Virus record (IMG/VR): IMGVR_UViG_3300021420_000071
Location: 1-42,640 of that record
Strand: one strand, 5' to 3'
DNA length: 42,640 nucleotides
Source of the DNA: a virus
A program made the position numbers and the translations under genes. The notes beneath the pieces were generated by a model, which made no database searches, had not been told where the DNA came from, and saw nothing but the letters and a program-made list of their open reading frames with translations. This document shows positions 1-42,640 of the stretch, one piece after another (positions within the stretch are counted from its first letter, which is position 1; each line of letters starts with the position of its first letter).

Positions 1-2
1 CT

Positions 3-191
3 GCTGCTTATGCTGCTGCTGCTGCTGCTTATGCTGCTGCTTATGCTGCTGCTTATGATGCTGCTTATGCTGCTGCTGCTTATGCTGCTGATGCTGCTGT
101 TTATACTGCTTATGCAAAACATAAATTCTGGCTTAAAGCCTCTGATAAGTTAATCGAATTGATTAAGGAGTGTAAACCATGCGCCAACTAA
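3..191 (+). CDS. 3' end of Ala/Tyr/Asp-repeat protein (split by window ends)
   Basis: This is the C-terminal part of the gene that begins at 41988. The frame starting at base 3 reads repeated Ala-Ala-Tyr and Ala-Ala-Asp units. It then leaves the repeat with KHKFWLKASDKLIELIKEC and stops at 189-191. Joined through the 126-bp overlap, the full protein would be about 235 residues. The stop overlaps the start of the next gene (179) by 13 bases. No function is known to me. Alanine-rich tails of this kind occur in uncharacterised phage proteins. Confidence 0.8.
   Translation, partial: AAYAAAAAAYAAAYAAAYDAAYAAAAYAADAAVYTAYAKHKFWLKASDKLIELIKECKPCAN
11..136. repeat. Terminal direct repeat, left copy
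   Basis: Bases 11-136 are identical to 42515-42640. The repeat is mostly a low-complexity GCT/TAT/GAT codon tract followed by unique sequence ending in aaattctggcttaa. It shows that the contig closes into a circle of about 42,514 bp. Bases 1-10 do not match the sequence before the right copy, so the ends lie inside a repeat that the assembly did not resolve uniquely. An assembly overlap or circular permutation is more likely than a physical terminal repeat, because the repeat lies inside a coding sequence. Confidence 0.9.
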
Positions 192-325
192 GCCAAGTAG
201 AATATAGGGAGTTAGTGAGGGAATTGCTTGAAGTTTGCCGGTGGGCTTTAGCTTGCATGAAAAATGAGCATACAAGCCTAACCGAAGAATTAAAAAGGGT
301 ACTCAAAAAATGCGAGGGGATATGA
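179..325 (+). CDS. Small hypothetical protein, 48 aa
   Basis: An ATG at 179 opens a 48-residue frame rich in charged residues (begins MRQLSQVEYRELVRELLE). It is predicted helical, with a Cys at VCRWALAC. It overlaps the preceding gene by 13 bases and the next by 4 (ATGA), typical of tightly packed early phage genes. A role is not recognisable. Confidence 0.6.
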   Translation: MRQLSQVEYRELVRELLEVCRWALACMKNEHTSLTEELKRVLKKCEGI

Positions 326-477
326 ACCTAAAATCAACTTGGCAACGTAAAATGGATGCTCAGACTGTAGTCCAATATAGGAAGGTTAGGAAGATACTTA
401 AAGCAGCCGGATACTTACAGCCTAAGATTAAACAAGAGACTGAACAACAGAGAGTCTACAGAGAAGGAAGGGCCTAA
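322..477 (+). CDS. Small basic hypothetical protein, 51 aa
   Basis: The start overlaps the previous stop (ATGA) and the stop overlaps the next start (TAATG), so translation is probably coupled on both sides. The product is basic (MNLKSTWQRKMDAQTVVQYR) and has no cysteines or membrane segment. No family was recognised. Confidence 0.6.
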   Translation: MNLKSTWQRKMDAQTVVQYRKVRKILKAAGYLQPKIKQETEQQRVYREGRA

Positions 478-953
478 TGCTTAAATACGATAATGAGATT
501 GACTGGAGCCAGTCTAAAATGCCCAGCTATAGGGGTTTTATACAGGGAATTTTGATTATTTTGGCAATAACGGCCCTGTGCCTTATGACCTGGCTTTTCC
601 TCAAGGCTGATGAAGGTAGTGCGGAGGCTATGGAGCCAGTTTACACTAATAACCAGTACGTCAATGCCATCTTTTGGGCAGAAGGAGGGTATAATGCAAA
701 GTTTTTGTACGGCATCCGTTCCATTAGTTATGAAAATGCAAAGCAAGCTCGGCATATCTGTCTTACTACCATCAAAAATAATAGAAAGCGATTTAAAATA
801 TATGGATATAGACAGTATCCACAATTTATACAGTTCCTTGCGAGCCGTTACTGCCCAACTACAAGCCGAAATCTCACGAAGAGCGAGAAGCGTTTGAATG
901 GTAACTGGGAACGTAATGTTGAATTTTATCTTAAATACCCTAAAAAAGTTTAA
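477..953 (+). CDS. Membrane-anchored lysozyme-like protein (putative)
   Basis: The 158-residue protein has one hydrophobic segment at about residues 21-43 (GFIQGILIILAITALCLMTW) and a soluble C-terminal domain. The domain contains AIFWAEGGYNAKFLYGI, ARHICLTTIKNNRKR, FLASRYCPT and NGNWERNVEFYL. I recall this pattern from conserved phage proteins of unknown function. A Glu in an AEGG turn followed by YGI resembles the start of lysozyme/transglycosylase-like folds. The anchor followed by a soluble domain could be a signal-anchor arrangement as in SAR endolysins, but the gene lies in the early block, away from the lysis cassette. Enzymatic activity is inference. The start is fixed by the TAATG overlap with the preceding stop. 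Confidence 0.5.
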   Translation: MLKYDNEIDWSQSKMPSYRGFIQGILIILAITALCLMTWLFLKADEGSAEAMEPVYTNNQYVNAIFWAEGGYNAKFLYGIRSISYENAKQARHICLTTIKNNRKRFKIYGYRQYPQFIQFLASRYCPTTSRNLTKSEKRLNGNWERNVEFYLKYPKKV

Positions 954-1059
954 ATGTAAACTTGGTTTCCACAAATTCCTTAAATGTGAAGATATTTATG
1001 GTTACAAGTTTTGTGTGCATTGTCTATTATATAAGGATATTAATGCCAAAACTATCTAA
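916..1059 (+). CDS. Small Cys-rich protein, 47 aa
   Basis: This frame overlaps the 3' end of the preceding gene by 38 bases and the next gene by 17. It reads KFKCKLGFHKFLKCEDIYGY, then CVHCLLYKD. A basic CxLGxHxF start followed by a CxxC knuckle is common in tiny phage and bacterial proteins that may bind one metal ion. It was too short for standard ORF length cut-offs. The conserved pattern is the main reason to call it. Confidence 0.55.
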   Translation: MLNFILNTLKKFKCKLGFHKFLKCEDIYGYKFCVHCLLYKDINAKTI

Positions 1060-1249
1060 GTTTAGATTAGCCATGCGTTCCGCTGCCCAGGCGCATAAGC
1101 ACAGTTTGAAGCAATTTGGTAAGCCAATGCCAAAGACCGAAGCTATCACGCTCTACAATACAGAAGGTTTTTTTAAATCTATTAAAAAGAGTTTGAAGAA
1201 GGATAATAGAGGTCAACATACTAAAGAGGTTAATTGTTACCAATGGTGA
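1043..1249 (+). CDS. Small basic hypothetical protein, 68 aa
   Basis: The ATG at 1043 is preceded by AAGGATATTA and was chosen over an upstream in-frame ATG at 962, which lies inside another gene. The product is very basic (MPKLSKFRLAMRSAAQAHKH, then KPMPKTEAITLYNTEGFFK), suggesting nucleic-acid contact. No domain was recognised. The next gene follows after 10 bases. Confidence 0.5.
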   Translation: MPKLSKFRLAMRSAAQAHKHSLKQFGKPMPKTEAITLYNTEGFFKSIKKSLKKDNRGQHTKEVNCYQW

Positions 1250-1259
1250 GGTGGAAATT

Positions 1260-1421
1260 ATGTCATACTATTTAATAGCAACAATATTTTTAACATCAGG
1301 TATATTATTAGGGTATCAGATAAAATCATCAGAATTAAAAAATAAATATATTTTATCGTTATCAGAATTAAGTAAATTATCAGAAGATTCTTTTAATGCA
1401 GGTTATAATTTCAAAAATTAA
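1260..1421 (+). CDS. Small membrane protein, 53 aa
   Basis: The protein begins MSYYLIATIFLTSGILLGYQ, a single N-terminal membrane segment, followed by a short polar tail. The sequence before the ATG is GAGGTGGAAATT, a good ribosome binding site. It sits between two small soluble-protein genes. The function is unknown. Confidence 0.5.
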   Translation: MSYYLIATIFLTSGILLGYQIKSSELKNKYILSLSELSKLSEDSFNAGYNFKN

Positions 1422-1434
1422 CGAAAGGAATCAA

Positions 1435-1608
1435 ATGCCCAAACCAAAACTATCTCAACCAATATCACTAAGAATCACCGAAGCAGAATCGGAATTGCTC
1501 TCGAAGTTGATGGAGAAAGGCGTCAAGCAGATTGATTGTTTCCGTCGTGGTCTTAGGGCCTACGAAGCGGATTGTGTCGAGGATTTAACACAAGGAAATG
1601 TCTCTTGA
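1435..1608 (+). CDS. Ribbon-helix-helix-like small protein, 57 aa
   Basis: The ATG at 1435 has GAAAGGAATCAA before it, so it is preferred over an in-frame ATG at 1396 that lies within the previous gene. The sequence PISLRITEAESELLSKLMEK followed by VKQIDCFRRGLRAYE has the form of a short beta strand plus two helices, as in ribbon-helix-helix DNA-binding proteins. It is the last gene before a promoter and a terminator, which suits a small regulator. The fold is inferred by eye. Confidence 0.5.
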   Translation: MPKPKLSQPISLRITEAESELLSKLMEKGVKQIDCFRRGLRAYEADCVEDLTQGNVS

Positions 1609-1632
1609 CAAGGGCTGTTGTTTGAGTATACT
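1605..1632 (+). promoter_or_regulatory. Sigma-70-type promoter
   Basis: TTGACA (1605-1610), a 16-base spacer and TATACT (1627-1632). The same two hexamers with the same spacing occur at 5280-5307 and 40961-40988. Transcription would run into the terminator at 1692-1728 and the structured leader before the helicase gene, which allows control by readthrough. Confidence 0.7.
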
Positions 1633-1691
1633 AAGAGAATCTTTCCTAAAATACACAGGGCTTAGAACTGATGTTATCTAAATCAAATATC

Positions 1692-1728
1692 AAGACCGTT
1701 GTTGCATAACTGCACCAGCGGTCTTTTT
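1692..1728 (+). terminator. Intrinsic terminator or attenuator
   Basis: AAGACCG (1692-1698) pairs with CGGTCTT (1719-1725) and is followed by a T run. It lies about 60 bases downstream of the 1605-1632 promoter and upstream of the helicase gene. It may end the upstream operon or attenuate helicase expression. Confidence 0.7.
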
Positions 1729-1735
1729 ATTTAAT

Positions 1736-1790
1736 GCCCTATGTTCTGGTGTCTAAGCCGCCGGACGTAAGCTGTAAAAAGGCATAGGGC
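1736..1790 (+). promoter_or_regulatory. Structured leader before the helicase gene
   Basis: GCCCTATG (1736-1743) is perfectly complementary to CATAGGGC (1783-1790), enclosing 39 bases that can form a further hairpin (CTGG with CCGG). The 3' arm contains AGGG, the only ribosome-binding-like sequence before the ATG at 1801, so the stem may hide it. No known riboswitch class was recognised. Confidence 0.5.
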
Positions 1791-1800
1791 GTTAATTTTT

Positions 1801-3168
1801 ATGCAATCATTCCCAACCATGCAAGAATCCCAAGAAAATAGTAAGTTTATAGAAGATAAATTTAGATGCCTTGCTTGGAGAGTTGCTAATGGGGATATAG
1901 GACAATTTAGCTATGGAATGGAAAATAATCAGGTTTACTTTTTTGATAATGGGTATTGGTTAGAATTGAGAGAAATAGAGTTTTTATCCAAAATAGAAAA
2001 TGGTTTATTAGATACAAAAGGAAATAAAATTCTTACGCACTATGATGTGCAAAGGAGAAAAAAAGTGATAGAGAATTATAAAATCCTGAGTTTTAAATCT
2101 ATTAATGATTTTAATAAATATCATCTTTTAAATTTTGAAAATTGTATGCTTGACCCCATTGGTCTAAATGTATTGCCGCATGACCCTAAATATTTATCTA
2201 CAATCCGTATTCCCTATAAATATACACTATTGGCAGAATGTCCTTTATGGATAAAAACAATTAATGAAATATTTGAAAAAGACAATCTTAAAATTAATAT
2301 TCTTCAGGAATTCTTCGGACAATGTTTAACAAGGGATATAAAACAAGAAAAAGCATTATTATTATTGGGAGAAAGTAGGTCTGGAAAATCCACTATATTA
2401 AATACACTTCATAACATGGTGGGGATTAAAAATTGTTCTACAGTTCCATTAAAATATATATTAAACCCAGTTTATACTTCAATGATGATACATAAGTTAA
2501 TAAATTTTGATAAAGATGTGAGTAAAAAAGCTCAAGACTATGAGGAAGATTTTAAAAAAATTGTAACAGGAGAAGAAGTTACGGCAAATGATAAATACGA
2601 CGACCCGTTTACATTTAAACCATTTTGTAAAATGGTACTGTCAGCAAACTCATTCCCTCGCATTACAGACCATTCATCTGCTTTGTATAATAGATTGATA
2701 CTTATACCATGTGAAAGAGTATTTTCTCCAGAAGAACAAAACAGGGATTTAAGGGAACAACTATTAATTGAACTTCCAGGTATTTTAAATTGGGCTTTGG
2801 ATGGTTTAAAAAGATTAAATAAAAGAGGAATGTTTGAAGAAGTAAATTTTATGAAAAATGCTTTAAAAGAATTAGAGGACGAAAATAATCCGGCAAGTCC
2901 ATTCTTTTATGACCATCTTGAAATTGAAGAAGGAGCTTTTATTGAAAAAGGTGAATTGTATGATTATTATTATGCTTGGGCTAAAAAAAATGGAATGTAC
3001 ATTCTAAGCTCTGCTTTATTTTCAACGGCATTATTTAAAAAATATTCTGCTCATACCCCTAAAGATACACAACATCCACAAACACGAAAAAGGATATGGA
3101 GAGGTATTAAGTATGTGGCAGATAAATCAAGGGAACCTATTAAACAACAAGTTCAATGGCAAGATTAA
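1801..3168 (+). CDS. D5/SF3-type replicative helicase
   Basis: This 455-residue protein has a Walker A motif GESRSGKST at residues 190-198, a Walker B-like LINFDKD at 233-239, and a motif C-like KMVLSANSFPRITD near residue 280. This is the order seen in superfamily 3 helicases of the poxvirus D5/phage P4-alpha group. The N-terminal 180 residues resemble the region before the ATPase in D5-type proteins. I see no catalytic primase motif, so it is more likely a helicase than a fused primase-helicase. It would unwind phage DNA at the origin. No phage DNA polymerase was found, so host polymerase is presumably recruited. It is very AT-rich, like the neighbouring HNH genes. An in-frame ATG at 1819 is an alternative start. 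Confidence 0.8.
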   Translation: MQSFPTMQESQENSKFIEDKFRCLAWRVANGDIGQFSYGMENNQVYFFDNGYWLELREIEFLSKIENGLLDTKGNKILTHYDVQRRKKVIENYKILSFKSINDFNKYHLLNFENCMLDPIGLNVLPHDPKYLSTIRIPYKYTLLAECPLWIKTINEIFEKDNLKINILQEFFGQCLTRDIKQEKALLLLGESRSGKSTILNTLHNMVGIKNCSTVPLKYILNPVYTSMMIHKLINFDKDVSKKAQDYEEDFKKIVTGEEVTANDKYDDPFTFKPFCKMVLSANSFPRITDHSSALYNRLILIPCERVFSPEEQNRDLREQLLIELPGILNWALDGLKRLNKRGMFEEVNFMKNALKELEDENNPASPFFYDHLEIEEGAFIEKGELYDYYYAWAKKNGMYILSSALFSTALFKKYSAHTPKDTQHPQTRKRIWRGIKYVADKSREPIKQQVQWQD

Positions 3169-3232
3169 GCCCCTACCCGATACGGCGCCTATATAACGCT
3201 ATGAGGGTTGAATGGTGAGAATCCGACTGGGG

Positions 3233-3361
3233 ATTGTGGGCTGTGGCGTGGTAGCCTGACCTGCGGTTTGCAATGAGCAGATAGTGGAACAGCAATCTCC
3301 ATAATGTGGTGAGATGCCCTGACCCGACCTAAAGGTTGCAGACCAACTGCCAGCCCATAGT
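3233..3361 (+). ncRNA. Structured RNA element, copy 1
   Basis: GGGCTG (3238-3243) pairs with CAGCCC (3351-3356), and the stem extends outward to about 11 pairs. Inside are a GGC-GUGGUA-GCC hairpin (3245-3256), then UGAC, a variable insert of about 70 bases, and a GCAG-ACCAA-CUGC hairpin (3338-3350). The loops UGGU and ACCA are complementary and could kiss. The same core recurs at 9755-9828 with different but still paired closing-stem bases. No continuous reading frame spans this copy. It lies in the 200-base gap between the helicase gene and a small basic-protein gene. Confidence 0.55.
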
Positions 3362-3372
3362 AAATTTGTCCT

Positions 3373-3534
3373 ATGATTGCAGACAGAATAATGAATTGGA
3401 TATGGGGTAGAGGGAATTGGGATAAAAATTCTCCTGCTTATAGATTTTGGAAAAGACAAGTTAAAAGACGTAAAAGGTCTTTGAAATGGTGGAATCAGAA
3501 TTGTGATAGGTTATCTAAGAAATATGATAATTAA
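3373..3534 (+). CDS. Small basic Trp-rich protein, 53 aa
   Basis: The frame may start at ATG 3373 or ATG 3391 (47 residues). Neither has a clear ribosome binding site. The product contains MNWIWGRGNWDKNSPAYRFW followed by KRQVKRRKRSLKWWN. It is strongly basic and aromatic, suggesting nucleic-acid or membrane contact. It directly follows the structured RNA element. A similar motif seems familiar from phage small proteins, but I cannot name a family. Confidence 0.55.
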   Translation: MIADRIMNWIWGRGNWDKNSPAYRFWKRQVKRRKRSLKWWNQNCDRLSKKYDN

Positions 3535-3550
3535 ATTTGTCCTACCGACA
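3532..3550 (+). repeat. Post-stop TAAATTTGTCCTA element with hairpin
   Basis: TAAATTTGTCCTA at 3532-3544 is identical to 3361-3373, and related TAA-ATTTGTC sequences follow the stops at 3770 and 3946. At this copy TGTC-CTACC-GACA forms a small hairpin (3538-3550). Its loop is complementary to the GGTAG loop of a TTGTC/GACAA hairpin at 3951-3966. Regulatory or RNA-processing use is conjecture. Confidence 0.4.
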
Positions 3551-3565
3551 GAAAAGGAGAGAGAA

Positions 3566-3772
3566 ATGGAATACAAATTGTTTTGGGTATGTGCATTTGA
3601 AAAAGAGTTAAAGAAAAAAGATGAGGAAGAAAAATGTCCTAAAATTGTTTTAATGCCAAAGATTGTAATTGCCAAAGATGATAAGTCAGCGGCTATTAAA
3701 GCATTGAGGGATGAAGAGTCTTTAAAAACTGTTGATATTGACAGATTGGAGATTGCAGTACGCCCTTTTTAA
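3566..3772 (+). CDS. Small conserved phage protein, zero-frame product of a -1 frameshift gene
   Basis: The ATG at 3566 follows AAAAGGAGAGAGAA, a strong ribosome binding site, and is preferred over an in-frame ATG at 3503 in the previous gene. The 68-residue product has a basic/acidic start, KIVLMPKIVIAKDDKSAAIK in the middle and ends LEIAVRPF. I recall small phage proteins with this VlaKd...VRPF pattern, but their role is unknown. The last two sense codons CCT TTT, with the C before them, form the slippery heptamer described at 3763. The TAA stop follows at once, so part of the product may be extended by 59 residues. Confidence 0.7.
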   Translation: MEYKLFWVCAFEKELKKKDEEEKCPKIVLMPKIVIAKDDKSAAIKALRDEESLKTVDIDRLEIAVRPF

Positions 3773-3815
3773 TTTGTCTTAAAGCTGAAGGTACATCACA
3801 GGAAGCTATTAAGAC
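3763..3815 (+). promoter_or_regulatory. Programmed -1 ribosomal frameshift signal
   Basis: C_CCT_TTT (3763-3769) is an X_XXY_YYZ heptamer in the correct phase, immediately before the zero-frame TAA (3770-3772). After a 6-base spacer, GTCTTAA-AGCT (3776-3786) pairs with AGCT-A-TTAAGAC (3804-3815): 11 pairs with one bulged A and a 17-base loop. Slippery site, spacer and stem all fit the established rules for -1 frameshifting. Confidence 0.75.
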
Positions 3816-3948
3816 GCTCAATGATTATAAACAACAATCTTATGGGAACGGGTTACAGGGATATGGTGGGTTAGGATTAACCGCTCAATCCGTTCCGTTT
3901 CAGGCTATGCAACAAGCTAATTATTTTACAGCGGCAAGTTTAAAATAA
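3769..3948 (+). CDS. C-terminal extension read by -1 frameshifting, 59 aa
   Basis: The -1 frame entered at TTA 3769 is open for 59 codons to TAA at 3946-3948. It has no ATG, GTG or TTG near its beginning. The product continues the upstream protein as LICLKAEGTSQEAIKTLNDY and then a Gln/Gly/Tyr-rich stretch (YGNGLQGYGGLGLTAQ), giving a 127-residue fusion. The absence of a start codon and its position against the slippery site are the reasons for calling it. The first part resembles a short helix and the rest looks flexible. Function is unknown. Confidence 0.6.
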   Translation, partial: LICLKAEGTSQEAIKTLNDYKQQSYGNGLQGYGGLGLTAQSVPFQAMQQANYFTAASLK

Positions 3949-3973
3949 AATTGTCTGGTAGGACAAAATATTT

Positions 3974-4102
3974 ATGCTCCTCAAATTCCTAATAACCTTT
4001 TTCGCTGTGGGGTGTGTGGTTTCCTTATATAAGAGGGACTGGATTATGTTACTCTATTTTTTCGGTGCATTTTGTCTAAATCTTGCGGTGTATCTAAAAT
4101 GA
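3974..4102 (+). CDS. Small membrane protein, 42 aa
   Basis: The frame reads MLLKFLITFFAVGCVVSLYK, a short charged turn RDW, and a second hydrophobic stretch MLLYFFGAFCLNLAVYL. This is a two-helix hairpin. Its stop overlaps the methyltransferase start (ATGA at 4099-4102), so the two are probably translationally coupled. No recognisable family. Confidence 0.55.
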   Translation: MLLKFLITFFAVGCVVSLYKRDWIMLLYFFGAFCLNLAVYLK

Positions 4103-4929
4103 AATTAGGAAGCCTTTTCAGTGGTTGTGGTGGTATGGACTTAGGACTTGAAAAGGCAGGAATGAGGTGTGTATGGCAAGTGGAAAAAATGCCGTTAGCT
4201 TTAAGCCTTTTAACGAGGCATTGGCCAGAAGTCCCGAAACATACGGAGATATTGACATTCTGTGCGGGGGTTGGCCATGTCAAGACAATTCAATCGCTGG
4301 CACGAGGAAAGGCCATGCGGGAGAAAAATCAGGCCTCTTCTCGGAGTTTTGCCGAGTGTTGCGAATATTTAATCCACGCTGGTTTATTGGAGAGAATGTT
4401 CCAGGGTTATTATCCGTCAATGCCGGAAAAGACTTTTGCCAAGTGCTCTCCATCTTCCAAGACATCGGGTATGGCGTATCGTGGCGAATACTTGATAGTC
4501 AATACTTCGGAGTGCCCCAACAACGCCGTCGCCTCTTCATTATCGGATATTTTGGAAACCCATGTCCACCAGAAATATTATTTGAGCCAAAAGGCGATAC
4601 AGGGAATCATAAGAAGGTCCAAACAATGGGGAAGGTCGGGTTATGTCTTTCTACAAGAGATGGTCAACGGCAAGACCCAAGTACGGAAAACATTGTCGCT
4701 TTCTGTCTTGGAACAGATTTACGGGGGCAACCCTATAAACTCCACACAGAAACTCTTTGTGCAACAACAGTCAGAACTCAAGAAGCTGGCAACCGAATAC
4801 AAGGGAATATTGCTACGACGATTGACCCCGAAGGAAAAGGAACGATTGCAGGGATTGCCAGAAAATTGGACAGTGCCAGAGGAGTTGTTATTGGTAATGC
4901 AGTCACAGTCCAAGTTGCGGAATGGATAG
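4099..4929 (+). CDS. C5 cytosine methyltransferase, frame A (motifs I and IX; beta-subunit-like)
   Basis: ATG 4099 opens 276 codons. Residues 7-21 (FSGCGGMDLGLEKAG) are motif I, the S-adenosylmethionine-binding loop of C5 methyltransferases. Homology continues to HWPEVPKH near 4242. Motif IX, RRLTPKEKERLQGLPENWT, is at 4816-4872. Motifs IV, VI, VIII and X are absent from this frame and lie in the overlapping frame B. Between them, frame A reads YLIVNTSECPNNAVASSLSD, then HQKYYLSQKAIQGIIRR, a pattern I recall from phage proteins next to methyltransferase genes. In M.EcoHK31I a beta polypeptide with motif IX is read from an alternate frame inside the alpha gene, and this looks similar. Alternatives are a frameshift-damaged pseudogene or sequence errors, but the long stop-free frame argues for real coding. 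Confidence 0.65.
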   Translation: MKLGSLFSGCGGMDLGLEKAGMRCVWQVEKMPLALSLLTRHWPEVPKHTEILTFCAGVGHVKTIQSLARGKAMREKNQASSRSFAECCEYLIHAGLLERMFQGYYPSMPEKTFAKCSPSSKTSGMAYRGEYLIVNTSECPNNAVASSLSDILETHVHQKYYLSQKAIQGIIRRSKQWGRSGYVFLQEMVNGKTQVRKTLSLSVLEQIYGGNPINSTQKLFVQQQSELKKLATEYKGILLRRLTPKEKERLQGLPENWTVPEELLLVMQSQSKLRNG

Positions 4930-4982
4930 GGAAAAGGATAATAAATTATGAAACACAAATACCACCTCAAAAATTCTCTTAG
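4173..4982 (+). CDS. C5 cytosine methyltransferase, frame B (motifs IV, VI, VIII, X; alpha-like)
   Basis: This frame overlaps frame A almost entirely. It carries the catalytic motif IV GGWPCQDNSIAG (the Cys codon is at 4278-4280), motif VI ENVPG (4392-4406), motif VIII FGVPQQRRRLF (4506-4538), a variable target-recognition-like segment, and motif X GNAVTVQVAEWIG (4893-4931). It lacks motif I and motif IX, which are in frame A. It could start at ATG 4173 (GAGG five bases upstream) or GTG 4167, or be reached from frame A by a -1 shift near 4242, where the homology crosses frames. No good slippery heptamer is visible there. The product would methylate cytosine in phage DNA, probably for protection against restriction. 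Confidence 0.65.
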   Translation: MASGKNAVSFKPFNEALARSPETYGDIDILCGGWPCQDNSIAGTRKGHAGEKSGLFSEFCRVLRIFNPRWFIGENVPGLLSVNAGKDFCQVLSIFQDIGYGVSWRILDSQYFGVPQQRRRLFIIGYFGNPCPPEILFEPKGDTGNHKKVQTMGKVGLCLSTRDGQRQDPSTENIVAFCLGTDLRGQPYKLHTETLCATTVRTQEAGNRIQGNIATTIDPEGKGTIAGIARKLDSARGVVIGNAVTVQVAEWIGKRIINYETQIPPQKFS

Positions 4983-5178
4983 CAAAAAATCCCTCAAGAA
5001 ACTCCGTATGCAGCCGTTGCCGTTGATGAAATTGGGCGTGGAACCTTGTCCAAATTGTAAAGAAACCATTGCTTTATGTGCTTGTATTAGAAATCTATGT
5101 ATAAAATGTAATGAACCCGTCGGGAATATTACTTTCACAGTTTGTGATGATTGCTGGGATAAGAAACAACATGATTAG
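4948..5178 (+). CDS. Zinc-ribbon-like small protein, 76 aa
   Basis: The start follows AAAAGGATAATAAATT and overlaps the methyltransferase frame B end. The N-terminal 30 residues are basic (MKHKYHLKNSLSKKSLKKLR). The C-terminal half holds CPNCKETIALCAC, then CIKCNEPVG and CDDCWD: several CxxC knuckles typical of small zinc-binding phage proteins. The stop overlaps the next start (ATGATTAG). The partner is unknown, and nucleic-acid binding is only suggested by the basic N-terminus. Confidence 0.55.
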   Translation: MKHKYHLKNSLSKKSLKKLRMQPLPLMKLGVEPCPNCKETIALCACIRNLCIKCNEPVGNITFTVCDDCWDKKQHD

Positions 5179-5344
5179 ATTAGAAGACATCTGCGACTCA
5201 AAAGAGCAGGTAGAGTTGATTAGGTATGCTTGTAAATTATTTAACGCAACTAAACTTTATTTAGTTGAAAAGAAATCCCTTGACAAAAGTAAACCTATGA
5301 GTATACTTAAAGGTAAATATGAAAACAAAAATAAACAAACTTAA
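5171..5344 (+). CDS. Small hypothetical protein, 57 aa
   Basis: ATG 5171 overlaps the previous stop, which makes it a better start than the out-of-context ATG at 5111. The product begins MIRLEDICDSKEQVELIRYA and ends in a basic KKSLDKSKPMSILKGKYENK. The basic tail is encoded over the TTGACA-N16-TATACT promoter at 5280-5307, so codons there do double duty. No family was recognised. Confidence 0.5.
   Translation: MIRLEDICDSKEQVELIRYACKLFNATKLYLVEKKSLDKSKPMSILKGKYENKNKQT
5280..5307 (+). promoter_or_regulatory. Sigma-70-type promoter inside a coding region
   Basis: TTGACA (5280-5285), 16 bases, TATACT (5302-5307). The last bases of the spacer (TGAG before TATACT) match the 1605 promoter. It lies just upstream of the zinc-ribbon and HNH genes, so it could drive the HNH cassette separately. 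Confidence 0.6.
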
Positions 5345-5450
5345 ATGTAAAAGATGTCTACATTTATGGATTCCAAGAAAAATAGAAATTCGTCAATGTC
5401 CTAAATGTAAAAGCGCATATTGGGATAAAAATGCCAAAAGGTATATTTAA
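5319..5450 (+). CDS. Small zinc-ribbon protein, 43 aa
   Basis: The frame reads MKTKINKLKCKRCLHLWIPR, then IRQCPKCKSAYWD. This CxxC-X(n)-CxxC layout is a compact zinc ribbon of the kind often encoded immediately before HNH genes in phages. It overlaps the upstream gene by 26 bases and the HNH gene by 20, supporting coupled translation. The role is probably nucleic-acid binding, by inference. Confidence 0.6.
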   Translation: MKTKINKLKCKRCLHLWIPRKIEIRQCPKCKSAYWDKNAKRYI

Positions 5451-6003
5451 AAGAACAAAACATCATTTAAGAAATTTTAGAATAAAAGTTTCTGGAGAAA
5501 GAAATTGTAATTGGCGAGGAGGTAAATGTATACACACAGATGGATATATTACAATTCTTACTAAAAATAGATATAAAAATGGAAAGAAAAAATATATCTT
5601 AGAGCATAGATTAGTAATGCAAGAATATATTGGAAGAAAATTAAATAATAAAGAAGTTGTTCATCATATTAATGGTATTAAGTCAGATAATAGAATTGAA
5701 AATTTAAAATTATTTTCTTCCGTTTCAGAACATACAAAACATCATGGTTTTAGAAATGGGAATACAAAAATGAAAAGAAGATGTTTTAAATGCAAAAGAA
5801 TAAAATTTCTATATTTATTTCCAAAAAATATAGGTAAAACTTTAGATAAAAGTTATTTATGTAAGAAATGTACAAAAATAATTAATGGAATTAAATATAA
5901 TAATCCAATTTTTAGAGAAAAAATGTTGAAATTAAAAAAACAACAATATTGGAAAAGAAAAAATGCAAAACTTACTTCAAAAACTGCAAACGGCGCTAAG
6001 TAG
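5431..6003 (+). CDS. HNH homing endonuclease
   Basis: This 190-residue protein is very AT-rich and lysine-rich. The HNH core is EHRLVMQEYIGRKLNNKEVV followed by HHINGIKSDNRIENLKL, the signature of phage HNH endonucleases related to homing enzymes. A C-terminal CFKCKRIKF and CKKCTKI pair gives a second zinc-binding region. An N-terminal RNCNWRGGK block resembles other stand-alone HNH genes. It would cut DNA at a site lacking the insertion and promote its own spread. It was probably acquired together with the small zinc-ribbon gene before it. Confidence 0.8.
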   Translation: MPKGIFKRTKHHLRNFRIKVSGERNCNWRGGKCIHTDGYITILTKNRYKNGKKKYILEHRLVMQEYIGRKLNNKEVVHHINGIKSDNRIENLKLFSSVSEHTKHHGFRNGNTKMKRRCFKCKRIKFLYLFPKNIGKTLDKSYLCKKCTKIINGIKYNNPIFREKMLKLKKQQYWKRKNAKLTSKTANGAK

Positions 6004-6025
6004 CGTAGAGGGGAACATACTAACT

Positions 6026-6268
6026 ATGAGCCATCCAGACAGTTCCAAAGAATACTATTACAATCAATTCGGACTTCGGCATAAGGACTATAAATTTAAA
6101 GACTTCGAGGATTATCTTATGACCGTCTTTGCTGAAGGTGATGGGGCAACGGTACTGGATGATGATTTTCCAGATGCCTATTCTGATTGGACAGAGGATT
6201 TGAGTTATGAAGATTATTATCGTTTCGGTACAATTTACGGACGGATAAAACAATATGAACAGAAATAA
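6026..6268 (+). CDS. Acidic hypothetical protein, 80 aa
   Basis: ATG 6026 was chosen because an earlier in-frame ATG at 5963 lies inside the HNH gene. A GAGGGG sequence lies about 15 bases upstream. The protein is rich in Tyr, Asp and Glu (KEYYYNQFGLRHKDYKFKDF, WTEDLSYEDYYRFGTIYGR). Its stop lies 14 bases inside the next gene. The acidic, aromatic composition is reminiscent of DNA-mimic proteins, but nothing else supports that. Confidence 0.5.
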   Translation: MSHPDSSKEYYYNQFGLRHKDYKFKDFEDYLMTVFAEGDGATVLDDDFPDAYSDWTEDLSYEDYYRFGTIYGRIKQYEQK

Positions 6269-6596
6269 AGAATACAATAGAGAAGAAGCTAAGAAACTCC
6301 TAACCAAAGCTGGTCTAACTTGGGATTCTTTCAATAATGATACCCATTGGAAAGTTAATGGAGTTGACTTATGGCCGACAACTTATAAATGGCTATGTCC
6401 TGATACTGGCGCAATAGTCAAGGGCATTGAAAGTCTAATTGAATATATTAAACCTAAAAAAGTAACCGTATTAACCGCTGACCAAATGTTCGAGATAGCC
6501 AAGAAAGTTAAACCTATGAGTTTAATGTTAGTTTGTGAAGCATTGCATAAGGCAATATACAAAGGAGAAAATAATGAGCATATTCAAAGAAGCTAA
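6255..6596 (+). CDS. Hypothetical protein, 113 aa
   Basis: The product begins MNRNKEYNREEAKKLLTKAG and contains WKVNGVDLWPTTYKWLCPDT. A helical C-terminal half (LTADQMFEIAKKVKPMSLML) follows. The WPTTGKW-like segment is common in small phage recombination-module proteins next to Sak4-like ATPases. It overlaps the ATPase start by 23 bases, so the two are likely expressed together. The function is unknown. Confidence 0.5.
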   Translation: MNRNKEYNREEAKKLLTKAGLTWDSFNNDTHWKVNGVDLWPTTYKWLCPDTGAIVKGIESLIEYIKPKKVTVLTADQMFEIAKKVKPMSLMLVCEALHKAIYKGENNEHIQRS

Positions 6597-7599
6597 GAAT
6601 ACAGCAGGTTACTTCAAAGGCGGTATATTAGGCTTCCCAGGTGCAGGTAAAACCAAAACGGCCGCACTTATGGCTATCGGATTGCATAAGTACATTAAAT
6701 CTGATAAGCCAGTTTTTTTCTACGACACCGAAACTGGTAGTAGCTACGTCGAGAAAGACTTTGATGCCGCAGGAATTAAACTCATGCGTGTCCAAAGCCG
6801 AGCCTTTACTACCCTTATGACCGCAAGCCTTGAAGCGGAAAAAGAGGGCGGTATTTTCCTTATAGACAGTATCACCCATCCGTGGCGTGAAATCATCACA
6901 GCTTTCAAACGTAAACGCAATATCGAAAAAATACAGTTTCAGCATTGGGACGCAATTAAAACGGAATGGAGTCCATTTACCGAGTTTTTCCTTAATAGCA
7001 AATGCCATATCATCATGTGTGGCCGTGCTGGTTATGAGTACGATTTTGAAAAGGATGAAGAAGGTAAGAACGAACTTATCAAGACAGGTATTAAGATGAA
7101 AACCGAAGGCGAACTTGGCTTCGAGCCATCCTTGTTAATAGAAATGTTCGCTGATAAGGACGTTGACCCTAAAAGTGGTAAAATATTAGGCATTACAAAC
7201 AAAGCCTTTATCATTAAAGACCGTTTCGGGGAGATTAACGGCCAGACCTTTTCTATGCCCACATTTGAATCATTTTTACCTCACATCAAACACCTTAACA
7301 TAGGCGGTGAACATGAAGTTATAACCCAAGAAACAAGCCAATCTATATTTGATACAGATAAGAGCGTTGCCCATAGATTGAAGCAACGGGATATTATCTG
7401 CGAGAATATTTGGGCAGAGATGCCTCTTAGGTTCAATTCCCGTACAGATGCGGGTAAGAAGGCAGGAGCAGAGTTTCTAAGAGAAACCTTCGGGACTCTA
7501 TCTCAATTAGAAATAAACAGTTTATCGAATGAGATTTTAACAGCAGGATTGACTAAACTCAAAGCATTACCAATTTTAACCACAGAGGGGGCTAAATGA
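6574..7599 (+). CDS. Sak4-like RecA-fold ATPase
   Basis: ATG 6574 follows AAAGGAGAAAATA and gives 341 residues, and an upstream in-frame ATG at 6535 is less likely. The Walker A motif GFPGAGKT is at residues 20-27 and the Walker B-like strand FLIDSITH is near residue 88. The region FYDTETGSSYVEKDFDAAGI is also typical of the phage nucleotide-binding (AAA_24/Sak4) family. These proteins act with a single-strand binding protein in phage recombination, annealing or replication restart. The next gene is just such an SSB-like protein, and a nuclease follows, making a recombination module. The C-terminal 100 residues are less conserved. Confidence 0.75.
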   Translation: MSIFKEAKNTAGYFKGGILGFPGAGKTKTAALMAIGLHKYIKSDKPVFFYDTETGSSYVEKDFDAAGIKLMRVQSRAFTTLMTASLEAEKEGGIFLIDSITHPWREIITAFKRKRNIEKIQFQHWDAIKTEWSPFTEFFLNSKCHIIMCGRAGYEYDFEKDEEGKNELIKTGIKMKTEGELGFEPSLLIEMFADKDVDPKSGKILGITNKAFIIKDRFGEINGQTFSMPTFESFLPHIKHLNIGGEHEVITQETSQSIFDTDKSVAHRLKQRDIICENIWAEMPLRFNSRTDAGKKAGAEFLRETFGTLSQLEINSLSNEILTAGLTKLKALPILTTEGAK

Positions 7600-8009
7600 A
7601 ACACACAACAGAAACAGGACGTACACTCGTACCAGAAGGTCATTATGTCGCTATGATTAACAATGTTAAGGAAAAAACGGTTAAAGAGTTTATTCTCTAT
7701 GACTGGTCATTCGAGGCAGAAGTTGATGGTAAAGCCTTTTATTTTGGACTATCCATGTTTTCAAGCCAAATGGGTGATTTGCTCCGTGCTTTAGGGTGTA
7801 CAGAAACTACTAAGAACAAATTTGACTGGGATGATGAACAGGTCATTGGCAATACCATTGAATTTAATATCTGCCACGTTGCGGATAAAAAGGGTGTTAT
7901 CCGTGAGCAATTATCGGATATTAAACTTTTGACAGCACCTTCTAAACAACAAAAAGAAGAAGTGGTTTGGGGCGACGACAACATCGGCGGGACGGGAACC
8001 AATGCTTGA
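7596..8009 (+). CDS. SSB-like OB-fold protein (DUF669 type)
   Basis: The start overlaps the Sak4-like stop by 4 bases (ATGA). The 137-residue protein begins with LVPEGHYVAMINNVKEK, continues with beta-rich sequence (YDWSFEAEVDGKAFYF, LSMFSSQMGDLLRALG) and ends in an acidic, low-complexity tail (EEVVWGDDNIGGTGT). This matches small phage proteins assigned to the DUF669/SSB-like group, which protect single-stranded DNA beside Sak4-type ATPases. The acidic tail could recruit partner proteins, as in bacterial SSB. Confidence 0.65.
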   Translation: MKHTTETGRTLVPEGHYVAMINNVKEKTVKEFILYDWSFEAEVDGKAFYFGLSMFSSQMGDLLRALGCTETTKNKFDWDDEQVIGNTIEFNICHVADKKGVIREQLSDIKLLTAPSKQQKEEVVWGDDNIGGTGTNA

Positions 8010-8382
8010 GCGAGATTTACAAAAATCCTGCCTCAACCGTCTCGCACTTTGGGAACTAAAGAAAGTGGTCATATACTATCTTGACCTTTCCCAATTTGGT
8101 GTCCGTTACATCAGAGGTAGGTACATCAAACGAACTAAAAAAGGATTACCCGATATTGTAGCTTACGTTAAATACAATGGTGTTTGTGCCATCTGTTTTT
8201 TTGAGCTTAAAACTTTAACTAAGCAATCAGACCATCAAATTGCTTTTATGAATAAATTTAAGGATATAACTAATGTCTGGTACGACATCATCACTGAACC
8301 TGCACAGGTAGACGATAGAATTGAAGACGTTACGGGCTTCTACGCCTCACAGCTAAGAGAAATGTCCAATGGAATCAATTAG
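8002..8382 (+). CDS. VRR-NUC-type PD-(D/E)XK nuclease
   Basis: The 126-residue protein has GLPDIVAYV, then CFFELKTLTKQSDHQIAFMN. Asp in PDI, Glu and Lys in the E-L-K strand, and a downstream Gln form the active-site pattern of VRR-NUC nucleases, which cut branched or flapped DNA. Its length fits the stand-alone phage members. It overlaps the SSB-like gene by 8 bases and completes the recombination set of ATPase, SSB and nuclease. It could resolve junctions before packaging. Confidence 0.75.
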   Translation: MLERDLQKSCLNRLALWELKKVVIYYLDLSQFGVRYIRGRYIKRTKKGLPDIVAYVKYNGVCAICFFELKTLTKQSDHQIAFMNKFKDITNVWYDIITEPAQVDDRIEDVTGFYASQLREMSNGIN

Positions 8383-8668
8383 AGAACAATTTAAAAAAGC
8401 ATTAAATGAAATTGATAAGTCTGGAAATAAAAATTGTATTAATTGTTCATTCTGTAAAAAGCCGGGAAAATTTGCTAAATGTGAAGTAATGTATTTGTCA
8501 GAAAATGGATATATTCTAAAACCTCTTAAAGATCATACAGGATTTGGATATGGGGATAGCGCATATATATCTTTATTAATTGAAAATGGAGATTTTCCAA
8601 ATAAGAATGGTAATTGCCAACATTATAAAAAAATCTGGTGGAAATTTTGGATTAAAAACGGAGGATAA
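8369..8668 (+). CDS. Cys-rich hypothetical protein, 99 aa
   Basis: The protein begins MESIREQFKKALNEIDKSGN and has CINCSFCKKPGKFAKC. A second Cys-His element, NCQHYKKIWWKFW, is near the end. Four clustered cysteines suggest a metal site. It overlaps the nuclease gene by 14 bases. No family was recognised. Confidence 0.5.
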   Translation: MESIREQFKKALNEIDKSGNKNCINCSFCKKPGKFAKCEVMYLSENGYILKPLKDHTGFGYGDSAYISLLIENGDFPNKNGNCQHYKKIWWKFWIKNGG

Positions 8669-8669
8669 T

Positions 8670-8855
8670 ATGACCGGCTGGTATCTTAAAAATATCCACA
8701 AACACATTTGCTTGAAAGAAATTAATAACGAACAGTATTATGTACGCACTTGTAAGGCGTGTAAAGAGAGGGATAGGTTGGCGAAGGCGAGGAAGGAATT
8801 AGAGGACATGATGAGAATGAGTATCTCTTGGGATTCTGATTGTATTTTATTATAG
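8670..8855 (+). CDS. Small hypothetical protein, 61 aa
   Basis: ATG 8670 follows GGAGGATAAT, a strong ribosome binding site that decides against an in-frame ATG at 8580. The product contains MTGWYLKNIHKHICLKEINN, then YYVRTCKACKERDRLAKAR. A CxxC followed by a basic helix is a pattern common in small phage proteins. A 77-base gap follows, with a GTGC/GCAC hairpin but no gene. Confidence 0.55.
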   Translation: MTGWYLKNIHKHICLKEINNEQYYVRTCKACKERDRLAKARKELEDMMRMSISWDSDCILL

Positions 8856-8932
8856 ATAGAGGCTACCGCCTGTGCACGAGGCACTTAATATCGGGCAAGA
8901 TTTGGTCAGTCCCTTGTTTATAGGAGTAGAAA

Positions 8933-9175
8933 ATGACGCGTCGAGAGAAGTTAGCAAGACAATTAATGTCGATATATTGGGGTGAAGATATGTCAGATAA
9001 CCCCACGTCATTAACTGTTCACGCTTTAAAGCTTGCTGATTGGGTTATCGAAGACCGCAAGCGTATTGTTGAGCCGTTGGTTAACTATAGAGAAGGAAAG
9101 TCCATGGGCATAACATGTGATTCAACATGGGCCATAGACGAAACCCTCAAAAAAGCAGGAGTATCCAATGCCTAA
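8933..9175 (+). CDS. Hypothetical protein, 80 aa
   Basis: A GGAG lies 6 bases before the ATG. The product begins MTRREKLARQLMSIYWGEDM and is mostly helical, with conserved-looking LADWVIEDRKRIVEPLVNY. It overlaps the next gene by 8 bases. I do not recognise a function. Confidence 0.5.
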   Translation: MTRREKLARQLMSIYWGEDMSDNPTSLTVHALKLADWVIEDRKRIVEPLVNYREGKSMGITCDSTWAIDETLKKAGVSNA

Positions 9176-9455
9176 GCTGTCGGAAGTGAAGTCGTTGATG
9201 CCGGAGAAGAAGGAAATATTCCTAAACCATAGTGCACCTCAACTACATGAATGCAAAGGTTTTAATGAAGCCATCGACAAAATCTCTTCCCGTCGTCTCA
9301 GCGTGGAGATAGATGAGCAAGCTATCGCCGACATATGCACCAGAGTCTTTTTGGATTATTGGAACCGCTACAAATCTAATCCAAGTGGCGACGTGTTTGC
9401 CAAAGCCATCATCGCCTCCAAAGACCAGATAACGGAGATTAGGTATTGTCCATGA
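9168..9455 (+). CDS. Hypothetical protein, 95 aa
   Basis: The product has a basic start (MPKLSEVKSLMPEKKEIFLN) and a helical second half (AIADICTRVFLDYWNRYK). The N-terminal motif ends with SSRRLSVEIDEQAI. Overlaps with both neighbours indicate one operon. No family was recognised. Confidence 0.45.
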   Translation: MPKLSEVKSLMPEKKEIFLNHSAPQLHECKGFNEAIDKISSRRLSVEIDEQAIADICTRVFLDYWNRYKSNPSGDVFAKAIIASKDQITEIRYCP

Positions 9456-9679
9456 AACGTAGTAAAGCCTTGCGTATATATTTTTTAATTCGCCCAAAAT
9501 CTCGTCAGATTGTCTCATGGTTAATGAAATGGAATACCAAAAAGACAGTCAAAGAGAACGCAAGCATATTAGGTGTAAGAAAAAATACGGTAAATCTTTT
9601 TGCGATTTTACATAAATTGAATTACAAAGGTAAGCGTGGCAAGATTGCAAAGTATCAACATTGGAAATCTAAAGATTAG
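9452..9679 (+). CDS. Helix-turn-helix DNA-binding protein, 75 aa
   Basis: ATG 9452 overlaps the previous stop (ATGA-type). The product is very basic and includes NTKKTVKENASILGVRKNTV followed by NLFAILHKLNYKGKRGK. This reads as a helix-turn-helix in which the turn is at ILGV and the recognition helix at KNTVNLFAIL. A role as an early or late transcription regulator, or in replication initiation, is plausible. Nothing decides between these. Confidence 0.55.
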   Translation: MKRSKALRIYFLIRPKSRQIVSWLMKWNTKKTVKENASILGVRKNTVNLFAILHKLNYKGKRGKIAKYQHWKSKD

Positions 9680-9710
9680 ATATTGTCCATCAACAGAAAA
9701 AGGGTAGTGC

Positions 9711-9845
9711 ATGATTGACATAATTATCTCTTTTGCTTGCGGACAAAAACTTTATGTCCAGTGGCGTGGTAGCCTGACAGGAAGTACAGCTCACAACTGC
9801 ACCATGTTGCAGACCAACTGCCTGGACAGAAACTTTGGAGGATAG
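9711..9845 (+). CDS. Possible small ORF over RNA copy 2, 44 aa
   Basis: An open frame from ATG 9711 to TAG 9843 reads MIDIIISFACGQKLYVQWRG, then STAHNCTMLQTNCLD. GGGTAG lies upstream but there is no strong ribosome binding site. It covers exactly the element shared with 3233-3361, where the equivalent frame is broken by stops. The shared sequence is therefore more likely RNA than peptide. A conserved peptide that has decayed in copy 1 cannot be excluded. Confidence 0.3.
   Translation: MIDIIISFACGQKLYVQWRGSLTGSTAHNCTMLQTNCLDRNFGG
9755..9828 (+). ncRNA. Structured RNA element, copy 2
   Basis: GTCCAG (9756-9761) pairs with CTGGAC (9822-9827). Inside are GGC-GUGGUA-GCC (9763-9774), UGAC, a short variable arm with its own weak hairpin, and GCAG-ACCAA-CUGC (9809-9821). 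Loop bases UGGU and ACCA are complementary. An upstream GGAC (9741-9744) could pair with GTCC instead, giving an alternative fold. The closing stem ends about 10 bases before the GGAGG of the next gene, a riboswitch-like position. No known class was recognised. Confidence 0.55.
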
Positions 9846-9848
9846 GAA

Positions 9849-9944
9849 ATGCCTGATGATTATCAAATAACTGGACTAATAGTTGTGTTTTTTATTACCG
9901 CTGTAACAATAATGTTGTGTATAGCAATTTTTTTGAAAGGATAG
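9849..9944 (+). CDS. Tiny membrane protein, 31 aa
   Basis: The ATG follows GGAGGATAGGAA. The product is MPDDYQITGLIVVFFITAVT and a few more hydrophobic residues ending FLKG: one membrane helix. It lies directly behind RNA copy 2, which may regulate it. The next gene starts 3 bases after its stop with the same GGATAGGAA leader. Confidence 0.5.
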   Translation: MPDDYQITGLIVVFFITAVTIMLCIAIFLKG

Positions 9945-9947
9945 GAA

Positions 9948-10091
9948 ATGGAAAGAAATATCTGTCAAGACGATTGGCATCTTGGATGGGATGGTTTAGT
10001 TGAAAAATATGGTAAAGAAGAATCTGAAAAAAGATATAGATTTTATAGGACGTGTCCTACTTGTGGTGAGAAAATAATACCAGGAGATTAA
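9948..10091 (+). CDS. Small zinc-knuckle protein, 47 aa
   Basis: The product begins MERNICQDDWHLGWDGLVEK and ends YRTCPTCGEKIIPGD. One CxxC near the C-terminus plus an upstream Cys and His may form a metal site. It was called because of a good ribosome binding site (AAAGGATAGGAA) and tight spacing to its neighbours. The function is unknown. Confidence 0.5.
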   Translation: MERNICQDDWHLGWDGLVEKYGKEESEKRYRFYRTCPTCGEKIIPGD

Positions 10092-10106
10092 CTACAGAAA
10101 ATACAA

Positions 10107-10439
10107 ATGAGATGCTACTGGACCAACAGCGTAAATTGCAAGTATTGCGGTTTCACAAACCGTTACTTCATCATCCGACAAGACAAAAAGAAAGGCCGCA
10201 TTGTCATATCCCATACAAAAGTTTGCAAGGAGTGTTACGCTGAGTTGATGCGAAAATGTGGGGCCAAGTACAGACAAACTGAAAAGTACAAAAAAGTATC
10301 TACAGCCTACAGGTTAAATCATATAGAAACTTATCGAATATCAAGTATGCTGTCAAATAGAAGGCTAAGGGTAAGAAGGCGTGAAAAGAAACGTCTTGAG
10401 AAACTAAGACAACAGATGGCCGGAAAGGTTCTTATATGA
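10107..10439 (+). CDS. Zinc-finger-like basic protein, 110 aa
   Basis: The protein has CKYCGFTNRYFIIRQDKKKG followed by KVCKECYAELMRKCG, two CxxC pairs about 30 residues apart that probably bind one zinc ion. A strongly basic C-terminal half follows (SNRRLRVRRREKKRLEKLRQ). The layout resembles small phage proteins that bind nucleic acid and sometimes accompany HNH genes, but no HNH motif is present. The stop overlaps the next start by 4 bases. Confidence 0.55.
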   Translation: MRCYWTNSVNCKYCGFTNRYFIIRQDKKKGRIVISHTKVCKECYAELMRKCGAKYRQTEKYKKVSTAYRLNHIETYRISSMLSNRRLRVRRREKKRLEKLRQQMAGKVLI

Positions 10440-10714
10440 AAATAATTTTAACCGAAATAGTCATATCGATTTTCGTTTTAGCAGGAATGTTATTCTTAGC
10501 TTATACCGATACAAACGCTTACCCTCAAGAAATATCTGTCAAGGAACATCCTGCAACAGAACGTAATGTAGCTATATTCCATGACCTTACATCAGCCCAA
10601 CATTGGGCCAATGAGATGCATGGACAGATCGTTAAGGGAGAGAATGAGACTTATCTTGTGGTCTATAACGAAACCGCTTGGGAAAGTACTCCGGCTGATT
10701 GGAGGGATAAATGA
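10436..10714 (+). CDS. Exported or anchored hypothetical protein, 92 aa
   Basis: The N-terminus (MKIILTEIVISIFVLAGMLF, then LAYTDTNAYP) looks like a signal peptide with possible cleavage after TNA, or a membrane anchor. The rest contains FHDLTSAQHWANEMHGQIVK and YLVVYNETAW. This is an aromatic, beta-rich pattern I cannot assign. It overlaps both neighbours (ATGA), placing it in the same transcript. Confidence 0.5.
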   Translation: MKIILTEIVISIFVLAGMLFLAYTDTNAYPQEISVKEHPATERNVAIFHDLTSAQHWANEMHGQIVKGENETYLVVYNETAWESTPADWRDK

Positions 10715-10968
10715 TGAGTTCTCTTCAAAGACAGCTTTACTGGACTTGGGTAGCAATCGCATTTGTGTTTGCAGTGGCTTGGTTTAACTCGGACAAGATT
10801 CAATATAGGATGTTTGATGATAAAATAGTGATGGATAAATACGCAGAATTAAAACAAGAGTTAGATACCAAAGCTGATATTAATAAAATCAAACCCTCCG
10901 CTTTTAAAAAGAAGAAAAAAAACATTGGTTGTTTTAATCACATAGCTCTTGTTCACAGTCAGCCTTAA
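10711..10968 (+). CDS. Small membrane protein, 85 aa
   Basis: One N-terminal membrane segment (WTWVAIAFVFAVAWF) precedes a charged helical tail (DKYAELKQELDTKADINKIK) and a poly-Lys stretch. It is the last gene of the rightward block. Its end overlaps the convergent gene at 10934-11044 by 35 bases. Two adjacent ATG codons compete for the start. Confidence 0.5.
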   Translation: MMSSLQRQLYWTWVAIAFVFAVAWFNSDKIQYRMFDDKIVMDKYAELKQELDTKADINKIKPSAFKKKKKNIGCFNHIALVHSQP

Positions 10969-11044
10969 CAAAAATCTGATAAAACCCGTACCAGACCCCA
11001 CCGAATACAGCTACAGCTAATATAATTAAAATGAATTTCTTCAT
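10934..11044 (-). CDS. Tiny membrane protein, 36 aa
   Basis: On the minus strand the frame reads MKKFILIILAVAVFGGVWYG followed by FYQIFVKADCEQELCD: one membrane helix with a Cys-containing acidic tail. Its ATG overlaps the stop of the peptidase-like gene (ATGA), so translation is likely coupled. It is the last gene of the late block and converges on the early block. No clear terminator is seen between them. Confidence 0.5.
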   Translation of the reverse strand: MKKFILIILAVAVFGGVWYGFYQIFVKADCEQELCD

Positions 11045-11619
11045 AAAACAACCCCTTCATCTCCTGCCCATACCCCAACCACAGTAAATATTGTAGGATT
11101 ATTCTTAACTGCCATGTCGATGTCGTCAGGGGAAGCATTGTTTGGTATTAAAGCTATGCATCCAGCATCTATGGGTTTTAAATATTGAGTTAATTGCTTG
11201 ACAGTGAAAAGAGATATTTCTGAACAGTCATAAGTTCCAGGAAGCCTAATCCAAGGTAATCCAATAGCACGTCCTATGATGTTTCCAAAGTCATAGATTT
11301 TCTTGTACCATGGCTGGGCTAACCTATTAAGAATTGCTGATCGGAAAGCAATGTTGAAAGTTTCAGTGGCGTTGGTAATCTTAATGAATTTAAGTTGACC
11401 ACCTTGCTTCAGGTACTTGTCCATAGGAATTTCATGGTATCCCCCAAAGTCTTGGGTTATGAATTTACCAGGATTTATGGCCTGCATACAGTGGTCATAG
11501 TTAGATTTGGTTCGCCAATCAATAAGAAACGAGACCAAATCGGTGGCTTGATTGCTCAAGACAAAATGAAACGGCATATCAGATTCGGTGAAGGTTCGAG
11601 GGTCTTTTATTGAGGTCAT
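11041..11619 (-). CDS. NlpC/P60-like (YiiX-type) cysteine peptidase
   Basis: The 192-residue protein has NYDHCMQAINPGKFITQDFG, EIPMDKYLKQGGQLKFIKI, and then GTYDCSEISLFTVKQL. A His in the first block and a Cys in the DCSE block, in that order, match the circularly permuted papain-like fold of the YiiX/NlpC-P60 group. Such enzymes cleave amide or ester bonds in peptidoglycan peptides or lipids. It has no signal peptide and lies in the lysis cassette, so it may be the endolysin released by a holin. A virion-associated role is the alternative. Confidence 0.6.
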   Translation of the reverse strand: MTSIKDPRTFTESDMPFHFVLSNQATDLVSFLIDWRTKSNYDHCMQAINPGKFITQDFGGYHEIPMDKYLKQGGQLKFIKITNATETFNIAFRSAILNRLAQPWYKKIYDFGNIIGRAIGLPWIRLPGTYDCSEISLFTVKQLTQYLKPIDAGCIALIPNNASPDDIDMAVKNNPTIFTVVGVWAGDEGVVL

Positions 11620-11620
11620 A

Positions 11621-11914
11621 TTATTTACTCGGTGTATAGGTTAAGGTCCCTGGGCCTGGTATTGACATTTTACCATTCTGCTGCTGGCTATAAGCGGCTG
11701 TAATGGTAGCCAAGGCCGCATAATCTGGCTTAGGACAGTTCATCCCAAAGCACCCAATATGGCACGCTATTACATCACCATCCGCTTTACCTCCCACATA
11801 GGGAATTGTGACTTCATTCCCCTGAACATGACCACACATTGAGTTCATACCAACAGAGGCGCAACCACTTACGATAAAACCTATTACTAAGATTAAAGCA
11901 TTGACTCTATTCAT
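11621..11914 (-). CDS. Lipoprotein, o-spanin candidate
   Basis: The N-terminus (MNRVNALILVIGFIVSGCAS) is a lipoprotein signal with the lipobox VSGC. The mature part of about 80 residues contains four further cysteines (MCGHVQG, ACHIGCFGMNC). Its place after two small membrane proteins and before a peptidase suggests a lysis role as outer-membrane spanin. It is longer and more Cys-rich than classical Rz1, so this is tentative. It overlaps the upstream gene by 4 bases. Confidence 0.6.
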   Translation of the reverse strand: MNRVNALILVIGFIVSGCASVGMNSMCGHVQGNEVTIPYVGGKADGDVIACHIGCFGMNCPKPDYAALATITAAYSQQQNGKMSIPGPGTLTYTPSK

Positions 11915-12135
11915 GGTTTCACCTCTGTTGGAACAACTGTTGTAGAAGCAACTGTGGTGCTTGTGTTTAATGGGACTGATGGCTTTTGGCCAAAATAGAA
12001 CCCAAGAACTAAAAAAGCCAAGTCTTTTAGCGTTAGAAGGTCTTTATTCCAGCAGGCAACTCCGCAGGCTGAAACCACAATGATAAACGCTAAAATAGAA
12101 CGAATAGAAACCCCCCTAATATTTGATTCATTCAT
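11911..12135 (-). CDS. Holin-like small membrane protein, 74 aa
   Basis: Two hydrophobic stretches (SILAFIIVVSACGVACW and LKDLAFLVLGFYFGQK) with a short loop, then a Thr/Val/Pro-rich tail. Size, membrane topology and neighbours fit a holin or antiholin. The stop overlaps the lipoprotein start by 4 bases. Confidence 0.55.
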   Translation of the reverse strand: MNESNIRGVSIRSILAFIIVVSACGVACWNKDLLTLKDLAFLVLGFYFGQKPSVPLNTSTTVASTTVVPTEVKP

Positions 12136-12164
12136 AAATCCCCCTTATGCCGCATGAACATTTT

Positions 12165-12356
12165 TCAATTACCTACATGAAAATGACTGCTTCCCATAAC
12201 TCCTAAAGACTGCAACAACAGAAGCACAGCTATAACTACGATAAGCACCCTAACGACGTTTATCAATACTGGAACTTTGTTTAGCTGGTCGTTTGCCCAG
12301 TAGCAGAGGCCAACAACTACGATAATCACAATTATTTGGATAATGTCTATGTTCAT
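12165..12356 (-). CDS. Holin-like small membrane protein, 63 aa
   Basis: Two membrane helices (IIQIIVIIVVVGLCYWA and VLIVVIAVLLLLQSLGV) are joined by a short polar loop (NDQLNKVPVLIN). The protein is almost wholly hydrophobic. It is the second holin candidate in the cassette, and the pair could act as holin and antiholin. It is separated from its neighbours by 29 and 11 bases. Confidence 0.55.
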   Translation of the reverse strand: MNIDIIQIIVIIVVVGLCYWANDQLNKVPVLINVVRVLIVVIAVLLLLQSLGVMGSSHFHVGN

Positions 12357-12367
12357 TATGCACCCCC

Positions 12368-12634
12368 TTATTTTGTGCCTCCATCAACCTTCTCTTTTAA
12401 CCGATCGTGTTTAACCCAAAGAGTCTCTATTTGTTTTTCTATTACCCCCATTTCTCTTGCTATGTCTTCTTTTCTTGCATAAAGCATATTGTTGTCTGTA
12501 ATGGCTTTGACCAAATCTTTAAGAGTTTTAAGTTGCTCAGTTGTTGTAGCAGCCCACCAAATAAATCCGAATGTGGTAATCAAGATATATCCTATTATTG
12601 CCCATAATATTTCTATTGGTAGTTGAATTAACAT
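12368..12634 (-). CDS. Membrane-anchored coiled-coil protein, i-spanin candidate
   Basis: One N-terminal membrane segment (EILWAIIGYILITTFGFIWW) is followed by about 55 residues of charged helix (TEQLKTLKDLVKAITDN, EMGVIEKQIETLWVKHDRLK). This is the topology of inner-membrane spanins and of XhlA-type proteins. The lipoprotein at 11621-11914 would be the partner. It is the first gene of the lysis cassette downstream of the broken HNH gene. Confidence 0.5.
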   Translation of the reverse strand: MLIQLPIEILWAIIGYILITTFGFIWWAATTTEQLKTLKDLVKAITDNNMLYARKEDIAREMGVIEKQIETLWVKHDRLKEKVDGGTK

Positions 12635-12679
12635 TTAATTTTATTTCTCATTTGGTGGACATGTGATATAATTTAATAT

Positions 12680-13038
12680 ATGGAGACTTGGAAAATAATT
12701 AAAAATTGGCAAGACTATAAAATAAGCTCTCTGGGAAGGATAAAAAGGATTACCCCTGAAAATAGCACAAAAATTGGCTATATTCTCAAACCCATAAAAC
12801 ATTATAGAGGATATTTTCAATAAATCTTTCTAAAGGATACATTAGAAAAACAATTCTTATTCATAAATTGGTAGCAGAAAATTTTATTGGTAAAAGACCA
12901 AAAGGTTATGAAATTAATCATAAAGATGGTAAAAAATCTAATAATCGTTTGAATAATCTTGAATGGGTTACTCCTAAAGAAAACTACCACCATGCTGTTA
13001 AACTTGGACTTATGCCACATCGTAAAACAAGAATTTAA
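12680..13038 (+). pseudogene. HNH (NUMOD4-type) homing endonuclease, frameshifted
   Basis: On the strand opposite its neighbours, the first frame reads METWKIIKNWQDYKISSLGR (a NUMOD4-like start) as far as RGYFQ, then stops. One frame over, the reading continues [20 protein letters not shown], then [18 protein letters not shown], the HNH core. Restoring one A in CAATAAAT (near 12824) would give an unbroken protein of about 119 residues. It therefore looks like an HNH gene inactivated by a one-base deletion, or a sequencing error. It lies in a 424-base gap between minus-strand genes. Confidence 0.75.
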
Positions 13039-13058
13039 TATTGCCTCCCACGGGATAT

Positions 13059-13526
13059 TCATATGGTGAGTAGCCATCCTCGCTCTTTGTAGGGCGTTGC
13101 CTTATTATTAGACAAGGCTCTCACCTTTAAAGGTATTTCACAGGCATAAAATTCGCTTCCAACACGTTCAACGCCTTTTATCCCCAACCTTCGATAATTG
13201 CTGATGATTCTAAGTGCCAAGTTACTACGCTCCCATTGATGATAAAAAAATGCCTTCTGTCTAAAATCAGTTTCAACATCATAGAGGTATCCTATTTTTG
13301 CTACGTATGATTCAAGCTGTCTACGTTGGGGCTCAACCCATTTTTGTTTATTAGCCCAGGACAAAGCCTCTTCTTTCGAAGCAAACCTGGGGATGTCGTA
13401 AACAAATTCCCTGCCGGACATAGCCAAATCACCTGCTCCCATGGTGAAATCTACACCTGCATAAACAAGACCAGAGGCTTGGAATGACATCAACATCCCC
13501 AAAATGAGCATGGCCTTAAATAGCAT
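13059..13526 (-). CDS. Secreted hypothetical protein, 155 aa
   Basis: The N-terminus (MLFKAMLILGMLMSFQASGL, then VYAG) is a Sec signal peptide, with likely cleavage after VYA. The mature part contains SKEEALSWANKQKWVEPQRR, YHQWERSNLALRIISNYRRL and a single Cys near FYACEIPLK. No family was recognised. Together with the LamG protein and the fibre upstream it forms a run of genes with signal peptides. Confidence 0.55.
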   Translation of the reverse strand: MLFKAMLILGMLMSFQASGLVYAGVDFTMGAGDLAMSGREFVYDIPRFASKEEALSWANKQKWVEPQRRQLESYVAKIGYLYDVETDFRQKAFFYHQWERSNLALRIISNYRRLGIKGVERVGSEFYACEIPLKVRALSNNKATPYKERGWLLTI

Positions 13527-13536
13527 TTATCGTCCC

Positions 13537-14340
13537 TTAATATCCTAATCTTGCATTTCTTATCATGGCATTTCTGATAATCACATTCCCAACAGAACCA
13601 GTGTAAGCATAAAGCTGCGCCACATCCGCCGCTGACAAAGCACGGTTGTAGACGCGAGCGTCGTCGATGATGCCTGGGAAGTATCTATTATTTGATGCAC
13701 TATTTCCTATTCTAAATGCGTCGGTGTCATTATCTGTTTGCGCGGGAATTGTACCTGCATAAGTAAGCGATCTAGACGCACCATTTATATAGCATTTTAA
13801 TCTTGCATTTCCTGATTGAGAACCATCAAAAACTTCAACAATATGCACCCATGTATTATTCGCCAGTACTCCATTTGCAGTATACCCATAAGCATCTGCG
13901 CCATTATTCTGTAGACCACATATAAGAGCAGTACTATTACTACCCCCTATACCAGTAGTGCTTGTCTCTATAGCCCATCCTTTGGCATCGACGGTAGAAA
14001 ATTTACTCACCATAACTTGCAAGTTTGCAAGTGCGGAGGGTTTTACCCACGCTGAAACTGTTAAAGCAGCCATTGAGTTAAATGCTGTAATATTTCCACC
14101 ATCCACATATTGAGTACTCCCATCAAAACTCATAGCACCAGCCCCAATTTTCCCAGCCACATAGGTAGGACTATTTGTACAAGTACCCGTATTCCCTTGC
14201 CCGCTGGAATCCGGCGTTGTGCCTGAACACGTACCGGACGTCGCTTCATCAAATTTCCACCAGCCCACTAAGCCGGTAGTTATATCCGCATGGGCTATCG
14301 AAGGTAAAATAAATAATAAGAGTAAAAGTAATTTTTTCAT
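13537..14340 (-). CDS. Secreted LamG-domain protein
   Basis: The N-terminus (MKKLLLLLLFILPSIAHADI) is a clear signal peptide with cleavage after AHA. A single LamG/concanavalin-like domain follows: GLVGWWKFDEATSG, GAMSFDGSTQYVDGG, LTVSAWVKPSA, IDDARVYNRALSAADVAQLY. Such domains bind carbohydrates or proteins. An N-terminal export signal is unusual for a phage receptor-binding or tail protein, so it may act at the host surface instead. It overlaps the coiled-coil gene before it by 4 bases. Confidence 0.7.
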   Translation of the reverse strand: MKKLLLLLLFILPSIAHADITTGLVGWWKFDEATSGTCSGTTPDSSGQGNTGTCTNSPTYVAGKIGAGAMSFDGSTQYVDGGNITAFNSMAALTVSAWVKPSALANLQVMVSKFSTVDAKGWAIETSTTGIGGSNSTALICGLQNNGADAYGYTANGVLANNTWVHIVEVFDGSQSGNARLKCYINGASRSLTYAGTIPAQTDNDTDAFRIGNSASNNRYFPGIIDDARVYNRALSAADVAQLYAYTGSVGNVIIRNAMIRNARLGY

Positions 14341-14609
14341 TTAGCAGTTGCCTGTAAGGTTGTCAATTGTGTTGTCTGAGAATTAAGTTGTGCTGTGGTT
14401 GAATCAATTTGAGCCTGAACAGTTATGGCTTGGGCTTTATTATTTTGCAAAGTCTGAATCTGATTTTGCAAACTACTCACGGCATCTGATTTTACTTGTA
14501 AGGCTGCCAATTGCATCGCCAAAGGATCGGTGTTATAAGTTGATTGAACAGTTGCCAATTGATTGTTTAAATCTGCTATCTTTGCATCAAAAGCCGTGGT
14601 GTCTAACAT
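14337..14609 (-). CDS. Coiled-coil protein, 90 aa
   Basis: The protein is low-complexity and Gln/Thr/Ala-rich with heptad character (AVSSLQNQIQTLQNNKAQAI, IDSTTAQLNSQTTQLTTLQA). It has no signal peptide and no cysteines. It lies between the fibre and the LamG gene and could be a trimerisation or assembly factor for either. Confidence 0.5.
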   Translation of the reverse strand: MLDTTAFDAKIADLNNQLATVQSTYNTDPLAMQLAALQVKSDAVSSLQNQIQTLQNNKAQAITVQAQIDSTTAQLNSQTTQLTTLQATAK

Positions 14610-14622
14610 AATATCCCCCTTT

Positions 14623-17568
14623 TTATTCTATACATAGCCATGTGATCGTATCACCTGACATAGATGTTGTTGATGTTACGGTTATTTTTGTTGTTGTTTG
14701 AGAATTTTTTATTCCGAGAATATTGGTATCATCTTGAGTTTCGCATATAGGAGCCCTCCCAAAAGGAACATTAAAAGTCACTGCACAACTTGTAACAGTC
14801 AATGTCCCAACAACTACTTGACCTTTCAAATCTGTGCTTCCAGCATTGACAGTCCCTTGCGCAGTAGACCCGCAATCATTACTTGCCACAGTGGGAGCCG
14901 TTCCAGTAGAACCAAGATGGGCGTTTCCTCCTAAAGTTAATGCACTTTGAGGAGAAATAGTCCCTATTCCAACATTACTCCCGACAATATCAAACTTCTG
15001 TAGTCCAACTTCGAATATACCCGTTGGTAAATATGTCCCAATCCCCACATTGCCTTGTATTGCCAATCCATTCGTAGGTGCTGCAAAATATCCTGCATTA
15101 GTCGTTCCTATGGAAACCGAACCAGCCACATCAAGGCCATTTTTAGGAGCCAGTGACGTACCAATCCCAACATTACCATCAAACTCTGCATTGCCTGAAT
15201 TAACCGAACGAATCGTACCCATAACATCAAGCGTTTGGCCTGGGCTTGCCGAATTTATACCGATATTATTACCCGCCGCATTGCCTGTGAATATCAAAGA
15301 CGCCGTAGGTGATACCGCTGTGGTGCTTGTGGCGTAGTAAGCTGCGTCTGTGGCAGTACCTGTATTAACTGTCCCTGAACCTCCACCACTTGCCGCCTGC
15401 CACGTTCCGCCGCCTCCGCCATCGCTTGTTAAGACCTTTCCTGAACCGGCACCCGCAGTCAAAACAAAACCTGTTAGACGTAATGAACCTGCTACGTCAA
15501 GTAATTGACCAGGCGTAGCAGAACCTATACCTATATTCGTACCATTAGAAATTAAATTAGAAGTCCCTACCAGCGTATCACCCGCGGAAGCTGCATACGG
15601 TACTTGACCTGCTGAAAGTTGAGGAACTGCCCCTGGGCCTACAAAGTTAAGCGCTCTGACCGTTCCTTGGACATCTAAAATTTGACCTGGCGTGGCGCTT
15701 CCTATACCAACATTACCACTGACCAATAAACCATTAGCCGGAGCTGAATTAACCCCTGCATATGACCCTATGGCCGCATTACCATTAACATCGAGATTAT
15801 TGACATTCGTGTTCGTTGTCACTCCAATCGCTCCGTTGGCGTAGATGACCGTATTCGTGGATGGCGGACTATAAGAAATTATCACAATTCCTGAACCACC
15901 ATTGCCTCCGCTTCCTGACGAACCGTTGCTGTTTCCCGCACCACCACCGCCACCACCCGTATTGGCCGTAGCATTACTTGCTGTGCCACCGTTTGCTCCT
16001 CCCGCACTCCCTCCACATGTTGCTGTGCCCCCTGTAGCTCCCGTATAAGCACCTCCACCGCCACCACCTGCATAACAAACAGATGAACCACTTATAGAGC
16101 TCGACAAGCCTGTGCCACCTGCACCTGCTGGCCCGGAACCACCACTAGCTGCCGAAGTACCACCAACCGCACCAGCACCACCACCACCGCCACCACCATA
16201 CCCATTGGAATCGCCAGAACCTCCATTATTTCCTTGACCAGCAGTTCCTGTGCCTGGAGCATGTGTACCAACAGAACCGCCTCCTGAGCCTCCATTCCCA
16301 CCAGTTGAAGCATTGAGCCCTTGACCCCCACCACCTCCTGTTGCCGTAGCAATACCAGTAAATACTGAATTATTACCCGCACTTCCATTAGTATTATCTG
16401 TGGTCGATCCTCCACCACCGGCGCCAACAGTAATTGTATATGAGGAATTAGCGGTTACTAATGCGGTTCCTGTCAAATAACCACCCGCGCCGCCAGCACC
16501 AGGAGTCACTCCATTAGCTACATTTCTACCACCACCACCACCACCAGCAACAACTAAATACGTAACAGTTACATTCTGGTTAGGAGCAACGAATGTACCA
16601 CTTGAATTGAAAGTATGGATAGTGTTTCCGCCGCTTGTTGTAATCGTTCCACCAGTACCAGGCGTAAAAGAACTGTTAAATTGTGCATAATTTACTGAGT
16701 TAAATAGAGAGTCACCTTGGACTTGAAGTAGTTTTGTGACTAAAGCAGTACCAATACCAACATTACCAGGCCCAGTGACTTCAAAAGAGTTTGCCTTAAC
16801 AGTCCCTTGAACATCAAGAAGATTGATACCATTGGTTGTGCCTATTCCGACATTCGTGCCATTCATTGAGAAGACTTGTTCTTTACCAGCAAACGTCGAA
16901 GAACCGCTGTTGTACTGGACGGCATTTGTGCCTCCAGCTGCGGAACCTCCAGCATTATGACAAGACCCATCCGCACCAAGGTACTGCGTTCCCGAACAGG
17001 TAGAAAACAACCCCACAATTCCTGCTGCCGTATTAGCGGTTCCTGACGCTACATGATTGCCATTAGAGTCAATTGAAACAAAATTACCATTTGTCTGTGA
17101 ACCTGTGGTAGTTGCAAATTCAGTAGTGTTTCCTGAATAAGTGCCAGAGGCTAATTGTTTTGTGGCAGTTGTTATTACTGGTACGGAAGCCGTAAGTCCT
17201 GTATCAATCAACTGCGTACTGCGGATGGTTCCGGTTACATCGAGGATTTGGCCTGGAGTTGCGGAGCCGATGCCGACGTTAGGAGCGACAAAAATAAACC
17301 CCGCATTGCCACCAAAAGAACCGCCATTATTATACTGGACAGAATTGGTAGGAGCAGAGGGTGTCCCCCCGCCTCCTCCAGGAATTGTACAAGTACCATC
17401 TCCGTTATCTGTAGGTGCAGTAGAGGTCTTTAATTGCCATCCGTAGCAAGCACTTGTACCGTCGGTTTTGGCAATACTAACAAACCCCTTATCGTTTTGG
17501 GTTTGGGCGTAAGAGGTAGGAATAAATAATATTAAACTAAATAAGGTACGAAACCATAATCGTGCCAC
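14623..17568 (-). CDS. Tail fibre with glycine-rich adhesin domain and signal peptide
   Basis: This 981-residue protein starts MARLWFRTLFSLILFIPTSY-AQ, a Sec signal peptide. At least nine repeats of the form NVGIGSATPGQILDVTGTIR are spread along it, as in phage fibres. A block of about 250 residues runs from VTYLVVAGGGGGGRN to GGSGIVIISY, nearly all Gly with Ser, Asn, Thr and Ala. It resembles glycine-rich receptor-binding domains that pack as polyglycine sandwiches. The C-terminus (GRAPICETQDDTNILG, SGDTITWLCIE) has two Cys that may pair. It should bind the host surface. The signal peptide is odd for a cytoplasmically assembled fibre. The start overlaps the upstream gene by 32 bases. Confidence 0.75.
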   Translation of the reverse strand: MARLWFRTLFSLILFIPTSYAQTQNDKGFVSIAKTDGTSACYGWQLKTSTAPTDNGDGTCTIPGGGGGTPSAPTNSVQYNNGGSFGGNAGFIFVAPNVGIGSATPGQILDVTGTIRSTQLIDTGLTASVPVITTATKQLASGTYSGNTTEFATTTGSQTNGNFVSIDSNGNHVASGTANTAAGIVGLFSTCSGTQYLGADGSCHNAGGSAAGGTNAVQYNSGSSTFAGKEQVFSMNGTNVGIGTTNGINLLDVQGTVKANSFEVTGPGNVGIGTALVTKLLQVQGDSLFNSVNYAQFNSSFTPGTGGTITTSGGNTIHTFNSSGTFVAPNQNVTVTYLVVAGGGGGGRNVANGVTPGAGGAGGYLTGTALVTANSSYTITVGAGGGGSTTDNTNGSAGNNSVFTGIATATGGGGGQGLNASTGGNGGSGGGSVGTHAPGTGTAGQGNNGGSGDSNGYGGGGGGGAGAVGGTSAASGGSGPAGAGGTGLSSSISGSSVCYAGGGGGGAYTGATGGTATCGGSAGGANGGTASNATANTGGGGGGAGNSNGSSGSGGNGGSGIVIISYSPPSTNTVIYANGAIGVTTNTNVNNLDVNGNAAIGSYAGVNSAPANGLLVSGNVGIGSATPGQILDVQGTVRALNFVGPGAVPQLSAGQVPYAASAGDTLVGTSNLISNGTNIGIGSATPGQLLDVAGSLRLTGFVLTAGAGSGKVLTSDGGGGGTWQAASGGGSGTVNTGTATDAAYYATSTTAVSPTASLIFTGNAAGNNIGINSASPGQTLDVMGTIRSVNSGNAEFDGNVGIGTSLAPKNGLDVAGSVSIGTTNAGYFAAPTNGLAIQGNVGIGTYLPTGIFEVGLQKFDIVGSNVGIGTISPQSALTLGGNAHLGSTGTAPTVASNDCGSTAQGTVNAGSTDLKGQVVVGTLTVTSCAVTFNVPFGRAPICETQDDTNILGIKNSQTTTKITVTSTTSMSGDTITWLCIE

Positions 17569-17851
17569 TTGTAGACCCCACTCTAATAGCTTGAAAATTA
17601 AGCATTTGATTATAACCTTCTAAAAGTAACGAGGACATAGGATTTAAAATATGACCTGTTGTGGACGTTGGCGCAACTCCATCAAGACGGTAACGAATTT
17701 GAGCAGATTCACAGGTGATAAAACACCTTTTTTGTCTAGGAGAGGTATTAAAATTTGAATTAGTTAACCCTACAGCAGTATTAGCTACTGTTATAGTTTC
17801 AAATGCAGTTGCGCTATATTTTCCTATGTCAAATTGACGGGCGTCTATCAT
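17537..17851 (-). CDS. Small beta-rich virion protein, 104 aa
   Basis: The sequence MIDARQFDIGKYSATAFETI, then KRCFITCESAQIRYRLDGVA and GYNQMLNFQAIRVGSTSG, is all-beta. It ends in VSYLI. Small proteins of this type lie before fibre genes in related phages and may be decoration or fibre-linking proteins. It overlaps its neighbours by 4 and 32 bases. Confidence 0.5.
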   Translation of the reverse strand: MIDARQFDIGKYSATAFETITVANTAVGLTNSNFNTSPRQKRCFITCESAQIRYRLDGVAPTSTTGHILNPMSSLLLEGYNQMLNFQAIRVGSTSGTIMVSYLI

Positions 17852-19107
17852 AGTAAGTTTATCCCCATTTTCTTTAACTCTTCATTTTTCTTAACCGCTT
17901 CATTCAAACTTTCAGGGAACACTTCCATATCATAGGTTTCAATTTTTTTGCTTATTTCTGTTATTTTCTTAATCGCTTCATCAATGGTATTCCCAACCGC
18001 CACAATAGCTCCAACGCCTAATCCTAAATGTGATGGTATAACGTAATGTTCCTTATCAATAATGCACAAATTCCTGAATTTTACGTTATCTGCTATTTCT
18101 TTAGGGAAGTCTATCGCTTGCCAATCATTATCAGCCCATTCAGAGGCTATAAGAAGTTCAACTCCGTATTTAGCCAATGGTATAGGTTCAATAACCTTAC
18201 CTTCCGCACCAAACCAGAATATGTCAGCTAAATTGGTATACATCAGTTGAATTAAGTCCCCAGGAGGGCTTCCAAAGCGACAAAGAGGGTCAATTACCCA
18301 AGGAATACCGTCTTTTTTAATACGAACCTCATTACAGAACCAGTTTTTATAGCCGTATTTCTTCAATGTAGGGGACATTTTATTGTTTACGTCAATAATC
18401 TGCTTGGGCATATCTTTGTAATCTTTGAATACTCCGACGTATCCCTTTGCTTTGGTTTCAATTCCAGCAAGGCATTTTTTAGGGAAATTACCATCTACTG
18501 TAAAGCCATCGAATCCAATTTCTACTGCATCGTCAATACTGTCCTCTACGATAAATTCTTTAATTTTTTTTACCGCCCCTAAATCTCTTTCAAGTTTATC
18601 CAGTCTTGGTTCTATATTCTTGTAATTGGGACTGTGAAAAGTTTCCATGTCCCCGCGTGTCGTCGAGATTTTTACCCATACGTTGTCTTTGGCTTTTAGG
18701 TAGTTTCTTAACTTGTCGAGGCCGATAATGACTTCGTATTTACCTACATTTAATCCTATTTTTTTAAGGTATTCTTTGCTTTCTTTCCGATGAAGCTCTA
18801 ACTCCTCACCTAATCGGCTTCCCCATACTCTTTTACCTTGATTCTGTAATTCTAACTGTAAACTTCCATAGTAAACGTCTGGAAATATCCAGAGGTCTAC
18901 TTCTTCTTTAATTTCCCAAATATCGTTACAACGGGTAACACCTGGGATGCCGAAGCCTGGAAGCATAGTATTACTCTTGGGGAACGCACCGACCCATGCG
19001 GTGTGATACCAAGTCGTGCCGAAACTTTTCCCAAGAGTTTCTGCCAGCGACGGGAACAATCCGTTATCTACCACACAACATTTGAGTTTAGAATAGTCTT
19101 TTATCAT
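17848..19107 (-). CDS. ATP-grasp ligase-like protein
   Basis: The protein has 419 residues. It shows KESKEYLKKIGLNVGKYEVI followed by NVWVKISTTRG, the ATP-binding lysine strand of ATP-grasp enzymes. It continues with EFIVEDSIDDAVEIGFDGFT, resembling PurD (GAR synthetase), then NEVRIKKDGIPWVIDPLCRF, where an acidic residue and a D-P-R-F segment match the metal-binding end of the fold. These enzymes join a carboxylate to an amine using ATP. A purine pathway role is unlikely since no other purine gene is present. A peptide or amide ligation on a virion or envelope target is more plausible. It is coupled (4-base overlap) to a small virion gene and lies 5 bases after a metallopeptidase-like gene. 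Confidence 0.6.
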   Translation of the reverse strand: MIKDYSKLKCCVVDNGLFPSLAETLGKSFGTTWYHTAWVGAFPKSNTMLPGFGIPGVTRCNDIWEIKEEVDLWIFPDVYYGSLQLELQNQGKRVWGSRLGEELELHRKESKEYLKKIGLNVGKYEVIIGLDKLRNYLKAKDNVWVKISTTRGDMETFHSPNYKNIEPRLDKLERDLGAVKKIKEFIVEDSIDDAVEIGFDGFTVDGNFPKKCLAGIETKAKGYVGVFKDYKDMPKQIIDVNNKMSPTLKKYGYKNWFCNEVRIKKDGIPWVIDPLCRFGSPPGDLIQLMYTNLADIFWFGAEGKVIEPIPLAKYGVELLIASEWADNDWQAIDFPKEIADNVKFRNLCIIDKEHYVIPSHLGLGVGAIVAVGNTIDEAIKKITEISKKIETYDMEVFPESLNEAVKKNEELKKMGINLL

Positions 19108-19112
19108 TTTTC

Positions 19113-19487
19113 TTAGGTATCTATCACCTCTCCCATCCTATCCTCAAATTCATCTACATAGACACCTAATGGTTCGTACAATAATTCCTCTACCTGTAGG
19201 GCGATTGCATGTTGCTCGAAATATGGTGCTTTAGGGTCAAGTCCTGGTTCTTCCAAACTTAATCCATACGGGGACATATCGAAGTCGTCGATTTCATTTA
19301 TAGTTATTCCTCTATATTTACAAAGCAACGCTTCTACGAGTTCATGGACATAAACTATAGCCTCAAAAACCCAGTTATTAAGATTAGAAACTCTAATTTG
19401 TAAATTTCCTTCTTCGTCATACCAATAATCCCCAACGGTTTTATAACGCTGTTCCTTCTGTGGGATTGTCTTGATGGATATGTTCAT
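19113..19487 (-). CDS. HELVE zinc-metallopeptidase-like protein
   Basis: The 124-residue protein has YVHELVEALLCKYRGI near residue 48. The H-E-x-x-E element followed by acidic residues resembles a compact zinc-binding helix. PYFEQHAIALQVEELL provides a further His and Glu. AAGGAG precedes the start. Small HELVE-type proteins recur in phage structural regions without an assigned function. Its pairing with the ATP-grasp gene suggests a joint modification step. Confidence 0.55.
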   Translation of the reverse strand: MNISIKTIPQKEQRYKTVGDYWYDEEGNLQIRVSNLNNWVFEAIVYVHELVEALLCKYRGITINEIDDFDMSPYGLSLEEPGLDPKAPYFEQHAIALQVEELLYEPLGVYVDEFEDRMGEVIDT

Positions 19488-19555
19488 TTGTGGTATACTC
19501 CTTGTATGATTATCTTCCTAATAATCTTCTTCATGGCAGTCATTATCTACAAAAA

Positions 19556-21310
19556 TTAAGGATTCTTCATTCCTGAATATATTTCTCGATGAAGGAAATA
19601 TTTAATCGTATTAGCCAATCCTCCACCTATTGTAGCCACTCCCAAAATACCTAATTTAAGTTGTCTTGTTTTATATTTATGAGCCAATCTGTTTACCGCT
19701 TGGTCTATATTATGTGCTTTAACATCACGCATCCGTTTTAATTTCCATACTTCATTTGCGGCATCTGAACGAATTTGTTTAATTGCTTCATTACTTGCAT
19801 TTTGTATCATTTCTTTATGACCTGGGATAACATCTAACCTTTTATTAAGACCACGAATCCTACCTTCAACCTGTCTCCCAATAGTAGCGTTTAAATCCGT
19901 CATTAGCCTTTGTTCGCTGGCATCCGCAGTACCACCTACTTTTGACAATGTTCCAGTTGCGACATCATATTTACCAGAAAAAGGTTTTAACCTATCATTT
20001 ACAGCACTTTTTAATTCTAAGAAAGGAGCATATTCTCTATCTAATTTCTTTAATGGTTCTGGTGTATATTTAGAAAAAACATCCGATGCTTCGGATTGTA
20101 ATTTTTCATCACTTCCCCACTGTTGACCATATTTAGGAGTAGATGGCCTAATGTATTGTTTATGAGATATTAAATCTTCCACAGAAATAGTGCCTTTTGG
20201 TTCTACCGTCTGTATAATTGGCTTTCCACCTTCCCCAAGAATAGGTGATTGACTGACAACTGGTTCAGTACCTTTCTTTAAATCCTTGTAAATACCTAAT
20301 ACTTTACTTTCAGCAGGGGTTAAAGGGACATCTGTTTCTACCAAACCTTTAACGGGGTCTCTTTTTAACACCCTGAATTTAAGCAAGACATTCTCTAAAT
20401 CGCTCGTTACTTTACCAACTGGAATATTTTTTTCTGATTCTGACATTACTCCTAAAATATTTTTCTGCTTAGAAGCGTATTCTTCTGATTTTTGTGCATA
20501 TAATTTAGGTAAATCTCTCTGCAAATTAAGACCCTGTTGGTCAGCTTCTTTAGCAATTTCACCTTTTAGTTTAGAACTTAATTCATCAAAACCTTTATTA
20601 ACATCTTCTTGTTTAGCTTGGATATTATTTGCTTGTGATTTAGCGGTATCAGATATTTTCTTTGCTTGTTGAGAAGTTGATTGTTTTAAAGCGAATTTCT
20701 GTTCACCAGCCGCTATTCTTGCCCTTGCTTCTCCGGTAAAAGCGTCTTTAACGTAATTTATACCTTTACCAACATTCTTAATTCCACCTCTTACTAGACT
20801 AGGTGTCGCTTTAGCTAAATCAACCGCTGCCCTTGCCCCACCAGGGTACAAAGCAATGTCCATAGCCTCACCACCGACATTAGCTGCAACAGGGGGAACA
20901 TTGGCTTGTCTAAGAATTTGTTTATAATCAGGTGAAGATTGACCTGTAACTACTTTTCCTAAATCAGGAATAATGTTTTGAGGTGTTTTTTGTTGAATAT
21001 TTGATGCTATGGAAGCAGGTATGGTTGTAGGTAATGCCAAAGTCCTCATTGGGTCTGCTGTCTGTGCTAATCCTCTTGCCAATATCGAAAATGGCTGATT
21101 CTGCATTTGTGCAACACGAACATCTTTCTGTGCCGCTTGTAACGCCGGAGACTTAGCCCCTCCTCGATACTGAGGTTGATTAAAAGCCTTTACTGCCTCT
21201 ACAGTAGTTCCTTCAGAAGCAATGTATCCATCAATATCTTCCATAGGAGCGTTCATAGAAGCCATTTTAGCTACATTGGCTTTTATTCTTGTCATATCTA
21301 TTGTTGGCAT
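19556..21310 (-). CDS. Large virion/internal protein, 584 aa
   Basis: ATG 21310 (MPTIDMTRIKANVAKMASMN) was chosen over an upstream in-frame ATG at 21373 because it starts just after the previous stop. The first 70 residues include MNAPMEDIDGYIASEGTTVE, a pattern seen in large phage internal or ejection proteins. A long helical, Lys/Gln-rich middle follows (QSTSQQAKKISDTAKSQANN). The C-terminus has a membrane-like helix (LGILGVATIGGGLANTIKYF). Together with the two preceding genes this suggests proteins ejected with DNA to span the envelope. Confidence 0.55.
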   Translation of the reverse strand: MPTIDMTRIKANVAKMASMNAPMEDIDGYIASEGTTVEAVKAFNQPQYRGGAKSPALQAAQKDVRVAQMQNQPFSILARGLAQTADPMRTLALPTTIPASIASNIQQKTPQNIIPDLGKVVTGQSSPDYKQILRQANVPPVAANVGGEAMDIALYPGGARAAVDLAKATPSLVRGGIKNVGKGINYVKDAFTGEARARIAAGEQKFALKQSTSQQAKKISDTAKSQANNIQAKQEDVNKGFDELSSKLKGEIAKEADQQGLNLQRDLPKLYAQKSEEYASKQKNILGVMSESEKNIPVGKVTSDLENVLLKFRVLKRDPVKGLVETDVPLTPAESKVLGIYKDLKKGTEPVVSQSPILGEGGKPIIQTVEPKGTISVEDLISHKQYIRPSTPKYGQQWGSDEKLQSEASDVFSKYTPEPLKKLDREYAPFLELKSAVNDRLKPFSGKYDVATGTLSKVGGTADASEQRLMTDLNATIGRQVEGRIRGLNKRLDVIPGHKEMIQNASNEAIKQIRSDAANEVWKLKRMRDVKAHNIDQAVNRLAHKYKTRQLKLGILGVATIGGGLANTIKYFLHREIYSGMKNP

Positions 21311-21311
21311 A

Positions 21312-22346
21312 TTATTGTAATCCGTATTTAGACTTGTAATCTGTTGTTCCTGAATTACTGACTTGCTGACCACCCGTAATACCCTGCAATCTTTTCATAA
21401 CATTAGTAGCCGCCGTAATACGATTATTTGCATCAATCCTCATAGAACCATCCTGGGGGTCTAATAATGCTTTCATCTGCGCATCTGATTGAAAACCATT
21501 AACTAAATCTTGAGATTCCTTACGAGCCGCATCAGATAATGCCTGTCCTGATAAAGTAGGGTTCTGTAGACGAGCATATCCGTTAGCCACCGTATTAACC
21601 GCTTGCAATATCTGAGTTGCTTTAGGATTACCTTGAATTTCATTAGCACCTGATACTAATGCTTTATTCAATAAAGGTATTGTTGACCTATCAAAATTCT
21701 TTGAAAGGCTTAAAAGATAATCTGAATTTAATTCAAAATCTTGATGGAAAGAATCAAGATTATTGAAATTCTTAGCGAAAGCACCTGCCCCCATTTTAGT
21801 AACAGCAAAATCCATATCAGCTTTAGCAGGATTATAATTTTTATCAATTTGCATAGATTTATCTATAACTGCCTGTTTTTGTTTTGAAAAACCACTAAGC
21901 TGTGAAGGGACTTCTCTCCCATCAACCAATGCTTGTGCGGCAACCGTTATATCATCTTGTGATAATCCTTGTTTTATAGGTTTAAATTTACTATTCTTAG
22001 GAATTGAATAAATTATTTTCCCACTATCAGGGTCAATAATAGCAGTTGTCTTTCCAACAGATTTTATTGGAAGAGGCTTACCACTTGAATCTTGAAGTCC
22101 TTGAACACTAAAAGAACCTTGTTCACCAGGTTGCGCTACCTGTGTTTCACCAGACATCAACCCTTTAACCCCGAGTAGCTGAGTTTCTTGTGATGTTTGT
22201 GCCTGTGCTGCGTCTTTGGCTTGTAGATTTTTGACTACTTCGGCCAAAGCAGCACCTAAACCAGCTTTTTTACCACCTATAGCATAGCCAGTTTTAAGAC
22301 CTTGATTAAAATTCTCTCCAAGATTACCAATATTATCTGCCATCAC
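21312..22346 (-). CDS. Helical virion/internal protein, 344 aa
   Basis: The sequence begins MMADNIGNLGENFNQGLKTG and is largely helical and Gln/Ala-rich, with a central FNNLDSFHQDFELNSDYLLS. There are no cysteines or membrane segments. It lies between two large proteins, so it may belong to an internal or ejection complex. Function is inferred from position only. Confidence 0.5.
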   Translation of the reverse strand: MMADNIGNLGENFNQGLKTGYAIGGKKAGLGAALAEVVKNLQAKDAAQAQTSQETQLLGVKGLMSGETQVAQPGEQGSFSVQGLQDSSGKPLPIKSVGKTTAIIDPDSGKIIYSIPKNSKFKPIKQGLSQDDITVAAQALVDGREVPSQLSGFSKQKQAVIDKSMQIDKNYNPAKADMDFAVTKMGAGAFAKNFNNLDSFHQDFELNSDYLLSLSKNFDRSTIPLLNKALVSGANEIQGNPKATQILQAVNTVANGYARLQNPTLSGQALSDAARKESQDLVNGFQSDAQMKALLDPQDGSMRIDANNRITAATNVMKRLQGITGGQQVSNSGTTDYKSKYGLQ

Positions 22347-22353
22347 TTACTCC

Positions 22354-24192
22354 TTATGCTGCCGCTGGTGCTGGCGTATTCACACCTAATAAATTAACAG
22401 TTGTCGTCGGAGAAGGATTAACTCCTAATCCTTTAGATAATAAATTACCACTTAATGTACCAAGAGTTGTTCGTAAAGATTGAATATCAGCTACGGAAGC
22501 GCCGTATTGAGTTGCAGCTTCTTGAACACTCAACCCTGTAAGGCCAGCCAAATCCTGCATTGTGCTACTATCAACCCCCAACGACTGTTGAATAGCACTC
22601 ATCTGCTCTTGCTGTCCAGCCAAATATCTTGTCTGATTTTCTTGAGCTACAATCTGGTTCTTTTGGTCTGCTGTATTTTGAATTAATTGATTAAGCTCAT
22701 TTTGATATTCACCTGACCCTAATTGACCAACAGAATTAAATGAAGCATCCAACTGTGCCTTAGCATTTGTAAAATTCTGGTCAATCGTTGCGAATGTAGA
22801 AGCGAAGTACGGGTCATTCGCTGCCAAAGCAGGATTTAATGAAGATGGTGGAGTATTAACTATATTTTGCAAAGCAGATTGAGCAGATGCCCCTAACGGG
22901 GTCACTGCGCCACCTTTCATTTCATTCTGGATAGCAGCTTGTAAAGCTGTTTGGTCAGGTGGAGTTTGTAATGTAGGAGAACCAAGCAAAGAAGACGCTC
23001 CCAATGTAGCAGCCCCTAATGCCAAAGGATTTTTAAGCAATCCACTCAAAGGAGAAGCTGCTGCGGGTGTTGCTGCTGCCGGAGTTGTTGCTGCGGCAGG
23101 TGTATTTCCTAAAACATTAGCCCCTGGAGTTGCAGCCGTAGTTATACCTGCACCTGCTTGTGGTGTCTGTTGTGCCACCGTAGAAGGTAATCCAGTTATA
23201 GGGTCAACGGTGGTTGAAGGCAATCCTGACTGTAATGGTTGTCCCAGGACATTCCCTTGTTGACTATTTAGCAAAGTCATAGCCGGAGAATTTGTTCCAC
23301 CAACACCCGTACTTCCACCTAATCCACCGCTTGAAGGTTGAATAAGGCTTGCTATTGGCGCAGTAGATGTAGGAAGGCTTGGAGTAGCAGCGTTAAAGGC
23401 ATTGGTAACGTTACCTAATAATGGAACACCTGAACCTGCTACACCTGTCCCTGAAGCTGCACCTAATGTCAATCCAGGTGTAGCAGCCTCACCAGCAGCC
23501 ACACCAGGGGTAGCCAATGCGCTTGGAGCCAACGAAGCGGCGGTTGTAGGCACACCAGCAGCCCCAAATGAAGCACCACCTAACCCAGTAGCAGCGTTTA
23601 AAGCACCACCAGCACCGAAGCCTGGGATGCCGCTTACAAAAGTATTTAAACCACTACCAGCACCAGATACTAAACCGCTTCCGGCTGCACTTAATCCGCC
23701 AGAAGCAAGACCTTCTGCCCCACCTAATAATGCGCCTCCAAGTCCAGCACCAACACCACCAACTCCAAATCCTTTTAAAGCACCTCCAAGTATATTTCCA
23801 CCCTGAATACCATTTTGTATTGCTCCACCAGCAGCAGCAGCTAAAGGTAAATATCCCAATGAAGCTCCACCCGTAAAAGGAGCCAAAGCCACAGCAGCCA
23901 CATCACCTAAAATACCTCCAAGACCACCGCCTCCAAAAACTTGACTAAAAAAGTTAGAACCAGATTTATAGTAAATTCCGTCGAGGTCAGGGGCTTCCCC
24001 ATGATGCTTTTCCATCAAGTGATTAACTTCGTGCGTCAAAGTTCCAATATCAATTTCTTTAACTCCTGTTTCACGAACAAAAGCTAAACCTTTTTCGGGG
24101 TCAGCGCAGCCGAGGCTCTCCCTGGCTCTACTATACGGTAAATTATTGAACTCAGCGTCGTTTAAAATTTGCACATGATAGGTTTGTTTCAT
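22354..24192 (-). CDS. Metallopeptidase-headed Gly/Ala-rich virion protein
   Basis: The first 70 residues include TGVKEIDIGTLTHEVNHLME followed by KHHGEAPDLDGIYY. H-E-x-x-H is the zinc site of gluzincin-like peptidases. A long Gly/Ala/Leu-rich stretch follows (FGGGGLGGILGDVAAVALAP and on for about 300 residues), with hydrophobic segments that could insert into membranes. The C-terminal third is Gln-rich and helical. A peptidase joined to a membrane-active region fits an ejected protein that helps DNA cross the envelope. Confidence 0.6.
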   Translation of the reverse strand: MKQTYHVQILNDAEFNNLPYSRARESLGCADPEKGLAFVRETGVKEIDIGTLTHEVNHLMEKHHGEAPDLDGIYYKSGSNFFSQVFGGGGLGGILGDVAAVALAPFTGGASLGYLPLAAAAGGAIQNGIQGGNILGGALKGFGVGGVGAGLGGALLGGAEGLASGGLSAAGSGLVSGAGSGLNTFVSGIPGFGAGGALNAATGLGGASFGAAGVPTTAASLAPSALATPGVAAGEAATPGLTLGAASGTGVAGSGVPLLGNVTNAFNAATPSLPTSTAPIASLIQPSSGGLGGSTGVGGTNSPAMTLLNSQQGNVLGQPLQSGLPSTTVDPITGLPSTVAQQTPQAGAGITTAATPGANVLGNTPAAATTPAAATPAAASPLSGLLKNPLALGAATLGASSLLGSPTLQTPPDQTALQAAIQNEMKGGAVTPLGASAQSALQNIVNTPPSSLNPALAANDPYFASTFATIDQNFTNAKAQLDASFNSVGQLGSGEYQNELNQLIQNTADQKNQIVAQENQTRYLAGQQEQMSAIQQSLGVDSSTMQDLAGLTGLSVQEAATQYGASVADIQSLRTTLGTLSGNLLSKGLGVNPSPTTTVNLLGVNTPAPAAA

Positions 24193-24194
24193 AA

Positions 24195-24863
24195 TTACTC
24201 CCTCATTAATAAAAACTCTTCAACGGTTTTATTATTTTTACTACAATTACAACGCTCACAAGCTATTTCTAAATTTTCATATTCATTTGAACCGCCACGA
24301 CTTATTGGAATTTTATGTTCTACTTCATCTTTACCAAAAGGAATTGATTCTAAACATAAATAACAAGTTAATGTGCCATATTCTTTAATATTATCTTCGT
24401 ATACCATTTGAACTACTTTTAATATTTCAGGATTCTTTCTTCCTCCACGTCTTTGAGAACCATAACATTTGTTTTTAAAATTCAACCAATCCCTATTTTT
24501 TTTAACATATTCACGATAGTATTCTTTATATCTTTCTGGATTCCCTAATTTCCACTTACGTCTGTATTCTATAAAATATTTTCTATTTTCTAAATTCTTT
24601 TTATGAATTAAATCTTTATGACTATTTCTATATTTCTTCCATCTCTTTAAACATTCTTCTCTGTGACTGTAATACCATTCCCTTGCCACTTTCCTACGAT
24701 ATTCCTTACCTTTTTCGCTATTTAACCATTTTTCTTGTCTTATCCTATTCTTTTCTTTAAAAATATTAGTCTTTCTATATTCCTTAAAATAATTTTTAGA
24801 ATAATTTTTAATGTGTTCTTTATTATTTAATTTCCATTGTTTCATATAATCGGACTTATTCAT
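24195..24863 (-). CDS. HNH endonuclease, 222 aa
   Basis: A basic, Tyr/Lys/Arg-rich N-terminal 140 residues (SEKGKEYRRKVAREWYYSHR) leads to the HNH core. It has CYLC, KDEVEHKIPISRGGSNEYEN, and then ACERCNCSKNNKT. These supply the two CxxC zinc knuckles and the catalytic H. This is a stand-alone homing-type enzyme inserted between tail-associated genes. Its base composition is AT-rich compared with its neighbours. It overlaps the upstream gene by 4 bases. Confidence 0.8.
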   Translation of the reverse strand: MNKSDYMKQWKLNNKEHIKNYSKNYFKEYRKTNIFKEKNRIRQEKWLNSEKGKEYRRKVAREWYYSHREECLKRWKKYRNSHKDLIHKKNLENRKYFIEYRRKWKLGNPERYKEYYREYVKKNRDWLNFKNKCYGSQRRGGRKNPEILKVVQMVYEDNIKEYGTLTCYLCLESIPFGKDEVEHKIPISRGGSNEYENLEIACERCNCSKNNKTVEEFLLMRE

Positions 24864-25213
24864 ATATTTTTCCTAAACGTCCTTAAAACTTTCTTCTTAA
24901 AATCCCATTGACGCCAATACGCCGTATCAACATTCTTAAAATTATCTTTGATGTATTTTATAAATCCGTGATAGTGCCTATGAATCAACCTCACATTATC
25001 AGGGTCTTTATTTGTTATCAGTTGAGCCAAATAAACAATATGCCCATCAGGATTATCTTCCAATACAGCCCAAGGGTCAGCATCAGTAAAATTCTTCTCA
25101 TTATTGGTAATGTAAAATGTCAAAAATCCATGTAAAACACCATTTGAAACAAAAGGAATCAATCGTCCTTTTTCTAACATTTTTTCGTAGTATTGTTTGT
25201 GTTCGATTATCAT
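24860..25213 (-). CDS. GNAT-like acyltransferase-related protein, 117 aa
   Basis: The start at 25213 (ATGATAATC) overlaps the previous stop. The sequence RLIPFVSNGVLHGFLTFYIT, then HIVYLAQLITNKD and RLIHRHYHGFIKYIKDNF, has the strand order of small GNAT-like phage proteins. An acetyl-CoA pyrophosphate loop is not obvious, so it may be a structural relative rather than an enzyme. Confidence 0.5.
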   Translation of the reverse strand: MIIEHKQYYEKMLEKGRLIPFVSNGVLHGFLTFYITNNEKNFTDADPWAVLEDNPDGHIVYLAQLITNKDPDNVRLIHRHYHGFIKYIKDNFKNVDTAYWRQWDFKKKVLRTFRKNI

Positions 25214-25704
25214 GCCATCTGCTCGCATACAATATATAAAGAATATTTAGGGCTACCAGCTATTCCAGCAATAGCCGTCGCATAAGTAATAGCCACACCA
25301 TTAACAGCTTCAATAAATGTACTCCCTGTTGAAGCATTATTTCCTGATAAATCAACGCTCGAAGCTGGCTGTACCGTCCTTGCCCCTTGGTCGTCACTCC
25401 AACCAATCGTACAGGTAAGTGTTCCTGTACCAGTAGTTGTCGTACACATATAAACTGAAACTCTGAATAAACCATTTGCTGAAGGCGTAAACAAGGTCTT
25501 AGTGGTAATCGCTGCCCCTTGACCTGTAGCACTAATAACATTGACTATCGTTGACTGCCCACGTCCTGAATTATTAAACTCAATAAATAACCACGCTGAA
25601 TTTACATCATCCCAAAGGTATAGCCTTCTAGTCGTACCGCTGATATACATTAAATGCTCGCCCTGCTCACCTGTCCAAGTAGGTACAGTTGACACCTCTC
25701 TCAT
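25210..25704 (-). CDS. Virion protein whose start is displaced by an HNH insertion
   Basis: From ATG 25704 it is 164 residues (MREVSTVPTWTGEQGEHLMY, then ISGTTRRLYLWDDVNSAWLF). The second half is all-beta and Thr-rich, consistent with a tail or fibre-base protein. The same frame stays open upstream to about 25809 (LKIGNYQFTIGTRQDLSLVD, then VLDTIQSIINNGRYQ). That extra 35 residues reads like the natural N-terminus, but it has no ATG, GTG or TTG. Its first codons overlap the end of the HNH gene. The true start may be a non-standard CTG at 25809 or the internal ATG. Confidence 0.6.
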   Translation of the reverse strand: MREVSTVPTWTGEQGEHLMYISGTTRRLYLWDDVNSAWLFIEFNNSGRGQSTIVNVISATGQGAAITTKTLFTPSANGLFRVSVYMCTTTTGTGTLTCTIGWSDDQGARTVQPASSVDLSGNNASTGSTFIEAVNGVAITYATAIAGIAGSPKYSLYIVCEQMA

Positions 25705-25805
25705 TTGGTATCTACCATTGTTGATGATACTTTGAATGGTATCTAAGACATCTACCAGAGAGAGGTCTTGACGAGTTCCTATGGTGAATTGATAATTTCC
25801 GATTT

Positions 25806-26375
25806 TCAGGAAACACCAACCTTTCTTGATAATTCTTCAAAACTCTTAAATTTAGTTTTCATGTGACAACTTCTGCATAAAGTAACTAAATTATCTATAG
25901 AACAATTTTCTTTATTATTATCTTTATGATGAATATCTAATTTTCTATTAAATTCCAATTCAGGAACTCCACATAATTGACATATAAAATTATCTCTAAC
26001 TCGTACACGTTCTTTTAATTGTTTATTAAAATTTTGCGTATATCCTTTAATATTTTTACCTTCATATAACCAAAATGGTTCCTTTCCACCAGTCATTGCT
26101 TTACTATGATTTATACGTGCTTCTAAAGTAGGAACATTTCCAACACAATATTTATTTCCTTTAGACGCTTTACCAATTTTTTTCTTTGCTTGTTTTGTAT
26201 GTTTCCACCAAGGTTTTCTTTGCGTACCTTGAAGAGTCTTATTATTCCTATTAAAAATATTCTGACATTCCCTATTACAGAAAAAATTAACAAACCTACC
26301 TTCATAACATCTTTTCTTAGATATTTCTTTATTACAAGTCTTACAATTAGTTTTAAATTGACTAAATGGTGGCAT
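25806..26375 (-). CDS. HNH homing endonuclease with NUMOD3-like region
   Basis: ATG 26375 lies 2 bases beyond the end of the hub gene (a TTG at 26381 is the alternative). The N-terminus has zinc knuckles (CKTCNKEISKK, CNRECQNIF). A middle region (WWKHTKQAKKKIGKASKGNK) is like NUMOD3. The HNH core is RDNFICQLCGVPELEFNRKL, then DIHHKDNNKENCSIDNLVTL with CRSCH. The combination is typical of phage homing endonucleases. Its insertion seems to have removed the start codon of the gene downstream. Confidence 0.8.
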   Translation of the reverse strand: MPPFSQFKTNCKTCNKEISKKRCYEGRFVNFFCNRECQNIFNRNNKTLQGTQRKPWWKHTKQAKKKIGKASKGNKYCVGNVPTLEARINHSKAMTGGKEPFWLYEGKNIKGYTQNFNKQLKERVRVRDNFICQLCGVPELEFNRKLDIHHKDNNKENCSIDNLVTLCRSCHMKTKFKSFEELSRKVGVS

Positions 26376-26377
26376 AA

Positions 26378-29116
26378 TCAACTTGTCTGTCTGTCCTCAA
26401 TTTCTGTCCCCAACGCCGTCCCAAACAAATCACACCCGTAAATCGTCCCTGCCAATTGCGTCGAATTATCCTGTATTTTTATCTGAAACATATTCTCTAT
26501 AGTTCCAATATCTAAATCTATCGTAGAGCCAAAGGCAAAAGAATCGTTCCTGTCATAATTAAAAGTCTGTACCGAGTTCCAAGTTACGTTCCAATCGCAA
26601 CGGTACTGAAAATTCATTGTCAACCCAACACCGGAAGAAATTTGTTTTACATACAGAAATAATTGAAGTAATTTAGTCAATAACCCTGCCGATTGAGGTC
26701 TAATCTTACCAGAAACCCAATAAGCATTTATAGCGGAACCGTCATCAGAGTTACCACTTTCCATTTGGTACATATATCCACTTTGACCTGAAGTATATAA
26801 TATTTCTAATTTACTGGTTGAAATAGCAAATAGAGAACTTGCAAAAACTTGATTATCGTAAGGATAAATACCACCAGTTTTCCAGTCGTAAACAAAGGCG
26901 TATTTAACGGTAGTGTCCGAATTTAAAACACAATATAAAATGTATTCTGAAGTATCAGTCTTTGCAACAGCATGAAACAAATCTGTGTAGGTATAATTCA
27001 TGTCTGAAAATGCTATGGGAGTATCAGAATCAGAAAATAAATCATTAGATTTTTCAGTTCCTAATTCATATATAATTTGAACATTATAACCATCAAAAAT
27101 GGCTAATTTCTTGTCAGTGGTTAGAAAAAGTAAAACAGTTCCAATAGTTCCACCTAAATCAATTTCTTTAATTGTGTAATGGCTTGGACAACCAGTACCT
27201 AAAACAAGGTCAATTTGGAATGTAGGATTACTTCCAAGATAGGTTACACGAAATATTGAATATCTCTTAAAAACATACATTTTACCTTTAAGTATCCTTA
27301 CCCCTGTAACAACATCACCGTCATTTGTATTAAAAGCAGTAAAAAATTGATTAGCCGCAGGCCAAGTAGTGTAATCATTAACAGCGGAAAATTGATACCC
27401 ATTATTCTGTCCTCTTGGCGCAATAGCAAAACAATAATTCTGCCATACAACAATAAATTTACATAATGGGGCTGCCGAAACAACAGAAACGCTTGCACCA
27501 GATACTCCGCTAAATGAATAAAGCCCAATATCAGTATTAATTAATGCCGTTCCAGATTGCCAATCTGAAAATGTTAAAAATCTTGAAGAAGTTAATGCAC
27601 CTGAAATACCTGAATAAGCTGCTGATGGAACTGTAAAATTAGAAGTCCATCGTGCTATGCCATTACTTATCCTGTATTCATCCATAGCTCCATTAAAATA
27701 GTTGGTACCTGTATTTTCATTGCCTATAACCAAAGTCCCACCAAAATCAGGAATTGAATTAGTGCCTATTGCAGTATTAACAGTATTTGTTGCCGCAACG
27801 CCATTGACAAAAAGATAAATATTTGTACCATATCTTACTAAAGCTAAATGTACCCAAGCGCTTAATGAAATAGCTGGAAAAGTAAAACTATAACTTGCTA
27901 ATGTTACCCCTCCTGATACAACAGCAAAGTTTCCTGCAGTTGTTGAAGATAAATAAAAATACATACGATTATTGTTATCATTATTTGGACGATTATAATA
28001 TAGCATTGCATTCTGATTTGCCGCTCCGCTTATTGCAACCGCATACATCCATAAATCAATAGTAAAATCATTAGCTCCAAATGCCCAATCAGCAGAATCA
28101 GGGATACTTAAATATCCTGTAGAACCATCAAATTGACAAGAAGCAGTACCAAATTTTGGATTAGCTGTATCTAAATCACAAGTACCATGGGCTGTAACTG
28201 TTTTTGGATTAACAGTTGATGAATCTGTAATAGTAGTAGATTCATCTGAACCATCCATGTGAAGCATCAAAACTGTATAAGAGTCAAAAGCCGTTCCAAT
28301 ATTTAAAGGTGCCCAAGAACCATTAGGCGTTCCTAATGAAGTCTTATTCATTCCATATAAAGAAGTTCCAAAAACTCCAATTATTTGAGATTTAGAACTA
28401 AAATCAAACATGGCATACCCAACATTCCCAAAAGCTCCGGAAGTAATATAAACTTCAAAACAAGCATTATATTGAGTTTCTGAAGTCCATGTCGTTCCGT
28501 CATAATGGCTCATTGAACCATTGGGATAAATAACGTCATAGTTATCAACCCCCCAATTAACATAATTACTCGAACTAATAGAAAAAGAACTTTTTAAGAC
28601 AATATGATATTGAGTTCCTGCGACAAGTGTGGGATTAGTTGCAAATGTAAATTTAGCCCATCCATAAGACGTTGTTAAAGTGGTTACATCAAAATTAGCA
28701 GAATCACCATTTGTTACTGATGTACCAGAAGGAACTCCACCGCTATCAGTTTCAATAGATATGGTGATATTACCCGTAGGTGCACCTGTTTTTTTCAGCC
28801 ACAATCTTATTGAAGTAACTGTAGAAGATGTCTTTGGTTTAAAACCTTGAGAAATATTTGTGTTTGTTGCGGTATCACGCCACGTATGGTCAAAAGTTTG
28901 ATACCCTGGAGGGTAAAAAGCGTCTAATCCATCTGAAGGAACTTGTGAAGAATTTACCTTTGAAAAACCACCTCTTTTAACTAACCTATTCTTCATCCCT
29001 GAAGTATGCCAATTCTTCATGTTAGGGCTTGAAGTCAAAGGCATAATAAGGATAGGAGTTCGGGTATCCTGTCCACCTGAAAAATCGTTAATTAGCCCAA
29101 CTTGTGATTTTAACAT
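26378..29116 (-). CDS. P22 gp10-like tail hub with LamG and beta-sandwich inserts
   Basis: The 912-residue protein begins QVGLINDFSGGQDTRTPILI and RLVKRGGFSKV, the pattern of P22 gp10-type hub/stabilisation proteins, which plug the adaptor ring. At about residues 75-225 there is a beta-sandwich module (FKPKTSSTVTSIRLWLKKTG, ISIETDSGGVPSG). At about 330-500 there is a LamG domain (FDGSTGYLSIPDSADWAFGA, FNGAMDEYRISNGIARW). The hub sequence then resumes (FIVVWQNYCFAIAPRGQNNG onward). The inserts could bind glycans during adsorption. The start lies next to the gp4-like gene. Confidence 0.7.
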   Translation of the reverse strand: MLKSQVGLINDFSGGQDTRTPILIMPLTSSPNMKNWHTSGMKNRLVKRGGFSKVNSSQVPSDGLDAFYPPGYQTFDHTWRDTATNTNISQGFKPKTSSTVTSIRLWLKKTGAPTGNITISIETDSGGVPSGTSVTNGDSANFDVTTLTTSYGWAKFTFATNPTLVAGTQYHIVLKSSFSISSSNYVNWGVDNYDVIYPNGSMSHYDGTTWTSETQYNACFEVYITSGAFGNVGYAMFDFSSKSQIIGVFGTSLYGMNKTSLGTPNGSWAPLNIGTAFDSYTVLMLHMDGSDESTTITDSSTVNPKTVTAHGTCDLDTANPKFGTASCQFDGSTGYLSIPDSADWAFGANDFTIDLWMYAVAISGAANQNAMLYYNRPNNDNNNRMYFYLSSTTAGNFAVVSGGVTLASYSFTFPAISLSAWVHLALVRYGTNIYLFVNGVAATNTVNTAIGTNSIPDFGGTLVIGNENTGTNYFNGAMDEYRISNGIARWTSNFTVPSAAYSGISGALTSSRFLTFSDWQSGTALINTDIGLYSFSGVSGASVSVVSAAPLCKFIVVWQNYCFAIAPRGQNNGYQFSAVNDYTTWPAANQFFTAFNTNDGDVVTGVRILKGKMYVFKRYSIFRVTYLGSNPTFQIDLVLGTGCPSHYTIKEIDLGGTIGTVLLFLTTDKKLAIFDGYNVQIIYELGTEKSNDLFSDSDTPIAFSDMNYTYTDLFHAVAKTDTSEYILYCVLNSDTTVKYAFVYDWKTGGIYPYDNQVFASSLFAISTSKLEILYTSGQSGYMYQMESGNSDDGSAINAYWVSGKIRPQSAGLLTKLLQLFLYVKQISSGVGLTMNFQYRCDWNVTWNSVQTFNYDRNDSFAFGSTIDLDIGTIENMFQIKIQDNSTQLAGTIYGCDLFGTALGTEIEDRQTS

Positions 29117-29839
29117 TTATTGAACATTCTTATAATCCATCATTGAAACGCCACGAGAAGTGTTTATAGGAATAACTGGCTTACCAATACGAGGAGTCCT
29201 ACCCTTTTCATCATCAGTCCTATCAGCAGAATCCAAAATCTTTTTGGCCTTTGCTTCCCATGCGGCCATAGCATCTAAATCTCCTTGCTTGCCAAGTAAA
29301 TCTGAAATGGCAAAATAAACAATAGCCAACTGTTCAGAAGTGTCTGGAACATCAGGAATATCAGTATCATTGACTAATTCGATAGGTTTTTTAATGTAGT
29401 CAAAATTGATATCTACAGCTTGAGTGATAAATGAACTGGAAGGAAGAGGCGAAAATTGTATCTGTAATACACCAGTTACCTTTGTTATCCTACAACTTTC
29501 AGGAGTTCCTACAATGGTATTATTGACTATATTTGCCCAATGTTCATCATCAATAACGTCTATTTCTAATCTCTCGCCAGCTAAAACATACCAACAAGAA
29601 ATAATACGGTCAAAATCAGGTGCGGCTGTAAGGATGTTGTAGGCTTGAGTTGATGCAACGGGAACTAATGAGGATTCTCTTTTTAATATTTCCCAATTCC
29701 TTAAACCTGCTATGCGACGTACAGCGTCCTTAACCGCCGTCTGCGCTTTGGTCTTGGAATTGGTGATATTGTTTACGTTGGCATAGTCTTGGACTCTGCC
29801 ATAAAGGTCACTGTACTGTAAACCGTAAGAGGGAGACAT
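29117..29839 (-). CDS. P22 gp4-like head-tail adaptor
   Basis: The 240-residue protein starts LQYSDLYGRVQDYANVNNIT followed by AQTAVKDAVRRIAGLRNWE. It has a middle section LVPVASTQAYNILTAAPDFD. This matches adaptor proteins of the P22 gp4/tail accessory type, which bind the portal. It directly precedes the hub gene, the usual order. Contact residues cannot be read from the sequence. Confidence 0.65.
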   Translation of the reverse strand: MSPSYGLQYSDLYGRVQDYANVNNITNSKTKAQTAVKDAVRRIAGLRNWEILKRESSLVPVASTQAYNILTAAPDFDRIISCWYVLAGERLEIDVIDDEHWANIVNNTIVGTPESCRITKVTGVLQIQFSPLPSSSFITQAVDINFDYIKKPIELVNDTDIPDVPDTSEQLAIVYFAISDLLGKQGDLDAMAAWEAKAKKILDSADRTDDEKGRTPRIGKPVIPINTSRGVSMMDYKNVQ

Positions 29840-29841
29840 AT

Positions 29842-30276
29842 TTAAACATCCGAAGTATGTTCTTTAATAACTTGGAAAATCATATTCAATTTAGAAATTT
29901 TGTTCTGTGCTTCCATTGTCAAAACTTCCAAATTTTTTTCTTTACCAGTATTGGACTTAATCAAATCCTCATGGTTCTTAATAGTTTCATTGGCCTGTAA
30001 CAATCTATCATTGGCCTCTATATCACGTTGATTAGCCCTTGTAAGTTTATCCTGGGCATCTTTCATCATCTCATCAATAGTATCTTTTGTATTCTGGATT
30101 GCAGCAGTTTTTTTAGCATTAAGAGCTATAATCTCTTGAGTTAATTTATCTCTTTGAGATTCCAATTCTTTGAGATTATTTGTCAACGTCTGCTGTTGAT
30201 TTCTTAAAGCTCGTACTTCCGAATCTAATTGTCCAACGGCTTCGTCTAAAACTGAACTAAAACTTTTTCTGTCCAT
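29842..30276 (-). CDS. Coiled-coil virion-module protein, 144 aa
   Basis: ATG 30276 has GAGGTGTCGT before it, and an upstream in-frame ATG at 30411 lies in the previous gene. The protein is a continuous coiled coil (AVGQLDSEVRALRNQQQTLT, LKELESQRDKLTQEIIALNA) to near the end. No membrane segment is present. A scaffold, chaperone or tail-shaft role is possible. It overlaps the gene before it by 20 bases. Confidence 0.55.
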   Translation of the reverse strand: MDRKSFSSVLDEAVGQLDSEVRALRNQQQTLTNNLKELESQRDKLTQEIIALNAKKTAAIQNTKDTIDEMMKDAQDKLTRANQRDIEANDRLLQANETIKNHEDLIKSNTGKEKNLEVLTMEAQNKISKLNMIFQVIKEHTSDV

Positions 30277-30487
30277 ACGACACCTCTTTTTTAGATAAAA
30301 CTGTTTCTTTCTTAATAGTCCCAACTTCTTGCAAAGGTTCTTTAGAAACAGGTCTTTCAACCGCTTCAAATTCAAAACAATTTGGAAGTGTGAAAATAAA
30401 ATCCCTGACAACCTGTTCTGTAATATCTAAGGTATGATTGTTTTCAGGAGTAAAATTAAATGGTCTTCTACCATAGGTTACCCTCAA
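30257..30487 (-). CDS. Small virion-module protein, 76 aa
   Basis: The likely start is TTG at 30487, with GGGAGG about 10 bases upstream and no ATG available. The sequence is RVTYGRRPFNFTPENNHTLD, then ITEQVVRDFIFTLPNCFEFE, and a basic tail. Small proteins beginning in a similar way precede adaptor genes in comparable phages. Function unknown. Confidence 0.5.
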   Translation of the reverse strand: MRVTYGRRPFNFTPENNHTLDITEQVVRDFIFTLPNCFEFEAVERPVSKEPLQEVGTIKKETVLSKKEVSYGQKKF

Positions 30488-30513
30488 ATGTGTTCGTCCT
30501 CCCTTATAATGAA

Positions 30514-31623
30514 CTAAAATAAAGCACCTTCCTTTCTAATCGCTGTTAACAACCCAAACAAAACTATCGCTGTCCCCGCCAATCGGGGGTAGTCCATAAA
30601 ACTATACCCAAAACCTACGATTGCTAAAATTAGACACGAAGTAAATAATGCTAATTTTTCTGAATTTCCACGTGGAATTCCAATAAACTTACTCCCAACA
30701 AAAAACAAAAATGCTATTAATCCAAATATCCCAATCGCATTAAAAACTTCTAAATAAATACTATAAGGGTCTGTAAATTTAGGTGCAAAATTAGGGTCAT
30801 TTACAAGAGGACTTTTGCCTATAAAACTAAAAAGACCTATCCCATTCCCATGAAACCAATGGTTGATTCCTGTTAAAAGTGCATACTTCCAAGCGTCGAA
30901 ACGTATACCTAACTTTTCAAAATGTCCCCATAAATAAAATCCTGAAATAACCAAAAAAACTTGCCATATCGGAATTGACTTTATCCGAAGACCTTTTTTA
31001 TGTAAAAAATAAATCATCCCCGCCACACCGGCTACCAAGGCGGTTGCTGAATTTGCTAATAACAAACCAACGACAGGTATGATAGTTAGCCAAGGATTTA
31101 ACACAAAGCATATAGGCAACGCCAATGCCTCATAAATCCCTAATTGTGTCTTATAGCCCATCAGTCCAATAATTTCACCTTCTTTAAACTGTAAAAAAGG
31201 AATATGAAAAAACTGTAAAATAGAAAAAGAGGTATTGATAAAAGAAACAAAAGCAATAACCATAAAAAAATACCGTATGTTCTTAACATCTGCACATACC
31301 GAAACAAGATAGTAGAGTAAAAAACCTAAAAAAACTGTTGGGAATATTTTTATAGTTATTGGATACGCCCATACATTCAAAAAACAAATTAACAATAACC
31401 ATCTAATCCAATCATCACCGAACAACCTCTTTGGTTTGTCAAATAATGAGGCTATTACCAATAGAATAATCCCATACATAAAAATCTGACGCTGTACAAC
31501 TTCCAATCCATTTGAAAAAAAACCAAACTGATACCACTGAAGCGTAGCTAAAGCAGGAACGCTTAGAGGTAAAAACAAAATCGGAGAAATTAAAAGTAAT
31601 AATCCAAGAAAAATATTAAACAT
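30514..31623 (-). CDS. O-antigen ligase/polymerase (Wzy/WaaL)-like membrane protein
   Basis: The 369-residue protein has about ten hydrophobic segments from the N-terminus (IFLGLLLLISPILFLPLSVP) to LAGTAIVLFGLLTAI. Near residues 255-320 it carries HWFHGNGIGLFSFIG and DPYSIYLEVFNAIGIFGLIA. This resembles the large periplasmic loop and the H/D-xx-YLE...GxxGL helix of the Wzy_C/O-antigen ligase family. Such proteins polymerise or ligate lipid-linked sugars. Here it lies in the virion block, its start overlapping the stop of a secreted-protein gene (TAATG). It may change the host surface polysaccharide late in infection, excluding rival phages or helping release. Catalytic residues cannot be confirmed. 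Confidence 0.65.
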   Translation of the reverse strand: MFNIFLGLLLLISPILFLPLSVPALATLQWYQFGFFSNGLEVVQRQIFMYGIILLVIASLFDKPKRLFGDDWIRWLLLICFLNVWAYPITIKIFPTVFLGFLLYYLVSVCADVKNIRYFFMVIAFVSFINTSFSILQFFHIPFLQFKEGEIIGLMGYKTQLGIYEALALPICFVLNPWLTIIPVVGLLLANSATALVAGVAGMIYFLHKKGLRIKSIPIWQVFLVISGFYLWGHFEKLGIRFDAWKYALLTGINHWFHGNGIGLFSFIGKSPLVNDPNFAPKFTDPYSIYLEVFNAIGIFGLIAFLFFVGSKFIGIPRGNSEKLALFTSCLILAIVGFGYSFMDYPRLAGTAIVLFGLLTAIRKEGALF

Positions 31624-32009
31624 TAATCGTAAGCTATAATTAGAGTTCCGTTAGTAACAATGGCGTATATCCCAAGTGTTGTTTGTACAGGCTGGTTTCC
31701 ATATCCTATAAAAACACTATTTCCAGATACAGATTGTGCACCTTCTGCCATAATTCCAAGACCAGTTTGAGAACCGCATTGACCAACATCATTAATAGCA
31801 CTATCACAAATAGCAAAAGTACCATTAGCTGATGTTGACTGAAAACTCAAACTATAAATCTCACCTTGGGAACCCTTAATCAATGTGTTTGTAGAAACAG
31901 TTTTATAGGTAAATTTAATTTTGTTACCTGGAGAACCAAACCAACTTTCAGAGGCTATGCCATTCGCACAAAATCCTAAAAATAAAATTAAAAACAAAAT
32001 TTTCTTCAT
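31623..32009 (-). CDS. Secreted decoration-like protein, paralogue 2
   Basis: It begins MKKILFLILFLGFCANGIAS, a Sec signal peptide. The mature part reads STNTLIKGSQGEIYSLSFQS, then SANGTFAICDSAINDVGQCG and ends TNGTLIIAYD. It aligns with the neighbour at 32074-32511 (S-x-NTLI, SAN, I-x-D, I-M-x-EG-x-Q and a terminal beta strand). The all-beta pattern is like small phage decoration proteins, but the signal peptide sends it to the periplasm. Two Cys may form a disulphide. CAGGAG precedes the start, behind a 12-bp stem-loop. Confidence 0.6.
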   Translation of the reverse strand: MKKILFLILFLGFCANGIASESWFGSPGNKIKFTYKTVSTNTLIKGSQGEIYSLSFQSTSANGTFAICDSAINDVGQCGSQTGLGIMAEGAQSVSGNSVFIGYGNQPVQTTLGIYAIVTNGTLIIAYD

Positions 32010-32023
32010 ATACGTCTCCTGAG

Positions 32024-32068
32024 AATAGGGCAGGGAAGCCCATCTCCATGAACTAACCCTGCCCTATT
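32024..32068 (-). promoter_or_regulatory. 12-bp perfect stem-loop between secreted paralogues
   Basis: AATAGGGCAGGG (32024-32035) and CCCTGCCCTATT (32057-32068) are perfectly complementary with a 21-base loop. On the minus strand no T tract follows, so it is probably not a simple terminator. It ends just before the ribosome binding site of the 32009 gene and may stabilise or process the mRNA, or set the ratio of the two proteins. Confidence 0.6.
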
Positions 32069-32073
32069 AATCA

Positions 32074-32511
32074 TCAATAATATCCTACAGTTAAGTTTGC
32101 TGTAGTGGTAATGACAACCAACCCATTATTAAATTGAATCCCATTGTCCCCAAAGTCAATATAACCATTCGGAGCAATAGAACCGTATTGGGTAGCTTGT
32201 CCACCTTCAACCATGATATTTGTGATTGAATTATCAACACCACCGAAATTAGTGGCATTATTAATACTACTTGCGTCATGGATTGACCACACCGCATTTG
32301 CTGAACCTGCATTACCGCTGATATACCTTAAATAACCGCCATGAGCGACAATCAAGGTATTCGCAGAAGCAGCATATCCATATTTCAACGGAATCGTCCT
32401 GTTATAGACGTTAACATTAGAACTGCTACTTGTGTTCTGTGCGTTACTTAATGAAGTAAAACCAACTCCAATCAGCACCGCAAGGAACAAACTAAACAAT
32501 AATTTTTTCAT
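32074..32511 (-). CDS. Secreted decoration-like protein, paralogue 1
   Basis: The N-terminus (MKKLLFSLFLAVLIGVGFTS, then LSNAQN) is a signal peptide with cleavage after SNA. The mature domain has ASANTLIVAHGGYLRYISGN, IMVEGGQATQYGSIAPNGY and ends ITTTANLTVGYY. It resembles small beta proteins found beside capsid genes, yet it is exported. It lies 18 bases after the major capsid gene, so it is probably made in large amounts. Its paralogue follows downstream. Confidence 0.6.
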   Translation of the reverse strand: MKKLLFSLFLAVLIGVGFTSLSNAQNTSSSSNVNVYNRTIPLKYGYAASANTLIVAHGGYLRYISGNAGSANAVWSIHDASSINNATNFGGVDNSITNIMVEGGQATQYGSIAPNGYIDFGDNGIQFNNGLVVITTTANLTVGYY

Positions 32512-32528
32512 AGTTTTCTCCTTTTCGA

Positions 32529-33869
32529 TTAGACGCTAATTGGGTTATCGGCATAAGCCTTCATTATCAACATGTTAACTGCTGAACCTGCGCTGTTTTG
32601 AATCACTGACTGACCATAAACAGCGGCAATACCAAGACCATTCTCAAAAGATGAACCATCAGGGAACTTATAGTCATACCCTTGAGTAATAGGTACTGGT
32701 TTCATGCCCCAACCACGAACAGCAATTTCAGCACCGAACCCAACGATTGTGGATACGTTACGTTGTGTTACCAACGCACCGATAGCATGGGTGGCGGCAG
32801 TTGTACCATTAAAACCACGAGAACAACCTGCAAACTGATAGGTTGTACCGGATAATGTACCTGCTGTGATGCTGGTATAAGAAATTTCCTCGGAATCAAC
32901 ACGAAGATAATTCGTACCAGATGAGGCAAACATCAGTCCAAGATTCTTCTTTGTTCCAACCACGTCAAAAGTCAAAGTGCTGTCACCTGAACCTGCGGCA
33001 ACAGTCAACCTAACTTCAGGTCTTAAAGGAGTACCTTGGATGTTATTACCAGACTTTTTGCCTTTATGGGTGTATATGATAATGCCGTTATACATACCCA
33101 AAGCACCGATAAAGAGATTATTCTCTTTGCTACGAGGTGCAGCATCCCTTTGAGCCTGTGCCCAAACGGGGTCGCCCTTTAGCCAATACTCATCAACTTC
33201 AGAGATTACGCAACCATAATACTCTTCCTGACCATCTTCACCATCTTGACGGATAGGAATGGCTGTCCTCTGAAGTGCCAGCTTTAAACGGTCAATTTCC
33301 TCAGTCCCGAAATGGTCGTTAGTACCAAGTCCAAGCTGAGTAGTTGCCGCACCAGCGTAAATCGTATTGGTGGCATTAGAGATAATGGAGTTAAACATAT
33401 CGTAATCCATCTTACGAGCCAACCAGTCAGATAGTTCTGTTCGGATTGTCTGAGCGATATTGAAATTAACCCTCTTTTCCAAACTCTTTGTGTACGCAAT
33501 AGCGTTTCTTAACCAATCAATAGTCAACGTGAATTGACTTAAAGCTAACTGGTCTTCGTTTCCTTGCAACACAGATTCACCAGTAACACCTGCAGAAAAT
33601 AATTGAGAAACGCAATTAAATTTAATGGTATCGCCAGGTTTCTTGGTGAAGTCCTCGTTTATAATAATCGGTTTACGAGAACCTTCCTTACCTTCAAATC
33701 TCTTGCCCCAAAATGCGTGTCTTATCGCATCTGCACGAAGCCTCTCAGTCCACCAAGAAGGAATAGCGTTCTGTAATGGCCCTGAACCGCTATTATAAAG
33801 CATATCGTTCAAGGTATCACCACGCTCATTCAATAGGCGTAAGAAGAGGTATTTCATTAAATCATTCAT
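32529..33869 (-). CDS. Major capsid protein, N4-gp56 family
   Basis: The 446-residue protein has LRLLNERGDTLNDMLYNSGS, IPSWWTERLRADAIRHAFWG and PGDTIKFNCVSQLFSAGVTG. It also has LSQFTLTIDWLRNAIAYTKS, the conserved stretch of N4-gp56-type coat proteins. The C-terminal part carries beta-rich sequence (CSRGFNGTTAATHAIGALV). This protein forms the icosahedral shell. It lies 15 bases after the scaffold gene and is followed by the secreted paralogues. Confidence 0.85.
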   Translation of the reverse strand: MNDLMKYLFLRLLNERGDTLNDMLYNSGSGPLQNAIPSWWTERLRADAIRHAFWGKRFEGKEGSRKPIIINEDFTKKPGDTIKFNCVSQLFSAGVTGESVLQGNEDQLALSQFTLTIDWLRNAIAYTKSLEKRVNFNIAQTIRTELSDWLARKMDYDMFNSIISNATNTIYAGAATTQLGLGTNDHFGTEEIDRLKLALQRTAIPIRQDGEDGQEEYYGCVISEVDEYWLKGDPVWAQAQRDAAPRSKENNLFIGALGMYNGIIIYTHKGKKSGNNIQGTPLRPEVRLTVAAGSGDSTLTFDVVGTKKNLGLMFASSGTNYLRVDSEEISYTSITAGTLSGTTYQFAGCSRGFNGTTAATHAIGALVTQRNVSTIVGFGAEIAVRGWGMKPVPITQGYDYKFPDGSSFENGLGIAAVYGQSVIQNSAGSAVNMLIMKAYADNPISV

Positions 33870-33884
33870 ATTTCACCCCTTAAT

Positions 33885-34658
33885 TTAAACAGTTAGACCC
33901 ACTTGATGCTGTAAATCATAAGCATCTTTCTCTTCAGAACTCATTTTGTCGTATTCCTCAAAGCTAAGTGATTTCTTCCCGCTACCACCAGCCGTACCCT
34001 TACCTTGGATTGCACCTAACTTGGTCTTTCCAAAATTAGGGTCAACTTTAGACCTTTTCTGTATAACTGCATAGGCTTCTGCTATTGCCTTATACTCTGC
34101 ATCAGGTCTTGTATATCTTTTGAAAGTACCATCTGCATTAAATTCAGCATAATCTTTAGTCAGAATGTCATTTGCAATTTTATACAAAGGACTGTTAGCG
34201 TTGAATTGACCATCTTTAGTAGCCAATTCATACTCCCCGCCAAATTCAGAAATAGCTTTTGCCCTTGCATTTGTTACTCCTGAATTGTAATTGGACATAA
34301 AGGTATTGTTTTCGTTATACCTTTGGAGAGCCGAATCAATTTGCTTCTGAGTATAAACCTTTAACGATTTCTTAAAATCAGGATCATAACCTTCAAGCAA
34401 TTTTTCAACATCTTCATCTGTTTGTTGAGTCTGTTGAGATTGTGCTTTAGGTTTCCATGATTTTGTGTTGTGATCATATTCAGCGAACTGCTTTAACGTG
34501 TTTGCAAGCGGCGCTACTTGACCCTGACTATCCGTATATCGTTTTTTATACGGGTTATCATCAGCTTCCCAATCTATAGTTGGCTGTTCAGCTTTTTCGA
34601 TTGGGTTTCCGTTTGCATCTAATTCTTGTTCTTCTTCCGTTCCTGGCTGTTTTGCCAT
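33885..34658 (-). CDS. Capsid scaffolding protein
   Basis: The protein is 257 residues, acidic at the N-terminus (GTEEEQELDANGNPIEKAEQ) and helical in the middle (DVEKLLEGYDPDFKKSLKVY, TQKQIDSALQRYNENN). It has a Gly/Ser/Lys hinge and a basic-acidic end (KSLSFEEYDKMSSEEKDAYD). It directly precedes the major capsid gene, as scaffolding proteins do. It would guide procapsid assembly and then leave. A strong terminator lies between it and the upstream gene. Confidence 0.7.
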   Translation of the reverse strand: MAKQPGTEEEQELDANGNPIEKAEQPTIDWEADDNPYKKRYTDSQGQVAPLANTLKQFAEYDHNTKSWKPKAQSQQTQQTDEDVEKLLEGYDPDFKKSLKVYTQKQIDSALQRYNENNTFMSNYNSGVTNARAKAISEFGGEYELATKDGQFNANSPLYKIANDILTKDYAEFNADGTFKRYTRPDAEYKAIAEAYAVIQKRSKVDPNFGKTKLGAIQGKGTAGGSGKKSLSFEEYDKMSSEEKDAYDLQHQVGLTV

Positions 34659-34680
34659 GTGAATCTCCTTGTTAGGGGTT

Positions 34681-34725
34681 GATAAAATAAAAACGGCGTA
34701 CTGGATTGTTAGTCCAATACGCCGT
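34681..34725 (-). terminator. Intrinsic terminator upstream of the scaffold gene (minus strand)
   Basis: ACGGCGTA-C-TGGA (34693-34705) pairs with TCCA-A-TACGCCGT (34713-34725) with one mismatch. On the minus strand it is followed by TTTTATTTTATC. Partial termination here would separate packaging/portal transcripts from scaffold and capsid transcripts, so a further promoter just downstream is expected. I cannot locate one with confidence. Confidence 0.7.
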
Positions 34726-34754
34726 CGCTTAGAGCGGTGGTGCGTTAAATTAAA

Positions 34755-34898
34755 TTATCGTTCTTCGCCTACAAATTGAGTAGTTTCCATCTTAATTTTT
34801 TGTGAAACTTTCCCCTCATGGAAATCAAGTATCAATCTTCCAGTAAAACCTTCTTCAATTAACTTATTTATAAAAATCATTATTCCGTTAAACGTCAT
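34755..34898 (-). CDS. Small hypothetical protein, 47 aa
   Basis: The sequence MTFNGIMIFINKLIEEGFTG, then RLILDFHEGKVSQKIKMETT resembles the small DUF2292-like proteins of phages and bacteria: a helix followed by a beta hairpin with F-x-x-G-x-V. The start overlaps the stop of the preceding gene (ATGA). It was too short for common length cut-offs. Confidence 0.55.
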   Translation of the reverse strand: MTFNGIMIFINKLIEEGFTGRLILDFHEGKVSQKIKMETTQFVGEER

Positions 34899-35143
34899 GT
34901 CTTCCCCAATACTTGCTTCTCATCCATAGCATCTTGTTCTTCTGGAGATAATTTCATATACTGTTCTTTATCGGGTTGTGGATTATCACCACCTAACTTT
35001 TGCAATACAGCATCAAGTTTACTGTTAATCTGTTGAATCATTTGCATAGCTTGTGCCAATGGGTTTTGTGGTGGCTGCATCCCTGGCTGTCCTTGTCCTG
35101 GCATCATACCTGCTTGTCCTTGTCCTGGAATTATCGGTGGCAT
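34895..35143 (-). CDS. Pro/Gln/Met-rich head-module protein, 82 aa
   Basis: The N-terminus repeats PGQGQ (MPPIIPGQGQAGMMPGQGQP). A short helical segment follows (QMIQQINSKLDAVLQKLG), with an acidic end (MKLSPEEQDAMDEKQVLGK). Unfolded linkers of this kind occur between portal and scaffold genes in other phages. No function is assigned. Confidence 0.5.
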   Translation of the reverse strand: MPPIIPGQGQAGMMPGQGQPGMQPPQNPLAQAMQMIQQINSKLDAVLQKLGGDNPQPDKEQYMKLSPEEQDAMDEKQVLGKT

Positions 35144-35151
35144 AAACTCTC

Positions 35152-35436
35152 CTATTTACTTTTGGCCTTATCTTCAAAAGTTGATGGTAGACGTTTTACT
35201 TCACGCCAAACACATAATGCTAACTGTAATTTTTTGAGGTCTTCACCATTTAATGTAGCATTTTCAGTCATTTGTTTCACGATGTTTTCTATCTTTTTAT
35301 CAACCGCTTCTGAATATATCTTCCATCCCTTACTGTTAGAAATTTCTAACCAAGAGACATAACCTTCTCGTGCCTTCAATATTTTTTCAGCACGTAATTG
35401 TTTCTTCTCAAAGAATTTACTTAGAGGGTTTATCAT
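35152..35436 (-). CDS. Helical head-module protein, 94 aa
   Basis: The protein is basic and helical (LSKFFEKKQLRAEKILKARE, EAVDKKIENIVKQMTENATL). KKLQLALCVWREVKRLPSTF near the end resembles a conserved phage helix. Its position downstream of the portal gene suggests a head or packaging accessory role. It overlaps the previous gene by 20 bases. Confidence 0.5.
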   Translation of the reverse strand: MINPLSKFFEKKQLRAEKILKAREGYVSWLEISNSKGWKIYSEAVDKKIENIVKQMTENATLNGEDLKKLQLALCVWREVKRLPSTFEDKAKSK

Positions 35437-35587
35437 ATTTCATTTCTCTCAAACACCAAGTACCGTCCTCTTTCATCAGAGCAACATTATCTCTATCCAG
35501 AAAAAATGCCATAGCTTTGGTGCTTCCTCCATAACATCCCCACCACCATGAAACTTTACACAATCTATTTTGATTTACTCTTTTCAT
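35417..35587 (-). CDS. Small hypothetical protein, 56 aa
   Basis: On the minus strand the ATG overlaps the portal stop by one base (TAATG). The product reads MKRVNQNRLCKVSWWWGCYG, then GSTKAMAFFLDRDNVALMKE and ends near KPSK. Three Trp in a row and three Cys are notable. Coupling to portal translation supports expression. Role unknown. Confidence 0.5.
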   Translation of the reverse strand: MKRVNQNRLCKVSWWWGCYGGSTKAMAFFLDRDNVALMKEDGTWCLREMKYDKPSK

Positions 35588-37647
35588 TAAACACTCGCAC
35601 CAACCTCAGAGCCTTTAGACTTCTCGATATGCTCTACCAATGCCTGTAACAACGCTTCTTCAGGTGGAATCTTAATCCCCGCTTTTGCGGCCATCTGGAT
35701 ACGACCACTTGGCGGAAGGTCTTTAAAGTGCATAGACTCAGCAGGTTGTTTAATAGAAACCGAAGGATTCTCCTTAGTACCTTTGGAAGCCTTCTTATTT
35801 TCAATCATTGCTTGAATTGAAGCGGCTAACATACTCAGTTGCATTTTAGTTTGCTTCTCTTGCATGATTTCCTGCTCAGGTTTCAAACGAATATTACGGG
35901 TATCAGTAGACATAAAATAATTTCTTGTCACATCAAGCATTGTCTGTTCACTAATGGCAGGGTTTTTACCAAATGAGTTCATCACCAACGTATAATTAGC
36001 CATTGCCTGTTGCTGTTCCATTTGGCGATTGATATTTGAAGAATTTCCAACCGACTCATAATCAAAATTACCCTGCCAATAAGCCTTCCTGATTGACTTA
36101 AAAGGATTTTCCTTATCACCCGTCAACTGATAAATAAAATCATCATCCAAAAATTCCGCATTAAGGCTTACGATAAACTCAAACAAATCCTCATTCACAT
36201 CCTGTAAAGCACGAATCATATCATCAAATTTAACATTACCTTCACCAATGACTGAAGAAATACCTCCATATGTCCTATTGGCCGCTAACCCGCCACCATC
36301 AGGTTGAGAATAGTCCATAACACCAAATAACTTTTGTACCATGCTCAATAGGAAATTCATCTTCTGAAATTCCATTGCGGTATTATTTGGAAGTTCCAAA
36401 ACTTTATACCCATCAGGATTGCTTGTCTTCCATTCAACACCAGGGCCAAAAGGATTCATTTCTTCTTCATGGTCTTCTGGTGTAATGATAGGAGGGTTAT
36501 TATTAATAGAACCCCTATCAACATCCTGGTTAAATGTTGCGTCAATCATATCCCTCAAACCAACAAGAAATTCAGGAACACCTTTACCAAATGGTTTTCC
36601 TTCCATTGGGATAATTTGATAATGGAAAAATGGACGTGAGGCAGTAGGAGACAAAAACCAACACAAAATAATTTTATATTCTGGTATAACAAAAGCTACA
36701 ATCTCTTCATCTTTATCGTCTTCATCAACATCATATTCTCCATGAAATTCATAAACTTTTATTTTCTGCCTCATGGCTTTCTGATGGTCAGAATGTTTCT
36801 CAATTATTTTTTGCCATAATTTATCAAGAGCTTCTTTACTAAATTTACCATCTTTAGGGTCTCCCTCACGTCTCGCAAACCAATCATAAGTCCTCTCATA
36901 AGTATCACATATCCAAGGCCATTCATCTATTTCTGGACTATTAGCATCTTTTGGAATAATCAATTCTTTAATAGTCCTGCCATAAATCATCGGCCCTTCG
37001 TAAACTGTTTTCTCTTCCTGTTTCTCGTCTTTAACAACTTCAGGAATTGTACCAAGATTATCTATCGGTTGTTTAGGAACAAAATCTTCTTTTACCTCTA
37101 TTGGCTTACCAGTTGTAGGGTCAATTAACAATTCACCCGTCATTGGATGCTGTAAATTACGAATGACTTTATTAAACGGCCTTGTCTTTTTCTCCCATAC
37201 AACTTTAGCAAACCCATCACCTTCTATAATAACGGTCTTAAAAATCAATTTCATCCTGCGATAAATCTTAATCATCCGTGTCAGTTGATAATTAAGAGCC
37301 TCTTGAACGATAGGAGCTTTAGGAATATCCTGCGGATTGGTAGTAGAAATCCACGCTACAGGTTTAACGCCATAACAAACCTTCAAAAAACGAGGCAACA
37401 ATCCTTCAATGGTAAAAGCGTCTATCGGTATTCCAATATCCGCCGCACCGTCCCAAGGGCTGTCTTTAGGGTTCTTCTTAGGGTCTTCACCCCAACCTAA
37501 TAGTCCTGAAATAGAACGCTTGGCTTCATATCGCTTGGAATATTCCTTGACTTGTTCAATGCGAGGTTGCTGGAAGGTAAGAGACTCTTCAACCTCTTTA
37601 ATGATAAAATCTCTAAGTTTATTTTCTTTTTCTTCAGTGAGTTTCAT
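35587..37647 (-). CDS. Portal protein, P22-like
   Basis: The 686-residue protein begins with a helical region and reads DSPWDGAADIGIPIDAFTIE, VIIEGDGFAKVVWEKK, FWFLSPTASRPFFHYQIIPM-like text, FGKGVPEFLVGLRDMIDATF and FNQDVDRGSINNNPPI. These are typical of large portals of the P22 type, in which GxPE...L...QD...N lies in the clip and crown. The C-terminal 100 residues are Gln/Met-rich. Twelve copies would form the DNA entry channel and bind terminase and the gp4-like adaptor. Its start overlaps the preceding gene by 4 bases. Confidence 0.8.
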   Translation of the reverse strand: MKLTEEKENKLRDFIIKEVEESLTFQQPRIEQVKEYSKRYEAKRSISGLLGWGEDPKKNPKDSPWDGAADIGIPIDAFTIEGLLPRFLKVCYGVKPVAWISTTNPQDIPKAPIVQEALNYQLTRMIKIYRRMKLIFKTVIIEGDGFAKVVWEKKTRPFNKVIRNLQHPMTGELLIDPTTGKPIEVKEDFVPKQPIDNLGTIPEVVKDEKQEEKTVYEGPMIYGRTIKELIIPKDANSPEIDEWPWICDTYERTYDWFARREGDPKDGKFSKEALDKLWQKIIEKHSDHQKAMRQKIKVYEFHGEYDVDEDDKDEEIVAFVIPEYKIILCWFLSPTASRPFFHYQIIPMEGKPFGKGVPEFLVGLRDMIDATFNQDVDRGSINNNPPIITPEDHEEEMNPFGPGVEWKTSNPDGYKVLELPNNTAMEFQKMNFLLSMVQKLFGVMDYSQPDGGGLAANRTYGGISSVIGEGNVKFDDMIRALQDVNEDLFEFIVSLNAEFLDDDFIYQLTGDKENPFKSIRKAYWQGNFDYESVGNSSNINRQMEQQQAMANYTLVMNSFGKNPAISEQTMLDVTRNYFMSTDTRNIRLKPEQEIMQEKQTKMQLSMLAASIQAMIENKKASKGTKENPSVSIKQPAESMHFKDLPPSGRIQMAAKAGIKIPPEEALLQALVEHIEKSKGSEVGASV

Positions 37648-37895
37648 TTCTTAGCCACAACCCATTGTTCCCCTGCTGTAGATACCTTAGTAACCGTAAC
37701 TTCAGGCACAGGGTCAGTATTAACTATTACAGGAAACTCCGGTGCTGAAGCGTAAACATAAATATGTTGAGCACCAAGAGCATCATTCTCAATATTTATT
37801 GCTTTTATATTCCAACTTTCTTTAATTCCAAAAACTTCTTTGAAATATCTTAGGCTGTGTTTAATTTTTCCTGCGTTTATCATTATTGGAGGCAT
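37644..37895 (-). CDS. Small head-module protein, 83 aa
   Basis: The sequence begins MPPIMINAGKIKHSLRYFKE and ends VTKVSTAGEQWVVAKK. The predicted structure is mixed, without membrane segments or cysteines. It overlaps the genes on both sides (1 and 4 bases). Function unknown. Its conserved place between terminase and portal suggests a packaging accessory. Confidence 0.5.
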   Translation of the reverse strand: MPPIMINAGKIKHSLRYFKEVFGIKESWNIKAINIENDALGAQHIYVYASAPEFPVIVNTDPVPEVTVTKVSTAGEQWVVAKK

Positions 37896-38194
37896 TACTT
37901 CTTCCCTCTCAACCTATTCTTCAAATACGTCAATGGCCCCTGTCCTGGGACAACTATCTTAGGCTGTTCGACCTTCGGTGGTTTAGCTTCCTTAACAATC
38001 TCTTTGCAATACTCAAATATCCCGACCGCCCTAATCTTGTCTGACCAAAACTCCATAGTACCGTCAACTTCGAGTTTTCCGTTTCGTATCCAAATCTCAG
38101 CCACCTTAAACGTATCTGATGGTGGTAGCGCAGCAGGTTCTTGCTCTGGTGGCAATGGTTCTTTTACTTTTCCGTTGTCTGGTGATTCTGACAT
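37895..38194 (-). CDS. Hypothetical protein between terminase and portal, 99 aa
   Basis: The N-terminus is Pro/Glu-rich (NGKVKEPLPPEQEPAALPPS). The rest contains VAEIWIRNGKLEVDGTMEFW and YCKEIVKEAKPPKVEQPKI, ending in a basic KNRLRGKK. The middle reads as a short beta hairpin and helix, seen in small phage proteins that I cannot name. Confidence 0.5.
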   Translation of the reverse strand: MSESPDNGKVKEPLPPEQEPAALPPSDTFKVAEIWIRNGKLEVDGTMEFWSDKIRAVGIFEYCKEIVKEAKPPKVEQPKIVVPGQGPLTYLKNRLRGKK

Positions 38195-38203
38195 AATTCT
38201 CCT

Positions 38204-39889
38204 TTAGTAACCTGCCAATCCTTTAAACCTTTTCTTTTCTCTTGGCAAACCATATCCGTTAAACTTCTCTTTAAAAGGCTGTTCCATCCGCACCTGTCCC
38301 GCAATCGCACGAGCCATAATCAAGTCATCTGCTTTACCCTTCTCCGCCTCCGGCTGACCACGTTTGATATTATTAACAAAAGTCCAAGCCTGAGCAATAA
38401 TATCTTTATCCAATAAATCAGTAGAATGGTTTTCAATCTCCGAAGCCAACTGCGCCAGCATCTGTGGACGTGTAACAGAGTTCGTATTCCAACCCAAGTC
38501 CTGCGTCTGTTCCACAAACCCACGCTTCGTCTTAATCTTACGGTACACCCGTCCATAATTCTTATACAACCCCTGATTGACTGAGTAACCATAGCCTTTA
38601 CTTTCGCAAGCGATAATCGCATCGTTATAAAAATGGCCTATTTTAATCAAATCTTCTTCGAATCTATCGGGCGGGATATTGTGGTTATATACGCATGACG
38701 TCCTGTTCGTTTTCTTGTTAATAACAACAGCCGCACTTTTGTCCCCTTGCTCCAGTCCTTCAGCAGGGTCACCCGCGACAACGTATTGTCCTCGTCCAGT
38801 AGGGAATTCATAAACTCTAAACAAGCCTGTATTGTCTTCACGCCAGACATATTTCCCACTCTCCTTAACAATATTCCCCACCGACAACGGTTTAATAGAT
38901 TCCTGCCGCCCTAAAGCCTGTTTGTTAAAGAAGTTGTCTCCGGTCGAGATGAAGGCTGTCTTGGGACAGTCAGGAAATTCCTGGTTGAACTGCAAAATAT
39001 TCCTGTTACAGTTATTAACAATACACCACCGACGCCACATAATCTGCGATGTACTTAACCCATACTTCTCCCGCAATACAGACTCATCAATTAAAAAATT
39101 CTCCCTGTCCGTCGCCGTCGAAAACTCAATCGCATCTACTGGATAATCGCCTTCAAGTCTGTACTCTGATACCTCAAACCACGGGATAAAGAAACATTCC
39201 CAATCGGTAAGACCCTGGCGTGATGCCTCCTCAACAGAAACCCACTCGTCATAAAACTGGTTCATACCATTCGCTGTCGTTTCCCCTATGATAAACGTAA
39301 ACGGCAAATTAGGAACCGCCTGGTTAATCCCCAACATCAAAGTCTTCAAGTCCCTGAACCGGCTAACCTCCGACAAATGCACAAACCTAAAAGTGAACTT
39401 CCGTCCCGCCGAAAGATTATCAGAAGTGTCTATCAAAATCTGTGAGTGTATATCAGAAAATTCAAGTTTCTTCTCGTTACTATGTTTTGGCAATGGCCTC
39501 AAATGTTCATCCAACATCTCCTGAAACAATTTCTGCATACCAAAAAGATAATTCGCACCGTCAATATCATCAGCCACGACCAAACTGTTGACCGCCTCAC
39601 GTTGTGAAGTCACCGCATACTCAATGGCCTCTATCAAAGTACTTATCCCAGTCTGCCTCGCTTTCAAACACCATATCCGTACCGGCCTCTTGTGCGCCAC
39701 CAACTCCCGTATCCTGACCAACAAACGCTTCTGCACCGTATTTAACTCCAAACGTCGCAACTCACCCGCCTTTGTCTTTATCGTCAGATACCCTTCCTCC
39801 ACCAACCGCAACGGGTCGTCTACCATCAACGCTTTCTCGGCGGTCTTTAGCTCTTCGTCGGTCATAGCATGTAAAGTCTCTACGCTCAT
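38204..39889 (-). CDS. terL: Terminase large subunit
   Basis: The 561-residue protein has the ATPase motif KARQTGIST at residues 76-84, a Walker B strand VHLSE at 170-174 with its catalytic Glu, and motif III GETTANG at about 202-208. The C-terminal nuclease begins with VVAGDPAEGLEQGDKSA near residue 370 and has later acidic residues in GKADDLIMARAIA. It drives DNA into the procapsid through the portal and cuts the concatemer. The start overlaps the preceding small gene by 4 bases. The arrangement fits headful packaging, but no cos site was identified. Confidence 0.9.
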   Translation of the reverse strand: MSVETLHAMTDEELKTAEKALMVDDPLRLVEEGYLTIKTKAGELRRLELNTVQKRLLVRIRELVAHKRPVRIWCLKARQTGISTLIEAIEYAVTSQREAVNSLVVADDIDGANYLFGMQKLFQEMLDEHLRPLPKHSNEKKLEFSDIHSQILIDTSDNLSAGRKFTFRFVHLSEVSRFRDLKTLMLGINQAVPNLPFTFIIGETTANGMNQFYDEWVSVEEASRQGLTDWECFFIPWFEVSEYRLEGDYPVDAIEFSTATDRENFLIDESVLREKYGLSTSQIMWRRWCIVNNCNRNILQFNQEFPDCPKTAFISTGDNFFNKQALGRQESIKPLSVGNIVKESGKYVWREDNTGLFRVYEFPTGRGQYVVAGDPAEGLEQGDKSAAVVINKKTNRTSCVYNHNIPPDRFEEDLIKIGHFYNDAIIACESKGYGYSVNQGLYKNYGRVYRKIKTKRGFVEQTQDLGWNTNSVTRPQMLAQLASEIENHSTDLLDKDIIAQAWTFVNNIKRGQPEAEKGKADDLIMARAIAGQVRMEQPFKEKFNGYGLPREKKRFKGLAGY

Positions 39890-40299
39890 ACGTCTTGCAC
39901 CCCACTCGACGATGCACTCGACGATACCCTATTCGTCCCAACCATCCTGCTCACCCTCTGTATAATCTCATTTCGCTGCACCACCGTAAGATTGTAATTA
40001 TTAGTATCCCCACCCTCGTCCTTCTTAATATGACCCGCTAACTTCAACAACAACTCGCTCGCCATCAACTGCACCCTGTCATTAGGCCCTAACTCAATAA
40101 CATCCCCGTCCCTGTCCTTCACCGTTACCACCGAATGAGTCGCTATCCGATACAAATTTTCATACAACTTTAACAACGAAACACCAGCAAGAACCATGTA
40201 CTCCGACGGATTCTTGCTCCCTATCACACTCAACGCTTCTTTTATAATTGTTTTTTCTTCGGATGGGCTAACTAAAGAAGATTGGGGATTTTCTTCCAT
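39886..40299 (-). CDS. Terminase small subunit candidate
   Basis: The 137-residue protein lies directly before terL. It has a helical middle (VLAGVSLLKLYENLYRIATH), a segment GPNDRVQLMASELLLKLAGH, and a C-terminal tail VVQRNEIIQRVSRMVGTNRV. No helix-turn-helix is certain. Position and size fit TerS, which recognises the packaging start and forms a ring on terL. The first gene of the late block should receive its promoter from 40300-40450. Confidence 0.6.
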   Translation of the reverse strand: MEENPQSSLVSPSEEKTIIKEALSVIGSKNPSEYMVLAGVSLLKLYENLYRIATHSVVTVKDRDGDVIELGPNDRVQLMASELLLKLAGHIKKDEGGDTNNYNLTVVQRNEIIQRVSRMVGTNRVSSSASSSGVQDV

Positions 40300-40960
40300 G
40301 CTAATATATTCTTACAAATCAAAATTTTGTCAAGATGAATTTAAGATTAATTTAACATTAAAATATATTTTCTAAGAAAACATTAAAAAAATTTGTCAAG
40401 AGAAAAGGGAAGTTTAGGGAAGAAAAGGGATGAAATAATCAAAATTGAAACTCAAAAAATTGGGAAAATTCATGTGAGGGTATTAGGGATAATTATAGAA
40501 TAATCTCCAGCCCCACCCCCTGGGGGTCTGGAAATCATGAAACATAATATAATATCGTGGAACACATTAACTACCATATAATACGTGTTATGTTAAGTAC
40601 GCACACATAACGCTAAGCACCATGGCATGACCGTCACAACGTGGAGCGGGCACTCCACAATACAACCAGTTTATAGGGTGAAGTGGTGTATATTATATCT
40701 ATATAATGCACGTTACTACACGCCTTACATCAAAATAACCTTCCTTATATAATAGCATTACACGCCTTATACGCCTTACACGCCTCTTTTCTTTAATAAT
40801 AATAAAAAAATAGATATAGGAAAGAGAGAGTATAAAAATATCAGACTACAATGGCAAAACACGCCACGTGCAGGCGTGTAGGCGTGTAATTTTTAGTATT
40901 ACTTGACAAGAATGGCAAGAAATATTTGGTGTCCGTTGGTGATTTTATATAAAATAATAC
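40300..40960. other. Divergent control/origin-like region without genes
   Basis: No convincing gene lies here. It contains a C/G-rich palindrome ACCCCC-T-GGGGGT (40515-40527) flanked by CCAG/CTGG, a GTTATGT/ACATAAC inverted repeat (about 40588-40612), GTGGAG-CGGGCA-CTCCAC (40641-40658), many TATA tracts and the ACACGCC array at 40718-40887. TTGACA boxes occur on the minus strand (complements at 40328-40333 and 40394-40399). It separates the leftward and rightward blocks and is the best place for an origin, packaging site and late promoter. Confidence 0.6.
40718..40887. repeat. ACACGCC iteron-like array
   Basis: ACACGCC or a near match occurs forward at 40718, 40760, 40770 (TACGCC), 40778 and 40859, and reversed (GGCGTGT) at 40873 and 40881. 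The forward copies at 40718, 40760 and 40770 are followed by TTA. The 40859 and 40873 copies form a perfect hairpin ACACGCC-ACGTGCA-GGCGTGT. This may be a replication origin, a TerS binding site or an operator cluster. Confidence 0.6.
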
Positions 40961-40988
40961 TTGACAAGATTGACAATAGTGCTATACT
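40961..40988 (+). promoter_or_regulatory. Early rightward promoter
   Basis: TTGACA (40961-40966), 16 bases, TATACT (40983-40988). It is followed by the strong ribosome binding site and leader peptide at 41035. A second TTGACA occurs at 40903-40908 without an equally good -10. This is the best candidate for the main early promoter. Confidence 0.75.
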
Positions 40989-41034
40989 ATTAATAGATGA
41001 AGGTTAGGACAACAATAACAAGGAGGATACAGAT

Positions 41035-41109
41035 ATGACAATAACAATACAATATGCACAAACAATCACCAAGCAAGCCGGAATCAAACAGAATTATCAA
41101 TCAAGATGA
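41035..41109 (+). CDS. Leader peptide, 24 aa
   Basis: ATG 41035 is preceded by AAGGAGGATACAGAT, one of the best ribosome binding sites in the window. The frame reads MTITIQYAQTITKQAGIKQN and ends YQSR. Its Thr/Ile/Gln-rich sequence has no known homologue. It could be a translated leader that controls the downstream gene, or a very small early protein. The next gene begins 47 bases after its stop. Confidence 0.45.
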   Translation: MTITIQYAQTITKQAGIKQNYQSR

Positions 41110-41156
41110 ATTAAAACTAATTAGAATCTAACCACAACCAACAAAGGGGAAAATCC

Positions 41157-41615
41157 ATGACAGCCAACACAATTAAAACCACAGAATCAAACGAAGTAAA
41201 GGCATTGAGAATGTATTTTGAATCACAGACTGCAGACCGTGAACCATTAGCAGACCGCATACAAGAGGCACAAGACCTTATTGATAACGGCGATTATATG
41301 GTTCTCACGGATGAAGAGGCAGACGAAAAAGCAAAGGATTATATTTTAGAATCTGTTTGGGCTTTTAATTATGATTTTCTTTGTGCCCATAGCGAAGCAA
41401 TCGCAGAGATACCAAAAAAGGAATATGAACAGATGGCTGGTAAACTTTGCGAATCATTTAATAAAGCAGTATTGGCCATGATACCAGATAAAGAGCATTT
41501 TGTTAAAGATGCTATCTTGGCAGATGGCAGAGGTCATTTTCTTAGTCCGTATGATGGTCAAGAGAATGAAATTAAAGTAGGTAAAGAGTATTATTTTATC
41601 TACAGACAAAATTAA
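41157..41615 (+). CDS. Conserved phage protein of unknown function, 152 aa
   Basis: The product shows EPLADRIQEAQDLIDNGDYM, LTDEEADEKAKDYILESVWA and DAILADGRGHFLSPYDGQEN. I recall this DGRGHFLSxYDG ending and the LTDEEAD segment from uncharacterised phage proteins with the same layout. AAGGGGAAAATCC lies before the ATG. As the first sizeable early gene it may act in host takeover. Confidence 0.6.
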   Translation: MTANTIKTTESNEVKALRMYFESQTADREPLADRIQEAQDLIDNGDYMVLTDEEADEKAKDYILESVWAFNYDFLCAHSEAIAEIPKKEYEQMAGKLCESFNKAVLAMIPDKEHFVKDAILADGRGHFLSPYDGQENEIKVGKEYYFIYRQN

Positions 41616-41628
41616 AGAGGCTGTCAAA

Positions 41629-41652
41629 GCCGGTGGTCATCAAGACACCGGC
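41629..41652 (+). promoter_or_regulatory. Intergenic hairpin
   Basis: GCCGGTG (41629-41635) pairs perfectly with CACCGGC (41646-41652) around a 10-base loop. No T tract follows, so an mRNA stability or attenuation role is more likely than termination. The next gene has CAGGAGGCAAGGCA before its ATG. Confidence 0.5.
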
Positions 41653-41687
41653 TCCCCTTGGACACTTAATCAACAGGAGGCAAGGCA

Positions 41688-41975
41688 ATGACTAAAACAA
41701 GCGCAGAGGCGACTAAGAGGCCGTGGCCACAACCAGAATATGATAATTACGGCAATGGAAGTTTTTATGAATGGTGGGAAATTGAAGAAGTAGGGAAAAT
41801 TCCATTAGAAGCCAACGCCCTCTTAATCGTCAAGGCCGTCAACTGCCATGATGAGCTGGTGGAGGCATTAAAATCTTTATGCGATATACTTCCACTTGAT
41901 TTTACACATACACCCGATTGTTTAAAAATTTATCAAAAAGCGCAACAAGCCCTCTCAAACGCACAGGCCAGATAA
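41688..41975 (+). CDS. Small conserved phage protein, 95 aa
   Basis: The start follows CAGGAGGCAAGGCA. The sequence KRPWPQPEYDNYGNGSFYEW, then EANALLIVKAVNCHDELVEA matches small phage proteins with an N-A-x-L-I-V-x-A-V-N-x-H-x-x-L-V helix. They are common but have no assigned function. The next start is 12 bases after the stop. Confidence 0.6.
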   Translation: MTKTSAEATKRPWPQPEYDNYGNGSFYEWWEIEEVGKIPLEANALLIVKAVNCHDELVEALKSLCDILPLDFTHTPDCLKIYQKAQQALSNAQAR

Positions 41976-41987
41976 GGAAAGGACACC

Positions 41988-42640
41988 ATGCTAATCTCAT
42001 ATCATAACGACAAGAAAATCAAAGCGAAGTACATTAAACGAGTTAAAAACCACAGGTTAGCAGACGAACTAATCCACGGCAAAGGATGGGATGGAACTAA
42101 GGGATGTGCAGTAGGATGTACCTTAGAGAAGTACGAACATTCAGCCTATGAAACAGAATTAGGCATTCCAAGAGCCGTTGCGCGATTAGAAGATGTTATT
42201 TTTGAAGGCTTGCCTATGGCAAAATCAATGCTATGGCCGGAAAGATTTTTAAAAGCTGTGCCAGTAGGGGCTGATTTAACAATGATATGGCCTAAATTTA
42301 CTTTATGGATTTTGCAAGATGTTATTCAACATGCTAAACCAAAAGGTAAATTAGCTATTCAAACAGTTATTTTATTGTTTCAAAGATGGTTAGATGGGAA
42401 TAAACCATCAATAGATGAATTTAAAAAAGCCCGTGCTGCTGCTGATGCTGCTGATGCTGCTGATGCTTATGCTGCTGATGCTGCTGATGCTGCTGCTGCT
42501 TATGCTGCTGATGCTGCTGCTGCTGCTGCTGCTTATGCTGCTGCTTATGCTGCTGCTTATGATGCTGCTTATGCTGCTGCTGCTTATGCTGCTGATGCTG
42601 CTGTTTATACTGCTTATGCAAAACATAAATTCTGGCTTAA
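41988..42640 (+). CDS. Ala/Tyr/Asp-repeat protein, 5' part (continues at 3-191)
   Basis: ATG 41988 follows AAGGAAAGGACACC. The first 145 residues form an ordinary domain: GKGWDGTKGCAVGCTLEKYE, ELGIPRAVARLEDVIFEGLP and FTLWILQDVIQHAKPKGKLA. From about 42433 the codons become GCT, GAT and TAT repeats (ARAAADAADAADAYAADAAD and on) for about 60 residues. The frame runs off the window and is completed at 3-191. I recall an N-terminal domain with this CAVGCT segment and an Ala-rich tail in phage and bacterial proteins of unknown function. Confidence 0.75.
   Translation, partial: MLISYHNDKKIKAKYIKRVKNHRLADELIHGKGWDGTKGCAVGCTLEKYEHSAYETELGIPRAVARLEDVIFEGLPMAKSMLWPERFLKAVPVGADLTMIWPKFTLWILQDVIQHAKPKGKLAIQTVILLFQRWLDGNKPSIDEFKKARAAADAADAADAYAADAADAAAAYAADAAAAAAAYAAAYAAAYDAAYAAAAYAADAAVYTAYAKHKFWL
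42515..42640. repeat. Terminal direct repeat, right copy
   Basis: Identical to 11-136. Just before it the tract reads ATG-(CTG)6-CTT, where the left copy has ATG-(CTG)5-CTT. The two contig ends therefore differ by one triplet plus rearranged units immediately outside the exact match. Confidence 0.9.

Follow-up and report, generated by a model that had tools for sequence, protein, structure and literature searches.

Two Copies of a Structured Repeat in a Tailed-Phage Genome

The stretch of viral DNA analysed here, a window of 42,640 nucleotides, carries the same pair of short hairpins at two places, which raises the question of what these repeats are, in which molecule they function, and what a phage might gain from them. 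The window encodes tailed-phage portal, major head, and terminase-like proteins, and its first repeat lies between a primase/helicase gene directly 5' of it (1801-3168) and a small ORF beginning at 3373. The hairpins are contained in two 16-mers, GGCGTGGTAGCCTGAC at 3245-3260 and 9763-9778 and GTTGCAGACCAACTGC at 3335-3350 and 9806-9821. As the original prediction had claimed, both are shared exactly, and the scan of the window found no further site for either, even at 3 mismatches. In shuffled sequences, at least two matches to a 16-mer occurred in 2 of 100 shuffles, each motif being taken singly. The stretch between the 16-mers measures 74 nt in copy 1 and 27 nt in copy 2, in agreement with the first estimates of about 70 and 27 bases.

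Copy 1 lies on the plus strand at 3232-3362, where the covariance model R1, which was built with it, scores 70.5 bits (E 5e-18). It is enclosed by the closing stem P1, ATTGTGGGCTG/CAGCCCATAGT, whose strands at 3233-3243 and 3351-3361 form 11 contiguous pairs including a G.U and whose column pairs covary. Within it follow the hairpin P2 (GGC-GUGGUA-GCC, 3245-3256, loop 3248-3253, with an invariant loop GG), the variable arm P3 (3258-3337), closed by GAC at 3258-3260 and GUU at 3335-3337 in a base that covaries at 3/3 pairs, and the hairpin P4 (GCAG-ACCAA-CUGC, 3338-3350, loop 3342-3346), for which relatives provide compensatory variants. Copy 2, also on the plus strand at 9750-9833 (69.8 bits, E 8e-18, again with R1 built with it), repeats this arrangement with a P1 of 7 contiguous pairs, TGTCCAG/CTGGACA (9755-9761 and 9822-9828), whose column pairs covary as well. 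Its P2 (9763-9774, loop 9766-9771) and P4 (9809-9821, loop 9813-9817) have the same sequences as in copy 1, as identified by motif scan and covariation, while its short P3 (9776-9808) is likewise closed by GAC/GUU. Copy 2 ends 15 nt before a start codon at 9849. Single-sequence folding gives z scores of -1.6 for copy 1 and -0.8 for copy 2, which is insufficient to reveal the element; the proof is comparative and comes from about 60 viral records in which the stems differ yet remain complementary.

Several smaller features surround the two copies. Just 5' of copy 1, the segment 3173-3235 contains the T-loop-like GGTGAGAATCC and a CCCC/GGGG pair, suggesting a degenerate tRNA-like RNA that adjoins the element. 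Around copy 2 (9741-9761 and 9822-9835), GGACAAAAACTTT just 5' of the element is a near-repeat of the 3' side of P1, GGACAGAAACTTT, and the 5' strand of P1 could pair with either of them. In addition, AAATTTGTCCTA and GATTAGRTATTGTCCAT recur near gene ends of the early region, at 3359-3372, 3530-3543, 9440-9455, and 9677-9692, and TTGTCC is not enriched across the window as a whole.

Relatives in Uncultivated Viruses

Exact and gapped scans identified the same design, both hairpins between complementary flanks, in about 60 IMG/VR records, which represent more than 50 distinct elements after duplicates were collapsed. These relatives were gathered by exact core motifs, with no selection on P1 or P3. 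Because sequences were fetched in this manner, the invariance of the core is overstated, and the true diversity of the family, together with any cellular relatives with changed loops, is undersampled. Four members, L150, L152, L156, and L163, score weakly (41 bits) and appear to have a P4 loop enlarged by an extra hairpin, with ACCAA kept. Weak R1 matches in L045, L126, L034, L131, L144, L149, L141, L138, and L159 were judged by eye to be chance.

Neither copy, nor any element in 33 related loci, matched a model of Rfam 15 at the gathering threshold or at a relaxed E-value, which bears out the view that the repeat belongs to no known class; the only matches in these loci were ordinary tRNAs, located elsewhere in three of them, and ARAGORN called no tRNA at the elements. 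When cultured phages (INPHARED) and plasmids (PLSDB) were searched by blastn, neither the two copies nor a short core sequence returned anything beyond chance matches. An exact core scan of 257 Gb of bacterial and archaeal genomes (85,000 genomes) yielded 4 matches and no true element, all four being attributed to the chance rate because they are without the P1 closing stem. A covariance search with stricter filters covered 678 genomes (387 and 291) from two phyla, which were convenience choices rather than known hosts, and returned one 26-bit match; this was rejected, since its bases, read by eye, appear to be coding sequence and its P1 pairing is poor. Literature searches found no description of such a motif. 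The repeats are thus confirmed as members of a previously undescribed family of structured RNAs in uncultivated virus records.

A Four-Way Junction in Cloverleaf Order

The fold was derived from an alignment of 40 sequences (A1), on which the pair and covariation counts are based. In the closing stem, 12 of 12 pairs vary on both sides with pairing kept, so that the covariation first noticed between the two copies extends through the family. Standard pairs make up about 95% of the cells at its eight inner pairs. Over the whole element, double changes affect 18 of 26 pairs, with 222 compensatory cells compared with 77.5 +/- 7 in shuffles and a covariation score of 0.505 compared with 0.144. Sliding one partner by 1-3 columns, which served as a control, destroys the signal.

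The base of the variable arm also proves to be a helix of three pairs, all three covarying (for example GAC/GTT, GAT/ATT, GTC/GAT, and GAA/TTT), and the junction is therefore four-way. The structured repeat proposed at the outset is accordingly upheld by its more than 50 relatives, while the fold first drawn for it was incomplete, having missed this helix and with it the fourth arm. Compensatory swaps in P2 (GGG/CCC, GGA/UUC, GAC/GUC, GGU/ACC) and P4 (ACAG/CUGU, GCAA/UUGC) occur elsewhere in the family and are rarer than in the closing stem; the strong conservation of both hairpins stems partly from their use as bait, and the variants surfaced when one or the other was left unconstrained in the scan. 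When the third P2 pair was left free, it was C-G in 27 cases and G-C in 2, with no mismatches, and L050 and L052 carry the same element with GGA/UUC in place of GGC/GCC in P2.

In order, the element consists of P1, a U, P2, one nucleotide (mostly U), P3, P4, and P1', with junction strands of 1, 1, 0, and 0 nt and a total size of 75-150 nt. P1 may have any sequence, with 4-21 bp of contiguous pairing, P2 has 3 bp and a GUGGUA loop, and P4 has 4 bp and an ACCAA loop and directly abuts P1' with no spacer. The conserved fold is, with near certainty, a tight four-way junction in the order of the tRNA cloverleaf. A simple energy model that excludes pseudoknots favours an alternative long stem, GGCGUGGU-ACCAACUGCC, for some members, whereas covariation favours the four-way form.

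The two conserved hairpins had been predicted to carry complementary loops, and this complementarity holds across the alignment. The GG of loop 2 and the CC of loop 4 are invariant in 40/40 sequences, an invariance that is partly due to their being bait motifs and cannot in itself prove pairing, while at the two outer kissing positions U-A occurs in 36/40 and 38/40 sequences and a standard pair in 37/40 and 38/40. Most likely, the GG of loop 2 pairs with the CC of loop 4 to form an elbow.

Function in Sense-Strand RNA

Two kinds of evidence assign the function to RNA of one strand. G.U outnumbers A.C in the cells of the inner eight P1 pairs (20 versus 3) and of the P3 base (30 versus 2), giving 50 versus 5 in total, and the commonest first P3 pair is G.U. 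Elements are also oriented like the nearest upstream gene in 31/36 cases and like the downstream gene in 31/35. The large excess of G.U over A.C, together with this co-orientation, indicates function in the sense-strand RNA. A folded-DNA element, such as an attC-like recombination site or a mobile repeat, would suit the intergenic position and the cassette-like behaviour seen in L050/L052 (see below), but it is barely credible, as the excess of G.U requires RNA of this strand, the orientation is fixed, and no flanking direct repeats or target-site duplications were found.

A protein-coding repeat was likewise considered and rejected. The frame WRGSLT...LQTNC had been named as the feature whose conservation, at the expense of the stems, would speak against an RNA. 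The opposite pattern is observed: because arm lengths (25-101 nt) are out of register modulo 3 and the stems are kept, no protein frame is conserved, and the changes preserve pairs, not codons.

Comparison with Known RNAs

The closest architectural parallel is tRNA. Both proceed from an acceptor stem through a 3-bp D-like arm with a GG loop, a third arm, and a T-like arm back to the acceptor, with one-nucleotide spacers between helices 1 and 2 and between 2 and 3 and none between the last arm and the acceptor; the element most likely shares the loop-loop elbow as well. Unlike tRNA, the element has no 7-bp acceptor but a P1 of 4-21 contiguous bp, a range too wide for a true acceptor; its T-like arm has 4 bp and an ACCAA loop rather than 5 bp and a UUCRANY loop; and its third arm measures 25-101 nt, with no variable loop, no CCA, and no standard anticodon arm. 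The tRNA model of Rfam (RF00005) matched neither the window copies nor the elements in the 33 loci, and the likeness is one of topology only.

Among phage RNAs, T4 RNAs C and D (species 1 and 2) are similar in being small stable RNAs of no known function annotated in a tRNA cluster, and RNA C has a T-arm-like hairpin at its end. Their homology was rejected, as R1 found no match in the T4 cluster, the best score with filters off being 5 bits. ROOL and GOLLD are phage RNAs of unknown function with kissing loops, often located near tRNA islands, and the linker region of GOLLD sometimes holds tRNAs (PMC12286853). With 659 nt and over 800 nt, respectively (PMC12286853), they are far longer than the element and differ from it in sequence and structure, and their Rfam models did not match the elements.

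The original prediction had likened the fold to purine-type riboswitches, in which two hairpins on one closing stem are joined by loop-loop pairing. The parallel hairpins with putative kissing loops do adjoin P1, which could act as a switch and is often followed by a U-run. However, the purine aptamer is a three-way junction around a conserved ligand core, whereas the element has four helices, and junction strands of only 1, 1, 0, and 0 nt leave no room for such a core; a single U is the only conserved junction nucleotide, and the genes downstream are unrelated. Metabolite riboswitches are normally found in cellular genomes, while the exact core had no true match in the 85,000 examined. The likeness was therefore abandoned, and a purine-type riboswitch sensing a small molecule is very improbable. 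A self-cleaving ribozyme, suggested by the compact junction and a putative loop-loop contact of the kind seen in hammerheads, is more doubtful still, since no Rfam ribozyme matched and the helices, the kissing pairs, and one U account for the conserved positions, so that hardly any remain to form an active site.

Genomic Context

The elements occupy gaps between co-directional genes, often at 1-10 nt from the preceding stop codon and 13-30 nt from the start codon that follows. At least four T follow P1' in 14/39 elements compared with a background of 8.7%. Promoters upstream, found in 11/39 against a background of 18%, show no convincing enrichment, and therefore the element is not clearly an autonomous gene; only L003 has a near-perfect promoter. 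One copy is present in 45/48 records, including contigs of 175 and 203 kb, while the window and G017 carry two and G016 three, the third being weak. No neighbouring protein was found to be shared across records, and the neighbours range over primase, SSB, SbcC-like, Neck1/minor head, tail chaperone, terminase, Gam/Cas4 exonuclease, UvsX, and DNA polymerase genes. L050 and L052 are homologous only over the element (-17 to +96) and in short patches elsewhere; in L013, L066, L067, and L068, the element is kept behind related upstream genes, while in L013 and L067 the gene immediately downstream is a different one. From these patterns, the element behaves as a cassette that is not tied to the following gene.

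This placement bears on the strongest rival to a trans-acting RNA, a role in cis on transcription, in which the nascent RNA would bind RNA polymerase in the manner of HK022 put, or P1 and the U-run would form a terminator or attenuator tuning the operon. The put RNA consists of two hairpins and lies in early leaders, whereas the element is a closed four-way junction and is found in many locations; the two are alike as phage RNA elements in an operon with no known protein partner. The put RNA is also a precedent for a phage RNA that acts alone (PMC9378689). The elements lie mid-operon on the strand of the genes, frequently just past a stop codon, and a universal RNA polymerase would explain a core that is constant in unrelated phages. 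Against this, there is usually one copy per genome, its location is not constant as that of an early leader would be, and two thirds of the elements are without the U-run, so we regard a role in cis as unlikely, though worth keeping in view.

An element for mRNA processing or stability, in which the tRNA-like fold would be cut by RNase P or RNase III or would block exonucleases and thereby separate or protect gene messages, is a fainter prospect. It would be in keeping with the tRNA topology, the intergenic site, and the proximity of tRNAs in L016, where the element lies 17 nt after tRNA-Ser within a tRNA array, and of tRNA-like RNAs in L063 and L035. RNase P measures a fixed 12-bp stack of acceptor and T stems, with which a P1 of 4-21 contiguous pairs is at odds, and the usual single copy per genome argues against such a role as well.

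Variable Arm and Proposed Role

The variable arm has a median length of 54 nt. A strict tRNA T-arm, comprising the stem and UUCRANY, is present in 9/46 arms, whereas 0.1 would be expected from shuffles. Upstream of it, YUGG occurs in 8/9 such arms and could be the matching D-loop contact, YUGG alone not being enriched. These T-arm modules point to the tRNA machinery, to which the position of the L016 element in a tRNA array provides a further link, and the single copy, the cassette behaviour, and the missing gene partner favour a trans-acting noncoding RNA over a regulator of the adjacent gene. Our preferred reading, advanced tentatively and at slightly less than even odds, is that the element is a discrete trans-acting phage RNA, a tRNA-shaped decoy or scaffold whose rigid core displays a variable arm.

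In this trans-acting role, the element would be transcribed as part of phage operons, about a third of its members having a U-run terminator of their own, and would accumulate as a compact stable RNA protected by its core. The core would be read by a widely conserved host component, because it is near-constant across unrelated phages and no shared phage protein lies nearby. P3, about one fifth of whose instances carry a real tRNA T-arm, would be what changes from one host or target to another, and the RNA would act in trans during infection as the decoy or scaffold. Some observations weigh against such a role: a cis element, too, would be expected after a stop codon and ahead of the following ribosome-binding site, some records carry 2-3 copies, and the window arms show no antisense match to their own genome beyond chance. 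A broader and more speculative idea, which we consider rather doubtful, is that uncultivated phages encode a repertoire of tRNA-shaped noncoding RNAs with a fixed cloverleaf core and elbow, whose interchangeable arms would be displayed in the infected cell, for instance as decoys for host defences that target tRNA or as adaptors for host machinery.

The strong covariation and the presence of the element in about 60 virus records with unrelated genes, set against its non-detection in cultured phages, in plasmids, and in cellular genomes, point to a function that is useful to many phages and has been missed by laboratory collections. The tRNA-like architecture and the T-arm inserts provide a concrete lead, either to the tRNA machinery or to defences directed against tRNA, and the element is short enough to be tested readily by probing, expression, and pull-down. 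The findings also show that phage noncoding RNA arrays extend further than the catalogued examples of T4, ROOL, and GOLLD.

tRNA-like RNAs near the Element

Further structured RNAs accompany the element in a few records. Directly upstream of it, in L035 (5173-5290) and L063 (about 11342-11480, minus strand), lie tRNA-like RNAs whose acceptor, D-arm, and T-arm are convincing but whose anticodon arm is replaced by a long extra-armed domain; neither ARAGORN nor Rfam, even at an E of 2, found them. Another long tRNA-like unit with no Rfam match is located about 100 nt past the element in L011 (about 10310-10470). Its acceptor, CACTGATGATGG/CCATCATCAGTG, has 12 bp, its D-like loop reads GTGGTA, and it contains a hairpin resembling a T-arm. 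A second structured RNA, whose closing stem ACCGGCGGC.../...GCCGGU precedes a T-run, occurs in L035 (5035-5515) and L044 (45-182, minus strand), and in these two phages it stands just downstream of the element, after both copies in L035.

Follow-up and report, generated by a model that had tools for sequence, protein, structure and literature searches.

Results

The window, by which we mean the whole stretch of 42,640 bases analysed here, is a virus record with phage genes for a primase-like helicase, a portal, a major head protein and a terminase. On its + strand, two frames are open across one stretch of DNA between 4099 and 4982. The frame A gene runs from an ATG at 4099 to a stop at 4927-4929 (4099-4929, 276 codons), and the frame B gene runs from an ATG at 4173 to a stop at 4980-4982 (4173-4982, 269 codons). 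The frame A protein begins with MKLGSLFSGCGGMDLG and carries RRLTPKEKERLQGLPENWT toward its end, while the frame B protein contains DILCGGWPCQDNS followed by ENVPG, FGVPQQRRR and GNAVTV. Upstream of them on the same strand lies a small ORF of 42 aa (3974-4102), read directly from the DNA, with two hydrophobic stretches (MLLKFLITFFAVGCVVSLYKRDWIMLLYFFGAFCLNLAVYLK). There are also HNH endonuclease-like ORFs, likely mobile genes, at 5431-6003 (+) and 24195-24863 (-), one of which is located shortly downstream of the methyltransferase.

Each frame alone matched the Pfam family DNA_methylase, PF00145 (A, 8e-18; B, 1.5e-39), and the motif set of the cytosine-5 methyltransferases (C5-MTases) of this family, namely I, IV (PCQ), VI (ENV), VIII (QxRxR), IX and X, is complete in the A+B pair. 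Frame A, which is the +1 frame relative to B, holds motif I FSGCGG of the AdoMet site (4117-4134, +), the motif II glutamate (E29 of A; 4183-4185, +), which is a residue with a functional role in C5-MTases, and the motif III region T-E-I within HTEI (4243-4251, +). These are followed by an overprinted, beta-like middle part with YYLSQKAxxGIIRR and by motif IX RRLTPKEKERLQGLP (4816-4860, +). The signature of the middle part, YYLSQKAIQGIIRR (4576-4617, +), is common to the +1 ORFs of monolithic relatives. Frame B starts with a new N-terminal extension (residues 1-26, a predicted helix) and holds motif IV PCQ with the catalytic cysteine (4275-4283, +; its C at 4278), motif VI ENV (4392-4400, +), the motif VIII region FGVPQQRRRL (4506-4535, +) and motif X GNAVTV (4893-4910, +). 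The initial annotation of this DNA had located motifs I, IV, VI, VIII, IX and X, every one of them at a correct coordinate. It had also remarked that neither chain has all the motifs and that motif I lies in the beta-like frame; this holds, and motifs II and III lie in frame A, too.

Such a double open frame of about 270 codons had been regarded as unlikely by chance, and our simulations agree with this. When the B protein was fixed and its own synonymous codons were permuted, only 1 of 20,000 trials left the +1 frame without a stop over 252 codons, and that frame contained 6.8 stops on average. When codons were drawn from the usage of the genome, again with the B protein fixed, none of 20,000 trials did so. 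The +2 frame over the overlap contains 12 stops. On the other hand, the stretch is not especially AT-rich, as had been stated, since its GC content is about 46%.

Scans of viral contigs, confirmed by tblastn, provided three relatives with the same layout (L002, L084 and L231), whose identity to the window is 49-56% for A and 53-58% for B. Instead of the canonical order on a single polypeptide, the motifs are distributed over two frames in all four members, with I in +1, IV in 0, IX in +1 and X in 0. The start codon of B is inside A in each of them. The spacing is exactly 158 nt between motifs I and IV and exactly 77 nt between IX and X in 4/4 members, and it varies from 538 to 613 nt between IV and IX. 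The motif II glutamate is invariant in the four, and motif III has E in the window and D (HTDI) in the other three. In none of L002, L084 and L231 is frame A full of stops, a pattern that the initial annotation had named as counting against a two-frame enzyme. When cellular genomes were scanned with an alignment of three A proteins, the matches listed were partial ones to motif I and included no window-type gene. A DNA pattern scan with the doubly constrained PKHT/PETY stretch found L084, L002 and four stretches that did not classify as window-type.

The similarity within frame A is mosaic. The window and L002 share WQVEKMP at the N-terminus, and L084 and L231 share KGQIEIMP; in the middle part, the window groups with L084, and L002 with L231. 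This suggests recombination inside the gene.

Selection on the two frames was evaluated by comparing the similarity in one frame with a synonymous-codon null given the protein of the other. The similarity of A given B exceeded the null in all pairs (z 6.2-12.6, 0/1000 permutations), and so did that of B given A in all pairs of the four members (z 9.4-12.4). For the B extension 5' of motif IV (residues 1-26) the signal given A was weaker (z 1.7-4.3), being significant in most pairs. Since codons shared by descent could mimic a signal of selection, non-overlapping MTases served as a control, and they gave a mean z of 0.1 with 1 of 86 pairs above 3. The suppression of synonymous change that had been suggested as a check is seen as well. 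In the region of motifs IV-VIII, the third-position difference of B averages 0.44, whereas non-overlapping C5-MTases with about as much protein identity have 0.62-0.63, and the value for identical four-fold-type codons is 0.52 in B vs 0.73-0.75 in non-overlapping C5-MTases. The excess similarity of A can come in part from shared codon ancestry, but the third-position control argues against this as the whole cause. Judged from these comparisons, both frames are under selection at the protein level.

With regard to translation, the stop TGA of the small upstream ORF and the ATG of frame A overlap as ATGA, which points to coupled translation of A and the small ORF; in L084, an upstream ORF likewise ends immediately 5' of the A start. 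The A start codon is ATG or TTG across the four members, and a clear Shine-Dalgarno-like sequence precedes it in L002 and L231, while the A start of the window is without its own. The B start codon is ATG in the window, L002 and L231 and GTG in L084, with GAGG, GGAG, GGGCGGG or AGGAG located 5-9 nt 5' of it (spacing by eye). The GTG of L084 has a weak Shine-Dalgarno-like sequence and comes directly after an in-frame stop. In the window, GAGG (4164-4167, +) lies 5 nt 5' of the B start, and the last in-frame stop of frame B before this start is TGA (4149-4151, +), so that a ribosome starting at the ATG of A could read B only by shifting 3' of this TGA. In all four sequences, frame A was free of X XXY YYZ heptamers from its start to motif IV, and it had no conserved homopolymer run before this motif.

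Structural comparison placed the two chains on complementary parts of the same enzymes. In a profile search of solved structures, B aligned to residues 66-172 of M.HhaI and 58-161 of M.HaeIII, corresponding to motifs IV-VIII, with a further, weak match to M.HhaI at its motif X helix, and A aligned to residues 1-26 (motif I) and 256-293 (motif IX) of M.HaeIII. AlphaFold2 was run on single chains with alignments of the window and locus proteins, and the two models were of middling confidence (pLDDT 62 and 64; pTM 0.58 and 0.32). In A, residues 1-50 were predicted as beta-alpha-beta-alpha with pLDDT of 85-95, and a helical pair around YYLSQKA...GIIRR reached about 80, the remainder being poor. 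In B, the IV-VIII core reached 75-93 and the overprinted N-terminal helix about 70; a C-terminal helix was also predicted, and the middle was poor. Foldseek with these models retrieved M.HhaI and M.HaeIII on top for both chains, with E 4e-8 for B; the match of A was weak, with E 0.012 across 48-55 columns.

In a tree of the IV-VIII region, the four members were monophyletic (100/99). Their sister group (99/94) consisted of nine genes (L003, L004, L006, L009, L016, L032, L234, L235 and L241), monolithic as far as classifiable; the frames of most of them were read, and motif I or IX went unrecognised in L032, L235 and L241. The sister of the window lineage is thus a group of monolithic genes with an overlapping +1 ORF and not the L007 or the L236/L263 groups. 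In nearly all members of the wider, 70-sequence phage clade, the +1 frame of this region is open for about 115-380 codons, and the +1 ORF of other C5-MTases is shorter than about 50 codons with few exceptions. In the monolithic groups, the +1 ORF is selected as a protein (mean z 5.5-6.7 vs 0.1 in controls). An open and selected +1 ORF over motifs IV-VIII was observed in L007, L009, L016, L088, L093, L232, L233, L236, L273 and most of the 70-sequence clade, and it typically ends with SLSDVLE..YYLSPKA.AGILRRAEKRG. As an overlapping gene across motifs IV-VIII, the +1 ORF is thus old in this clade of phages.

We examined what the middle part of A resembles. Protein-family libraries gave it no function beyond the PHROG label 'DNA methyltransferase': phrog_16143 matched it in L002 (6e-11) and in the window (5.8e-6), and phrog_1008, with the same label, matched the +1 ORFs of the lineage marked by NPxWVEWLMGFP. 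Both families are restricted to the beta-like part, whereas A of the window carries motifs I-III in addition. We considered whether the middle part could be an independent domain joined to proteins of the Dam type (H45, H75 and H76) and rejected this, because these matches turned out to be the +1 frame of monolithic C5-MTases with the Dam part in the main frame. One-frame fusions of a C5-MTase with a Dam-type adenine MTase were observed in an Enterobacter plasmid (L082:1412-3460) and a Cronobacter phage (L083:1427-3937), both with a +1 overlapping ORF inside the C5 part.

Discussion

The most probable reading of this locus, to which we assign a probability of about 0.82, is that A and B are two separately initiated subunits of one DNA cytosine-5 methyltransferase encoded by overlapping genes. 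Translation of A would begin at ATG 4099, with probable coupling to the small upstream ORF, and A would supply the AdoMet-binding half (motifs I-III) together with motif IX. B would start independently at ATG 4173 inside A and would supply the catalytic half (PCQ, ENV and QxRxR) together with motif X. Neither the AdoMet site nor the active site would be complete until the two chains have assembled into a complex. We infer that A and B would be translated together in the cell, form a heterodimer and methylate DNA. Orphan C5-MTases of phages usually protect the phage DNA from host restriction, and the enzyme presumably has such a role in this phage, too, for example shielding its DNA.

The initial annotation had left a choice between a heterodimer and a shift near 4242. 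Such a -1 frameshift from A to B would produce one protein with motifs I-VIII and X, restoring an alpha chain like that of M.EcoHK31I, and unshifted A would serve as beta. This is very unlikely, though the window, L002 and L084 share identical DNA at the PKHT/PETY overlap (CCCGAAACATAC), and six consecutive A are present near 4184. This A run is missing in L002 and L231, and none of the four sequences has a slippery heptamer before motif IV. Moreover, most pairs show selection on the 26-residue extension of B itself when A is given, and 4/4 members provide B with a separate start codon, which in L084 comes right after an in-frame stop. With a start at 4173 and GAGG 5 nt upstream, B needs no shift near 4242, and separate initiation is the simplest reading because of the B starts in the four members and the lack of a -1 slippery heptamer. 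The heterodimer and the analogy with M.EcoHK31I are, on the other hand, well supported by the layout kept in four divergent contigs and by the selection on both frames.

It is also improbable that A and B are both real proteins but not parts of one enzyme, A being for instance an AdoMet-binding regulator or an anti-restriction protein and B having another partner or being inactive. Genes for monolithic MTases, too, have the middle part of A as a conserved and selected +1 ORF, which implies that this ORF has some role beyond carrying motif IX. However, A keeps motifs I, II and IX, exactly those that B is without, and the two chains align to complementary parts of the same enzymes. There is also a precedent in M.EcoHK31I, whose overlapping chain is needed for activity according to PMC3404938 (citing Lee et al. 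1995). A monolithic gene broken by decay or by assembly errors, in which indels moved motifs between frames and left a dead product, is highly implausible. The I-IV and IX-X spacings, shorter by 3n+1 nt than in the monolithic sisters, do look like indels, and the sporadic single cases L133 and L365 may be such genes. But the layout and spacings are alike in four divergent contigs that form a monophyletic group, both frames are open and selected, and all catalytic motifs are intact. Indel errors at three places are unlikely because the spacing is identical in four independent contigs, and we rejected sequencing error or decay for the identical I-IV and IX-X spacing of these contigs.

The two-subunit enzyme that we favour could have originated from a monolithic gene with the overlap. 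Compared with the monolithic sisters, the spacing of the window lineage is 158 vs 183-207 nt for I-IV and 77 vs 93-111 nt for IX-X. Since each is shorter by 3n+1 nt, the frame would shift at each place, and shortenings at III/IV and IX/X could have joined motifs I-III and IX to the +1 frame. The order of these frame-joining steps is what we infer rather than observe. At even odds, the product of the ancient +1 gene may be a partner that is always made together with the enzyme, so that motifs can move between frames. Motif IX would have moved in this way in several lineages, and in the window lineage motifs I-III would have moved with it, yielding an enzyme with its cofactor-binding and catalytic halves encoded in two frames of the same bases. 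Among the loci classified, the window lineage is apparently the only conserved group with motifs I-III in the +1 frame. In the NPxWVEWLMGFP lineage, there are single cases with motifs I and IX in the +1 frame, namely L133:2501-3370 (= L309) and L365, each of which reflects either an independent window-type layout or an indel.

Two-chain C5-MTases have precedents. M.EaeI is an alpha/beta C5-methyltransferase like M.EcoHK31I, and the two ORFs of M.AquI are tandem and not overprinted. PMC3404938 describes M.EcoHK31I and M.AquI as natural two-chain C5-MTases, with motifs I-VIII and X in alpha and only IX in beta for M.EcoHK31I. M.AquI is split in the variable region, its two chains keeping the order I-VIII / IX-X (PMC3404938). 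Like M.EcoHK31I, the window pair consists of two polypeptides from overlapping frames with IX in the +1 chain and X in the main chain, but the +1 chain of the window lineage also holds motifs I-III in 4/4 members, which puts the AdoMet half and the catalytic half on different chains. We set the pair apart from the M.EcoHK31I type because its main chain is without motifs I-III. The pair resembles M.AquI as a two-subunit C5-methyltransferase, whereas its motifs are interleaved between the chains.

The closest parallel to the division of the window pair is man-made. Engineered fragments of M.MpeI complement each other in E. coli, strongly as [1-61]+[62-395] and partially as [280-61]+[62-279] (PMC5944983). 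The M.MpeI and M.SssI fragments (cp62 / cp58, 'Type B') are cut at the III/IV point, about as in the window pair. The permuted M.MpeI pair keeps motif X with the I-III piece, while the window pair is a split and not a permutation. Those authors remark that natural permuted enzymes make no use of the III/IV point (PMC5944983). Our search of the literature, mostly without subscription journals, found no description of the window arrangement or of the wide spread of the +1 ORF, which is weak evidence of novelty.

The M.EcoHK31I layout, with I and X in the main frame and IX in +1, was found in the L007 group, L236, L263 and the large NPxWVEWLMGFP lineage, and the L007-type relatives also have the IX-X spacing of 77 nt. 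With redundant sequences included, 79 of the first loci classified had this layout, and so did 68/79 among the matches listed in a later scan. In the NPxWVEWLMGFP lineage, motif IX was in the +1 frame of L271, L273, L274, L286, L294, L300, L303, L113, L121 and L310-L388, among the matches listed. An M.EcoHK31I-like layout is very common in viral contigs and phages.

Finally, in most overlapping genes, the product of one frame is unrelated and frequently accessory. At this locus, A and B appear to be complementary halves of a single enzyme, and each base would therefore be constrained twice by the same reaction. Split C5-MTases are in use for targeted DNA methylation, and the window pair may be a natural C5-methyltransferase split at III/IV, which had been only engineered previously. 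Previously known from one or two enzymes, the layout of M.EcoHK31I is widespread in phages. Moreover, there is selection on the overlapping ORF even in genes in which it has no known motif, and its role and the movement of motifs between frames should be directly testable.
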